Below are positions 1-64,000 of a stretch of 64,000 nt of DNA, in pieces. Position numbers and translations under genes: made by a program. The DNA comes from Leuctra nigra (taxonomy: Eukaryota > Arthropoda > Insecta > Plecoptera > Leuctridae), in assembly GCA_934045905.1 (NCBI GenBank), contig OW203768.1:25883060-25947059 (forward strand), given 5' to 3'. The notes under the pieces were generated by a model that made no database searches, was not told where the DNA came from, and worked only from the letters and a program-made list of their open reading frames with translations. The first letter of the stretch is position 1, and each line of letters begins with the position of its first letter.

Positions 1-289
1 AAAAGGAAATACTCTGGACTTCAAGAAAATCTTACATAATTAACCAAGAGACAGCCTGGTCAACCAGCAGGGGTTATCCTGAAGGGGAGAGGAGCTTGAC
101 AAGAGACAGCCTGTCAAAGACTGATGTCTTTTCCGCTTCCTGTCTATCGTGTTAGAACAATGAATATTCTAACGGGTTGTCTGGTACCATGTATAAAATA
201 CGTTTATAACCCAGCCTTCTAGAATATTGCTGCTCGGGTAGGGGTTCTTCAGATGCGTCGTCTGCTGACGCTGTGTGGAGTGTCACGGA
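1..289. other. 3' flank of the Jockey-like LINE, no gene seen
   Basis: No convincing coding frame. This stretch lies just beyond the stop codon of the minus-strand Jockey-like ORF2 and is probably its 3' UTR plus flanking DNA. I see no poly(A) or simple-repeat tail on the minus strand, so the 3' end of the element could not be fixed. A short phrase containing AAGAGACAGCCTG occurs twice (about 48-60 and 100-112), as a small direct repeat. Confidence 0.4.
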
Positions 290-2684
290 TTACTCCATGA
301 ACAATGACATGGGACGCTTGTAGCGGTCCCATGGGCTGACAGTGTAAAGTAGTTGATCCCTGATGAGCTGGTTGGGCGCCTCGTCCAGGGACTCGTAGAG
401 CTGCTCTGCCTGCTGCATGAAGAAGTCCTCGATGGTGGGGACTTGAAGATCTCGATGGATGTCGGCGTTTCTGATGAACCATCTCGCGGAAGTGATTCGT
501 CGGAGTGCTCGGTTCTGGACGATCTGCACTCGCTTTTTCACAGCCGCCGAGCACCAGCTCCAGACCGGAGATGCATAGGTCAATGTTGGCCTAATAATCG
601 CTGTGTAGAGCAAGAGCTTGTTGTTGAGGCTCATGTCAGGGTTCCTGAACAGCGGTGTTAATGCTGCCAGCTTTCCAATTGCTCTGGAGCAGAAGTTCAG
701 GCGGAAGTCGAGGGTCACCCCGAGGTACACGCTCGAGGGTTCCCAGCCTATCTGCTGGCCGTTAATTGTGATGACGGGCGGAATCAGACCATTATTCTTC
801 GTGAAGAGGGTTGCCTTGGTCTTGTCGGCGTTGATGGCGATTCTCCACAGCGCATACCATACCATTATGCGGTTAAGGGATGGCTGAAGATATGTGCCGA
901 GCAGCTTCGTGTTCTTGGACTGGGCAATAACAGCCAAGTCGTCTGCATACAGGCCTAACTTTGTTTTAGGCAAGTCAGCTGGGATGTCATGCGTATAGAT
1001 GTTAAATAGGTCCGGTGAGAGCGTAGAACCTTGAGGCACCCCAGCAGAAATCTTCGTGACAGATGAGTTCACTCCTAAGTAGGTTACATAGAAAGTTCTG
1101 TAAGTCAGAAATGATCTTATGGTTTCTATCAAGTAGGGCGGAGCTTGGAGCCGGTAAAGCTTGAGAATAAGTCCTTCGTGCCACACGCGGTCAAACGCTT
1201 TGGCAACGTCTAAGAAGACGATGCCTGTCTGCTTCTTGTTGTTGGATCCTTGAGTGATGATGTTCGTCACTCTCAGGAGCTGCTGTGTGGTGCTGTGCTT
1301 TGGTCTGAATCCAAACTGTTCTGGAGGGAGCACTGCGATCTCCGAGATATGCGCCATGAGACGACGCTGAAGGACACGTTCCAGAAGTTTGGCAATGTTG
1401 CTCAGCAAACTGATCGGTCGATAGTTGCGTGGATCTCTCGGTGATTTTCCGGGTTTTTGGGAAACAACTACTCGAGCCTTTTTCCAAATAGCCGGAAAAT
1501 GTCGGAGGCGCATTGATGCATTGAAAATGTCAACTATCCTCTGGGCGGTTGATGGTGGGAGGTTATTGATCGTGATGGTGTTGATACAGTCATCTCCAGG
1601 GGCCTTTCTCAGCTTCATACTCTTGGCATGGTGGATTAGTTCGGTTATCGAGCAGGGATCCTCTTGATCACGGTCTGGTTCACTTTCTGCTATTTGCTGA
1701 TGTTCTGCGGTGAAGTCACGGAGCTCCTGTTCAAGTGCTGCTGTGTCAGCGGTGCTTGCGTTGGGAGTGAATGTTTCCTCGAGACAGGCTGCCAACACTT
1801 CAACTTTGTCCTCGGGGCTACAGGCCAGATGGTGTGGACCTTGTATCGGTGGATTTGGAACCGGTTTCTTCTGTAGTCGGCGTGACATTGTCCAGATTGA
1901 GCGATCAGCGACTTGTAGCTTCCCCACTGCATCGTTCCATATCTTCTTACGATGTGCCGTGAGCTCTGTACGCAGTTTCTTCACAAGATCGTCGTAATGC
2001 TCTTTGAGATCCGGAGTTCTGACTTTTGCCATCTTCTCCTGGCAACGTTTTTAATTTGTACCGATTTCTTCAATCCGTCTGGTAGGTCGAAGATGGATTG
2101 GTTCTTCTTTGTTTGCTTGGGGACAAACAGGTCTACCGCCTCCTGAATGGCTGAAGTAAGTTGAGAGGCGCTCTCGTCTAGGGATTCAGCAGATGTTATT
2201 GGAGTTTTGCTAACTGATTGGTGGAGATGTTCTTGGAAGCTCTTCCAATCAGCGCGCTCGAAGCAGTACTTGGTGAGCGTCTCTCTTGTCATCAGCCTGT
2301 CACCCTCTTCAATTATTACTGGATTGTGGTCTGAAGAGAGAGAAATATCTGTGGTCAGAGAGATGGATTGCTTCAGATTGCTGTAGACCGCGATGTCGAG
2401 GACGTCGGCACGCTGACGGTTACCAATGTAGTGCGTTGCTTCAGTCGGGCCGGCTACATTGTAATCTAGAATCTGGAGTGTCTTAGAAGTTGCGTGCCTT
2501 TCAAGTTGTTGACTGCTGAGTTCCACGCCTTGTTCTTCGCGTTGAGGTCTCCTGCAATGATTGTCGGCAGTGGAGAGTCCAGCAAGGAAGCGATCTCATC
2601 TGTGTCGAGTTTCATTCTAGGCGGGATGTAGGCCGAGATCAAGCGTAGTGGTCGTGTGTCTGACTCACCGACTTTTAGCGTGCA
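290..2684 (-). pseudogene. Jockey-like ORF2, endonuclease C-terminus and reverse transcriptase (broken)
   Basis: Encodes the distal endonuclease and the reverse transcriptase. The minus strand reads in turn the phrase RPLRLISAYIPP, then AGDLNAKN, then a region ending SSDHNPVII, which are typical endonuclease motifs. The 580-residue reverse transcriptase block at 2032-290 follows. It shows FLDVAKAFDRVWH, GVPQGSTLSPDLF and the catalytic LYADDLA box. The frame shifts at about 2,475-2,510 (within the endonuclease) and again at about 2,025-2,035 (before the RT block). The N-terminal part of the same ORF lies beyond the inserted LINE, at 7608-7283. There is no RNase H domain, as usual for Jockey. 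Defective copy. Confidence 0.85.
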
Positions 2685-2686
2685 GG

Positions 2687-3541
2687 ATGAATACCAGAGC
2701 CACGGCGCTACGAAGTAATAGCAGTGGCGATGCGAATAGCCCAGATAGTGAGTTAGTGAGTATCTTTACCAATCAACCACCACTTCAGACGGATAGTGCA
2801 ACAACCAGCACGGCTGACGAGGTCTCAATGAGTATGGTTTTAAAGCGTCTCACCGAGATTAGCACCACGCTCCAACAACAGGAAATTCATCAGCGAGATC
2901 AGCTTGAAGCTAACCGTGAGTTAACTAAGAAGATTGAACACTTGCTCGGAGAAATTGTTGATTGTAAGAAGGAAAACGCTGTGCTCAAGAAAGAAAACGA
3001 GTCGCTAAACAATAGAATTAACAGTTTGGAGCAATATTCCAAGAATTTTAATTTGGAATTTCAGGGCGTTCCTTTTGTCAAGGGCGAAAACACGTACCGT
3101 ACAGTCTGCAACATTGCAGATGCTATTGGCGCTCGTCTTGAGATCGGGGACATTGAGTATTGCCATCGTTTGCGTCAGAGCAGTCGTACACCGCTGAAAC
3201 CTCCGGTAATTATTGCCAAGTTTTACTCTCGGCAAGCTAAAGACGCCATCATCAGTGCGAAGAAGAATAAGAAGGAGAGTTTGCTGGCCAAGGACATAGG
3301 TTACTCGCAGGCAAGTACGATTCATATCAACGAGCATCTTACTGCTGCAAACAAAAACCTATTTTGGCTTGTAAGATCATTTAAAAAACAAGCTAAATTT
3401 AAGTTCGCTTGGACAAAGGGTGGTCGCATCTATCTGAGAGAAAGTGAACACACAGAAACTCTGTTGATTAACTCCGCGGCTGACATACCGGTAATTTCGA
3501 GGGAAAAAGTAAACACCACGCCTCTGCCATTAACCTCTTAA
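2687..3541 (+). CDS. LINE ORF1 protein, coiled coil plus FP25K/L1-ORF1p-like domain
   Basis: About 284 residues from the ATG at 2687; the frame is open upstream to 2648, but those codons are host Jockey sequence. Residues about 45-120 form a heptad-rich coiled coil (runs such as ENAVLKKENESLNNRINSLE). The rest resembles the nucleic-acid-binding region of insect LINE ORF1 proteins and baculovirus FP25K-like proteins, with a KFKFAWTKGGRIYLR phrase near the end. Probable role: RNA-binding component of the retrotransposition particle. The ORF is uninterrupted and sits 68 bp upstream of ORF2. Family assignment is by motif recall only. Confidence 0.8.
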   Translation: MNTRATALRSNSSGDANSPDSELVSIFTNQPPLQTDSATTSTADEVSMSMVLKRLTEISTTLQQQEIHQRDQLEANRELTKKIEHLLGEIVDCKKENAVLKKENESLNNRINSLEQYSKNFNLEFQGVPFVKGENTYRTVCNIADAIGARLEIGDIEYCHRLRQSSRTPLKPPVIIAKFYSRQAKDAIISAKKNKKESLLAKDIGYSQASTIHINEHLTAANKNLFWLVRSFKKQAKFKFAWTKGGRIYLRESEHTETLLINSAADIPVISREKVNTTPLPLTS

Positions 3542-3609
3542 CTAGTTATTCCGACTACTGATTAATCGACGTGAGTGTATTGCTATTTATTTGTTTGTAA
3601 ACAAACCTT

Positions 3610-6600
3610 ATGGTTCATGATGATGATTTTGTTTTGATTAATCGCATTGATGAGGATCTATATATGTGTAGTGATGATGATGTGGAGTGTTTAAATGTAA
3701 ATGTAGACAGTGTTGGGTTAAAAGTGTTACATCTAAATATTAGAGGCGTGCGAAGTAATTTTGACAATTTCTGTATTTTGCTTGCTAGATTTAAATTTAG
3801 TTGGGACATCATTGTTCTTACTGAAACTCATCTTCGGTTAAGCGAACCTTGTTCTATCCCGGGTTTTTCAACTCATTATTTCAACTCACGGCACACGGGT
3901 GCGGACGGTATCATTGTGTTTGTAAATACTAATAATATAAATGATGCAAGGGTCGTGTCTGAAGATGCGTTGTCTGGTAGTTCGAATGCTGCTCGCATTT
4001 CATTTACTCGTAAGGGTGTGGCCCATACTATTGTTGCTATTTACAGGTCTCCATCCACAAATGTGAGGCATTTCATTCAAGATTTAGATGTTAGTATTAA
4101 AAACCTACCATTATCCTCTATGTACCATCATACGATAATAGGCGATAATAATATAAATGTATTAAATGTTGATGATTATATGGTTTCTAGTTATTTGAAT
4201 ATGTTAAGTGCCAATGGTTTTGTGTCGTGTATAAACAATGCAACCAGGGAAAGCTCTGCTACTAGTTCATGTCTGGACCATATTTTTACACGAACTAATG
4301 AAAGCACTGATTATGTCCCGGGAATTATTAAGGTCGATATAACTGACCACTACCCGATTTTCATTTTCATTTCAATAGAAACAGGGAGTTCTGTGAAAGA
4401 TGTGTTGAATAAACGTGTGGCCACCAATACAACTAGCAGAAATGTGATTAATTTTGATAAGTTTAACGATTTACTAGAAAATGAGACATGGGAAAATACT
4501 TTTAGACAAACCGAAGTGGATCATGCGTTGGACTCTTTCATGTGTTCGTTTAATGACATTTTATCAAGTTCATCAGACCCCGAGGAAACTAAAATTAATT
4601 CTAGGAAAAGGAAAATTAAACCGTGGATAACGGCTGGCCTTGTTGTATCCATTAGAAAGAGGGATGCTCTGCATAGAAAAATAAATACTCTGAAGAAACT
4701 GGGTTATCAAGATCAACATGAATTTACCGAGATGGAAAACAGATATAAATTGTATCGTAATTTTATTAATCGTTTAATTTCTAAAGTTAAGGAGGACTAC
4801 TATAGGCATAAAATTGATTCCTGTGAGTCTTGTCCCAAAAAAATTTGGTCTACAATAAATGAAATTTCAGAAAGGAAAATTAAAGAAAGCCTGCCAATTA
4901 AGGAGCTGAATGTGAAAAATAAGATATATAATTCATTGGATGAACCTCGTGAAGTTGCTAATGCTATGGTACAATATTTCACTGATGTTGGAACTAATTT
5001 AGCAGAAAAGATTAAATCGACTAATAGTAATAATTCTCAATTGGCTGTAAATTTTAGATACAGTAGAGGGCGTGAGTACAGTACTGGTGCTAGCATGTTT
5101 CTGGAGCCAGTTTCTGAAGCTGAAGTATACAAATTCATTTTTGGTCTAAGAAGCAATACAGCAAATGGACATGATGAAATAAACGTACGAACTCTAAAAA
5201 TTGCCTCCAAATATATTGTAGGACCACTCGCGCATATTATCAATGTTGCTTTTGAAACTGGTGTCTTTCCTGACAAGCTGAAAATTGCAGTCGTCGTCCC
5301 GTTGTACAAAAATGGCGAAAGGAATAAGCCAGAGAATTATAGGCCTATCTCTCTACTTTCTCCTATATCTAAAGTAATTGAAAAATGCATTAAATTTAGG
5401 CTAATGAAATTTTTAGAGAAGAATAATATATTATCAAGCAATCAGTACGGATTCAGGGAGAAGAAAAGCACTGACGACGCAATTCATCAGTTGACCAGTT
5501 ATTTATATGAAAACTTAGATAAAAATAAAAAAGTACTGGCAGTATTTTTGGATTTGGCCAAAGCCTTTGATACAGTTGACCATACAATTTTACTGAATAA
5601 ATTAGAACTCGTTGGCATTCGAGGAGTTGTACTAAACATTTTCAAAAGTTATTTAAAAAATCGTAAGCAAATGGTTAAAATTAATCAAGTTCTGAGTAAT
5701 CAGCAAAGTATCATGTGTGGTGTACCTCAAGGTACTGTGCTGGGGCCTATTCTCTTCCTCATTTATATAAATGATTTATGTGACCTAACTATTAATGGTA
5801 AAATTATATCTTATGCTGATGATACAGTTCTAGTATTTGCAGAGAGCAACTGGAACTTAGCGTACAAAATGGCCAATGAATCACTGAAAATTGTCCATAA
5901 CTGGCTAAATGTAAATTTGCTAACTCTAAATTACAGTAAAACTGTATATTTGCCTTGTACTGTTGATAGAAAAACGCAGCCAAGTGAGGATAGGAAATTA
6001 TTTCTACATAATGATAAGTGTGCCGTTCTCCCAGACTGTATGTGTGAAATTGTAAAAAGAGAACGCCAAACTAAATACCTAGGTATTATTATTGATCAAC
6101 ATCTAAGTTGGAAAGCTAATACTGCTTGTATCGTGCGTAAGCTAAGAAATATGTTGTACATTTTCTATAGGTTGAGACGTATTGTTAGCAAATCTTTATT
6201 ACTAACCATTTATAAAGCTCTCGCCCAATCAATAATGTCCTATGGAATTATTGGCTGGGGAGCAGTTAATAAAACTAACATTAGTGAAATTCTAACCATT
6301 CAAAAAATTATTTTACGGGTAGTTTTAAATAAGCATTCACAGTTTTCATCTAACCTTACTTTCAAATTGGCAGAAGTATTAGATATTAGACAAATTTTTA
6401 TAAAAAGGGCGTTGATGTATCTTTTTCTTAATTTCGGTAAATACAGAATTCCTGAAATTACGCATCAAACGCTACCTGTGCCAAAAACCAGAGGTAGTAA
6501 TAAAAATAATTTATATATGTTAAATTTGATATACTGTAAGAAACAAAAAGGGCAACAACACGTAAGTTACATTGGTCCACGTCTGTTCAATGCGCTTCCT

Positions 6601-6699
6601 ATCGATATTCGTAAAACTTCTAATATTAAATTATTCAAAATACTAATTACCGCATGGATCAGAGAAGTAGGTAGGGATTTCTATGATAATTTTTGTTAA
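3610..6699 (+). CDS. LINE ORF2, AP endonuclease plus reverse transcriptase
   Basis: 1,029 residues, uninterrupted. The N-terminal third is an exonuclease-endonuclease-phosphatase domain: LNIRGVRSN, then TETHLR, then IYRSPST, an aspartate/asparagine motif near IIGDNNIN, and a terminal DITDHYPIF. The centre is a reverse transcriptase with NYRPISLLSPISK, FLDLAKAFDTVDH, GVPQGTVLGPILF and the catalytic SYADDT box. The C-terminus is the CR1-type thumb and tail. The predicted enzyme nicks target DNA and primes cDNA synthesis from the nick. Both ORFs being open suggests a fairly recent insertion. The same RT lineage recurs as a truncated copy near 49-50 kb. Confidence 0.92.
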   Translation: MVHDDDFVLINRIDEDLYMCSDDDVECLNVNVDSVGLKVLHLNIRGVRSNFDNFCILLARFKFSWDIIVLTETHLRLSEPCSIPGFSTHYFNSRHTGADGIIVFVNTNNINDARVVSEDALSGSSNAARISFTRKGVAHTIVAIYRSPSTNVRHFIQDLDVSIKNLPLSSMYHHTIIGDNNINVLNVDDYMVSSYLNMLSANGFVSCINNATRESSATSSCLDHIFTRTNESTDYVPGIIKVDITDHYPIFIFISIETGSSVKDVLNKRVATNTTSRNVINFDKFNDLLENETWENTFRQTEVDHALDSFMCSFNDILSSSSDPEETKINSRKRKIKPWITAGLVVSIRKRDALHRKINTLKKLGYQDQHEFTEMENRYKLYRNFINRLISKVKEDYYRHKIDSCESCPKKIWSTINEISERKIKESLPIKELNVKNKIYNSLDEPREVANAMVQYFTDVGTNLAEKIKSTNSNNSQLAVNFRYSRGREYSTGASMFLEPVSEAEVYKFIFGLRSNTANGHDEINVRTLKIASKYIVGPLAHIINVAFETGVFPDKLKIAVVVPLYKNGERNKPENYRPISLLSPISKVIEKCIKFRLMKFLEKNNILSSNQYGFREKKSTDDAIHQLTSYLYENLDKNKKVLAVFLDLAKAFDTVDHTILLNKLELVGIRGVVLNIFKSYLKNRKQMVKINQVLSNQQSIMCGVPQGTVLGPILFLIYINDLCDLTINGKIISYADDTVLVFAESNWNLAYKMANESLKIVHNWLNVNLLTLNYSKTVYLPCTVDRKTQPSEDRKLFLHNDKCAVLPDCMCEIVKRERQTKYLGIIIDQHLSWKANTACIVRKLRNMLYIFYRLRRIVSKSLLLTIYKALAQSIMSYGIIGWGAVNKTNISEILTIQKIILRVVLNKHSQFSSNLTFKLAEVLDIRQIFIKRALMYLFLNFGKYRIPEITHQTLPVPKTRGSNKNNLYMLNLIYCKKQKGQQHVSYIGPRLFNALPIDIRKTSNIKLFKILITAWIREVGRDFYDNFC

Positions 6700-7282
6700 C
6701 TGAAATATTTTGATTTGAAGTTGATAAATTCACTAAAATTTACTATAATCTTCCCCCTCCACCACTATTTTAATTAATTTCAATATTAAGTCTTTTATAT
6801 CCTCTCACTTCAATATTCAATATCCGATCGTCCAATTTCTTTCTTTTCCGTAAAAGTAGTATCGAGTGATTGTTCTTAATATCTTCTATACTTTACATAA
6901 TATTTTTGTTGTTTCTAATCTGTGATTGAGCTGACGACTAGCTTTGATTTCTAGAAATGTAAAAGAATATATGCCAGCGCACAATGGTTTTCCATTATGC
7001 TGGCTGCTTCCAAAATAAAATGCCCCCTCAACCCCTTGTAAACTATTTCTCTTATCCATGCTCTTCTTTGTGTTTCTATTTCGCTGTGTCTCCTTTTATC
7101 TCAACACTATTGCTTATTTTACTACTGATTCTTGGTATAATGTAACAATATGTAAAAGGTAAATGTAATATGTAATTATGTAATATGTAAAGGTTGCACA
7201 AGGAAAGCGTATGGTTTAGGTAAAATTGTAAAATTTTGGAAGAAATAAAATTGTATTAAAATTGAAATTGAAAAATTGAATT
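6700..7282 (+). other. 3' UTR of the CR1/L2-like LINE
   Basis: Non-coding and AT-rich. An imperfect stem-loop at about 6972-7004 pairs CCAGC-CACAATGG with CCATTATG-CTGG around a TTTT loop. A 3' stem-loop of this kind is often what the element's reverse transcriptase recognises, but that role here is inferred. The region ends in short ATTGAAA-like repeats that form the 3' tail. Confidence 0.6.
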
Positions 7283-7608
7283 GTTGGGGTCTGAACTTCA
7301 ACTCCAGTAGCTTCAATGGAGAGTAGCGGCGGGAGGTCAATCTCGTGGTGTTTGATGGAAGAGTTGACAATAATAGCCGTGCCTCCTCGAGCTCTGATTG
7401 ATTGTCGAGTACTGTCTGTCCGGTAGATGTTGTGTCCGGACTGTTTGAAAGAATGAGTCGGGCGAAGATGTGTTTTTTGGAGGAGACCTATGAGAAGGTC
7501 TCTACTCTGCATGTAGTCTGATAGTTCTATTCTGCGGTCAGTGGCGAGACCATTTGTGTTCCAGGTGAAAAACCTCGAGGAGTACAATGTGTCTGGTTGT
7601 GCAGCCAT
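7283..7608 (-). pseudogene. Jockey-like ORF2, endonuclease N-terminus
   Basis: Starts at the ATG at 7608, one base after the ORF1 stop (TAA-T-ATG), a spacing compatible with termination-reinitiation. The protein opens with FFTWNTNGLATDRRIELSDY and continues through LLQKTHLRP and a GGTAIIV phrase, the usual start of a Jockey endonuclease. It reads in frame until the inserted CR1/L2-like LINE interrupts it near codon 110. The ORF resumes at about 2684. Confidence 0.85.
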
Positions 7609-7609
7609 A

Positions 7610-8977
7610 TTAAATTCCTGAGATGAGCGCGAGGGCAGCAGAAGCTATCAGCTGGGATCGGTTGGTTTGCGGCGCAGGCGATATGAGCGCGGGGATGAGG
7701 GTAAACAGCGTCCTGATCTCGGGGGAAACTTCCGAATTCAGGATTGCCTCGCATATTCTCTTGATGACATCTTTCCACGACTCATCAGAATCTGTTTGCT
7801 GCGGAATGGCATTGAATTCTGCCAGCTGCGGGATGGCATTGGAATCTACCTGCTGCGGGATGGAATTTGGTAAGGCATTGGTTGTCGGATGTGGTTTGTT
7901 TGTAAAAGCATCAGCAAAGCTACGGCTAGTTTTAGTTGTGATTTGAGAGGGGATGGGCATTTCTAATCTGATGCGTGGGGTTTGACGCTGACCTTGCTGC
8001 GTCTGCTGGCGTGGGCGCGCGGCCGGCTGCTCCTGGGTCCGCTGCGCTCTCTTGAACAGCTCGCAGCCGCGATAGCTGGCTGGATGTTGGAGTTTGCAGT
8101 TCGCACAGGAAGCTGACTGTTCTCGGGGACGCTGGCATTCTCGAGAAGTGTGGGCCTCTCCACACTTCACACATCGTGGGGCGTGTCTGCAGAAGGCAGC
8201 TACATGCCCCAGGCGTTGGCATTTATAACACTGTTGGTGCCCGATCTTCGCGCGAGGGGCCTCTGTTGTGACGCGACAGTGGCACAGGGTCTTCAGTTCA
8301 GCGAGATCTTTCGCCCCTGGTGGAGAGTTGAGAACTACACGGAAGAGGGGGAAAACCTTCTTTTCTCCGCGCGAAGTTGCCAGCTGGGTGACACTCTTCA
8401 CGCTGTAACCTATTCGGGTTAGCTCGTCCTCGATGTACTCTAGAGGAGTTGTCCTGGGCAGCCCTCTAAGTACAAATCGCAGGTTGCGGATGGGTTCTTC
8501 TATTGCAAACGAATGGTATTTGTAATTTACATTTGCATTGAAAAATGACGTCACTGCGCGGTGGTCTGCGGCTGTCACGAGTTGAAGTCTGACCGAGTCA
8601 AATTTCTCGCGGATCGTGAAATCACTCTTCGTGTGCTCAGCAATCGCCGTACACAGTTCCCTGTGGTCACCCGGGAAGCTGCTGATGATTATTGGGGGGA
8701 CTCTCGTTTTCTTCTGAACAGTCGAGTTTTGTTGTGCTGGCGGAGATTCTTCCGCGTCTTCGATGTTGTTCTCTCGCTCTGTCCCCTTCTCAACCCCCGG
8801 TGCGAGCGCTTGGAACTGGTTTGCAAGCGGCACTGGGGTGGGGGGAGATTCCACGCGCATGCGCGGGCGGCCTTGCTTCTTCGGATCTTCCTCAGTCTCA
8901 CTGTTGCTCGAACTCACCGAGTGGCGGCGCTTGCTGCGAACCTCTTGGAATTCCATTTCCTCGAAGTTGGTAGCCAT
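7610..8977 (-). CDS. Jockey-like ORF1, gag-like nucleic-acid-binding protein
   Basis: 455 residues and intact. The middle contains a PRE_C2HC-type region (RFVLRGLPRTTPLEYIEDEL) followed by three zinc knuckles: CYKCQRLGHVAAFC, CVKCGEAHTSREC and CANCKLQHPASYRGC. The C-terminus is proline- and glutamine-rich with a short repeated phrase (AIPQ-LAEFNAIPQQ). Probable role: coats the element RNA and takes it into the nucleus. ORF2 follows at a one-base interval. The intact ORF1 contrasts with the broken ORF2. Confidence 0.88.
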   Translation of the reverse strand: MATNFEEMEFQEVRSKRRHSVSSSNSETEEDPKKQGRPRMRVESPPTPVPLANQFQALAPGVEKGTERENNIEDAEESPPAQQNSTVQKKTRVPPIIISSFPGDHRELCTAIAEHTKSDFTIREKFDSVRLQLVTAADHRAVTSFFNANVNYKYHSFAIEEPIRNLRFVLRGLPRTTPLEYIEDELTRIGYSVKSVTQLATSRGEKKVFPLFRVVLNSPPGAKDLAELKTLCHCRVTTEAPRAKIGHQQCYKCQRLGHVAAFCRHAPRCVKCGEAHTSRECQRPREQSASCANCKLQHPASYRGCELFKRAQRTQEQPAARPRQQTQQGQRQTPRIRLEMPIPSQITTKTSRSFADAFTNKPHPTTNALPNSIPQQVDSNAIPQLAEFNAIPQQTDSDESWKDVIKRICEAILNSEVSPEIRTLFTLIPALISPAPQTNRSQLIASAALALISGI

Positions 8978-8990
8978 GGCTTATATTCTA

Positions 8991-9190
8991 AGAATTATGT
9001 TCGGTAGATGGTGCTACCTTCACACCTCTTGTCCAATCGAATAGAATCTAAACACTAGTAGTTCGTTTAGATAATATACACTATGCACAGAAATACACAA
9101 GAATTATGTTCGGTAGATGGTGCTACCTTCACACCTCTTGTCCAATCGAATAGAATCTAAACACTAGTAGTTCGTTTTGATAATATACAC
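8991..9190. repeat. Tandem 109-bp repeat, probable Jockey 5' UTR
   Basis: A unit beginning AGAATTATGTTCGG at 8991 recurs at 9100, with nearly identical sequence through TAATATACAC. The second unit is cut by the LTR element at 9190, and its continuation (TATGCACAGAAATACACAC) is found at 14455. The repeat lies directly upstream of the Jockey ORF1 on the minus strand, so it may be repeated promoter or 5' UTR sequence of that LINE. Confidence 0.7.
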
Positions 9191-10434
9191 TGTAACAAGT
9201 TGGCCTATCTAGGTTAGAAAATTAACTTTAAAAATAATAATGTTTGCTTGAAATAGGTTTAAAGAATGAACAAGCTTGTAGCATGGCATTCTTAGAGTCA
9301 AGGTTAACTGAACACAAAGTAATTAATTAGAATCATTATGTAAACTTACAATCTTTAAAATTCAACAGCAATCAAAATATAGACAAAAATATAACGAGCA
9401 ATCAAATAAGTTTAACAATGTGCAATTATATCAAGAAAGTGAGTGAATCCATATAAAAAGTATGTGACCTTACCTAAATTGTGATGTCACCACGTAATAA
9501 CAAGTGAACCAGTCATTGTGATAACGCTACAAAACCAGTCAGCCAGACTAGTTTTCAGTGATTCCAAGAAAAGCATGGGCCTACGTGCAGAAAGAAAGTC
9601 GTTTCGCGGGCTTTAGAAATGACAGAATGTCTAAAATTAGCTACCACGTGTACGAAACCAACCAATCAGATTCTTTGGAGGGAAAACGATGTCAGAGGGT
9701 ATAAAACGTCAGGCTACCAGCCAAACTTCATCAGTCGGAGTTTTCTCAGAGCAGTGAGACCTGCCTCGCGAACCGTGAAGCCTTGTGCACGCAACATAGT
9801 ATAATTTCAGCGAGACAGTGCCGATGTGATCGAAGGTAAACATTAAAATAACATTTTTGTATAAACGTCAACCTAGTAAATTCAAACTTCAAGCCTAATG
9901 CTGAGGCAAATAATATCGCATTAAGACAATTTCAAGTTACAAGTGATCAACTGAACAGTTTCAACATTAAAGTCAGTAAATGTTAAAGTATAAAAGTTAG
10001 TGAATTGCAACTCCGGGAGAAACCGACGAGTCTGCAGCCACGAACGTCATCAGCCTGAGCCAACTTGATCCAACTGCTCGAGGAGGTCACTCCTTGTGCA
10101 CGGACTGCTGGACGTCCTGGTAACCAAGGGGTTATTAGACAACATCATCGCATCGCAGCTGAAGGAGGTGACATATCCAGTCATTTCATTCTGCTGGTGG
10201 ACTGGAGTTCACGGGACACACTACGCAAGAGTCAACGCCATCCACTTGTTTACGCGGAAGTAAACAAACCAGACGACATCATCACTACTGCCGACGTATC
10301 GAACGTAATATTGTTTTCATAATTTTTGATTGCTCTTTTCACATCAATGAACATTTATTTTCTTTGTAATAAACAAATTATAATATTGCTGATTCTTTGT
10401 GTTCTACCCTCTGAGCCAAATCCCGCAGGTTTCA
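9191..10434 (+). repeat. 5' LTR
   Basis: TG...CA ends. It contains a TATA box and initiator (see the promoter entry) and a polyadenylation signal AATAAA at 10368-10373, so R would run from about 9733 to shortly after 10390. Short ORFs of 61 and 85 codons fall inside but look incidental. Confidence 0.92.
9700..9738 (+). promoter_or_regulatory. LTR core promoter, TATA box and initiator
   Basis: TATAAAA at 9700-9706 is followed, at the usual distance, by TCAGTC at 9731-9736. With A of TCAGT as +1 (9733), the TATA box starts at -33. The same arrangement is in the 3' LTR, 4,016 bp downstream. Confidence 0.7.
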
Positions 10435-10435
10435 G

Positions 10436-10452
10436 TGGCGCTCAACGTGGGG
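10436..10452 (+). promoter_or_regulatory. Primer-binding site, tRNA-Lys type
   Basis: TGGCGCTCAACGTGGGG begins two bases after the LTR end. It differs at one position from the classic PBS complementary to tRNA-Lys1,2 (recalled from retroviral literature), so lysine tRNA is the likely primer. Confidence 0.7.
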
Positions 10453-10662
10453 GGCTCAAATAACATTCCTGGGAGCAATTGTTTTGAAAGAAATAATTGT
10501 TTTCTTGATTGTGAAAGAGTTACTCAGTTGTTCTGAAACTTGTGGACACAGGCATTGCGTAAAATTTTCATGTATTTGGAAATTTTACATAGAATCAACC
10601 CGTTAACGTAAAGATAAAGCCAACTGTAGATTTGTGCATGTTAGTTCATTACATCTGTTACG

Positions 10663-10911
10663 ATGGCAGATCGAGATGCAAGTTTATCGTCAACAGTGAA
10701 TTTAGATGATGTAGAGGGGGCAGAGCTTAGTGAGTCAGAGGTCACGAGTATTCAGGTGATAGAGGGGGGCAGAAACATCAACTGTGTAGTTAATTGTCAT
10801 GGGAACAAGTTTGTTGTTGATGATAGCGTGGGAACCAGATTAGGCATCGACAGAAATGACCTAACCCAGTCGCTGATGATTGTTGACGGAAGTCGTCTGA
10901 AGAAGATGTAA
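10663..10911 (+). CDS. Small ORF in the LTR element, unknown function
   Basis: 82 residues, starting at an ATG about 230 bp after the LTR, the usual place for gag. The protein is acidic at its start (DDVEGAELSESEV) and has no recognisable domain. It ends 42 bp before the larger ORF. It could be a remnant of the start of gag or an upstream ORF. I do not recognise it. Confidence 0.45.
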   Translation: MADRDASLSSTVNLDDVEGAELSESEVTSIQVIEGGRNINCVVNCHGNKFVVDDSVGTRLGIDRNDLTQSLMIVDGSRLKKM

Positions 10912-10953
10912 AGATCCAGAAAACTGAAGAACAAGTCGTAAAGAACTTTTACG

Positions 10954-12822
10954 ATGGATGAAAAAGATGAAGAATATTGGAAATCCTGGGTCGAGCTAAA
11001 TAAGAAGGAATATGAAGAACAAGAAGAAAATAGAAGTGTCAAATTAGAATTCTGCGAGTTTAGTAATCGGGATTTATACCATTTGATGAGAACAGAGCAA
11101 ATTGATGAATTGTCAAGAAGAATCTATATAGAATTTGAAAGAAGAAGAGAAGAAAAATGGACGATGAAAGAATTTGCTGCATTGGATGAGGAAGAGTTGA
11201 TGAGTATTTGTCACGACAGGATAGAAGAAAATGCGCAGATTAGTAAAAGGGCAAGGGCAGAATTACTTAGGAGATACGACAAAGAAGACGAAAATTGGAG
11301 AAGATATAGGGAATACAAATATGAAGCAGAGGAAACGTATTCCAAGCAAAGTTCCGAATATGATGACCACGTGTACGGAGCAGCATATTATGATGATTAT
11401 GCAGATTCGGAAAGTGAAGAATTGAAGCAATTGTGGCATTGGGAACGCGTAAATCTGATAGAATACGTCCGTGAAGCTTCAAGAAAATGGAAGGATGAAT
11501 TGGAGAAAGACGCTGCATTCGAAGCAGATGTTTCAACGAGAGAGGAAGAAAAAGATGCCTGCAATAGGTTGCAATCAGATGTGAATTTTGAGCTGAGCTG
11601 TGAGCAGCCTGACCAAGTTGAAGAAAGTATTTATGAGGTTACAACGTCACAAGAAGATGTTCAAGATTTTTGTCTGCCCAAGACACAGAAGAAGGAAGAA
11701 GAAGAAACGAAGATTCAGAGTCAGGATCGTGTTGAAATCGCTGATATTTCAGTACGAGAGAAAATTGAAGAAGATGCCGAGATTATACTTCCACAAGATA
11801 ATTTCGAAGAAACCAGTGAACAATTTGAAGTTGAGAAAGTTGAGTTGCAGAACAACGACGTCATCACGAAAGAGCAAGAAGATTTAGACCAGCTGAAGAC
11901 ATGTGAAGTTGTCATTGAAGGTGTTAAAGAAGACGCTGTAAAGAAAGCAGAGAGTCAAGAAAACGAATCGTTCGAAGATGAAGTCATTCCAGAATGTTTG
12001 GTACAGGGAGTTGCAGAGGAAACCGTGAACAATTCACGAGATGAAAATGAAGAATTTGAGGTGACTAGACAAGCCTTGGTCAATATTGAGTTTGACGGCG
12101 ATGAAATGGAGACTGTTTGTTGTGTGGAGGATCTGAACTGTAATGTTGTTGTTGAATTGAATGTGGAGGAGGAAGAATTTGTTGATTTCAGACGCAAAGG
12201 TCGTACTGAAGATGTGAAGATTATTGAGAATCTTGAAGATATTGAGGAGATTATTGAGATTATTGAGATGGTTACTGAAACCATAGTTATTGAAGAAAAA
12301 GCAGCAGATCAAGAACAATTAGTTAAATCCGAGTCTAGTTTTGTCCAAGAATTTGAGAAGAGCGAAAATTACAACTTTTGTGCGGAGCTTAGTTCGATTC
12401 CTGCCGCAAGTATTACTGAACGAGTGAATGACGAGTTATTAATAACATTGAACGACGAGTTGACCGAAACCAGTTATGACGAGAAAATACAACCCTTCGA
12501 TTACGTAGCAAACATGGAAATGCTCGAAGAAATTGCATACGAAGAAATGATGAAGATTACATGTCCGTTGATGCAAGAATCTCTACAAATTGAAGATAAA
12601 GACTTTCAAGATGAAGAAAGTAACGAAGAAACTGAAACGGAAGTCAAGAAAGAAAATGAAACTTATACATCGACCACTGCAAGGAATAAGCGTGAAGAAT
12701 TCTTCTGGACACACCTAGTTGAGATAATTTCAATAGGGCCAACGCAAGATGTTCACGAAGATGCAGAAGTTTCATTCCCATATGATCGTGGACGGAAGAA
12801 ATATAATACATCGATCAGCTGA
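10954..12822 (+). CDS. Acidic 622-aa ORF of the LTR element, unknown function
   Basis: One long open frame fills most of the interior. The N-terminal 180 residues mix aromatic and charged residues (phrases such as EEYWKSWVELNKKEY and LKQLWHWERVNLIEYVREA) and look foldable and helical. The rest is very rich in Glu, Asp and Val and probably disordered or coiled. There are no zinc knuckles, no protease DTG/DSG, no RT YxDD and no integrase HHCC. Length and openness argue for selection or very recent insertion. It might be a highly diverged Gag-like structural protein or a captured host gene. Function unknown. Confidence 0.7.
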   Translation: MDEKDEEYWKSWVELNKKEYEEQEENRSVKLEFCEFSNRDLYHLMRTEQIDELSRRIYIEFERRREEKWTMKEFAALDEEELMSICHDRIEENAQISKRARAELLRRYDKEDENWRRYREYKYEAEETYSKQSSEYDDHVYGAAYYDDYADSESEELKQLWHWERVNLIEYVREASRKWKDELEKDAAFEADVSTREEEKDACNRLQSDVNFELSCEQPDQVEESIYEVTTSQEDVQDFCLPKTQKKEEEETKIQSQDRVEIADISVREKIEEDAEIILPQDNFEETSEQFEVEKVELQNNDVITKEQEDLDQLKTCEVVIEGVKEDAVKKAESQENESFEDEVIPECLVQGVAEETVNNSRDENEEFEVTRQALVNIEFDGDEMETVCCVEDLNCNVVVELNVEEEEFVDFRRKGRTEDVKIIENLEDIEEIIEIIEMVTETIVIEEKAADQEQLVKSESSFVQEFEKSENYNFCAELSSIPAASITERVNDELLITLNDELTETSYDEKIQPFDYVANMEMLEEIAYEEMMKITCPLMQESLQIEDKDFQDEESNEETETEVKKENETYTSTTARNKREEFFWTHLVEIISIGPTQDVHEDAEVSFPYDRGRKKYNTSIS

Positions 12823-13206
12823 TTCTCACAGTGACAACAAGAAGTAATGTTGATGTTTGGTATGATGACCCAGCAAAAGTAGGTCACTAGGTCAATAACG
12901 GGATTGTGATAAGAGAGAGGGTTGAGTCGAGCATCGTTTCCGGGAAGTAGGATGAGGTTTGTTTTTGTTTTGGTAGATGGAGGGGTGAGTTCATTCATTC
13001 AGGTTTTGATTAGACAGCTGTAAGGGGAAATAAACTTGCATCTGTTCAAGGAAACTTTTTGTTTGTCAAAAGGAAGAGATTATTCCTGCTAGATAGTCCA
13101 GTCTCTATGTGAATCCTTGTTTTATCACCATTTTCTCATTCAAAATTGCATTGTATTTCAAATTTGACTTCAGTCAAAAGGTGAACAACAAGAATTCAGG
13201 GGGCTC

Positions 13207-14450
13207 TGTAACAAGTTGGCCTATCTAGGTTAGAAAATTAACTTTAAAAATAATAATGTTTGCTTGAAATAGGTTTAAAGAATGAACAAGCTTGTAGCAT
13301 GGCATTCTTAGAGTCAAGGTTAACTGAACACAAAGTAATTAATTAGAATCATTATGTAAACTTACAATCTTTAAAATTCAACAGCAATCAAAATATAGAC
13401 AAAAATATAACGAGCAATCAAATAAGTTTAACAATGTGCAATTATATCAAGAAAGTGAGTGAATCCATATAAAAAGTATGTGACCTTACCTAAATTGTGA
13501 TGTCACCACGTAATAACAAGTGAACCAGTCATTGTGATAACGCTACAAAACCAGTCAGCCAGACTAGTTTTCAGTGATTCCAAGAAAAGCATGGGCCTAC
13601 GTGCAGAAAGAAAGTCGTTTCGCGGGCTTTAGAAATGACAGAATGTCTAAAATTAGCTACCACGTGTACGAAACCAACCAATCAGATTCTTTGGAGGGAA
13701 AACGATGTCAGAGGGTATAAAACGTCAGGCTACCAGCCAAACTTCATCAGTCGGAGTTTTCTCAGAGCAGTGAGACCTGCCTCGCGAACCGTGAAGCCTT
13801 GTGCACGCAACATAGTATAATTTCAGCGAGACAGTGCCGATGTGATCGAAGGTAAACATTAAAATAACATTTTTGTATAAACGTCAACCTAGTAAATTCA
13901 AACTTCAAGCCTAATGCTGAGGCAAATAATATCGCATTAAGACAATTTCAAGTTACAAGTGATCAACTGAACAGTTTCAACATTAAAGTCAGTAAATGTT
14001 AAAGTATAAAAGTTAGTGAATTGCAACTCCGGGAGAAACCGACGAGTCTGCAGCCACGAACGTCATCAGCCTGAGCCAACTTGATCCAACTGCTCGAGGA
14101 GGTCACTCCTTGTGCACGGACTGCTGGACGTCCTGGTAACCAAGGGGTTATTAGACAACATCATCGCATCGCAGCTGAAGGAGGTGACATATCCAGTCAT
14201 TTCATTCTGCTGGTGGACTGGAGTTCACGGGACACACTACGCAAGAGTCAACGCCATCCACTTGTTTACGCGGAAGTAAACAAACCAGACGACATCATCA
14301 CTACTGCCGACGTATCGAACGTAATATTGTTTTCATAATTTTTGATTGCTCTTTTCACATCAATGAACATTTATTTTCTTTGTAATAAACAAATTATAAT
14401 ATTGCTGATTCTTTGTGTTCTACCCTCTGAGCCAAATCCCGCAGGTTTCA
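13207..14450 (+). repeat. 3' LTR
   Basis: Same length and, by eye, the same sequence as 9191-10434. It is preceded by a purine-rich stretch ending AATTCAGGGGGCTC, the probable polypurine tract, and followed by the ACAC target duplication. The 384 bp between the acidic ORF and this LTR are non-coding. Confidence 0.92.
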
Positions 14451-14498
14451 ACACTATGCACAGAAATACACACACTTTAAAGAGAAACATTCACTATG

Positions 14499-14999
14499 TT
14501 AGATAAACACTTGCGAGATACGGAAAAATGAGTTATTGTAGTCTAAACTCAAATAACCAGATGCAATCAGTTCTGTATTATCATGATCACTTATGACAGT
14601 CCGAGCAGTTGAAAACTGAGATACATCATCCAACGTAGCAATGAATCTGTTAGAACCTTTATCTTCTTTTGAAGATTTTAAAGTTAACGATTGAACTGGG
14701 ATTACGTCAGCAGCATGATCTTCACTGCATTCATTACTTTCATCTTGAGTATCTTCAACAAGTTCCGGATGGCATCTAGTTAAATGAGTTTTCAATCTGA
14801 CGAAATGTTTTGGACAATAAGGACATTGACTTCTCGCTCTTAGAGATAATCCTTCATTACATTTTTCAAAATGATCAAGAAACAAAACGTTTATCTTATC
14901 AGGGAATGACTCCTGACAATTCGGACAAACGACAGTGTGCTCTGATTGAGTTTGCAAAGGTTCTTGCTGTTCCGAACTTGACAGATCTTCTGTTGACAT
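14499..14999 (-). CDS. C2H2-like zinc-finger protein or exon, unassigned
   Basis: 166 residues from the ATG at 14999. There are two zinc-binding motifs: CPNCQESF...HFEKC (residues about 25-47) and CPYCPKHFVRLKTHLTRCH (about 59-77). A serine-rich tail follows with no other domain. CPxC fingers ending in HP are seen in zinc-finger genes and at the N-terminus of some R2-like retrotransposon proteins, so it could be a host first exon or a fragment of a mobile element. It directly adjoins the LTR insertion. No well-supported splice donor was found. Confidence 0.5.
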   Translation of the reverse strand: MSTEDLSSSEQQEPLQTQSEHTVVCPNCQESFPDKINVLFLDHFEKCNEGLSLRARSQCPYCPKHFVRLKTHLTRCHPELVEDTQDESNECSEDHAADVIPVQSLTLKSSKEDKGSNRFIATLDDVSQFSTARTVISDHDNTELIASGYLSLDYNNSFFRISQVFI

Positions 15000-15009
15000 T
15001 ACACTATGT

Positions 15010-15299
15010 AATGGCCAATGCCAGCTGAAGGAAATATTACATTAACGTTTACTTGCGGTTATCCCTTACAGAACTCCACCATTTTTCTTCCTGAAGTACA
15101 TGCACACATTGCATTGAAGAAATATAACATTAAATTGTGAAATACTTATTATAATTAATAGAATTATGAAAAATATTAGAGAGAAAGTAAATTTCCAGAA
15201 CCATTGAAAAAAAAAAGTCACGGCCTACTCCACCTTTCACCTTGCACCTCCTTTCCTGCACCTTTCAGTGCAGGATTTTTAGATTTCATATTATTTTTT
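15010..15299. other. AT-rich spacer, no gene seen
   Basis: No coding frame. A short inverted repeat, CCTGCA...TGCAGG, lies near 15254-15273. Otherwise simple AT-rich sequence. Confidence 0.4.
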
Positions 15300-16728
15300 T
15301 TAGTTGAAGAGACTTGGCTGTTATTTTTACACGAAGTGTTTTTTTATGGGGATATCACTCCTTTTTTTAGTTTATTCTTACAACTTGTGACAATCGAATG
15401 AACAATTACTAAATCCTTAAAAAAATCACCCTTTTCAATTTAGCTATTTTCATGAAGAATAGCAAATGTTTCATTCCAATCGGTCAACCAAGTTCCGAGA
15501 TATGGCAACACTTCGGTTTACAAAATGGCTGCTGAACTTTCTGCACTGCCACATAGAATTTATAACTATAAATTATGTGTATCAATTTTATCTTTCTGAA
15601 TATGTATTTATTGTATAGGAGGGGATTTTAATAATTAATAAATTTGAATGACATCATTTCCGGTCTCATAAATAGGAAAATTCTTGTTTGACTGTTCCTA
15701 TTCCATAGAGATGGCCTTCCGAATCGTTTGGCACTAGTTTCATACCGATCTGTCAACCAGTTTTCGAGATATGACGTTACTTCCTGTTTCAAAATGGCTG
15801 CTGAAATCACTGACCCCTTGAATTATAATTTAAACATGATTAAATTTTATTATAATCTGCCTCAAATAGTTTATGTATTGCATCAAAATGTAAATTTGTG
15901 AGATTTTTAAATATGTGACGTCATTTCCGATTTCAGTATGGGGAACTGCAAATATTATTGATGATAATACATGAAGTTGACCGTTTAAATTGTTTAGCGC
16001 TGGTTTCGTTCAAATCTATTTAGCCGTTATTGAAATATGATGTCACTTCCGGGTTCAAAATGGCGGCTTCCGGTTGGTTTTATAACAAGTCAAATCAGAT
16101 ATCAACAGTACATACGTTACATAAATATCAAAATAATCGGATCAAATTTGTTGCCGAAATGCCAATCGATATATTTCAAATTTCATGATGTCATTTCCGG
16201 TTTCGTTAACATAAATTTTAGTCTGTTGCTATTGATAATCCATAAAGTTGATCGTCCGAATCGTTTGGCGCTATTTTTGTTCCAATCGGTTTAGCCGTTG
16301 TCGAGATATGATGTCACTTCCGGTTTCAAAATGGCGGCACAAAAAAGTCAAGGGGGGAGGGCAAATCAGACGCCAAAAGTGCACACGTGGTAAAAATTTG
16401 AGATCAATTGGTTCAGCCGTTTAGGCTGTGGCCTATTTACCGGATTCTAGCTCCAGCCTACTACTACTACTGAGATTATTACTGATTATGAAAACCGCCC
16501 TAAAACACGATTTTCACGGCCCTCTAGCTCGCAAAGGGCTTAACCTTTTGTTCCCAAATTTGGTATATGTGGATATTTCGCAACAATGTGAGATTTCCCA
16601 ATTTTATGATCCAGTAGGCCGATAATGCCACTTTGATGCTTACAGTAAAAGTGGGTTTGCTCCAGCCTTTATATGAGAGTGTGCGCGCCGTACGACTTGG
16701 CTGGCGTGGAGCGACAGCTCCACTAGAT
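15300..16728. repeat. Dispersed repeat with CACTTCCGGTTTCAAAATGG motifs, copy 1
   Basis: This matches the block at about 53.1-54.8 kb in order and detail: an AGAGACTTGGCTG...TATCACT start, several diverged units carrying ATGACGTCACTTCCGG and AAAATGGCGGC, the phrase CCAAAAGTGCACACGTGG, then GTTTGCTCCAGCCTTTATATG. It ends in a hairpin GTGGAGC-GACA-GCTCCAC followed by TAGAT. It is non-coding. The array plus terminal hairpin recalls Helitron-type or Helentron-associated elements, but no ends or rolling-circle protein were found, so the class is open. Confidence 0.65.
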
Positions 16729-16771
16729 TTATTACTACCTATTTTATATGCTACAATACCACTCTCAACCA

Positions 16772-17449
16772 TTAGTTTTCCGACTGATTCATTTGAACTT
16801 CCTTGGCTGTCTCTAATATTATTTCCTTCTTCATAAGTCTATCAGCAACTCCCATGGGAACATTCACAAGAATTTCATTTCCTTTGTAATTAAGGTGAAA
16901 ACCTCCATTTGCCAAACAATCAGAGAGGACCCAATTATTTGGATCCACAAACTCGACACCAATTTTGACACAAACCATTCGATTTCAGAATTCAGCAAAT
17001 CTATATAACGATTATCTATGTCATTTCTATGAATAATACCAGTGATGGCTATTTTTGCCAGTGGAAATTTATCACACAGTTTACTGACGAAATCCCAAGT
17101 TTCACTAGCAACATTTCCTTCTCTCAACCATCCCCTGACACTGTTAGTTCCTACATGAACTAATATCGGTCCATTTGTTGAACAAACCACGTCTCCTATC
17201 ACATCATTGATTTGATCCATACGAATCCCAGGAAAACATTGGGTATTCCAGTCATAGCCCCTATTCTTTATTATTTTCCCAGTGTTAAAAATTAAAGAGT
17301 CTCCAAATAACTGGACTTTGGGAATATTACCATCAGACCCAAGATGACACCTCTTCTCACCTTCAACAATTGTCTCATTTTTATCCTCCACTTGACTTTT
17401 CTCTACACATTCTTCAATACAGGTGCTGCCATCTTTCTCTTCATGAAGC

Positions 17450-17495
<46 letters not shown>

Positions 17496-17511
17496 ATTGT
17501 TGTTGTTGTTT

Positions 17512-17545
<34 letters not shown>

Positions 17546-17682
17546 GATTGACTTTGACGTCGACGTTCTTCTTTCTCTTGCTTTCGTTGTCGTCGCCTCT
17601 GCCGCCGTTGTTGCATGTCATTGAGTAACGTTTGTTGTTGCTGCTGTTGTTTATGCAATTCTTCTTGCAATTCTTCTTGCAT
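16772..17682 (-). pseudogene. Decayed LINE ORF1 with SGNH esterase domain and CAA-repeat tract
   Basis: Read on the minus strand: MQEELQEELHK, then a long polyglutamine stretch encoded by CAA repeats. One CAA has become TAA (17494-17496), stopping the frame. The same frame reopens at 17391 and encodes an SGNH hydrolase: the FGDSLI nucleophile block, FPGIRMDQI, and HVGTNSVRG. A frameshift at about 16980-16990 moves the last block (NGGFHLNYKG) into another frame. There the usual Asp of the DxxH pair appears to be Gly. Esterase-containing ORF1 proteins are known in CR1/L2-type LINEs. No ORF2 follows, so this is an isolated relic. Confidence 0.65.
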
Positions 17683-17803
17683 TTGTAGTTCTACACTCTC
17701 TGATCTGCTCTCAAGTGTTGTCGAAAAGTTTCAGAACACTCCAAACAATCACATGAGGTCATGATTTTTTTTATTTTTATTTTTATTTTTTTCTACAACT
17801 CAA

Positions 17804-18267
17804 CCCCACCGATGGCTGCCACCTTAGCGTGGTGGTGGGGTTTGCGTTGGCCAATGATCCATTGCAGCTACGCCGGCGAGCATATGCTCATGTGTAAGGG
17901 CTACCCATGCCGGACAGGTCAGTGGTGAGGTCCAGACAAAGAGCAGTCAGGGTCGGCCTAACCATGTCCTCCCTTGAATTTGCGGTCCCCTCCCCTCCCC
18001 TCGGGCCGGCCTTCCCCCTCGAGATGGTGATCCCCCTGATATCGGGTTCCGCCGGCCCGAATCCTCACACCTCCCGGTCCGTCCCCATTCCGGCCTGGCC
18101 TCCCCACCAGTGTTGGACTCCCCCGGTTCGGGCGCGTTAGGTCGACCCCTCCCCATGTCCACCACTTATATCAACAAAGTTAAATGCAAAAATGCAAAAA
18201 TTAATGTGCGCAATATAACCTCGTCGTTGACGCGCCGTTAAACCACAATAATCTAATCTAAGCTAAT
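17804..18267 (+). mobile_element. Short ribozyme-headed retroelement, copy 1
   Basis: 464 bp flanked by an 11-bp target duplication CTACAACTCAA (17793-17803 and 18268-18278). It starts CCCCACCGATGGCTGCCACC and ends in TAATCTAA-type repeats. The first ~145 nt can fold as an HDV-like ribozyme: P1 CCCCACC with GGTGGGG, P2 GGCTGC with GCAGTC at 17943-17948, and P3 ACC with GGT. The 3' ~50 nt (CCTCGTCGTTGACGCGCCG) are shared with the LINE at 20365-26733. No protein is encoded. It is a SINE-like or internally deleted partner of that LINE family. Confidence 0.85.
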
Positions 18268-18278
18268 CTACAACTCAA

Positions 18279-19422
18279 TTGATTAAAATTTGTATTTATC
18301 TAATAAAATTTATTTTCAAATAAAAATTGTTTTTACAAATTTTTAGGCCAAAATAATCGATATAGAACATAATCTTTTTTCTCAAAATACATATTATTTA
18401 CAATACAAAGAAATACCACAAAAATAATGAAACAATTATCTGCATCAGAATAAAAGATACTTAGATTTCAGATGTTGCGCACGCGCAAATGCACTGGTGC
18501 AACAATAGGCGAGAATATAAAGGAAAATTTTATGGATCATGTTTCAGGCTGTCTAAAGTTATTTTTTGGCTAATCTATCTCAACAATTAATCCACTATTG
18601 ATCAGGTTCACAAATCCACCAACAGAAAACTCTGTGCGCCCTTTATTCAAGAACAGGGCCCCAAATTTTCGAAGTGTCAAAAAAATCGACAGTGGCACTA
18701 GAAATACAGTTTCAAGTGTCAAAAAAATCGACGTTGGCATTAGGAGGGTTAAACCAGACTAATCTAATCTAATCTAATCTAATTAAAATTAATCTCTCTA
18801 ACTCTTCTGATGATGGTTCAGGAATGTTGAGTAGACTTTCTGCTAAATGAATAAGATGTGGGTGTTTCTTATTGACAATTCCCAGTATGTTGTTGGTTTA
18901 GACACATTTTAAACAATGCAATATTAAATCACAGTCGCAAGTTGGAGCTTAAGCCGAGAAACACAAAGCATCACGCGGGCAGAACTGTATTGAGACGCGG
19001 GGAAAGAGAGAAAATTGATTTAGAAAGTAATTATTAGTTTCAAACAAGTCAAATGGAAACATTCACGTCGTCACAACAATGGAAAATATAGTAGTTATTT
19101 TATAAAATGTCGAACTGTAATGAATTGCACAGACACTTGTGGTTTTGTTCTCGAAAAATTGTGTAAACTCCCTGAAGCTGTCCTGAAATCACCAGCCAGC
19201 CAGCCACGCTATGCTGATCTTGTTAGTCGGCAGTCGGAGGCTTAACGTGTCGGACGTGCGTGTGTTGCTGCGCGCTCTGTGTGTTTTAACATGCATTGCT
19301 TCAATGTAACTCTCTTTTTACATGTTATGCCTCGTTGATGCAAGTATCTTGTCACCTCTATTAATGCATTTGTGTTTTAAAGTTTCCTATCATATTTCGC
19401 TTGAAATATTTAAACATACCAA
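18279..19422. other. Non-coding spacer with a shared repeat fragment
   Basis: No credible gene. It contains two near-identical phrases GTGTCAAAAAAATCGAC (near 18677 and 18717) and a TCTAATCTAA run at about 18760-18782, perhaps the tail of another decayed retroelement. At about 19150-19285 it has a segment (CAGTCGGAGG...TTGCTGCGCGCTCT) also found at about 58,240-58,355, beside the decayed macrodomain. Confidence 0.4.
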
Positions 19423-19825
19423 TTCAGGCAAAGGAGCATTGCTATTGCTATCCATATGAAGAAAAAGTCCAGTGTTTCTGCCTGCGATTGTTGAATCATA
19501 GATTTAGACTATGCTAGATTTCTTAAGATGTCTTGGAAAACATTTTAAAATATTAAAATAATCACCTTTTGCAATTTGGAAACAAATATTGCCCCAATCT
19601 GTTTTTTCATCAAAACATCATCTTCTACTTCAGGCACAGGAGCATTGCTATTGCTATTGCTAACCAAATGAAGAAAAAAGTATAGTGTTTCTGCCTGCGA
19701 TTGTTGAATCATTTTGATGTGTGCTAGATTTCTTAAGATGTCTCGGAAAACATGAAATATTAAAATAATCACCTTTTGCAATTTTGAAGCAAATATTGAC
19801 CCAATCTGTTTCTTTATTTGACCTT
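19423..19825 (-). pseudogene. Tandemly duplicated exon of an unknown gene
   Basis: Two copies of a block of about 206 bp. On the minus strand each encodes a phrase like KKQIGAIFVSKLQK and then a GTGATTATT donor (exon ends at 19773 and 19566). The preceding codons (RNLAHIKMIQQSQAETLYFF) resemble the C-terminal parts of MADF/BESS-like or Myb-like proteins, but I cannot assign a family. The copies differ at several sites, so the duplication is not recent. No upstream or downstream exon was identified. Confidence 0.4.
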
Positions 19826-19861
19826 TTAAGCGATCGTGCAGTATTTAACATGGAAACACTT

Positions 19862-20313
19862 CCCCACCGACGGCTGCCACCTTATCGCGGTGGTGGGGTT
19901 TGTGTTGGCCAACGATCCATTGCAGCTACGCCGGCGAGCATATGCTCATGTGTAAGGGTTACCCATGCCGGACAGGTCAGTGGTGAGGTCCAGACAAAGA
20001 GCAGCCAGGGTTGGCTTAACCATGTCCTCCCTTGAATTTGCGGTCCCCATCGGGCCGGCCTTCCCCCTCGAAATGGTGATCCCCCTGAAATCGGGTTCCG
20101 CCGGCCCGAATCCTTACACCTCCCGGTCCGTCCCCATTCCGGCCTGGCCTTCCCACCAGTGCTGGACTCCCCCGGATCGGGCCCGTTAGGTCAACCCCCT
20201 CCCAATGTCCTCCACTTAATTCAACAAAATTTAAAGTAAAATAATTAATGTGCGCAATATAACCTCGTCGTTGACGCGCCGTTAAATCCTATTAATCTAA
20301 TCTAATCTAATCT
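19862..20313 (+). mobile_element. Short ribozyme-headed retroelement, copy 2
   Basis: 452 bp with a 10-bp target duplication GGAAACACTT (19852-19861 and 20314-20323). Same head as copy 1: P1 CCCCACC/GGTGGGG, P2 GGCTGC with GCAGCC at 20001-20006, preceded by CAAAG as the J4/2 candidate. Same tail too, ending TAATCTAATCTAATCT. Non-coding. Confidence 0.88.
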
Positions 20314-20364
20314 GGAAACACTTGCTCAATTTGTTACGTATATTCGTTCTAGAACAGTGAGAAT

Positions 20365-20445
20365 CCCCCCGAAGGACTGCCACCTTGACGCGGTGGTGGG
20401 GCTTAAGGGGCCAACCCACGGGTTGGTCCCAACTAAGAGCAGTCC
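20365..20445 (+). promoter_or_regulatory. HDV-like self-cleaving ribozyme candidate at the LINE 5' end
   Basis: Exactly at the element's first base. Proposed fold: P1 CCCCCC (20365-20370) with GGTGGGG (20395-20401, one C-U mismatch), P2 GGACTGC (20374-20380) with GCAGTCC (20439-20445), P3 ACC with GGT, and P4 a hairpin of about 10 bp, GGGGCCAACC with GGTTGGTCCC. J4/2 reads CTAAG, with C at 20433 as the candidate catalytic base. The strand order is that of the nested double pseudoknot. HDV-like ribozymes at 5' ends are known for R2 and several other insect LINEs; here they would free the 5' end of the element RNA from upstream transcript. Confidence 0.75.
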
Positions 20446-21151
20446 ACTCATTGCACATCGGGATTCGTGCATGTCATCATTTCATCATCATTTTCCTCTC
20501 TCTTTGTTTTCTCTGTCTCATTTTTAAATGCCATTCCTGCATGTGCAATGAGTTATGTTGACGACTATGCGATACGGACATTCTTGATATAATATTTCAC
20601 TTGCACCCGGTCGAGTGGGTTCCTGATGGTGACCGGAGTGTGGCTTTGGGAGCAGACAACACTTCCTCATTTCACAACATCATCCTCATCATCATTCTCG
20701 TCATCTCTTACTTACCTGTTTCTTCTTTCCTAAGTTCTTCTTTCTTCTTCTTATATTTCTGTCAGCTTCCAGGTCGCACTAAAACGCCCACCCGCGTGTT
20801 TGCCGTGCGTGGAGACCCGTAAGGGAGGAAAGGACGATCCTGGTAGCTGAGGATTCGTGGCATATAAAACCACCATAATCCAACACACTGCTTTGGCTTC
20901 TGCTTCTTCCGAAACGGGAGGCTGGGGACTAATCCATCCCCAGCCAACCGGCTTGTTCGTATGTGTTAAAGCTGCAACATGGATGAGCGGGTGGTCTACA
21001 TTGGCATGATGATGCATACTGGTGTCCCAGTCGGTATGCTGTCACTCATGACTGGTGTAGCGCTACCCGCTATACCTTCTGGACAACCCTGGTATTTCTA
21101 AAATATCCCATTTGTGGCTCCGTGGTGGGTGGGGCTCCAGAAGATGAATTT

Positions 21152-22507
21152 ATGATTGATTTTATTATGACGACCACAGCAAACTCCCCCCCTCCCCCAA
21201 TTTTCAATAAAGATAAAACAAATACCAATGAAGAAAATACTAACAAAAATACAACTTTACCTAATCTTTTTGACAACATTATTGATCCTAAAACTATTTA
21301 TAAAATGACCGCAAATACGAAATTCTTTATAGTTACGAGATCGGAGCAGGAAGCTACTTTCAATGGTGTATCTCCTTTCAAGCTTCACAGTTTTATTCAG
21401 AAAGATATCGGCAATGTACAAGTGAAGAGACTTAGAGACGGCTCTTTGCTTATTGAGACTGAAAATAAAGAACAATCTTCAACTCTTATGGCACTTAAAC
21501 TCCTAGGCACTTTCCCGATCACAGTTGCTCCCCATTCAACTTTAAACACATCAAAGGGCATCATTTACTCAAGGGACCTGCTTAACTTTTCAGAGGAAGA
21601 ATTATTAAAAGAATTTGAAAGCCAAAACGTAATATTCGTAAAGCGCATAATGTCTCGCGTAAATAAAGTACTAATTCCAACACCAATGATTTCTCTTACT
21701 TTCTCCTCAACAACTCTTCCTGAATATATTTTCGCTGGGTTTGTTCGAATACCTGTCCGACTGCACATCCCAAACCCATTCAGGTGTTTAAATTGCCAGC
21801 ATCTCGGTCATACACATCACAGGTGTGAGAAGGCATATGCTTGCGACAGATGCGGCTCTCCGACAGAACATGGGAAACCATGTGACGGGGAGCCCTTCTG
21901 CGTCAACTGCAAGGGAGACCATCCATCTTGGTCCCGCGAATGCCCCACCTGGAAGAGAGAAAAAAAGATAATAGAAATTCAAACTAAAGAGAAAATAACA
22001 CCACAAGATGCGCGACGTAAATTTTTTCAATTATATCCTAATTTTTCAAAACCTCAAATTTCATATGCTCAAACCGTAGCTACACCTCCTATTAATGTCC
22101 ACAAAGTACCTGAAAAATCCGAAATGGAGAATGTATTAAAGATGATGGAACGTTTGCTTGCAGGACAAGAAGAAATGAAGGCCAAAATTGAAGAACAATC
22201 TAAACAAATAAATGAACTACGAAAAGAAAATGAAACTCTAAAATTAGAAAATATTAAAATGAAATCTAAATTAGAAACAATTAAACCATCCCCTCAAAAG
22301 GTCGCTCCAGTAAAACCTGCAGCACCATTAAAAACAAGCCCTACCGTGAAATTAAACAGATCCTCCTCAAACTTGAGTACAGAGGATCTGAGAGCTGCCA
22401 AAGTTAAAAAGACTGTAGGCGTCAGTGGTGATAACGATCCTATGGACACCACTGAAACCAATCCCGCATCGACGGTGATTGGAAATACTAACTTAGGAGT
22501 AGGCTAG
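21152..22507 (+). CDS. LINE copy A ORF1, zinc-knuckle protein
   Basis: 451 residues from the first ATG (21152); an upstream in-frame GTG region is open to 21122. The three knuckles are CLNCQHLGHTHHRC, CDRCGSPTEHGKPC and CVNCKGDHPSWSREC (about residues 210-270). A Lys/Glu-rich coiled coil (KIEEQSKQINELRKENETL) follows at about 335-380, then a Ser/Pro/Lys-rich tail. Probable RNA-binding nucleocapsid-like protein. Intact. A poly-C run near its start is the site of a frameshift in copy B. Confidence 0.88.
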   Translation: MIDFIMTTTANSPPPPIFNKDKTNTNEENTNKNTTLPNLFDNIIDPKTIYKMTANTKFFIVTRSEQEATFNGVSPFKLHSFIQKDIGNVQVKRLRDGSLLIETENKEQSSTLMALKLLGTFPITVAPHSTLNTSKGIIYSRDLLNFSEEELLKEFESQNVIFVKRIMSRVNKVLIPTPMISLTFSSTTLPEYIFAGFVRIPVRLHIPNPFRCLNCQHLGHTHHRCEKAYACDRCGSPTEHGKPCDGEPFCVNCKGDHPSWSRECPTWKREKKIIEIQTKEKITPQDARRKFFQLYPNFSKPQISYAQTVATPPINVHKVPEKSEMENVLKMMERLLAGQEEMKAKIEEQSKQINELRKENETLKLENIKMKSKLETIKPSPQKVAPVKPAAPLKTSPTVKLNRSSSNLSTEDLRAAKVKKTVGVSGDNDPMDTTETNPASTVIGNTNLGVG

Positions 22508-22558
22508 TCAAATCATCTGTGATATATTTTATTTTATTTTTTATATATCAATTTTATC

Positions 22559-25500
22559 ATGGATTTTATACAATGGAACTGTAATAGTTTTAACGTTCAC
22601 AAAGAGGAAGTGAAGATTTTATGTGCTGATTTTAATCCTATTGGTTTCCTTTTACAAGAAACTCATTTTAAGCCTTCCTCTACACCTATCCTACGTGGTT
22701 ATTCTTTTTATCGTAAGGACAAGATCTTATGTGATCGGGCTAGCGGAGGCGTTGCTATAGTAATTAATGATAATTACTATGCAGACCCCATTCATTTACA
22801 GACTCCACTGCAAGCAGTGGCTGTCAGGATGCACCTTCCGAATCCTGTATCAATATGCAGTCTTTATTTACCACCGACCGAGCGTCTAAATCTCCAAGAC
22901 CTAAACAACCTTATCGCTCAATTACCACCACCACTTTTATTAACTGGAGATTTTAATTCGCATAATATATTATGGGGAAGCGATCACACTGACCCACGCG
23001 GTACCCTGGTGGAAGACTTTTTAACTTTTAACAACTTAGTCCTTTTAAACACGGGAACAGCCACTCATTTTAGTTCTGCCTACGGGACATTCTCAATGTT
23101 AGATTTAGCGTTATGCACCCCTTCCATAGCCCTACAGATGGATTGGAAAGTACATGACGACCTTTGCGGAAGTGACCACTTACCTATAGTAATTAAATTA
23201 ATGGCACACAATCAATCTCATATCAGGCACAAAAAATGGAAACTTCAACTTGGGGACTGGGTTAAATTCAAGGAGCTGGCAGTTTTTGATGATAACATAA
23301 ATTTTCCTGACGTAAAAGAACAAACTAAATATGTGACAGACACTATTATCCATGCTGCCGAAGAAACTATCCCACAAACAACTGGGAAACCTGGTCGTGT
23401 CCCTGTTCCCTGGTGGAACGGTGATTGTGCCCAGGCTATTTTAAAACGTAAACGAGCTCTAAAAATATTTAATAAGTATCCAACTCAAACAAATGTGCAG
23501 TCTTTTCGACAATTGAGAGCAAAAGCACGCTTTGTCATCAAACAAGCCCGCAAGTCCTCCTGGCAGAATTACGTTTCCTCAATAAACCAACATACTCCAT
23601 CATCACAAGTATGGGATAAACTAAAGAAGATTTCAGGAAAATATACAACTACCCCCATTGCAGGTCTTAAAGTTAGTAATTCCGTAATAACATCACACGA
23701 TTTAATTGTTGAAACTCTAGCTGATCAATTTTATAACATCTCCAGCTCGGCCAATTGCACTCCTGCCTTTGTATCAATTAAAAATAGGGAAGAACGAAAC
23801 GCAATAAATTTTATATCGAACAACAATGAAATTTACAATCAACCTTTTACATTTTGGGAACTGTCATCTGCAATACAAGAGTCGCGAGACAGTGCACCAG
23901 GTCCCGACTCAATTCATAATAAAATGCTGAAAGCTCTAACAGTACCGTCCCTCAACTACATTTTAAAACTTTTTAATAGAATTTTTAGTGAAGATGATTT
24001 CCCTTCAGCTTGGCAAGAAGCCATCACGATTGCCATTCCTAAACCCGGAAAAGATCGCTATAAAGCAGAAAGCTATAGACCAATATCCTTGACAGCGTGT
24101 TTATGTAAAATTTTAGAACGAATTATAAACCGTAGACTAGTGTGGGTCCTTGAAACCAGAGGCCTTATTGCTGCAGAGCAATCTGGTTTCCGCCGACATC
24201 GCTCCACAGTAGACCACCTAGCATATTTAGAATCACTCGTTCAAGACTCTTTTATTTCTAAACACCATCTTTTAGCTGTCTTTTTCGATTAAGAAAAGGC
24301 CTACGACACAACCTGGAGGCACGGAATTTTAAAAACTTTGCATGAATGGGGTTTTAGAGGGCACATTGCACATTTTATTAATAATTTTATGACAAACCGG
24401 AGTTTCCGAGTTCGTCTCGGAAACACCTTGTCGGCACACCGTATACAGGAGAACGGAGTCCCTCAGGGCTCCGTTCTTAGTTGTACCTTATTTTTAATTG
24501 CCATTAACGGCGTAGCATCTTGTATTAAAAGGCCTGTTCACTTCTCTCTTTTTGTCGACGACCTGGCGATATTTTATAAGTCAGCCGGAATATGTACAGC
24601 CGAACGCCAGCTGCAGTTAACGATTGGTCGTCTTGAGAAGTGGGCGGAGGAAACAGGGTTTAAATTTTCAACAAGCAAAACTATGTGTATTGACTTCCAC
24701 CGACTTCGAGGTATCCACCCACAACCTATTTTAAGACTACTCGGACGAAATATCACAGTTACGGAGACGGTAAATTTTTTAGGAATGTTGTTCGACACTA
24801 AACTAAACTGGAAATCACACCTTCATGAATTAAAAGTTAAATGTTGTAAATCATTAAATATTTTAAAAATACTTACTGGCACTTCCTGGGGAGCTGACCG
24901 AGTGACGATGCTCCGCCTGTACCGTGCCCTGGTGAGGTCTAGGCTGGACTACGGTTGTATGGTCTATTCCTCAGCCAGGGCCTCTTACATCAAAACATTA
25001 GACACGGTACACAATACAGCATTAAGACTGGCAACAGGGGCGTTTCGAACGAGCCCTGTTGTCAGTTTGTACTGTGATTCCGGAGAACCACCCCTTGAAG
25101 TGAGAAGAGAGTATCTACTCTGTAGCTACGTCTCTTCCCTTCAAGGCATACCCTATCATCCGACGTACACGAAGGTATTCCGTCCCAATTACAAGAGAAT
25201 ATACGATACTAGGATAAAAGCCACAAGACCGCTTGGAAATCGTCTTTCGGAACTCCTGGAGAACCGCAATATTGAGTTGCCAGAGGTACAGAGGATATGT
25301 TTTATAAAAATCCCTCCCTGGACTGTCTCCCGACCAATATGCAACACTTCTTTAAGTATTTATCCGAAGGCTCAAACTACAAATGTAATTTACCAGAAAC
25401 TATTTTATAAAATGTATGAAGGTTTTAAAGATTTTATTATAATATACACAGATGGATCAAAATTAAATGGAGCTGTGGGCTGTGGATACTCGGTATCAAG

Positions 25501-26245
25501 AACAAATATGGGATACAAACTTTACCCCGATTGCAGTGTCTACACAGCTGAGCTGTATGCTATCCGACAAGCCTTAAATTATATTAAAACATCTGATAGT
25601 AAACAATTCCTTATTTGTTCCGACTCCTTGAGCTCTATCCAATCACTTGACAAATTTTCGCCTAAACAACCTCTTATACAAGACATTCAAACAATTTTAC
25701 ATGATCTGAACAGCCAAGGATATGTGATCACCTTTTGCTGGATCCCTGGCCATGCGGGGATAGCTGGTAACGAGAAAGCCGACCAGACAGCGAAAAACGC
25801 CACGCTCAAACCTGACCTAGACTATCGATGCGTTCCATCAAATGATCTAAAAAACAAATTTAAAGAACAAATGAAGAATAATTGGCAGGAAAAATGGAAC
25901 AATATATTAAATAATAAACTTAAATCTATTAAAACATCGATTGAGCCATGGAAATCATCATCTAGGGAGAATAGAAGAGAAGAAATAGTACTTACCCGCA
26001 TGCGCATAGGCCACAGTATACTCACCCATAGCTTTCTGCTACGTCGTGAAGACCCGCCTGAGTGCGATGAATGTCTGGAGCCGCTAACTGTCCGTCACCT
26101 GTTGCTGGACTGTAACGGGTTCCGGGATCTGCGGCGTCGGCTGCAGATGCCGCGGGACCTGGAACAGATCCTGGGGGACGAGATGAAGGCAGTCGACCGC
26201 CTGGTTAGTTTTCTTAAGGAAGCCGGAATATTTTATCTACTCTAG
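22559..26245 (+). pseudogene. LINE copy A ORF2, endonuclease, RT and RNase H, one nonsense codon
   Basis: Would be about 1,228 residues. The endonuclease has IQWNCNSF, LLQETHF, GDFNSHN and GSDHLPIV. The RT has SYRPISLTACLCKI, FRRHRSTVDHL, VPQGSVLSCTLF and the catalytic FVDDLAIF box. RNase H has YTDGSKLN, TAELYAIRQAL, SDSLSS and WIPGHAGIAGNEKAD. The C-terminal finger is PECDECLEPLTVRHLLLDC. A TAA at 24290-24292 falls in the RT motif, where copy B has CTC (Leu) in FFDLEKAYDTTW, so a single T-to-A change from TTA explains it. Downstream the frame is fully open to 26245. Confidence 0.92.
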
Positions 26246-26325
26246 GACTTACCTGTGATAATCATCTGTGATTTAGACATAAGTATATTTTATTGTTTTA
26301 CACTATTTATTTACATATTATTTTA

Positions 26326-26640
26326 ACACGACTCAGATGCAAGTATTTATAAAGAATGCATCTGGGTCAAATGCACACTTTTGTGTGATATGTATTTTAA
26401 CTTATCATCTAGTCATTATACGTTTTTATTTATATTACATCCTTCTTTTAGCACGACTCAGATGCAAGTATTTATAAAGAATGCATCTGGGTCAATTACA
26501 CACTTTTGTGTGATGTGTATTTTAACTTCCCATCTAGTCATTATACGTTTTTATTTATCCACACTTTTGTGTGACGTTTGTTTTATTGGCTGGCGGTCTG
26601 GTCATTGTACATATTATTTTATATACATATATTATAACTA
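26326..26640 (+). repeat. Tandem repeats in the 3' UTR of LINE copy A
   Basis: About 2.5 units of roughly 125 bp carrying ACGACTCAGATGCAAG, AATGCATCTGGGTCA, ACACTTTTGTGTGA and CATCTAGTCATTATACG. Copy B has unrelated tandem repeats in the same position. Their role is unknown. Confidence 0.75.
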
Positions 26641-26680
26641 CATGTTGAATTTTTTGATATAATATAATGAATTGCGCGCA

Positions 26681-26733
26681 ACATAACCTCGTCGTTGACG
26701 CGCCGTTAAACCATAATAATCTAATCTAATCTA
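26681..26733 (+). repeat. LINE copy A 3' tail, shared with the short retroelements
   Basis: GCGCAACATAACCTCGTCG then TTGACGCGCCGTTAAACC and TAATC repeats. The same sequence ends the short elements at 17.8, 19.9 and 60.1 kb, which suggests that the reverse transcriptase of this LINE recognises it. Confidence 0.85.
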
Positions 26734-26745
26734 AACAGTGAGAAT

Positions 26746-27860
26746 AGCAAAACGTGAGAATTAAATTTTGTGCCTGCTGATATAACAATATATATTTACA
26801 GATACTGTCCAAAGTTACCCTGTCTGATGGTTGATATTAATACTGCAATACAACTGAATATTTTTCGTATGGACCTGACCTATGTGACCCCGAGGGGGAA
26901 GAACTCTAACCACCCTCAACCACCCCAGTCCTCCCGCCCTCAGGGCACCTTGCCCCCTTCGGTAGCCGTTGGGCTGTCAGATTTGGTTTGGATTAGGACA
27001 ACTTGGATTGTCAGACTAGGGAGGATGGTAGTGGCTGTAGGTGACACTGAGGTCTCCGCCCCCCCCCCCCCCCCCCCCCCCACGGTCTCACCAGGGCCAC
27101 AGAGGCCCTGCCGCCACCAGCGCCGCCGCTGTGCTAACGACTTTAAAAATAGTTCCCTGGAAGTAAACGAATTGAATAATATCCTTTACCGTCCAGACTC
27201 GTATTCTATGCCCGCTTTGATGATTTACTGCTGGTGAAGTATATTTGTACTTACGATTCTTAAGTGGTTCATCAGTCCTTCTTTACGTCTTACTCCATAC
27301 TGACGAATGCAAAGTGGTGCAGTTCGAACTTGCAATTCCCCCTCAATCGCCCCTACTTTCCCCCGTGCGCGGCCGCGGTTCAAGTCAACCAAGCTTTTAA
27401 CTTACGCGAATAAATACATTTGTTTTATAAGAAATAACACGAAGAATGATTATAAGTATAGATATGATTAAAAGAGATTAGCCAAGTCTTGGAAGAATAT
27501 CAATTTGGAATTGAATGCACTGATTTTGATTGAACGTGTCTGTCATGACATTGACATTCGTAAAATAATTGCATCATGTGGACTGAAACCACGTGTCAAC
27601 TGGAAGTGGTGGAGGTGCCGTGAAGAAGGGAGTCTATAGAAGGTTAGCCATTAAAACTGAATGTAAAGTCGAGTAAAATTTCATCAAAATCTGCAAAAAT
27701 TAAATTGAATTAAATTGAATTAAATCAAACCAGACGAAGTTCGTACTTGAAATTAATATGACGAAACCTTATTTCGATAATCTATTCCTAAAGTGATCGT
27801 AATAAAACTCAAGATTGATTAATAAACATAACAGTGTATAGTTATGTGAACTCAGAGACT
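26746..27860. other. Non-coding stretch with a 23-bp poly-C run
   Basis: From 26,870 to 27,140 the sequence is unusually GC-rich and proline/arginine-biased in frame, with an unbroken C run at about 27058-27080. The 155-codon open frame across it is low-complexity, and I do not call it a gene. It may be an unrecognised repeat. The rest (27,140-27,860) is AT-rich with nothing supportable. Confidence 0.4.
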
Positions 27861-27862
27861 CA

Positions 27863-28237
27863 CCCCCTCCCTACTTCTCTCGCCGCTCTCCAAAACAGGC
27901 CTCCCAAATTGGAGTCTGATCGAATTCCTGATTGTTAATTTCTCGATAACGTGTAAGAAGTGCCGCGACGAGGGCGCGTGCCGCTCGTCTTGATTCGTTA
28001 ATGGCGGTACGGGCATGTCGTTCTTCAATATTGTCGATTGGAAGAAAATATATCGACCAGGACTACTTTTGTTATTGGGTTTGAGGTTATTATATCGTCT
28101 AGTTATAATGTTGTCGGGATTCCGGTTAGTTCTGGTGATGTCAGCACCATTAACAATGACGAACGGCTGTAGAGTTTGATAGAAAAAAAGACGTTTTTCC
28201 TTCTTCTTCTCGATTGCACTGGAATATCTCCCAAGTT
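27863..28237 (-). pseudogene. Possible decayed exon, unknown family
   Basis: After a TTATTTTCAG acceptor, the minus strand is open from 28237 (LGRYSSAIEKKKEKRLFFYQ) for about 110 codons. The protein-like end (RHARTAINESRRAARALVAA ... WEACFGERREK) lies in another frame, implying one indel near 28,040. The acceptor is phase-compatible with the donor of the DUF4806-like exon at 28777, but the encoded residues do not look like that family. Unassigned. Confidence 0.3.
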
Positions 28238-28776
28238 CTGAAAATAATAATAGGATTTTTCACTGAAGGGCGCTGGGGGGCTCGAGTGTATAGTTACGGC
28301 CTTATAAACTAATTTGTCCAACCTCTTCGATTTCTTCCTATGCATATATGCATGTTTCAATTAAACGTGAAAGTTTTCCACATGCATGTTGGTGTTGATT
28401 TTGGCTCCAACACGATAGCAATATGCCCAACATATAGCCCTGATGACGTTATTTGTGATAAAGTGGTTTCTGATACGCTGGAACGCTTGGATCATTCTTC
28501 AACTTTTGCTTTCATTTCATTTTGTCCGGCAAGTTAAAGTTCCATTATCTTCAACACATTTTCCATTTCGGATTTTTCAGGTGATTTTGGGACATTAACT
28601 GGAGGTGAAGCTCCGGTTGCTTGGGCATATGAGATTTGAGGCTTCGAAAAGTTGGCAAATAATTGGAAAAATTTACGTATTGCATCTTGAGGTGGTATTT
28701 TCTCTTGTGTTTGAAGTTCTAGTATCTTTTAACACGCTGCAAGCAATGTGGCTATCTTTAACAGCTACAATCATAC

Positions 28777-29248
28777 CTAATATCACCGTGATTAAAGAAG
28801 TCTGATCTTGTAGGCTGCTTTTCTGCTCTGTGCCGCCCACAGTGTACATATCGGCCAACTTAATACTCAATATCTGGGCCATAATTTGGCGGTCAATTGT
28901 CCCCAAGTCCTTTCCTCCAATCATGGCAAGGTGCCTTACCTGAAGGAAATTATTGAATAGTTGCTTTTCAAATCCAGTTACAGTTCGTTGCGTTCCGAAT
29001 AGTCATTGCATATCCCTATTACGTAATAAGATATATATTTTAAAAATTTAATCTTACCATATGTCGACATGTGGTATAATTTTGAAGAATATCATTTAAA
29101 TTGATGACTTCCTCTGATGTGGGGCACGGTAGCTTTGGCAAGTCTCGATATGTTGAGTTTAGGGTTCCAGAATAGTCGTTTCCACTAACGAGATGAAAGC
29201 TCACTGTTAAATTTTGACGACATAAATCCTTTGCTTTGCTAGCTGAGT
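28777..29248 (-). CDS. DUF4806-like protein, two exons
   Basis: Exon 29248-29058 ends at a GTAAGA donor. Exon 28939-28777 begins after a TTTCCTTCAG acceptor, and the join is in phase. The product reads LPCPTSEEVINLNDILQNY then VRHLAMIGGKDLGTIDRQIM, continuing to LADMYTVGG. This fits the DUF4806 pattern of an xLxxIGG block after a leucine-rich helix, with a late aromatic-G turn. DUF4806 proteins are common in insect genomes and often lie near transposons; the function is unknown. The 5' exon was not found: a candidate at 29511-29392 has good splice sites but the wrong phase. Without splicing at 28777 the frame runs on to 28673. Confidence 0.55.
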
Positions 29249-29559
29249 CTGATTAACGATAATTTGTTTCTGATTGGCAATGGGATTTGCGAAACTGAAA
29301 TTTTCATAAATGGTAAAAGATAAACATAAAAATGGAGTTCGGAAGCCCGAATCGCTGGCAACTAAGGTATTCGTCTGGCCCTTTTGTGTACCTGCTGTGT
29401 TCCATTTTCGTCTTGCAGTGGCATAGTTGCGTGATATCTGACAGCGGCGGCATTTGTGGTGTGCCAGCATCGACAAGGATCAGAAACAGTGACATTGGTG
29501 TCGCAAGTTCTCTGCCATAAACCATAATTTATTTGGATAAATGGAAATACGAAATTCAA

Positions 29560-30830
29560 AATTTTAAAAATTCTACAAGTTCTTCACAAAGGATACAACC
29601 CAAGGTACTGAAATCCTTAAAAATCCTTATTTTCCCAAACTCACAATCATCTTAGTTTCAATTATCATATTTCTAAATATCAAGTAAGATTAATCAATAA
29701 TTAAAAGTATTTATTTCAAAGAAGATAATTTTCAGAAGGTTATTATATTTTCAATAATAGTTCATGATAAGAATAATTTCTATATTTTTATAAATTCAAA
29801 GTATTAAAGGAAAGTATTTTGATTAAATCATCGCTGCAAGTACAACTACGATTCCAGAGGATTTCTACACTTGTGCGTTTTCACAAACCACACTCCGCCT
29901 CAACAATCTTCAAAGAAGGTATTTATCTTTTTGGTTACTTTCCAAATTCTATCTTTTCTTATTTTTCTAATAGTAAAAATAAGTGGTGGTCAGCAAACGT
30001 TACCAAAACTTTTATAAACTCATTGCAATTAAAATCATTATTTGCCAAGCCGCTCGCTAAAGGCCGCTGAGACTACAAATGGTAGAAAAATAAACAATAA
30101 AATCATGATAACACATTTTAAGTGATACCGGAATATGAAGTCGAATCTTGATTGCCAACTCCCGTAGTCCTAGTTCTTGATCTTGACTTGAAGAGGTTCC
30201 GCTGTTGGACACCAGTCAGCGACTTCGTAGCTTCAGTCGACAGTTTCCGGAGAGAGTCGTAGTTCCTCGGGACTCGGCAACGGAGACGGATCATAGCGGA
30301 ACAGCATCGTCTCAGGGTGTGGTTTTGTAAGATTAAACATGGACTTCCTTCGGTTGGAATCACTTGAAGACTGAAAAATATTGAAACACAAATAGAACAT
30401 TGAACATAACCTAGTTCACACAAAAGAATTGAACGTTGTAAGTGAAAGAATAATAACTATACTTAATAATGAATACTTTACTTTATGTTCCAATTAATGG
30501 TTGTGGAATACCTGGAGATGTGTTGTTATTTAAACAAGACAATATTCTAGTTTCATAAAATATCTCCAAATATGTATAAATGTTATAAATTGGTCACTAA
30601 TTAAGTTACACACACACACACACACACCTTTTATTAAAATTTTAAATACTTAACTAGGTTATGGTAGACCAGTTATATTATTAAAGGATGATTAGGATTG
30701 CGACTTTGTTTGGATTAATACATTAAAATATTATCTAATTCATGACTTTTATTACATCTATAAAAGCTACAATATTTTTATTGGTTAACTTCTTCCGGTA
30801 CAATCTTAAACCAGTTCTTCCCTCTTCTAA
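29560..30830. other. AT-rich region, one possible minus-strand exon and a CA microsatellite
   Basis: After an ATATTTTTCAG acceptor near 30372, the minus strand opens with SSSDSNRRKSMFNLTKPHPE, continuing PSPLPSPEELRLSPETVD to a stop. This looks protein-like but has no assigned family. A CA run lies at about 30606-30628. On the minus strand, AATAAA (30782-30777) could serve the acidic gene ending at 30831. Nothing else is supportable. Confidence 0.35.
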
Positions 30831-31046
30831 TTAAGGTTTTTCTTCTTCTCCTTTCTTTTCATTGGGATAGACATCCAAAATAATCCATCCCGCTTTATCT
30901 TCTTCCTGATCCGGAGAAATGTCATGTGCACTCAGGAATTCTTCATATTCCTCTTTATTAACATCTATTTCGAGAACATCTTCATCCTCTTCCTCTTCGT
31001 CTGATGGATCTTTTAGAATTTCTATATATTCTTCGAAATCCTCACT

Positions 31047-31127
31047 CCCCCCGAAGGACTGCCACCTTGACGCGGTGGTGGGGCTTAAGGGGCCAACCTA
31101 CGGGCTGGTCCCAACTAAGAGCAGTCC
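31047..31127 (+). promoter_or_regulatory. HDV-like ribozyme candidate, LINE copy B
   Basis: 81 nt, the same length and layout as in copy A. P2 GGACTGC pairs with GCAGTCC (31121-31127), P1' is GGTGGGG, and J4/2 is CTAAG. P4 carries two substitutions relative to copy A but remains a long hairpin. It starts at the first base after the target duplication. Confidence 0.75.
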
Positions 31128-31836
31128 ACTCATTGCACAGCGGGATTCGTGCATATCATCATTTCACCATCATTTTCCTCTATTTTTATTTTCTCTGTCT
31201 CATCTTTAAATGCCATTCCTGCTTGTGCAATGAGTAATGTTGACGACTATGCAATCTGGACATTCTTGATATATTATTTCACTTGCACCCGGTCGAGTGG
31301 GTTCCTGAATGGTGACCGGAGTGTGGCTTTGGGAGCAGACAACACTTTTCTCATTTCACCACATCACCCTCATCATCATTCTTGTCATCTCTTACTTACC
31401 TGTTTCTTCTTTCCTTAGATCTTCTTTCTTCTTCTTCCATTTTCTGTCGGCTTCCAGGTCGCACTAAAACGCCCACCCGCGTGTTTGCCGTGCGTGGAGA
31501 CCCGTAAGGGAGGAAAGGACGATCCTGGTAGCTGAGGATTCGTGGCATATAAAACCACCATAATCCAATACTCTGCTTTGGCTTCTGCTTCTTCCGAAAC
31601 GGGAGGCTGGGGACTAATCCATCCCCAGCCAACCGGCTTGTTCGCTAGTGTTAAAGCTGCAACATGGATGAGCGGGTGGTCTACATTGGCATGATGACTC
31701 ATACTGGTGTCCCAGTCGGTATGCTGTCACTCATGACTGGTGTAGCGCCACCCGCTATACCTTCTGGACAACCCTGGTATTTCTAAAATATCCCATTTGT
31801 GGCTCCGTGGTGGGTGGGGCTCCAGAAGATGAATTT

Positions 31837-33204
31837 ATGATTGACCTTATTATGACGACCACAGCAAACTCCCCCCCCCCCTCCCCCAATTTTCAATAAA
31901 GATAAAACAAATACCAATGAAGAAAATACTAACAAAAATACAACTTTACCTAATCTTTTTGACAACATTATTGATCCTAAAACTATTTATAAAATGAGCG
32001 CAAATACGAAATTCTTTATAGTTACGAGATCGGAGCAGGAAGCTACTTTCAATGGTGTATCTCCTTTCAAGCTTCACAGTTTTATTCAAAAAGATATCGG
32101 CAATGTACAAGTGAAGAGACTTAGAGACGGCTCTTTGCTTATAGAAACTGAAAATAAAGATCAATAAACTCTTCTAATGTCACTCAAACTGCTGGGCACA
32201 TTCCCAATCAACGTCGCTCCACACGCAACTCTAAACACTTCCAAGGGCGTAATTAACTCGAGGGATTTACTTTGCTTTTCAGAGGAAGAATTATTAAAAG
32301 AATTTGAAAGCCAAAATGTAATATTTGTAAAGCGCATAATGTCACGTGTAAATAAAGAACTTGTACCGACCCCAATGATTTCTCTTACTTTCTCTTCAAC
32401 CACCCTTCCTGAATATATTTTCGCTGGGTTTATTCGAATACCTGTTCGACTGCACATCCTAAACCCATTCAGGTGCACAAAATGCCAACAACTTGGACAT
32501 ACACATCACAGGTGTGAAAAAGCTTATGCTTGCGACAGATGCGGCCCTCCGACAGAACATGGGAAACCATGTGACGGGGAGCCCTTCTGCGTCAACTGCA
32601 AGGGAAACCATCCATCTTGGTCCCGCGAATGCCCCACCTGGAAGAGAGAGAAGAAAATAATAGAAATTCAAACAAAGGAGAAAAAAAAACACCACAAGAT
32701 GCGCGACGTAAATTTTTTCAATTATATCCTAATTTTTCAAAACCTCAAATGTCATATGCTCAAACAGTAGCTACACCTCCAGTTAATATCCACAAAGCAC
32801 CTGAAAAATCCGAAATGGAAAATGTTTTAAAGATGATGGAACGTTTGCTTGCTGGACAAGAAGAAATGAAGACCAAAATTGAAGAACAATCTAAACAAAT
32901 AAATGAACTACGAAAAGAAAATGAAACTCTAAAATTAGAAAATATTAAAATGAAATCTAAATTAGAAACAATTAAACTACCCCCTCAAAAGGTCACTCCA
33001 GTAAAACCTGCAGCCCCAATAAAAACAACCCCTAAATTAAACAGATCCTCCTCAAACTTGAGTACAGAGGATCTGAGAGCTGCTAAAGTTAAGAAGACGG
33101 TATCCATTAGTGGAAACGCTGATAGTGCTATGGATACCTCCGATACCAATCCCACACAGCCTGGGGTTGGTAATTCTAACTTAGAAAAGAAACAACCAAC
33201 GTAA
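31837..33204 (+). pseudogene. LINE copy B ORF1 (broken)
   Basis: Homologous to copy A ORF1, with the same three knuckles (CTKCQQLGHTHHRC, CDRCGPPTEHGKPC, CVNCKGNHPSWSREC) and coiled coil. Lesions: extra C residues in the poly-C tract near 31,870, an in-frame TAA at 32165-32167 where copy A has Ser codons (with a 3-bp deletion), and a frameshift in an A run at 32681-32689. The last third is open to 33204. Confidence 0.85.
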
Positions 33205-33340
33205 GTTTTAAAAGTTTTTAACAACTTTTACCTACTTACAACATCTGTGATATTTTCTGTGATACTTTTATATATATATTTTTAATAAGTTTTTACTTCC
33301 TTCTTTACAAAGGAATAACTTTTATTTTAATATACTCAGT

Positions 33341-36300
33341 ATGGCTTTTATACAATGGAACTGCAACGGTTTTTATGCTCACTTTGAAGAGATGAAGCTT
33401 TTAACCCTAGATTATAACCCTATTTGTTTCTCTTTACAAGAAACACGTTTTAAACACACTGACAAGGCTAATTTTAAAAACTACAATATTTTTCGCAAAG
33501 ATGTTGGCGACGTGGCAAGGGGAGGTGTGGCCATTGCTGTACACATCGACCAGTACTCTGAAGAGGTGACTATTAAATCACCTCTTCAGGCAGTGGCTGT
33601 CCATATACATCTTCCCCGGCCCCTTGTAATTTGTAGTTTATACTTGCCACCGTCAGACGTAGTTTCAGAAACAGATTTATTAGATCTTGTTCAGCAGCTT
33701 CCTTCACCCTTTATTATATGTGGTGACTTTAATGCTCACAACACGCTGTGGGGTTGCAACAGAATTGATAGTAGGGGACGACTTATTGAGAAAGTGTGCT
33801 CAGACCTAGGTCTCATCATACTAAACAACGGTGATCCTACTCACTTCAGCACAGGATACGGTTCAACCTCTGCTATTGATCTGTCCATCTGTAGTCCATC
33901 TGTTGCACTGGATTATGAATGGAAAGTACACTGTGATCTATGTAGCAGTGATCACTTTCCAATATCCTTACTCCCAGTTGAACCTTGTATAAGCCAGACA
34001 AGACACAAGAAATGGAAGATAGAGCGTGCTGATTGGTCAACATTCCAGTCGAAGATAAATTTAACTGAAACTGACTTTCCCGACATCCAGAGCCACGTGA
34101 CCTATTTTACAGATGCCATAATCACTGCTGCTGGTCAGTCAATCCCACAAACATCGGGCAAACCCAGGCGACCATCTGTACCCTGGTGGAATGATGACTG
34201 CAAGGAAGCAATAAAGAAACGCCGTAAAGCTCTTGCTATATTCAATAAATATCCCACTCAAACTAATCTTTCTTCATTCCGTAAACTTAGGGCTAAAGCT
34301 CGGTTTATTATTAAACAAGCACGAAAAGAGTCTTGGAAAACTTACATTTCTACAATTACCCAACATACACCGGCATCAAAAATATGGGACAAAGTTCGAA
34401 AGATTACTGGAAGACACACCAATACAGGCATTGCGGGCATTATGGTGGATGGCCAACTCCAGACATCCACCGACAACATTACAAATGCCCTTGCTGAACA
34501 TTTTTCTAAAGTGTCAAGTTCTAATAATTATTCCAAAAACTTTTTACAAATAAAATTAAGAGAAGAAAGAAACGTTTTGAATTTTTACTCAAAGCACGCA
34601 TTTAACTACAACTTACCTTTTTCATTATGGGAACTACAATCGGCCATTCAGGAATCCCGCGACGGAGCTCCCGGACCGGATTCTGTGCACAATAGAATGT
34701 TGAAAAACCTGCCCCTACCATCACAGATGTATCTTTTAAACCTTTTTAATCAAATTTGGAATGAGGATAAATTCCCAGGCTCGTGGCTCGAATCTATTCT
34801 GGTGGCGATCCCCAAACCTGGAAAGGATAAAACATTTGCAGTAAATTATAGGCCAATATCACTTACCAGTTGTATATGTAAAATAATGGAGAGAATGGTA
34901 AATAAACGATTAATGTGGACACTTGAGAATGAGAATCTTATTGCTGAAGGACAGTCCGGTTTCCGTCGAAACCGCTCAACAATGGATAACCTCATTGAAA
35001 TAGAATCATATATTCAAAACTCCTTTTTAACCAAACAACATCTGCTTGCTGTCTTCTTCGACCTCGAGAAGGCTTATGATACAACCTGGAGATACGGCAT
35101 TTTAAAAACTCTTCACGAATGGGGATTTCGTGGCCACTTACCGAAATTTATTTTAAACTTTTTATCAAATAGGACCTTCAGAGTGCGACTTGGTTCCTCT
35201 GAATCCGACACATTTATTTTAGAAAATGGCGTTCCACAAGGATCAGTTTTAAGCTGCACCTTATTTTTAATCGCTATAAATGGCATATCGTCCTGCATTC
35301 CACGTCCAGTACGATATTCACTGTTTGTAGACGATCTAGCAATATATTTTAACTCACCTAAAATAAGCATAGCAGAAAGACAAATACAGCTGACTATTAA
35401 CCGCCTTATCAGCTGGGCCGATAAAAACGGGTTTAAATTTTCGCCAACAAAGACAACGTGTGTTGATTTTAATCGTCTCCGTGGCATTCAACCACCACCA
35501 TCCCTGTCGATGGGTGGAATCAAAATCAACCCATCAGATACAGTCAAATTTCTTGGAATGACACTGGACGTTAAATTAAATTGGAAAACGCACCTTCAAA
35601 ATCTTAAGTTATCATGTATGAAAAAACTGAACATTTTAAAAATTTTAACCAACACTGCATGGGGCGCTGATAGAGTAGTGATGTTGCGGCTATACAGAGC
35701 ATTTATTAGGTCACGTATTGACTACGGGTGTGCTATTTATTCATCTGCAAGAGAATCGTACCTAAAATGTATTAATACTGTACACAATTTGGGCATAAGG
35801 CTGTCAACGGGTGCATTCAGGACGAGTCCAGTCATAAGCCTATACAGCGAGGCTGGTGAACCCAGTCTGGACATGCGACGCTCGTACCTGATTGCCAGTC
35901 TTATAACTAAATTACACAGCACACCCGAGAAACCTGCCTATGGGACGGTCTTTAGGCCGCCCTATAGCGCAATATATGAAACTAGAAACAAAGCCACGAG
36001 ACCGCTAGGCATTAGAGCCCGAGAACTCCTTCAGAGACTCAATACTGTCATCCCCGATATTTTAAATGTAGGATCCTCGGACACGGCACCTTGGACAATA
36101 CCAAAACCAACCTGTATCACATTTTTAAAGCAATTTCCAAAAGCCACTACCACCACGACCATCTACCAGCAGAATTTTAAAAAGCTCTGTGAATCCTATA
36201 AGGATTTCTCTTTTATATATACAGACGGCTCTAAAATAAATGACGACGTTGGAAACATAGTGTTTTCACTATGGGGACGACCGGTGTCTGTTTTAAACTT

Positions 36301-37023
36301 ACCTCATATGCTAGTGTTTTTACTTCCGAACTTTATGCAATTCTTAAAGCCCTTAATTTTATCGAACGTGACTCTAGACATAAATTTTTAATTTGCTCTG
36401 ACTCGCTCAGCTCGTTACAATGCTTGGAGAGATTTTATCCTATGGACAATCTTATCCAACGCATTCAGAATACTCTCGCAAGCCTTCATGCCAGAGGAAC
36501 TACGGTGTCCTTCTGCTGGATCCCGGGACACTCGGGCATTGTTGGCAATGAAAAAGCGGACGAAGCTGCAAAAAGCGCAACAAATAAAAGATATGTCGAC
36601 ATCAGGAAAATCCCCTCATCAGACATTAAAAACATGTTTAAATTTAAATTATTTAATAACTGGCAAATACAATGGAACGAAACTTCAAATAATAAACTAA
36701 GATCAATTAAACCTACCGTTCGGGTCTGGCCCTCCTCTTCTCGCAGTTCGCGTAAGGAGGAGGTCGTGGCAGCCAGACTTCGAATTGGACATTGTAGACT
36801 AACCCACGGGTTCCTGATGAGACGAGAAGATCCACCTCAATGTGAAGTTTGTGATGTGCCTTTATCAGTAAAACATATTTTAACTGAATGTTCGAAATAT
36901 AGAAATCAAAGGCAGCTGTTTGGTCTACCCGAGGATTTGTCTGAGATCCTCGAAGACGATCCGACCAGTATAAGTAGAGTTATCAATTTTCTGAAGGAGA
37001 TTGATATATACTTACTTCTGTAG
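33341..37023 (+). pseudogene. LINE copy B ORF2, endonuclease, RT and RNase H, one frameshift
   Basis: The endonuclease and RT are intact: FIQWNCNGF, SLQETRF, GDFNAHN and SSDHFPI; then NYRPISLTSCICKI, FFDLEKAYDTTW, VPQGSVLSCTLF and FVDDLAIY. A frameshift at about 36,250-36,275 falls inside RNase H, after YTDGSKIND. The other frame then gives TSELYAILKALNFI, SDSLSSLQ and WIPGHSGIVGNEKADEAAK, ending with the PQCEVCDVPLSVKHILTEC finger. The frame is otherwise open for more than 1,000 codons, so the inactivating change may be recent. Confidence 0.92.
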
Positions 37024-37109
37024 TCATTCTTTCTAGTCACTTTTTACTTTAAATTTTTTCTCTTAACCATGTTTTTATCTGATTTTATATTTTATAATTT
37101 ATGTAACTT

Positions 37110-37370
37110 TTTGTCCGTTCTGTTCATTTGGTCTCTTTACAACCAAATGTTCCTTGCTCTAGTCATTATTTTATCTGTGTTTATATTTTAGAATTTATGT
37201 TATTTTATCTTCTTTGTACATTTGGTCTCTTTACAACCAAATGTTCCTTGCTCTAGTCATTATTTTATCTGTGTTTATATTTAAGAATTTATGTTTATTT
37301 CATCTTCTTTGTACATTTGGTCTCTTTACAACCAAAGGTACCTTAATCTAGTCATTATTTTATCTAATCT
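37110..37370 (+). repeat. Tandem repeats in the 3' UTR of LINE copy B
   Basis: About three units of roughly 100 bp containing TTTGGTCTCTTTACAACCAA and CTAGTCATTATTTTATCT. The sequence is not related to the copy A repeats, except that both contain CTAGTCATTAT. Confidence 0.8.
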
Positions 37371-37741
37371 TTTGTATAGTACTGATTTTACTGGTACTTA
37401 CATACTGCAACACAAACTCTCTTTTATTTTACCTTGGCTAGATATATTTTCATGTGAATCCACATAATTGAATGGCGCTGATAATCTCGCTGTTGAGCGC
37501 CAATAAACAACACTAACTAACTAACTCGAAATCCTCACTACCAATGTTCACGGCACCATTCTCCAGAATTCCCAGATCTTCTAGGTTGGTGTCCACCTCT
37601 TGATCCTCAGCTAAAATATTACATCAGATAATATACTAATCTCTGCACTAAATAAGTTTATAAGAGTAAAATTAATTTTTTTTTTATAATCAAAACCTTT
37701 ATCTTACCTGTAACATCATCGATTATAGCCCCTACACACAT

Positions 37742-38239
37742 TTTGAAGAGAACAATCTGAATCTGTTAGTTCTTTGTTTGGTGTAATGAAATATTTATTT
37801 CATGATGCAATAGGTTTTAGACCCTAAAATAAGCTGAAATTTCACTTTTCTAACCTTGCATGTGCTACACTCTATATTGGCGGTAAAATATTAAACTATT
37901 AAATTTGCCAATCATAACTGTTAATTCTTAAAGATTCTAGGTCTCATTGGTCCAGAAAATTCCATGGGACCAATCAAAAGAGTTCTTACAGCATCTTTTA
38001 GCCACTTAAAACATGGCGCATATTAAATCTGACGAATTATTATATATATATTTTTACGAAAGTATTATAATTCGGATGTAATTATGGACATTCATTGTTA
38101 AATATTCCAGTCTAACTTTAATATCAACCATTTTATCAGTGATTAAATAGTGTGTGTGTAACTTTTATAACTTTTATATTTTACAAACCTGTGTCTATTG
38201 ACATAACCTTGTTCTAAGACTGTTTCACTTTTACCAAAA
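37742..38239. other. Upstream region of the acidic gene, no ORF seen
   Basis: AT-rich and non-coding. It should contain the promoter of the minus-strand acidic gene, but no TATA box with a convincing initiator was picked out. Confidence 0.4.
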
Positions 38240-38264
38240 CAGGAGCCAGATTCACAAAAGGTTT

Positions 38265-38306
38265 TAACCCCTATACCGGCATAACTTTATGCCGGTATAG
38301 GGGTTA
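38265..38306. repeat. Perfect palindrome near the Harbinger left end
   Basis: Two 20-bp arms (38265-38284 and 38287-38306) separated by CT. The arms contain ACCGGCATAA, which recurs inverted near the right end. Probably a transposase or Myb-protein binding region. Only the left end has the full palindrome. Confidence 0.85.
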
Positions 38307-39131
38307 TACCGAATATTTGGGCTACTCCCAATTCACAAAAAAGCATAACACTAAATATGGGTATAAATTTGTTACAACTTTATAACCAGTCAGTTGCAGT
38401 TATAGGGAAGTTATTACCAATTCATGACCGCCATTTTATTGTGACATAAAGACATCAGTAAGTACTAATTTTGTGGAAAAAACCGCGAATTAATTGTAAT
38501 TTCATCAAGTTTTTGTCTAATACCAATGATATATTCTTTTACTAATGACAAGTGTTCAAATTATCGCGCCGTTTCATAATTTCCGCCGGTGATCAGCTGT
38601 TGAAGTGGGTTGGGCACCAACAAATCGCATTGCATTTTGCGTGACAGAGTTTCTTCTAAATGTTTGTAGGTTATTTTGATTGTTTTTAATAAAAGGAAGA
38701 TAATACCTACTTATGTAACATTAGTTAATACTTCTACTTTTATAGACTTCATTAAAAGGAATTAGTTCTCGTGTCCTAGGTAGGTAGCTTAGGTAGTACA
38801 CGATAGGTTGTCAGTTTAAGTTGGGTTAGTCACAAGTCTAGGTTAAAAGTTTACCTATTCTAATTGACAATAATCGTATCAATAAGTTCGTGTAGGTACC
38901 AATGCAATACTTGATGAAATGCAGAGAGTAGGTACCTACCTACACTTGATAGTATGGCCTGTGTTTGAGTCTTGCACTGCCTTTGTAGGTAGGTAGGTAC
39001 CTACACACGTTCATTCGTAGTCTAGCTTGCATGAGTCCCTTCACTTCATTCAATGTTTCTTCCACTGCCTACATACAACTCTTGTTTCAGAAATTAGAAT
39101 GTTTTTTGCTGCTGCAGTGATCATGGATGAC

Positions 39132-39162
<31 letters not shown>

Positions 39163-40626
39163 CTCATGACCATGTACCCCTCAACAGAGTATTTAATGAT
39201 CGTTTAGACCCACTTAACGTATCCGATGCCCATCTAATGAGGTATTACAGATTTCCTCGAGCAGTTATACTTGATCTAATAAACTTATTGCATGAGCAAT
39301 TGGCAAGACCAACATTCCGATGTCATGCAATCCCTGTACACACACAAGTTTTGACTGCACTTCGCTTTTATGCCTCCGGAACGTTTCAAAATGTTGTAGC
39401 TGACACAACAGGGATAAGTCAGCCAAGTTGTTCCCGCATTATTAAAAGCGTCAGTAAAGCCTTGACGAATCTTGCTGCCCGATACATCACATATCCAATA
39501 AATGATGTGAACTTCATAGCGCAAGTTAAATCAGGTGGGAATCAATGTAGGAGGCTTATTTTGATAGTTAAACTCGGAAGTTATTCAATGGAGATAATAT
39601 TTCATAAATATCGTCATAACTTTGAACCATTCAAGTTGAAAAATAATTATCACACATTTTTTAGTTGACCCTGTCAATATAAACACAAACTTAAATGTCA
39701 CAACTCAACTCAAAGCTGGGCACAAGGATTGTATAAGTTTGTGTATAGGTATATTAGGTACTATAGTTGTGTATATTAACAAAGTCAATTAAAATATTAT
39801 ATTTTATGCATTCTTATTTTTAAAAATTTTCATTATTTAAATGGTTCAAAAGTTTTGACATTATTTAGAATATTTTATCTCCAGTGTTTACCTTCAAGAG
39901 TGCATTCTAGTCTTAAGTTCATGTATGAATTTAGATGTAGGTAGGTTATTAATATCATTAATACTATAGATTTAAAAATAATATGAATTCATTATCGTGC
40001 TCCGGATACAACCAGAAAATTTCTTATAGTTATTGATATGAATACATTACCTACATAACACACCAGTAGTTGTAAAAAAATCACAAATTACTAATATTTG
40101 ATTTTTATGTAGAAGATCTGATGTTGTCCATGATCTACCAGCTCATTGTCTTTGTCTATTGGCTGCAGACTTTTTCAGAATGGCTCAATTTCCAAATATA
40201 ATTGGTTTGATTGATGGTACGTTAATAGACATCAAAGGCCCATCGATAGACGAGCCTCTATTTGTGGATAGGCACCTGAACCACAGTATTAACTGCCATG
40301 TTTTATTTTATTTTATTTATTTTATTTATTTATTTCAACAAAGGACATGTTCAGTATTACAGTGATGCAATTAAAAAACAATGTATATGTCATGTCAATA
40401 AAACGAAACATTCAAGTCGTAAGTATTATCATACCCGTCAATTTACACATGTATATACATTAAAATACAAAATACATTTATGAAATAATTATAATAATTA
40501 AAGAAGTGTAGTCATAGAGTATTAAAACAAAACTAGAATAATCAAGTACCACATTCTCCCTGCTGGTCATCACAAACATGACTTTTACAAGTAGTTAAAA
40601 ACTCGCCAACTGAATAGAAGCCTCCA

Positions 40627-43600
40627 TTAATAAGGAACAATTTTAATTTTAGTTTGAACAATAACATACTTTCTATTTTTTTTGATACAGCTTGGCAAGT
40701 GATTATATAGAATTACTCCTTTATATGATAGGTCCTGTTCATAGAGCGCTGTTTTATGTTGAAAGTTTCGTAGTTTGTTTTGGTTTCTTACATTATAGTG
40801 ATGTACATCCCCCGATGTTTCAAACAAATGGACGTGTTTCCTGATTTGAATTATTATTTCATATATATATAAGCTTGACAATGTTAGAATTTTAAACTCC
40901 TTGAATAGTTCTCGGCATGAAAAGCGCCTCCACTTTTTATGAATAATGCGTAGTGCCGATTTTTGCACTGTAAACAATTTGCAAGCATAATGTACTCCCC
41001 CCCAGAATATTATACCATACCTCAATAAAGGTTCAAACAATCCCAAATAAATGGTTTTCATCGTGGAAATGTCAAAATTACTTCTTAGGATTCTCAATGC
41101 ATAACAGGCTCTCGTTAGTTTGAGCTTCTGGTTGTTGATATGTTCATGCCAGTTTAGGTTTTTGTCAATTTGAACTCCAAGAAATCGAGTTGAATTTGTT
41201 ACATTAATATTTACTGAGCCATTTGCAATTTTTGGTGGAGCATTATCTATGGTCGTGTTGTGCGGATTGCGAAACGCGAGTAGCTGAGTTTTTGAATTAT
41301 TGAGGGCTAGCTTATTTACTTCAAACCACTTAATTACATTTCTTAACGTTTTATTTAAATTTTGTTCGGCTTCCAGAATATTATTTCCCACGGCTACTAT
41401 AGTGGTGTCATCCGCGAACTTAGTAATTTTGACGTTCGGGAGCTTGCTCTCCAAATCGTTGACATAAAGATTGAAAATTATTGGTCCCAGGACCGAACCT
41501 TGTGGAATACCTGAAGTTATTGTACCCTTATTAGATTGTACTTTTCGCCTTGTGCCATCATCTGAAATGTGCATAATTTCAACTACCTGTTGCCTATTCT
41601 CTAAGTAAGACATAATTAGGTTGTGAGCAGTATCTTTTATTCCCATTCTATCTAATTTTTTTGCAAGCAGATGGTGATCAAGGCAATCAAAAGCTTTCTG
41701 AAGATCGCAATACAACCCAAGAGTGCACTTACTTTTGTCCATGGACTGTAATATATATGAAATGCTATCATCAATCGCATCCGTTGTAGACATGTGGGGC
41801 CTAAATCCGAATTGGTTATTGGCTAGAATTTTATTTGCATCTATAAAAGTAAGAAGTCTGTTTTTAATCACATTTTCATATATTTTGGAGAATATAGTTA
41901 GCAAAGAAATAGGTCGATGATTGACCATGTCAGCCCTACAGCCCTTGTTTTTAAATATTGGCTTTACTATAGCTGTCTTAAGATAATTTGGGAAAATACC
42001 ATCTTTGAGACATTGATTTATCAATGCTGACAATACGTGAGCTGTAACATGAATAGTCTGCTTAATTACTCGTGCTGTAATACCATCTATACCTACTGCA
42101 TTTGTATTCTTTAACTTCATTGCAATATCTATCACTTCTTTACTTGTTGTAGGTAAAAGTACTATGCAATCTGGTATGAGTTCTATATTCTCAGTAAGCT
42201 CTGATTGCTCCAGGTCAGTTACATTGTTATTTGAGTTTACTTCATTCGCGACATTTAGATAGAAATTATTGAAATAATTAGCAATCGTTAATGGGTTTTG
42301 TATCAATTTATTGTTGACAATAAGCTCAAGATTTTCTTCTTTTATTTCATGGCTTTTAGCTCCAGTTTCCTGTTTAACAATGTCCCAAATCATCTTTGGT
42401 TTATTAGCTGCATGTTCTACAATATTTTTGTTATGTAATATCTTAGCATCTTTGATGTTTTTACGGTGTAGACGTTTCATTGTTTTATACCTTTCCCTTT
42501 TAAAATCACATTTATAATCCCTTGCTTCTTCAAACATAATCTTTAGGAGGCAACTTTCTACTCGAATATTTTCTGTTACCCAACCATTATTTTGTAGTCG
42601 TTTAGTTGTTTGCTGCTTCTTTTTTACTAAAGGGAATGCTATATTGTAGTGTTCAAGGTAGATATTCATGAATAGTTCAAAGTTTTGATTTACACTGTTA
42701 AATTCATTGATATTTTCCCACAACTCAATATTTAGCCTATTTCTAAATAAATCAATTTTGCTTTTGTTTATTGGTCTGCACCATGCAATTGGTGTGGCAA
42801 CTATTTCTTGTTTACTGGATTTGAGAAATGTAAATGTTTCAATCCTCGCAACCTGTTGAGTATGGTCTGAAATTCCATTTTCAGTCACTTGAGTTGTTAT
42901 GACGCGCTTGTCTATATTAGTCAGAATGTTATCAATGACCGAGGAAGTAGTATTCGTGACCCGGGTTGGGGAGGTTATTAGTGCTTGAATGTTATATGAA
43001 TTGATTACAGTGCTAAGGTCATTCAGCTCTTTTGACTCTTTCACAAAGTTTATATTAAAATCCCCGGTGATAATGATATGTTTTCTCTCGTTGCTAATAA
43101 CATCCAATATTTTCGAGAGACTATCAAGAAATACGTCAAATATACCTGTCGGAGCTCTGTACACCGTTATAATGATAATATGTTCGCAGCATACATTGTT
43201 TATTTCATTTATTTCTACAATTGAACACTCGAAATGTTTATCAGAATTCAAATTTTGAAATTCCGCTCTTTTCAGTGCTTTATGGTTGTTTCGCACATAT
43301 ATGATCGTTCCCCCTCCTATATGACAAGTTCTGGTATATGAGTCACTCATTCTATAGTTATGCAATTGCATCATATTTGCCTCTGCCTCACTTAGCCAAT
43401 GCTCTGTGAAAGTAACGATGTCATACTCGCTAGTTTGATCGTCATCATCTTCAAATAATATGGCAAGCTGGTTCATTTTGGCTCTTAGGCTTCGTACATT
43501 CTGGTGACTTATCTTTAAATACATGTTGTTTGAGCCCTCAGCTCTGTTTACTAACTTATCATGTTTGTGCAGCCTCTCGGTGAATGTATTTTTGCTTGAG

Positions 43601-43665
43601 TTACCAGGCAAAGCAATGATCTCATTTCCAGCCCCCCCAACACATATTAGTTTTCCGAATTGCAC
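40627..43665 (-). CDS. LINE ORF2, AP endonuclease plus reverse transcriptase
   Basis: About 1,012 codons, open throughout. Endonuclease: SHQNVRSLRAKMNQL, TEHWLS, YRAPTG, GDFNINF and SDHTQQV. RT: NHRPISLLTIFSKI, FGFRPHMSTTDAI, GLYCDLQKAFDCLDH, IPQGSVLGPIIF and the catalytic KFADDTT box. The frame opens at a GTG overlapping the last codons of ORF1 by 19 nt. The first in-frame ATG is at 43524, still upstream of the endonuclease, so ORF2 may start there or be reached by stop-start coupling. Predicted to nick DNA and copy the element RNA. Confidence 0.88.
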   Translation of the reverse strand: MQFGKLICVGGAGNEIIALPGNSSKNTFTERLHKHDKLVNRAEGSNNMYLKISHQNVRSLRAKMNQLAILFEDDDDQTSEYDIVTFTEHWLSEAEANMMQLHNYRMSDSYTRTCHIGGGTIIYVRNNHKALKRAEFQNLNSDKHFECSIVEINEINNVCCEHIIIITVYRAPTGIFDVFLDSLSKILDVISNERKHIIITGDFNINFVKESKELNDLSTVINSYNIQALITSPTRVTNTTSSVIDNILTNIDKRVITTQVTENGISDHTQQVARIETFTFLKSSKQEIVATPIAWCRPINKSKIDLFRNRLNIELWENINEFNSVNQNFELFMNIYLEHYNIAFPLVKKKQQTTKRLQNNGWVTENIRVESCLLKIMFEEARDYKCDFKRERYKTMKRLHRKNIKDAKILHNKNIVEHAANKPKMIWDIVKQETGAKSHEIKEENLELIVNNKLIQNPLTIANYFNNFYLNVANEVNSNNNVTDLEQSELTENIELIPDCIVLLPTTSKEVIDIAMKLKNTNAVGIDGITARVIKQTIHVTAHVLSALINQCLKDGIFPNYLKTAIVKPIFKNKGCRADMVNHRPISLLTIFSKIYENVIKNRLLTFIDANKILANNQFGFRPHMSTTDAIDDSISYILQSMDKSKCTLGLYCDLQKAFDCLDHHLLAKKLDRMGIKDTAHNLIMSYLENRQQVVEIMHISDDGTRRKVQSNKGTITSGIPQGSVLGPIIFNLYVNDLESKLPNVKITKFADDTTIVAVGNNILEAEQNLNKTLRNVIKWFEVNKLALNNSKTQLLAFRNPHNTTIDNAPPKIANGSVNINVTNSTRFLGVQIDKNLNWHEHINNQKLKLTRACYALRILRSNFDISTMKTIYLGLFEPLLRYGIIFWGGVHYACKLFTVQKSALRIIHKKWRRFSCRELFKEFKILTLSSLYIYEIIIQIRKHVHLFETSGDVHHYNVRNQNKLRNFQHKTALYEQDLSYKGVILYNHLPSCIKKNRKYVIVQTKIKIVPY

Positions 43666-45239
43666 TGATTTTGAATGTGCTCAACCATCGAGTGCCCTAA
43701 CTTCATCCCACCTTTGTAATTCAAATGCACTCCGTCTTTAGCTGAGTCATGCTTTGACAATTTTGTGTTTGGGTCGAAATATAACAAATGCCTTTCGTTA
43801 CATAACCATTCTATCGACTCATTTAGCTTATTTACTACCCCATCGTATACGTCACCTCTGTACACAATTCCATTTAACGACCATTTAGCATTTGGATATT
43901 TCTTTTGCCCCTTATTTATCAAATCATTTAATTCTACCATCAGATGTGAGTTGCTTTTAAATTTAATGTTATTTGTACCAACATGAATGATGATAAGGTC
44001 CGGTTCACTTTCGTCGTCTCTGCGTTGTATCACTGAAGAAAGTTCATTCACTCGAATCCCCGGGTAAACGCCGACTTCGCATCCGTGTCTCTTGCAAAGG
44101 TCGCCTGCAACTCTGATCATCGAATCGCCCAATATTAACACTTTCTTTGTCACCTTTGGGTAGTGCTCGCTTTGCTCTTCATTTTCTCGCAATATCCTCT
44201 TATATTTTTCTTCGATATTCTGGGTTCCTCTCCTCTTCTTTTCCATTTCAGCGTGTTGTTGTCTCGTCAGAGTAAATATTTCTATTTCTATATCAACATC
44301 TGCAAAAACTTGTTCGATAATTGGTTTGACATTGACCCAATGTAAACGATCTTTTCCACACCCCAATTTAGGCATCGCGAGCCTTTTAATGTTGTGTTCT
44401 TCACACAGGTCACGGAGCTCAGTGAGGGCGCTAGTCAGAGTATTCAAAGTAGGCTTCTGGAAATGCTCCTCCTTAGTGATTAAGTAGAAAATTTTCCTTC
44501 CCTCCTCTTCAATCCATGCAACCTGCCCCACTTCCTTCTCTTGCTGTTTCAATTCTTCCACGCGACCAAATCTAGTTTTAAAGTCAACTGCTATGCCCTG
44601 GTCCATAGTGTAAGATTTCGAGACGCAATGGGCCAGGGAAGCTGTATTCGTAGGGGAAAACAGATCATTTCTTACCTCAGTAATCCTGGTATTTAATTTG
44701 CTGTCGATGTCAATGTCTGGCTTTGCTTTGCTAGGCACCGGTTTTGTTTTGTTTACGTTCTTCTGCCCAGGTGATTGAAATGATTTTGCCATGGACGGCC
44801 CTGTCGACTGTAGCACTGTCTCACGGTTGAAAATTAAGTTACTTACGTTTGGCCATGTAACCTCAGAATTATCAGCTTCACGCTTCCCCAGTTTTTCTAG
44901 ATCTCTTATCTTCACTTCCATATTCCTATTCTTTTCTTCCGTAAGATGTAATACCTTCTTCATTTCAGCAACAAGTTCCCGCGTGGTTTTCACTTCACGT
45001 TCGCTAGCATTAGCAAGGCGTTTCCACACGTCACATTGTTTACAATCGGTCACCGCAGCACTGTTTTCGCTTTTGCGAAGAGCCTCAGTAATAATTGAAG
45101 CTTTTAAACGTTCCACTAGCACCGCCTTCACTCCACGAACCGGTTCACCACGTTTTTCAAGTTCGATCTTTAGGTCATTTATGCTTAAAACACTTATTTC
45201 TCGGGACCCATCGCCAGCGCACTGGTCACCGTCCGCCAT
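43647..45239 (-). CDS. LINE ORF1, SAP + TARG1-like macrodomain + SGNH esterase
   Basis: 530 residues from the ATG at 45239; the frame is open further upstream, but those codons are Harbinger sequence. Residues 16-50 form a SAP-type DNA-binding helix pair (LSINDLKIELEKRG...LVERLK). Residues about 70-120 form a coiled coil. Residues 201-323 form a macrodomain very like OARD1/TARG1, opening SLAHCVSKSY and containing FYLITKEEHFQKPT and MPKLGCGKDRLHW. Lys256 and Asp297 sit where TARG1 has its catalytic Lys and Asp. Residues 365-525 form an SGNH hydrolase: LGDSMIR (Ser373), HVGTNN and DGVHLN (Asp502, His505). The esterase is known in some LINE ORF1s; the macrodomain is the surprise. Predicted activities: ADP-ribosyl-Asp/Glu hydrolysis and esterase. 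Confidence 0.88.
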   Translation of the reverse strand: MADGDQCAGDGSREISVLSINDLKIELEKRGEPVRGVKAVLVERLKASIITEALRKSENSAAVTDCKQCDVWKRLANASEREVKTTRELVAEMKKVLHLTEEKNRNMEVKIRDLEKLGKREADNSEVTWPNVSNLIFNRETVLQSTGPSMAKSFQSPGQKNVNKTKPVPSKAKPDIDIDSKLNTRITEVRNDLFSPTNTASLAHCVSKSYTMDQGIAVDFKTRFGRVEELKQQEKEVGQVAWIEEEGRKIFYLITKEEHFQKPTLNTLTSALTELRDLCEEHNIKRLAMPKLGCGKDRLHWVNVKPIIEQVFADVDIEIEIFTLTRQQHAEMEKKRRGTQNIEEKYKRILRENEEQSEHYPKVTKKVLILGDSMIRVAGDLCKRHGCEVGVYPGIRVNELSSVIQRRDDESEPDLIIIHVGTNNIKFKSNSHLMVELNDLINKGQKKYPNAKWSLNGIVYRGDVYDGVVNKLNESIEWLCNERHLLYFDPNTKLSKHDSAKDGVHLNYKGGMKLGHSMVEHIQNQCNSEN

Positions 45240-45255
45240 CTTGGATGCCTCGATG

Positions 45256-45945
45256 CCACGCATGACCAGCATGTCTGGAATGAATGCGCTCTGAAGCAAC
45301 GGCTTGATGCTGGAGTTGTGCCATCAGGCTGGCTGCTCGGTAAGATTTAATAATCATTTCAAATTAGGGCTGGATCGAATTTGGATTTTAAATCTAAATT
45401 TAATGATTCAAATTCAAATTGTTCAAATTTAAAAAAGAAAACACATTTGTTGGTACGTCCGATCAATTTGAAATTTGACAGGTCAAGACCAACATTGACT
45501 CATATTTTACAAAGTATCAGCAAAATCCTCCAATTTGTCAAAATTAAGAAAATATTCCGATTGGTTGAAAATGTTGTGTGTGGCCCCGATCAAGAGATCT
45601 TTAGCTTGTCAGCTCGCTGGCCAGGGTCCACGCATGACCAGCATGTCTGGAATGAATGCGCTCTGAAGCAACGGCTTGATGCTGGAGTTGTGCCATCAGG
45701 CTGGCTGCTCGGTAAGATTTAATAATCATTTCAAATTAGGGCTGGATCGAATTTGGATTTTAAATCTAAATTTAATGATTCAAATTCAAATTGTTCAAAT
45801 TTAAAAAAGAAAACACATTTGTTGGTACGTCCGATCAATTTGAAATTTGTCAGGTCAAGACCAACATTGACTCATATTTTACAAAGTATCAGCAAAATCC
45901 TCCAATTTGTCAAAATTAAGAAAATATTCCGATTGGTTGAAAATT
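45256..45945. repeat. 372-bp direct duplication beside the LINE
   Basis: CCACGCATGACC...TTGGTTGAAAAT occurs at 45256-45572 and again at 45628-45944, offset 372 bp. The segment spans the end of a transposase exon and part of its intron. The 55 bp between the copies (GTTGTGTGTGG...CAGGGT) continue the sequence broken at 40300. So a 372-bp tract is duplicated, with the first 55 bp of the left copy missing where the LINE is. Confidence 0.85.
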
Positions 45946-46865
45946 GAAATGCTCCGATTAAGTACAAATTTGGCATGGTGATTAAGACCAACTCTCATAT
46001 TTTATACATTCTCAACCCAATCAGTCGAGTTTTTACATACTCATTGCTATTCAACGCTCATTCAACGCTCATTGCTCATCAACGCGTTAAGGTACGTTTA
46101 CAGCTCGACGTTTGACGCTCAGCGCTAGCGCTGAAAGATAAACATGGTTTATATTTGACCTTGAACGCCAGCGCTCGGCGTTGGCCAATCAGGAGGCTCA
46201 ACGTAGAGCGCCGAATGTCGAACGAACGCCGAGCTGTAAACGTACCTTTACACTGGGTGTTTTCTTAGTTATTAACTAGATACCTAATTAAGTTTTAATG
46301 ATCTAATCGAATTTACAAAATGTTCCAGGGGATGGCGGGTATGCCATAGATGAACACCTCCTAACTCCAATCCGTAATCCTAACACACCCGGGGAGATTA
46401 ATTACAATCGAAGCCATAAACATACTCGGTGTTTAGTGGAACGTTGTTTTGGGGTGTTAAAGAGCCGGTTTCGATGCCTGGATGTAAGTGGAGGATCTCT
46501 CCAATACAGTCCTGTGAGGTGTGCATACATCATTGCTGCCTGTTGTGTTTTACACAATTGGTGTGTACGACGAAGAATTCCACTAATTGAACAATATCAA
46601 CCTGTTCTCCGCAATAATGGAAACTATGTTAATGCACAAGCTCAAAACCGGAACGCCTTTCAGTTAAGGAACGATTTGATCACACACTGTTTCTAAGTTA
46701 AGAATTGTTTAACTCAATATGTAGGTAATTTAAAATAAATTAAATTTTTGTGCTATTTTATCTTTTATTTTTAGAATTTTACTATAAATTACATACTAAA
46801 TAACTATAAGTTATTATTTAGTTTAAGAATGGTATAGTCCTATGTGTACTTAGTATATTACATTA

Positions 46866-48201
46866 TTATTTATTTAGTATAATTTGCATAAACTGCTCAA
46901 AACTATTGATACCCCTTTCCATCAAGTCGCCGATACGTTCTACGGCGCTTATCAGCCGTTTATTTTGTTGCACCAGGTTGTCCACATTCGATGATGGCCT
47001 GTAACAAATATAGTAGGTATGCTGAACAGTACGTATGTAATTTGCTGTGTAGCCTGTATGTAATGATTTGGGATATTTCATAAAGTAGGTAGGTATTATC
47101 AACAGTTCGATTCATGTATAAATATAATACCTAGGTACCAAATTTAAATTATGATTGAAGAGAGAATAATTAAATAGGGAATATTTTCCCCATCATAATA
47201 CACTTTTCATTTCCAATTTTATTTAAAAATTCACAAAGATTAGAATCAATTCATGAGATGTCATTCATGGCATTCATGGTCTATAGACATAAATTAATTA
47301 GACTAGTTGCTTTAATGAAGATATCATAACTCTTGAGGCATGCCTCTCTCATCACAATAAATGTGTCAATTGGTATGAAATATGTGTGAAGTGAGCCAAA
47401 AGTGTGCTCAAGTCAATTCAATAACTCATAATGGGCACCTGACTTACCCTAGCATCCTTGTTTGGGTGTATCGTGATTCTGTTTCAACGACTTGGGGACT
47501 CATGGAGAATTCCAATGGAAGAATCAGCACTTCTTCGGCTTCCGCATTTTGGGTCTCTGCGATTCCGTACTCGATTCGGTCAACTGTGAGGGTTGATATC
47601 AATAAAATTAGGATTTTAAATGAGAATGATGTTATGAATTTTATTAATGATGTCTTACTAAAAATCGGTTGCCCCTCCTCCTCTCCGCCGACTTCAACCC
47701 CTCTGTCGATGCCTTGGAGGCCTGTCTCACCAATGAAGGACACCATTCTCTCATTGAGCTCACTGGGCCGTTGCGGAGGGGGACCGCCACGTCCCGTGCG
47801 GCTTACTTCTTTTCGGTATTTTGAAACTGTAAGAGTAAATGTTTACAATTATATTAATCTTAAACCGGATTATGATTTGAAATATCTCAAATCGAATTTC
47901 AGCTGTACTCACCATCCTTTTTAGCTGCTGACTTATATCCCTTGAATTTTATTTTTATTTCATCAACAGAGCGGTTGTATGTTGAGCAGGCGTTCACTTC
48001 TTTTACAACTTCTTGCCACGCATGTTTCTTCTTCAGGTGGGTAATGAACGGAGAGAATTTTCCTTCTATTACAGCTTTCCTCTTCGTCGCGCCATCCACC
48101 AACGCTTTCAATTCATCGTCAGAAAAGTTCGGTCTCCGCGACCTCTTTGCTGATTGCTCCACCTCACCGGCATCCGTCGGACTCATGTTCAATTCGTCCA
48201 T
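46866..48201 (-). CDS. Harbinger Myb/SANT-like DNA-binding protein, four exons
   Basis: Exons 48201-47913, 47826-47659, 47583-47448 and 46998-46866. All junctions have GT/AG and keep phase, giving 241 residues. The N-terminus (RPNFSDDELKALVDGATKR ... WQEVVKEVNA, VDEIKIKFKGYKSAAKK) is a trihelix Myb/SANT-like domain. A KYRKEVSRTGRGGPPPQRPS linker and an acidic middle follow, then a C-terminal helix (VERIGDLMERGINSFEQFMQ). In Harbinger elements this protein is needed for transposase import and end recognition. It is convergent with the transposase gene. Appears intact. Confidence 0.82.
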
Positions 48202-48985
48202 TCTTGCTTTTGAGAACTATGAAGGGCTAGTAAATAAAATAAGAAATAAGGAAATAGGTACAAAAGTCTAACAAAAAGTAAATTTGTAATAAAATGTTGG
48301 AATATTGTTTTCAATTTTGTATTGACTTTGAAATATAAGTGTATAGAGAGAGAGGTGGATACATAATTGCACTAATTGTTTAGGTAGGAATTTGGGTTGG
48401 CAGAACTACCTACCTAATAAGCTACCTATCTAGAAGCTTACTTTTGCATATTAATTTATTAATGCATTAATTAAATATGTTGTGATTAATGTAACTATCA
48501 ATGGTAAAATTATATTTGATTATCAATAACCTAGATAAAACTTCGAATAATTATATAATAATAGGTAATAATCTTCCTGGAAGGCACTTACCTCCTCTGT
48601 TCAATAAAATTCCACAACACACACTGCAAAGTTCCAAAAAAAATTCAAACTTTTGAAAATATCGCCGCCTTCTAAAATCTAGATTTCTCGAATCTTATTG
48701 GTTGATCCCCAATCACCAATGACGTAATTTCATGACGTCACCAATTCTAGAACAATCCTGTGACAAACCTGTTACCGTGATAAAACTTTCTTATAATTTT
48801 TTGTGAATAGGGAATATTATAAAGTTGGTCATAAAGTTATGTCAGTATATCATGGTAATAACTTAGCTATTACGGCATAAGAGCTACTTCCGGCATAAAG
48901 TTATACTTCTTTGTGAATCTGGCTCCAGAGGAATATTTAAATATGTAAGTAATCTTATAAAATATTTTGATCTCATAATACTTAA

Positions 48986-50107
48986 TACCACAAACTCTAT
49001 AAATATGGCATCAGGGGTATCTCACTAGAACTAATTCGAAACTATCTCTCAAATAGGCAGCAGTATGTCCAAATTAATGAAGTTCTCAGCTCACCTAGGA
49101 TAATAGAGTACGGTGTTCCGCAAGGGACAGTGCTAGGTCCTCTGCTCTTCCTCTTGTATATAAATGATTTATGTAACTTAGATATAGAAGGAAAAATCAC
49201 CACTTTTGCAGATGACACAGTCCTCTTTTTTTCGTCACCATCTTGGAATGAGACCTATAAGAAAGCTGAAATCGGATCTAAAAGAGTAAAACAATGGCTT
49301 GATATTAACACACTCACCTTGAACTTGGATAAATCTCTGTACATTACCTTCTCGCCTCGACAAAACACTCAACCCACAGATATTGCCTTAAAGATTCATA
49401 ACAACGGTTGCAGCATGTCCGATCTCAACTGCCAGTGTCATATCCTAAAGAAAGAACGTGAGGTGAAGTACCTTGGACTGAAGATCGACCAGCATCTAAA
49501 ATGGGATAGTCATATTAACTTGCTTGTGAAGAAGCTACGGTATTCACTGCATAACTTTTATATATTAAGAGATATCCTTCCTTTCCGTACACTAAGAAAT
49601 GTCTACCATGCGATATCGCAGTCAGTGATACAATACGGAATTGCTGGATGGGGAGGTGCTTATAACACCCACCTACGCCCACTTGAAATACTTCAAAATA
49701 TCACCCTAAAAGTTATACGAAATAAGACGTATCGATACCCTACTGCACTTATATACGAAGAGAGTAACACTTTGCCAATCTGTAAACTATATTTCAAGTC
49801 AATCGTTACTCATGTACACAAACAAATAAATAAAAATAAATTAATTACACATTCTGACAAGATCAACGCTCTCCTTGGTCAACGCATTACGAGAGGTAAT
49901 ACAAACAAGCTTATCAGAGTTCCAAAGATGAAGAAAACGCTAAGTCAGAGGCACGCTTGTTATCTTGGTCCAAAACTTTTCAACCTCCTTCCATTAGAAA
50001 TAAGAGAACTAAAACAAAAGAAATCGTTTAAAACATGCTTAAAATTTTGGCTAAGGAAATGTTCGAAGGTTATAATAAAAGATACAATGAACCACAAACT
50101 ATCGTGA
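48986..50107 (+). pseudogene. 5'-truncated CR1/L2-like LINE, RT C-terminal half
   Basis: Begins in the middle of the RT (KYGIRGISLELIRNYLSNRQ) and is open to 50107. It includes YGVPQGTVLGPLLFLLYIND, the catalytic TFADDTVLFF box, CHILKKEREVKYLGLKIDQH and the C-terminal domain. It matches the lineage of the 2.7-7.3 kb LINE but is clearly diverged from it. No ORF1 or endonuclease is present, the usual result of incomplete reverse transcription. The Harbinger right end lies 60 bp upstream. Confidence 0.88.
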
Positions 50108-50677
50108 TGGATGCACCGTTGAACTTTCAGTCACACTACACAATTAATTTAAATCCATTGTTATCTGATATCATTATAATGTTTTGTAATTCTTTTTTGT
50201 AGATGTATTATGTGTAATGTAGTAAGGGCAGGTGCTACCTGTAGATCAGAGTGTCTGGGTTATTTTATGTTATATTATTTCATCTAATTTATTTCTATGT
50301 TAAACGTTATACTTAAAGGAGACCTTACATCTTGGTAAAAACCCACTTTTTGTGTTCTACTATATCAAAAACATTTACAAAAAAAAATAAAAAAATATTC
50401 AACCATAGATGACGGATTTATACGTGGTTCAATTATGCGATATTTGAATTGCCGCGCAAACTGAATGACGTAGAAACTGGTATAGAAACAAAACACCCCT
50501 AGTCCTCAGGACTCACTTCTTCCCCCTCTGGCCAGCTGACCGCCCGCCCGCCCGCCGGCCAGTTGCTATTGTTGGCGCGCGCCTTCCAGTCTGCCTGTCA
50601 CATTTACCCGCGTCAGTGTAAACAGTGATTTTTATTTGATTTGTTTTGTGTGTTTTGTTTTGTTAAATTATTGTAAA

Positions 50678-51223
50678 ATGTCAGAAATAAGACCTTACTT
50701 GTTCGAACCTAAGCTGTCTGTTCAACAGCAGCAGACAATTGAAGACAAACGTGTTGCAAATAGGAAAAGAGCTGATGAACTAGAGGGTAGAGTTGGAAAC
50801 ACTCTTTGGTGTAAATGTGGATTATGCTGTGCTATGACGTCTGCCACAGAATCTATTTGTTGTCATCATTCACAGACCATGCAAAATCTGATACAAGATG
50901 ACTGCATTACTCAACACACTTCATTCGCAAGTGTTGCGCACAACATAGATATTTTAATTATGGCTAAACACAAATTCATTGCTGAAACAAAGTGTAAAGA
51001 AACAAAACTAAAATTTCAATCAGGCTCAAACAGAGTATGGAGGCACATTGCATACAAGCAATTTGTTTGTTGGATAAACGCTTGGGAATCTCTTGGAAAA
51101 AATAGACGCATTGTTATCCCAGCGTGTGTGATCAATTCCATCAGAGACGAGTTCCCCGAGGAAGACGGAGTCTACGTTGGATTCAAAGCTGCTGAGGGTG
51201 AAGAACCCGATTACTTCGACTAG
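50678..51223 (+). CDS. P2X7 cytoplasmic (ballast)-like zinc-domain protein
   Basis: 181 residues from the MSEIRPYLF start; an in-frame ATG 14 codons upstream adds a hydrophobic stretch that I judge to be leader. The motifs WCKCGLCCAM, ESICCHHS, CITQHTSFASVAHN, RHIAYKQFVCWIN and RRIVIPACVINSIRDEFPE match the C-terminal zinc-binding domain of the P2X7 receptor. There is no channel part. Such stand-alone domains are common in invertebrate genomes. Here the gene lies inside the TTAA-bounded element, so it may be an accessory protein of the transposon. Its function is unknown. A GC-rich CpG-containing region and TCAGTG (about 50613) upstream look like a promoter. Confidence 0.8.
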   Translation: MSEIRPYLFEPKLSVQQQQTIEDKRVANRKRADELEGRVGNTLWCKCGLCCAMTSATESICCHHSQTMQNLIQDDCITQHTSFASVAHNIDILIMAKHKFIAETKCKETKLKFQSGSNRVWRHIAYKQFVCWINAWESLGKNRRIVIPACVINSIRDEFPEEDGVYVGFKAAEGEEPDYFD

Positions 51224-51299
51224 GTAAAGTTTTATTGCACTAACTGTGAATTAGGACAATGCATGCAGGTCGTCACTCACGGGGTTCAGCGATCCAAAG

Positions 51300-54200
51300 T
51301 CACATCTTTTCAAACCGGGCGTATCGTGGTCGCTGCTCGACTTCCTCCATGGAAGGTCTAGGTAGAGGTGCGATGTTATCAGGAATGATGATTGTGTTGT
51401 CTGTGTTCGGTGGATCGTATGTTTCAATTGACATTATCTTGTCGATTAGTTCATCACGCCACAATGTTGACTTCGTGGCATATTTCTTCTTGCAAATCCA
51501 GTCCTTTTGCGATTTTGAATACACTAGCGATTTTCCTACACACTCTCGACTGACGTTTGCATTGTGGTCCAGAATCGCGAGAATTCCACGCGTCACCATT
51601 CCGTCATAGGAGAAGTGCAGTCTCTTCGGCAGATACTTCAATCTCTCGTTGTGATAAGACTCGAGTGCACCTATGGGGCAACATGGCAACATGTAATTTC
51701 AGATCAAGTTTAACCTTCTGGGGCTGTTTATGAATGTATGCAGGGATTGTATGAATGAATTGTATGAGTATACTCATGAAACAACGAAAGATCCCAAAAA
51801 CTACCTGTCTAGCCGTCATAAACCATTTTACTGCCAGTAGGTAGGTACCCAGAAAAAAACACTCCGTGTAAAAAAGGCAGCCAAGTCTCTTTACTTTAAA
51901 AAAATTCAACACCGAAAAGGAGTGATATCAAAAAAGGAGCCAAGTCAATGACATTTCCAAATATTTAATCGTATCTTTGAAATAAAAGTATAAACACCGA
52001 GAAATACTTTACAAAAGGACTTGGCGCATCGTTTTTTTAAAGACATCATTCTATCCTAAAAGTGGAAAGAAATTTACAAGTAGGTACATTTTCCTCTTTC
52101 TATTAGAGCCAGAATCTATGAATCAAGCTACTTTTAGTAATGACTATTTTATAGTTTTGTCAATGGCGATAGAAGCATGATTTTATGCTGTAATATATAA
52201 GTAATATAAGGGTGAAAGAATTACATAACAATTGGAAGTGGTGAGAATGTAGGTTTCTTTGGAAAACTTCCATGGAGTCAGGAGTCAGGATCCTCATCAG
52301 TGTGTTGTGTCTAATGTCCGCCCGTCCGATCGGGTAGCTCAGTTGGTAGAGCTCTCGCCCGGCAAGTGAGAGGTCCCAAGTTCGTGCCCCGGTTCGGTCG
52401 GATATTTTTCACAACACACATCCCTTCATATCAATTGGAAGTGGGCTCATACATATTCTTGCAGTACTGTTAATATGGCGATATTAGACTGGTATCTTTT
52501 CATAATTTGATCTTGACTGAAGGAAATCATGAAACGTTGTCAAATAATTACTAACTAATGGAACACAATTATATATTTTTGAAGTGTCAAGTGTATAAAG
52601 TTAAATTTTTTAATAGAAATTCAATATGACTGTCTTCTTTGTGAAATGTATTTTTATAAAATGTGTATTAATAGAAATTGTTACATGATGTGAAGGTATA
52701 ACGCATGATGAGACTTAATTATATTCACCACGAAACAATATTACGAAGATAACTATTGTGTATATTTATAGAAAGCATAGACAACAAGTTTCATAGCGTA
52801 TATATTCATATAGAAAATATTTTACAGAAGGTATGTATAATATGTACCTAATTGAAAGATGTTTCCCTATTATTCTAAACATTCAAAATGACGGTTGTAT
52901 ATAAATGGCACATGCTTATGAATAGAAAAATGTCTTTAAAAAAACGATGCGCCAAGTCCTTTTGTAAAGTATTTCTCGGTGTTTATACTTTTATTTCAAA
53001 GATACGATTAAATATTTGGAAATGTCATTGACTTGGCTCCTTTTTTGATATCACTCCTTTTCGGTGTTGAATTTTTTTAAAGTAAAGAGACTTGGCTGCC
53101 TTTTTTACACGGAGTGTTTTTTTCTGGGATATCACTTCTTTTGTTAGTTTATTCATACAGCTTGTAGCACAGCTTGTGTCCGTGCAAGAACTTATTTCTT
53201 TAAAAAAATACGCCTATGCCGATTTGGATACTTAGAAAAGTTGCGTTTGGTATATAAGATTAAAATAATTATCCAAGAAGAATAGCTTTAAGTTTCGTTA
53301 CAATCGGTCCAGCCGTTTTCGATATATGACGTCACTTCCGGTTTTAGCAATGGCGGCCGAAAATAATGTCGTCTTGAATTCATAATTATTACTCCTACAC
53401 ATTTCCAAAATTTGGTTGCAATCGGTACAGCCGTTTTTGATATATGACGTCACTTCCGGTTTTAACAATGGCGGCCGAAAATAATGTCGTCTTGAATTCA
53501 TAATTATTAGTACAACACATTTCCAAAATTTGGTTGCAATCGGTACAGCCATTTTCGATATATGACGTCACTTCCGGTTTTAACAATGGCGGCCGAAAAT
53601 AATGTCGTCTTGAATTCATAATTATTAGTACAACACATTTCCAAAATTTGATTGCAATCGGTACAGCCATTTTCGATATTTGACGTCACTTCCGGTTTTA
53701 ACAATGGCGGCCGAAAATAATGTCGTCTTGAATTCATAATTATTAGTCCAACACATTTCCAAACTTAGGTTGCAATCGGTACAACCGTTTACGATATATG
53801 ACGTCACTTCCGGTTTTAAAAATGGCCGCCGAGAACACTGCAACCTTGAATTTATAATTATTTACAAAGTACGTTTACTTATATCTGTTTTAAAGTATAA
53901 AGTGGTGAATTTAGCGTCATTTAGCATATTTATGACGTCATTTCCGGTATAGGTCATAAAATGTGTGACGTCATTTCCGGTTTCGATATTTGAATCATCA
54001 AATATTACTGATTACATAAAGTTGACCGTCTAAATCGTTTAGCGCTGGTTTTGTTCTAATCTGTTTAGCCGTTTTTGAGACATGATGTCACTTCCGGTTT
54101 CAAAATGGCGGCTTCCGGTTGGTTTTATAACAAGTCAAATGAAATATCAAAAGTACAAACGTTACATAAATATCAAGACAATCGGATCAACAGTTGTTGC

Positions 54201-56897
54201 TGAAATGCAAATCGATGTATTTCAAATTTCATGACGTCATTTCCGGTTTATTTAAAATAATGTTCAGTCTTTTGATATTGATAATCCATAAAGATGACCG
54301 TCTGAAACGATTGGCGCAAATTTCGTTCCGATCGGTCCAACCGTTGACGAGATATGACGTCACTTCCGGTTTCAAAATGGCGGCACAAAAAATTCATGGG
54401 GACAAGGTTAAATCAGACGCCAAAAGTGCACACGTGGTAAAAATGTGAGATCAATCGGTTCAGCCGTTTAGGCTGTGGCCTGTTTACCGGATTTTAGCTC
54501 CAGCCTACTACTACTAAGATTATTATTATGAAAACCGCCCTAAAACACTGTTTTCACGGCCCTCTAGCGCGCAAAGGGCGTAAACTATTGTTCCCAAATT
54601 TGGTATATGTTGTAGGGTGGGCCATAGCTCGAAATTAAGATATTTCGCAACAATGTGAGATTTCTCAATTTTAAGATCCAGTAGGCCGAAAATGCCACTT
54701 TGATGCTTACAGTAAAAGTGGGTTTGCTCCAGCCTTTATATGAGAGTGTGCGCGCGCCGTACGACTTGGCTGGCGTGGAGCGACCGCTCCACTAGATCTG
54801 TTTTTCTGAGATTTAATTTTATTGTTTTTGTAAGTATTTTTTTTCATGTTTTATTTCATAATTTCATATTTATAAGGTTATCAAGAAAGATTTTTTAGCT
54901 AAGAAACAAACTACTTGTTTCAGTTTGTTTACAAACATGTACGTACTGCTATTCTTACCTATAAAGTGAAATTGAAAACTCGATCAAAATCATCTATGTT
55001 CCACTTGTCAAATACATTTTTGTCAGAATGAGTCGGTAATATGATTTGATTGAAAACTTGTAATGTCATTGGGCAATAGCAATTCGCATAATATAATGTT
55101 CTTATTACCTGTGTGACAGAAGTTGCTTGTGCGTCGTAAATCGTTCAGGAAGGTCGCATCCATGATGACTTTCGATATCGTTTGGTAGTCTCTGGAGTTG
55201 GGAACAATCCATCTCGTTGCAGCGGCGGCCTCAGCTGATATCTCGGGATGTTCACACTTGTGGAACTTAGATTTCCCTTCCCAAGTATGGACATTTGTCA
55301 TGTGCTTCAGGGAACTTGTAAATTTTTCCACCAGCATGTCATCATCGCCGCCGCAGGACTGCGCTGACCACCACAGATGATTGTTTAGACTTGATTTCCA
55401 GGATGAAATTGCTGGGGAAAATTTTTCGATGGCTTTTATACGTTTGGCCAAGCTTTTTGCCATGTGCCAAACGTCGAACTCGTGGCGAATTTCTTTGTGT
55501 TGTTGTTTCATCACGAGTCCTATACCCCGGTGGCGATCGGAAATAAACAGTTCAATTTTTATCATTGAAGTCAAATTTTGTAAGAGCATCTCACACGCGG
55601 CTTTCTCGAGGTCACCAATCGTCTGTTTTCTTTGCAGAACCATGAAGTCGATGACTTTATTGTTGGCAACGTTCATGACGGAGTATGTGACATATTTCGC
55701 GCAATATCCGGGTGAATCGTATTGTCCGTCACCAGACAGCCTAATATTGCTCATTTCGTGTGACATGTTGAAAATCTCTATCTCTCGCTGGGTGTTCCAT
55801 GTGTTTATAATTGCAGGTTGAATGAATGTTCTGACTATCCTGTAGTAAGTCACCTCCGACATGAAATGTAACTTGAGTGCATTTGCGAAAGAGTTGAACG
55901 CTTGAAAGCTGACACCACATGTGTAAATTGCAGCCGCGATGTTGATTGATCCCAGAAATTTTTGTCGACTCTTTTCTTGTGACCTCCAGTTGTATTCGTG
56001 ATTGTCAATACATTTTGTTGTTACAGTCAACATTGCGCCCCTCATGCTTTTTTCAACAGAAATAACTTTTTTGCCACAAATTTGGCATACATGAAACAAT
56101 AGTGCCAAGCATTGCCAGAACACAAGGAACACATTAGATGTTGCTTTGTCTTCGATTTCATTCTCGTCAACATCACTCTCACAGTCAGTGTCCGAGTCTG
56201 AATCATCGACGCTATCAGCAATGAACGAATCATCTAATTCGTCTTCAGTTTCAAAGTCTTCCACGTAATCCACGATGTTCCTCGTTCGCCTGGGTGTTGT
56301 GTCGAAGTTTCTATTGTTGTACGGCGTTGAAAATTGATACAAAGTCTCTGTTCCGAGCTCACATTGAGTGCCATTGTCTACATAAAGCGGTCCATTGTCA
56401 GCGTTGTTACTCACATGTGTGCTGTCAGTTACCTCCACAGCAATCTTGCTTGTCGATGGCTTATTGATATTGTCGATGGCTTGATAATCAGAATTGATCT
56501 TTCTCTTTCGACGGACAGGATGATCGCGTTCGCGGGGGATTTCTTCTAATAGTTGTGATTTCTCTTTGTTTTTTAGGAACTCGGATTTACGTCGCTTTGG
56601 TGGTGTTACACTATGCTGATTGGTCAAATTTAGGGATGGTACAGCCGATGACTTCAAGTATTGTTTATACACAGGACCGATGTTCAGTTTACTCTTTGGT
56701 TCAAAATCATCGTCCAAGAAATGAATTGAGCAAACAGTAGTATAGTCGCTAGGTATAAACTTGTCTCGATTGATTTTATGTAGCCATTGTTTATATAATT
56801 CAGGGTTCTTAATTTTATTTGGAAATTTGTGAAACGATACTTTTGCACTTTTTATATTGTTGTTATGGCATTTATACACACAACAATGTTGAACCAT
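51300..56897 (-). CDS. THAP-domain Kolobok-like transposase, two exons
   Basis: Exon 1 is 56897-55109 (donor GTAATA) and exon 2 is 51670-51300 (acceptor CCCCATAG). The lengths sum to 719 codons plus stop, in phase. Residues 1-90 form a THAP zinc finger (CCVYKCHNN ... HKFP ... CSIHF ... AVPSL). Residues 200-260 are acidic. A CxxC pair precedes the RNase H-like core: SGDGQYDSPGYCAKYVTYS, FISDRHRGIGLVMK, HEFDVWHMAKSLAKR, NHLWW. The join restores CHTG-ALESYHNERLKYLPKR, followed by HFSYDGMVTRGILAILDHN, as expected near the C-terminus. Apparently intact. The 3.4-kb intron holds repeats. Confidence 0.85.
51848..52046. repeat. Long inverted repeat, left arm
   Basis: 199 bp beginning CCCAGAAAAAAACACTCCG. 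It matches the reverse complement of 52930-53128 with no difference that I could see. The arms are 883 bp apart. It lies in the Kolobok transposase intron. Confidence 0.85.
52328..52399 (+). tRNA. tRNA-like sequence, probably a SINE head or pseudo-tRNA
   Basis: Folds as a cloverleaf: acceptor GATCGGG with TTCGGTC (three wobbles), D-arm GCTCAGTTGGTAGAGC, anticodon stem CTCGC/GTGAG with loop CCGGCAA (anticodon position GGC, Ala-like), and T-loop TTCGTGC. Position 33 is C instead of U, and the T-stem has two mismatches, so a working tRNA is unlikely. The strong A-box-like segment and the repeat context suggest a tRNA-derived SINE promoter. Confidence 0.55.
52930..53128. repeat. Long inverted repeat, right arm
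   Basis: 199 bp, the reverse complement of 51848-52046. Its outer end continues directly into the dispersed repeat that also occurs at 15.3-16.7 kb. Confidence 0.85.
53129..54796. repeat. Dispersed repeat with CACTTCCGG/AAAATGGCGGC motifs, copy 2, with 118-bp array
   Basis: From about 53,285 to 53,875 a 118-bp unit (ATATATGACGTCACTTCCGG, AACAATGGCGGCCG, GTCTTGAATTCATAATTATT) repeats about five times; the marker GTCTTGAATT falls at 53371, 53489, 53607 and 53725. Diverged related units follow. It ends in an 8-bp perfect hairpin GTGGAGCG-AC-CGCTCCAC plus TAGAT, as in copy 1. Non-coding, although several frames stay open across the array for up to 90 codons because of its repeat structure. Confidence 0.8.
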
Positions 56898-57468
56898 TTT
56901 AAATCACTGTCACACTAAAATAAATAACTATTTGCTACACACGTTCAGGTGCCCGTCATAGAATTATAAGTGTTTTATTATACCTAATTGTCTTCTCACA
57001 CAACTAATAAGAAAGAAATCGTACGATTGACATACTATACTGTTTTTACACACGAATAACACACAATAAAACAACTCAATAATATATAAAACGAAAAAAA
57101 ATTGAACTTTCTCAAACAGTACTAGTATGCATGTATAAAATAATGAATAAACACATAAAACATACTGATTAGTGATAACTGAAAAGCACACACTGAATAT
57201 TCACACTTTATTGACTTGTGAACAAAGCGGGCTAAGAGTCAGGACTGAGCTGATTTTGAGGGAAGGTCCAGAAAACTGGGAAGGCTTTGAATAGACCGGA
57301 CGGAGCAGGTAGCGCCATACCAGTTGTGACGTAGGATGGGGGGCGAGCGCGAATGTTGTTTTAGGACCCTTCCGATTTTTTTTGGATTTTTTCTTCTTCT
57401 TAGAATATGTTCTAATAATGCAATAAACTAATTAGCCAAGTTTCCTGAAGATGACAGTACCACTTTAA

Positions 57469-58200
57469 GTTATAGTATAAGAATCCAATTTAGAGTTACA
57501 CTAGTAACAGTAGTTTTACATTATTTTTATGTAAGTCTTTATACCTAGTTAGACGCAAAAATAAACAAGAAAGATAAAATACTAAAAAATAAAATATATA
57601 CACATAGTTACTTATATTACATTATTAAGTATTACTAACATAATACTGCATTGGTCATTCTGACTGAATTAAAGTGTCCAACTGGTTAATGTTAGATTAG
57701 ATAAAAATTTAGATTTTTTTATTAAAAACCTAGATTTTTTTTTATAGAATCCTAGAATAGCAATTTGATGTACCTAGCTTTAGTATTAGTATGTAGGTAT
57801 GTACCCTACCACAAGAACATTGTTGTTCTTCCAAGGGTATATAAATATCAATTGTGACTTTTTGTAACATTACATGAATAAAAAAATCTTGAAATCTTGA
57901 AATCTTTGAACTCGGCTTCATCGCATTAAAAATGCAGACCTCCAATCCAATGCCGAGGTATAGTACGGGCTGTACAACCTTAATATGGAATGAATCCTGC
58001 AAATTGTGATAAGAAGGAGCCACTTGGCACACAAGGCCATTGGTCCATTAGAAGTTATTTAAGACCGAGAGGCAATCTGAAAGGCGTGCAGTGACTCTGT
58101 GGCGGCTATTTTTCAAGACGGCATATTTTCATATTTTTTGTTTTATTTTGTTGAACTTGAAATGTTTTAGAAATGGAATTAAGTCAATAAGCACAAAGTT
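57469..58200. other. AT-rich intergenic sequence, no gene seen
   Basis: No credible frame. It contains scattered poly-A/T runs and a short minus-strand open stretch (58032-57742) with no domain. On the plus strand, AAATCTTGAAATCTTGAAATC is a small tandem repeat near 57885-57905. Confidence 0.4.
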
Positions 58201-58297
58201 TCAAACAAAAATATTGTCAGAGCAGTACTTTCTGTGATATATGTTTCTCCAAAATTTTTGTAAACTCCCTCCAGCCAACCGCACTATGCTGGGCTTG

Positions 58298-58668
58298 TTA
58301 TTCGGCAGTCGGAGGTTCAACGTGTCGGACGTGTGCGTGTTGCTGCGCGCTCTCTGTGCGTACAAAGCACCGGCATGTCGGAAGTCTCCAATAACTAGTT
58401 GTGGCTTGCGAACTGATGGTGGTGTCAGATGGTAAACAGCTATCTGTGTCTTTGAAAATCTCTTCAATTATTACAAACTCCAATTAATCCTTCCCAGACC
58501 CGAGGCAATGCGTGGCATAGCCAGGTTCTTCACTTTATTCCGGACACAATGTGTTTTCAATGCTCGGAGCGACTTCTTTACATTTTCCATCCGTTGTTTC
58601 TTGGTGACAAACTGCCTTGTTACCAAGTAGCAGTTTGCTGAAGATGTCCCTTCAATCTTCGTGATCAC
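58298..58668 (-). pseudogene. Decayed TARG1-like macrodomain fragment
   Basis: On the minus strand, 58668-58474 reads NCYLVTRQFVTKKQRMENVK, then LKTHCVRNKVKNLAMPRIAS and GLGRINW. A frameshift then moves the continuation (VIIEEIFKDTDSCLP) to the frame of 58483-58298. Order and spacing match the second half of the OARD1/TARG1 macrodomain. The catalytic Lys and Asp positions appear to be Arg (LVTR) and Gly (GLGR), so this is dead. The adjoining sequence to about 58,240 recurs near 19,150-19,285, suggesting that it belonged to a repeated element. Confidence 0.7.
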
Positions 58669-58917
58669 CGTATCCCATTGTGAGCATATAAATTAAACTA
58701 AATTTAATTGCTTGAAATTACTAAATGTAATGATACAGCCACAATAGCTCCTGTCATCCATTTCAACAATAATTTAAACTAATCAGTGTACATACAATAA
58801 ATTCTAATGTAAAAATATTGACAATTTTTACAATTTAATCTCCATTTTTTGTAAGAGATTCATCCTCATTTGCGTGACTCTCTTCAACATAGTAATATGC
58901 CCCCAATTGCGCTCTCT

Positions 58918-59500
58918 TCAGTTCATTAATGTGACGAAGCTCGCTGTAGCTTCCTTCTTATCAGACTTTGCCTTCTTCGATTTGTGCGTCGCTATACTTT
59001 CCTCCATTGCTGAAAGTGAAATGGCATCATACGATGGTTCCAGAAATGCCACGAGTGGGAGGGGGGGGGAGGGAGACTTGCATTTGAATGTTTTCAGTTT
59101 AAAAAATCTAGATTTTGTTACTAAAATGCTATTATTTTCAGCCTGTTCATTATTCCATAAAACTTACAAGATTGTAGAGCCTGCTGGGTAGACTTCCCAG
59201 ACGTGGACGGAATTGCATCAGATGTTTTATTGTATCGCAGAGAGGGATTTACTGGTATTTTTAGTATTTTTGGTGTGTATTTCAACCATAGATTTGTTTT
59301 ATATGTAGTTTCAGAACTTGCAGATGGAGCAATGATCTCTTCCTGTAATTATAACAATTTGAATAAAAGTTATAACAATTACATTTTGATAACATAAGAT
59401 TTATTTGGTAATGGAGACCTATATTGTTTCTTACCTGTTCGATGACATTCATGTATTCGTCAGAGATTATTTCCATGTTTTCATTATCTGATCCCGACAT
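58918..59500 (-). CDS. Three-exon gene of unknown function
   Basis: Exon 1 is 59500-59435 (MSGSDNENMEIISDEYMNVI, donor GTAAGA). Exon 2 is 59342-59168 (after TAATTACAG; contains TTYKTNLWLKYTPKILKIPV). Exon 3 is 59009-58918 (after CACTTTCAG; a KSKKAKSDKK basic stretch). All three joins are in phase and give 110 residues. The product is hydrophilic with no recognised domain. After the stop another frame reads ELRHINELKRAQLGAYYYVE, which is also protein-like, so exon 3 may carry a frameshift. A LINE fragment starts about 75 bp upstream, so earlier exons could be lost. Confidence 0.5.
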
Positions 59501-59574
59501 CAGTTCATCTTGGACACAAATTGGAGGTTGGGAACGCAAGTTGGGCAAGTTGCGTTGGGACAAACCTATTACTG

Positions 59575-60693
59575 TATTATGCCACTCTTACAACTGTATT
59601 CATGCCTCATGCTCTAACTCTTCAAACTTTCCTTGTAATTCATGCCCATCTATAGAACTAGTTCCAACTCATGTATATTTATGCCTTACCGTCGATCGTT
59701 TGCATTGTTGGAGGCCACACATTGATAAAATTAGCAATAGATTAAGATCTGCTTCATTTCAATTGTACCGCTTAAAAGATATTTTGTCTTTCAGTGACAT
59801 TCGTTTAGTATACAATGCTTTAGTCGAATCTATAATATTGTATGGGATTTTGGCATATGGGAATGCGTCTGGTCATCTTAGCAAAATAGAGATTATTCAG
59901 GATAAGATTGTTAGGAATTTACCTCCTGTGGCTCTCTCAAACATCCTGGCTTTCAAACATTGTAATCTGTTACCGTTTCAACAATTATTTCTTTATCGAC
60001 TCATTATTAAATTCTACTTTTGTGATAAATATAAAGTTCCTTTCATACATAACGTAAATACAAGACTACAACAGTCAACAACCTATATAACACCACCCCC
60101 CGACGGCTGCCACCTTATCGCGGTGGTGGGGTTTGTGTTGGCCAACGATCCATTGCAGCTACGCCGGCGAGCATATGCTCATGTGTAAGGGCTACCCATG
60201 CCGGACAGGTCAGTGGTGAGGTCCAGACAAAGAGCAGCCAGGGTTGGCCTAACCATGTCCTCCCTTGAATTTGCGGTCACCATCGGGCCGGCCTTCCCCC
60301 TCGAGATGGTGATCCCCCTGAAATCGGGTTCCGCCGGCCCGAATCCTTACACCCCCCGGTCCGTCCCCATTCCGGCCTGGCCTTCCCACCAGTGCTGGAC
60401 TCCCCCGGATCGGGCCCGTTAGGTCAACCCCCTCCCAATGTCCTCCACTTAATTCAACAAAGTTGAAAGTAAAATAATTAATGTGCGTAATATAACCTCG
60501 TCGTTGACGCGCCATTAAACCCTATTAATCAATCAATTATATAACACCACTTTATATTAATAAATACGGCTCCAGGCAAAATTTTTAAAATTTTTAATAG
60601 CATTCCAGAAACTATCAGAGATTTCAAAACTTATAATGAAGTCAAAGCTGTTTTGAAACCTTGGATGCTAAAAGAGCTGGATAACTTATTGTA
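59575..60693 (+). pseudogene. 5'-truncated LINE tail split by a short retroelement
   Basis: Contains only the C-terminal part of a CR1-like ORF2: CPSIELVPTHVYLCLTVDRL, then RPHIDKISNRLRSASFQLYR and VYNALVESIILYGILAYG. It is interrupted at 60097 by the short ribozyme-headed element. After 60538 the sequence resumes (SIPETIRDFKTYNEVKAVLK ... ELDNLL and stop), with one further indel near 60,580. The LINE ends in a run of about 28 A at 60921-60948. Not functional. Confidence 0.8.
60097..60537 (+). mobile_element. Short ribozyme-headed retroelement, copy 3
   Basis: 441 bp with a 13-bp target duplication TATATAACACCAC (60084-60096 and 60538-60550), inside the LINE fragment. The head has P2 GGCTGC with GCAGCC at 60234-60239. 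The tail is CCTCGTCGTTGACGCGCCA then TTAAACC, ending ATCAATCAAT. Non-coding. Confidence 0.9.
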
Positions 60694-60699
60694 AACTGA

Positions 60700-61279
60700 A
60701 TGTACCCGAATGTATCTATAATTTATGTGCTGTGTACTAAAATTATGTAGTAGAAATTGCTTTGCTTTAACCTGTAAATATTATACTTTTGATATTCATT
60801 TGTTTCATGTTCGACCTCTAGAAAGTGTAAATAATTAAGAAACCTTCAGATAAGCCCTTTGAGGCTTTGAAGGATAAAATGTGAATGTTTAATTGTATTT
60901 GTGTATTTCTTGTGTTACAATAAAAAAAAAAAAAAAAAAAAAAAAAAATCGGGAACACCTTTTCGGGATAGAATAGTAGAAAAACAGAATTATCATAGGT
61001 AAAATTATTGATCTTGGTGTGATAATACCAGTTAAATGCAATCACAATAGGTGTGTCGAGAGCACATAAGGCATGCAATGAATCAGAATGAATTGGATGC
61101 TAGTAGAAGGAAGAGACGTGAATTTCAATTTGTTCAGAGCAGTGGCGGACTGGTGAAAAGTTATTATTTTTTAAGAAAACGGATTTACAGAGAAAGAAAA
61201 GAAACGGAAAAACCCACATGACTTATTAGCGCAATGTTGTACAGAACAGCTATGAAAAAGCTCAAACATGTGTGACCAG
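60700..61279. other. LINE 3' UTR, poly(A) run and spacer
   Basis: The first part is the 3' UTR of the truncated LINE, up to the A run at 60921-60948. After that no gene is seen, only AT-rich sequence up to the truncated short element. Confidence 0.5.
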
Positions 61280-61512
61280 CCCCACCAACAGCTGCTACCT
61301 TATCGCGGTGGTGGGGTTTGTGTGACCAATGATCCATTGCAGCTAAGCCGGCGAGCATATGATCATGTGTAAGGGCTACCCATGCCGGACAGGTCAGGGG
61401 TGAGGCCCAGACGAAGAGCAGCCAGGGTTGGCCTAACCATGTCCTCCCTTGATTTTGTGGTCCCCTCGGGCCGGTCTTCCCCCTCGAGATGGTGTTCTCC
61501 CTGAATTCGGGG
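61280..61512 (+). mobile_element. Short ribozyme-headed retroelement, copy 4, 3'-truncated
   Basis: Starts CCCCACCAACAGCTGCTACC and follows the other copies to CTCGAGATGGTG...TTCGGGGTC, then stops matching near 61512. The 3' tail and any target duplication are missing, so it has been cut by a later deletion. Confidence 0.8.
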
Positions 61513-62216
61513 TCAATCACGCGATCTTCATCACTATCCTCACTGGCATTTAATTAATCTTCTTCCTCAGCAACTTATACAGTGTTTGATTCATCAGACA
61601 GGGGAAATGGTTTCACATTCAAAGATGACAGTGACTGTGGAAGAAATGCATGGAAACCTCGTTTTCTGTGATCGCTATTAAGGTAGCTGCATCGATCGAA
61701 TTTTTGTATCAGATCTTTATGATTTTTGGCACACTTACTCATAATGATGCCATTCACAACCCATTCAAATATTATGGACTTGCCGTGTGTAGTTATTGAG
61801 ATATTTCAATTTGAATTTAAGTGATCTCCCCATGTTATCTTATGGCCGGCGTGAAAAATCTGTAATTATTATGGTATTAAATGGATTTTGTATTTTTTTG
61901 TATGAATAGATTTTTACCAAAAACCTATTTTTATAATGGTCATGACCTCAGCTTTAATAATAAAAATTGAACACAATACCAACGTGTGCTAAATAAAAAG
62001 TTATTAGCTATTTAATTAGCATTTACTCACTTTCATAAATCTAAAAGTATCTTTTAAAATTCATATTTCTCTCAATATATTCCAAATAGGTTCACTCTCT
62101 TTCAATTTATTATACAATTCATTTCCACTTTCCAATTATTTTCTATTTTTAGGTCATTATTATGATTGAATGAAATAAGAATCAGATTTGAGATCATCGA
62201 CTCCATCAGGTTTGTC
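61513..62216. other. Non-coding spacer
   Basis: AT-rich; no domain in any frame. The one open minus stretch of 60 codons (61757-61575) has no recognisable feature. Confidence 0.4.
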
Positions 62217-62420
62217 TCAGTACATGGAGGAATTGAACAGCCTGTACTTTTCCTTCGAAGGCGCGAAGTTTGTACAGCAAGTCTTATGGAAATTCAGATT
62301 GATTTTAATTCTAAGTAAGGCGTCTAGCAAGCCCATGGTAATCCTATTTCTAGGTTTGGTCTTGGTTTCATTCACGACCGAAAGTACTCTCTTAACTACT
62401 GCATTACTCAGTGGTACACA
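62217..62420 (-). pseudogene. hAT-type transposase C-terminal dimerisation domain fragment
   Basis: The minus strand reads VPLSNAVVKRVLSVVNETKT then RNRITMGLLDALLRIK, CCTNFAPSKEKYRLFNSSMY and a stop. This is the standard end of hAT/ZBED-SCAND3-like transposases: SNAxxER-type helix, RNRM block and FxPxxxMxxLFNxxMY. The usual Glu of SNAxVER is Lys here. A further segment of the same kind of protein lies at 63,680-63,960, so these may be parts of one broken gene. Confidence 0.7.
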
Positions 62421-62649
62421 AAGTTATTTCAGAGCAAACTCAGCTATCTCACAGAACACAAAAGTGCCACCGGCATCTCGAAAGTTTTTCGCTACAGTCC
62501 AGAATCTGACGCAAACCTGTCGGGTCATCCAAGAAATGATCCGACCAAGACACGTCCAGCAATTTCCGCTACTGGAGCTCAACTTTCTCGAAGTCAGTGC
62601 TACGGGAGGCTGGAGGAAGGTCGGCTCAACGGATATAAGCATCCTTAAG

Positions 62650-63397
62650 GGGTGATATTTTTTAGACTCCGTGCAATTTCATGTGCTCCAGTCGGCTCCC
62701 CTTTCCCAGCTATCCAGGATCTCGCCCAGATGGTCGAATGTCCTGATTGGTGAATACAAGGCAATGTTCACTGCCAAGTTGGTCCTACTAAGTTAATGAC
62801 TTATCATCAGGTTTTATGAATTACAAGAAATAATGTTTACAACAAATGCCGGTCAATACAAAACATTGACAAAATAAACAACAACATATAATGTTGTTGC
62901 TTGCAGACTGAAGCGACTATTCCTAAAGAAGATACGAAACGTGGTCAATAAATCAATTATAAAAGATTGAGCAAAAATTGCATCATATATATATTTTAGT
63001 GTATTAGTGTATATTTGAAGTATATTTTCAGCTGTTTACTTCCATTTTGCAGAAAAAACTCGTAAAACACTTTTCTTCTCAGCACTGAAAAGTTCCAGGG
63101 CTACTTACGGGTGGTTCAAAGTCTCCCGCCAATATTTATTTCGGTATAACCACACTTACCTGGATGCTCTAATGCCCTATAAAAACGTAGAAATTCAAAG
63201 ATATTTAGTAGAAGTTATACCAACTTAAAAGATCGGAAATACGACGTCATTTTACTTGTGAGAGGGAAAAGATAACAGCTGATCAATCACCAGTGCGTCG
63301 ACCCTACCTCCGATTCAAAATCATTGCGCATATCATTTTCAATGTCTGCAATTGGCAAGCCAGTGGTCTTCAACATGTTTAAGAGCAAATACTCATA
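62650..63397. other. Spacer between transposase remnants
   Basis: A minus-strand stretch near 62,790-62,690 (VNIALYSPIRTFDHLGEILD) could be more of a decayed transposase. The remainder is AT-rich with no supportable gene. Confidence 0.35.
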
Positions 63398-63660
63398 TCA
63401 ATTTCCTGACTCAGTATTGACGTTCTTCTGGACGATGCCAGGATTCTTTCCTAGTATTAATACGCGAATCCTGTCGAGTGCATTGAGTGCAGTTGGATGA
63501 TCATTTAAACCGCCGCGTATTCTCAGTTGAGAAAACAAATATTCTAGAGCATCTTGATTGACGCGGTGAGTCAAGATGTACCTTCCTTTATATGCGGAGT
63601 TAACATCCTCACAAATACCTTTCATTGAATGAATTCCAATAAAAATGCCTTTCTGGAAAA
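63398..63660 (-). pseudogene. P-element/THAP9-like transposase C-terminal fragment
   Basis: Reads LQVFQKGIFIGIHSMKGICE, then YILTHRVNQDALEYLFSQLR and IRGGLNDHPTALNALDRIRV. The tract T(H/R)R(V/L)NQDALE-FF followed by RxxGGxxxxPTA is characteristic of P-element and THAP9 transposases. The upstream catalytic region is absent, or lies beyond a junction near 63,660 where the sequence changes to a hAT-like fragment. Remnant only. Confidence 0.75.
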
Positions 63661-63679
63661 CCTGGAGGATTATTTTGTC

Positions 63680-63960
63680 ATAATGCTTACTGCTTGCTTT
63701 ATACTGAAGGGCCCCAAGACATCTAGTGACTGGTTCGTAGCCTTGGTATGACCACAAGATAAATGTGTTGCTATATCAGAATCTGGGAAACATGAAACCA
63801 TAGGTTTGGCAAATGTTCCATTAATCTAAAAGGTAGGTAGTGCTCTGCCAGGATCATTGATAACTTTAGTTCTGCTTCTTTTGCCAGTTTCTTTGTAGAT
63901 GCTCGTTTTTATCAGGCAAAATCATTTCTTCAACGTCAGGAGTGTCATTAATTCATATAC
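63680..63960 (-). pseudogene. hAT/SCAND3-like transposase fragment
   Basis: The minus strand encodes KLAKEAELKLSMILAEHYLP, then FRLMEHLPNLW. In a shifted frame follow PDSDIATHLSCGHTKATN. The pattern AExKLxxFxAEHNLPFxxMDHL...FPDSxIAxxLxCxRTKAT is typical of hAT-derived SCAND3/ZBED5-like proteins. A frameshift separates the two blocks. It is in the same orientation as the C-terminal fragment at 62.2-62.4 kb. Confidence 0.55.
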
Positions 63961-64000
63961 CAACGTAGTTGTATATATAAACCACCTTAAATTGGTGACA

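Follow-up and report, generated by a model that had tools for sequence, protein, structure and literature searches.

Human TARG1/OARD1 (C6orf130) and the ALC1-like hydrolases, including bacterial DarG, resemble a domain described here from Leuctra nigra in fold, in sequence (about 45% identity) and in a Lys and Asp pair. TARG1 strips ADP-ribose off acidic residues and off the ends of nucleic acids, cleaves O-acyl-ADP-ribose and interacts with PARP1 (PMC7050489). In contrast to TARG1 itself, the domain in the window (the whole stretch of 64,000 nucleotides analysed) is fused within a retroelement ORF1 beside a SAP motif, a long helix and an SGNH esterase domain, and its hydrolase activity is predicted. 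The type IV ORF1 of CR1/L2 LINEs (ZfL2-1, PDB 4c1b) is similar to the window ORF1 in having an SGNH domain with the S, N, D and H residues, preceded by a coiled coil where the window ORF1 has a predicted long helix, and it likewise precedes an endonuclease-reverse transcriptase (RT) ORF2 (PMC3905857, PMC4120745). Members of the type IV set carry the esterase and sometimes a zinc finger or leucine zipper (PMC4120745), whereas the window ORF1 has a macrodomain between the helix and the esterase, plus an N-terminal SAP motif. Because of these two additions, we regard it as a variant and not as a plain member of type IV. Neither 'macro' nor 'SAP' appears as a word in the main text of the ORF1 classification published in 2014 (PMC4120745).

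Retroelements with macro-domain ORFs are known from fish endogenous retroviruses (Basta et al. 2009, cited in PMC4977317), but the ORF2 of the window element identifies it as a LINE, and it is without the LTR retrovirus structure. In bdelloid rotifers, accessory GDSL and DEDDy ORFs are shared between LTR and Penelope-like elements (PMC5408684), but these are other enzymes in a separate ORF3, whereas here the macrodomain is fused into ORF1 or placed after a protease. Searches of an open-access library turned up no paper describing a macrodomain in a LINE ORF1 or a gypsy Pol. In retroelements at large, macro ORFs are not entirely new, having already been cited in the fish viruses (PMC4977317). 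The parts are of known kinds, and what is new is their combination, the presence of the module in both LINE and LTR elements of a single genome and the conserved dyad.

The LINE element and its ORF1

The features of the element are given by position in the window.

40301..45245, minus strand: LINE element (family A), about 4.9 kb, delimited by copy comparison; its host site is a HARBI1-like transposon gene
45234..45244, minus strand: element 5' start, CCAAGATGGCG spanning the ORF1 start codon; the context recurs in several families
43647..45239, minus strand: ORF1, 530 aa plus stop, in the order SAP, long helix, TARG1-like macrodomain, SGNH esterase
45099..45194, minus strand: SAP motif, residues 16-47 (Pfam PF02037, 1.7e-9)
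44874..45041, minus strand: predicted long helix, residues 67-122 (AlphaFold2 secondary structure)
44253..44693, minus strand: TARG1-like macrodomain, residues 183-329 (PDB phmmer 4.6e-37; limits by profile)
44472..44474, minus strand: K256, equivalent of the catalytic Lys84 of human TARG1 (alignment)
44349..44351, minus strand: D297, equivalent of the catalytic Asp125 of human TARG1 (alignment)
43656..44150, minus strand: SGNH/GDSL esterase domain, residues 364-528, with S373, N423, D502 and H505 intact
43647..43656, minus strand: GGAAAACTAA, which overlaps the stop codon of ORF1 and is a candidate site of -1 frameshifting (G_GAA_AAC), of putative function
40627..43665, minus strand: ORF2, endonuclease and reverse transcriptase, open, in frame -1 relative to ORF1 (Pfam)
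40301..40338, minus strand: 3' tail of AAATAA/AAAT-type repeats; a similar tail occurs in L032-L034

The 5' limit of family A was set from copies L001-L005 and the 3' limit from L031-L034. The copies align from about TCCAAGATGGCGG, two of them only from CTACTCC, and therefore the element starts only about 6-10 nt 5' of the ATG, in a TISU/YY1-like context. The AAATAA kind of tail is common to all four family A 3' ends examined. There are four full-length family A ORF1 copies in the genome including that of the window, with 99-100% identity, and the linkage of ORF1 to ORF2 is found in all four, as well as in other families, so that the fusion seen in the window is not a one-off. The family A ORF2 gave four unbroken matches (window included; 97-100% identity), one of which has a stop codon, and a further copy on C9 in two pieces. 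Downstream of ORF1, the ORF2 of the window matches Exo_endo_phos_2 (1.3e-8) and RVT_1 (8.1e-36) in Pfam, in agreement with the expected intact endonuclease-RT frame adjoining ORF1. Its tail is read in a frame unlike that of the other copies, with 8 instead of 7 A at codon 996. The element is a young, multi-copy LINE with a genuine ORF1 and is CR1/L2-like by architecture, the ORF2 tree being built from this genome's own sequences.

The domain order SAP, macrodomain and SGNH had been read from the letters alone, and Pfam, PDB phmmer and alignments now agree on it. The assignment to the TARG1/OARD1 type is likewise borne out by phmmer (4.6e-37) and by the predicted structure, in which the domain adopts the macro fold, as the proposed structural check had anticipated, with TARG1 as the top match among solved structures in both Foldseek and VIA-align. 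The proposed catalytic pair corresponds to K256 and D297, which align with Lys84 and Asp125 of TARG1 (residue roles as given in PMC9411070). The helix of residues 67-122 is probably a coiled coil, judging from the model. A chance match of a short motif was considered and rejected on the Pfam, PDB phmmer and fold matches.

Comparison of the window ORF1 with its three copies gave 8 synonymous and 3, 4 and 5 non-synonymous codons, an excess of synonymous change (binomial P 0.0004, 0.001 and 0.002 at a synonymous site fraction of 0.215) in comparisons that are non-independent, the window branch being common to all three. When the other three copies are compared with one another, synonymous differences number 0 and non-synonymous ones 1, 2 and 3, and therefore no constraint is evident since their split. 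In the macro region alone, 3 synonymous and 2-3 non-synonymous codons separate the window from the copies, which is too small a number for a judgement. The six ORF2 pairs gave synonymous/non-synonymous counts of 4/22, 20/24, 19/26, 19/14, 18/16 and 1/4, those of the window being inflated because of the other frame of its tail from codon 996. Between families, macrodomain dN/dS supports no claim because synonymous sites are saturated in most pairs.

Macrodomains in other retroelements and proteins

With the window ORF1 as query, the genome yielded at least 87 matches, where 81 of 1127 candidates were scored, and with the macrodomain alone at least 150, all at E <= 2.2e-25 (150 of 382 candidates scored). 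Seventeen distinct macro-bearing LINE-type ORF1s were read (window, L006, L007, L010-L012, L041, L043-L048 and L052-L055). A downstream endonuclease is above the Pfam cut-off in 11 of them (window, L006, L011, L012, L041, L045-L048, L052 and L055), below it in two (L043, L044), supported by a BLAST match only in L010 and by eye only in L054; none was seen in L007, a broken relic, or in L053, where the stretch ends first. The N-terminus carries SAP above the Pfam cut-off in the window, L006 and L055, and PHD in L011, L052 and L053, with sub-cut-off PHD matches in L041, L043 and L045 and also in L042, which is an L012-family copy. SGNH was not recognised in the macro-bearing ORF1s L006, L054 and L055. 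The Pfam Macro model itself is below cut-off in L050, L051, L056, L053, L054 and L043 and unlisted for L049, L012 and L046; in such cases the macrodomain call rests on the TARG1 alignments and the macrodomain genome search. A one-off chimera or assembly artefact was also considered and is excluded by the repeated copies, the ORF1-ORF2 linkage and the 150 matches.

The module is also present outside LINEs. Eight macro loci, picked by frame length and hence non-random, were read with about 1.5 kb of flanks, and forty more as macrodomain pieces. Four of the eight are LINE-type ORF1s (L052-L055), and the other four are gag-protease frames in which the macrodomain sits C-terminal of the protease (L049, L050, L051 and L056, open over 2265, 1751, 1638 and 1585 aa, respectively). 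L051 matches CCHC, protease and RT (5.9e-35) above the Pfam cut-off; its macrodomain lies between protease and RT, and from motifs recognised by eye it is of the Ty3/gypsy type. L049 has CCHC and protease above cut-off, and its stretch ends before any RT. The domains of L050 and L056 were recognised by sub-cut-off matches or by eye only; the start of an RT was seen by eye in L050, and the stretch of L056 ends before any RT.

Similar architectures occur in proteins from other records. The first search with the ORF1 protein returned nine: four with SAP/SGNH, P0003 with both below cut-off, one with PHD (SGNH sub-cut-off) and three with a macrodomain, which in P0008 was recognised by profile only and in P0009 lies under the Pfam cut-off. 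P0008 and P0009 have the TARG1-like domain, and their frames gave no further Pfam class; P0008 resembles a CCHC-type ORF1 by eye. Thirteen proteins came from a profile search based on 12 ORF1s, and one from a search with the macrodomain alone. P0010-P0012 combine macro with sub-cut-off SGNH, and P0013 has SGNH N-terminal of macro, with neither reaching the cut-off. In P0016, a protein named Athalia rosae, macro stands together with H2C2 and rve integrase domains above cut-off, and P0020 has CCCH, a weak integrase C-terminal match and macro by profile only. P0015 combines RWD with macro, and the DNA ligase III P0017 carries a PARP-type zinc finger, BRCT and a TARG1-like domain. Among 50,697 phage records searched, 18 gave a match, in the macrodomain part and at identity of 39% or less.

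The catalytic residues were compared in an alignment of 78 macrodomains, comprising 61 loci of this genome, 16 proteins of other records and human TARG1; 12 loci (near copies, fragments and overlapping fetches) had been removed beforehand, and the 61 still include close copies. The equivalents of Lys84 and Asp125 are both present in 68 of the 78, namely in 52 of the 61 loci and in 15 of the 16 other proteins, besides TARG1. Some of these 16 are non-transposon proteins. Conservation of K84 (0.96) ranks 5th and that of D125 (0.90) 12th among 145 alignment columns. A first alignment covered 13 LINE-type ORF1s with a macrodomain, among them the broken relic L007, and showed the dyad in 12. Asp125 is replaced by Asn in six loci of one LTR-like lineage (L050, L064, L067, L070, L080 and L087; flanks read for L050 only), five of which lie in open frames of more than 1,100 aa. 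The other exceptions in the genome are L044 (R/E), L057 (N/D) and L071 (I/D), and the sole one among the other proteins is P0020 (K/H). Because of these replacements, some copies may only bind ADP-ribose or be dead. Macrodomain and esterase occur together in 13 LINE-type ORF1s (broken L007 omitted); of these, 12 retain the macro dyad, all except L044, and 7 have the complete esterase S/N/D/H set. The esterase Asp is replaced in L010, L011, L041 and L043, and more esterase residues are lost in L052 and L053.

Exchange of ORF1 modules

The nearest relative of the window ORF2 is family B, with 16 matches covering ORF2 residues 27-1009 at 81-82% amino acid identity. Its ORF1 is a frame of 342 residues with SAP and SGNH and without the macrodomain in L030, L036, L037, L038 and L040, as defined by Pfam on L030, where SGNH is below cut-off. 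L029 and L039 have a shorter SAP/SGNH frame, and L035 has none within the flank read. The ORF2s of families A and B differ with dS 0.50 and dN/dS 0.20, whereas synonymous sites in ORF1 are saturated (pS 0.80 in SGNH and 0.85 in SAP). DNA similarity of 84-86% starts about 28 codons inside ORF2, and blastn gave no match in ORF1. Therefore, the ORF1 and ORF2 of the window have different histories. The window macrodomain clusters with L006, L055, L057 and L058 (99/94), or in another tree with L006 and L055 (95/90), while the ORF2 of L006 belongs to a deep lineage other than that of the window. A second and recent ORF1 swap, seen in one copy, is evident between L019 and L017, which share 99.9% DNA identity over 1263 nt of ORF1 with no extension of the match into ORF2.

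Three groups are well supported in the ORF2 tree, and macro-bearing members occur in all of them, the window being the sole such member of one; the tree has long branches of the kind that the tool warns may give false joins. Reticulate ORF1 evolution is known for the LINE superfamily of the window (PMC4120745). An AU test on 31 chosen sequences gave p 0.059 for the LINE macrodomains as one clade, 0.17 for LINE, LTR and P0008 together and 0.13 for LTR. The other macrodomain trees are also weakly resolved, and we therefore give no number of captures. The ORF1 swaps and the occurrence in both LINE and LTR elements illustrate how enzymatic modules are traded among retroelements.

Possible action on host ADP-ribose marks

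PARP domains are found at 12 places in the genome (three clustered pieces on C3, four clustered on C5 and five on C2, one of them broken). The two loci tested, one on C2 and one on C5, are nearest to PARP12, then to PARP14/15 and ZAP. In Drosophila without PARP-1, eight mobile elements changed significantly, five up and three down, and ten more rose non-significantly, nine of them of the gypsy superfamily; PARP-1 loss raises mainly gypsy-superfamily and also LINE-like elements, and the authors allow for an indirect effect (PMC7712786).

Our sequence comparisons suggest that macro-bearing jumping genes may use the domain to reverse a mark that the host sets in defence or repair. The reading that we favour, by a modest margin over even chances, is that a genuine ORF1 of a young LINE carries a TARG1-class macrodomain from a shared pool, a predicted eraser of PARP marks that would ease restriction. 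The window macrodomain would be drawn from a pool of such modules spread over many retroelements of the genome and would act as a hydrolase carried in the element RNP (LINE) or particle (LTR). It would strip ester-linked ADP-ribose from Asp/Glu or from nucleic-acid phosphate ends, where host PARPs may have placed it on element proteins, on RNA/cDNA or on nearby chromatin, and its removal would relieve PARP-dependent restriction. LINE ORF1 is an RNA-coat protein and the LTR macrodomain follows the protease in the enzyme frame; the common place of the domain is thus the element's own particle, and removal of marks from element components is therefore favoured over a role at the nick only. More broadly, it is possible, but somewhat short of an even bet, that LINEs of three ORF2 lineages and gag-protease-RT LTR elements trade a TARG1-class counter-defence against PARP1-like and PARP12/14-like enzymes, partly in tandem.

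The integration nick could be one site of action, perhaps not the main one. As originally proposed, the domain would act at integration nicks or on the element's own proteins, which is plausible, but the nick part may be too narrow because the module is also in gag-protease-RT frames with other integration chemistry. In its full form, PARP-type enzymes would mark themselves, ORF1p/ORF2p or DNA ends at the nick, and the macrodomain would strip the marks so that target-primed reverse transcription can finish. The action of TARG1 on nucleic-acid ends and its interaction with PARP1 (PMC7050489) fit this model, and the adjoining SAP and PHD modules suggest contact with DNA or chromatin, while P0017 links a TARG1-like domain to nick repair. 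We nevertheless consider the nick model unlikely: LTR-type elements integrate by a chemistry other than the LINE nick, and PARP2, by the title of one report, is said to help L1 integration.

The replacement of Asp125 by Asn in six LTR-like loci, and of the dyad by R/E in L044, in frames that are still open, could indicate that the domain chiefly binds ADP-ribose and tethers the element to marked chromatin or damage, so as to steer its integration or its retention in the nucleus, hydrolysis being a by-product. Readers and erasers coexist in the ALC1-like class (PMC7050489), but the intact Lys and Asp of most loci would hardly be needed for binding alone, and we find this role rather improbable. 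Even less probable is that the domain reverses sirtuin-linked marks, with SGNH perhaps as a second deacylase. SIRT6 mono-ADP-ribosylates KAP1 in the silencing of mammalian L1 (PMC4695847), TARG1 cleaves O-acetyl-ADP-ribose (PMC7050489) and macro adjoins SGNH in 13 LINE-type ORF1s, but esterase residues are altered in 6 of these 13 while the macro dyad is retained, and the macrodomain occurs without recognised SGNH in L006, L054, L055 and the LTR-type frames. That the domain is a functionless passenger, from a single chance fusion of a host TARG1 fragment or an assembly chimera, is hardly credible, for although family A is young and small with its four full-length ORF1 copies, the 150 scored matches spread over many distinct open frames, the dyad is conserved and similar architectures recur in proteins of other records.

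Finally, if the domain is active as an eraser of PARP marks, ADP-ribosylation would be a front between host and transposon, beyond that between host and virus, and an eraser would have been identified in LINE ORF1 proteins. The role of ORF1 accessory domains would then be testable via one catalytic Lys and known PARP inhibitors. If the trade of the module against host PARPs is true as well, these elements would be a eukaryotic transposon counterpart to RNA-virus macrodomains.

Junction of ORF1 and ORF2

In the Leuctra nigra genome, ORF2 lies in the -1 frame relative to ORF1 at all of the examined LINE junctions for which the frame could be set (17/17). Candidate slippery-type heptamers were found at the ORF1 stop or just ahead of it, namely A_AAA_AAC at 8, G_GAA_AAC at 6 and G_GGA_AAC at 3 of the 18 junctions examined, among which only that of locus L006 had no such heptamer. 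The junction set included window 43647-43656 and the ORF1 ends of loci L010, L011, L012, L017, L022, L026, L027, L028, L036, L041 and L043-L048, with L026 and L028 representing a single family. According to one report, A_AAA_AAC and G_GGA_AAC are among the most shift-prone heptamers on mammalian ribosomes (PMC5009743). The sequences suggest that ORF1 may be fused with ORF2 by frameshifting in these LINEs.

Element 5' end and insertion site

Several LINE families carry CAAGATGGCGG at the ORF1 start (window 45234-45244, L002-L006, L012, L014, L017, L018 and L041-L043), and in three of these families it is situated nearly at the element 5' end. This sequence resembles the TISU/YY1 motif, a promoter and translation start in one. 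The ORF1 starts of L022, L027, L036, L044 and L048 are without CAAGATGGCGG.

The window LINE splits a HARBI1-like gene, and its 5' end adjoins a 300-nt exact direct repeat of HARBI1-like sequence, the copies of which are 372 apart:

45256-45555, first HARBI1-like direct-repeat copy
45628-45927, second HARBI1-like direct-repeat copy

No clear target-site duplication of this LINE was found when its flanks were inspected by eye. A further reverse-transcriptase-like open frame of 325 aa, LINE-like by eye, is located at window 49130-50107 on the + strand.

Asn-bearing macrodomains, host PARP domains and a DNA ligase III protein

The catalytic Asp is replaced by Asn in one LTR-like lineage (L050, L064, L067, L070, L080 and L087), in which five of the six loci retain open frames of >1,100 aa. 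In the host, four PARP catalytic domains are clustered at G000:C5:21453650-21474288, and the nearest relatives of the one domain compared were PARP12 and ZAP. A DNA ligase III protein from another record (P0017) harbors a TARG1-like domain between the ligase core and BRCT.

Exchange of ORF1

The ORF1s of loci L019 and L017 share 99.9% DNA identity over 1263 nt, yet their ORF2s belong to different lineages. Judged from this comparison, the pair is a recent swap of ORF1, seen in one copy.
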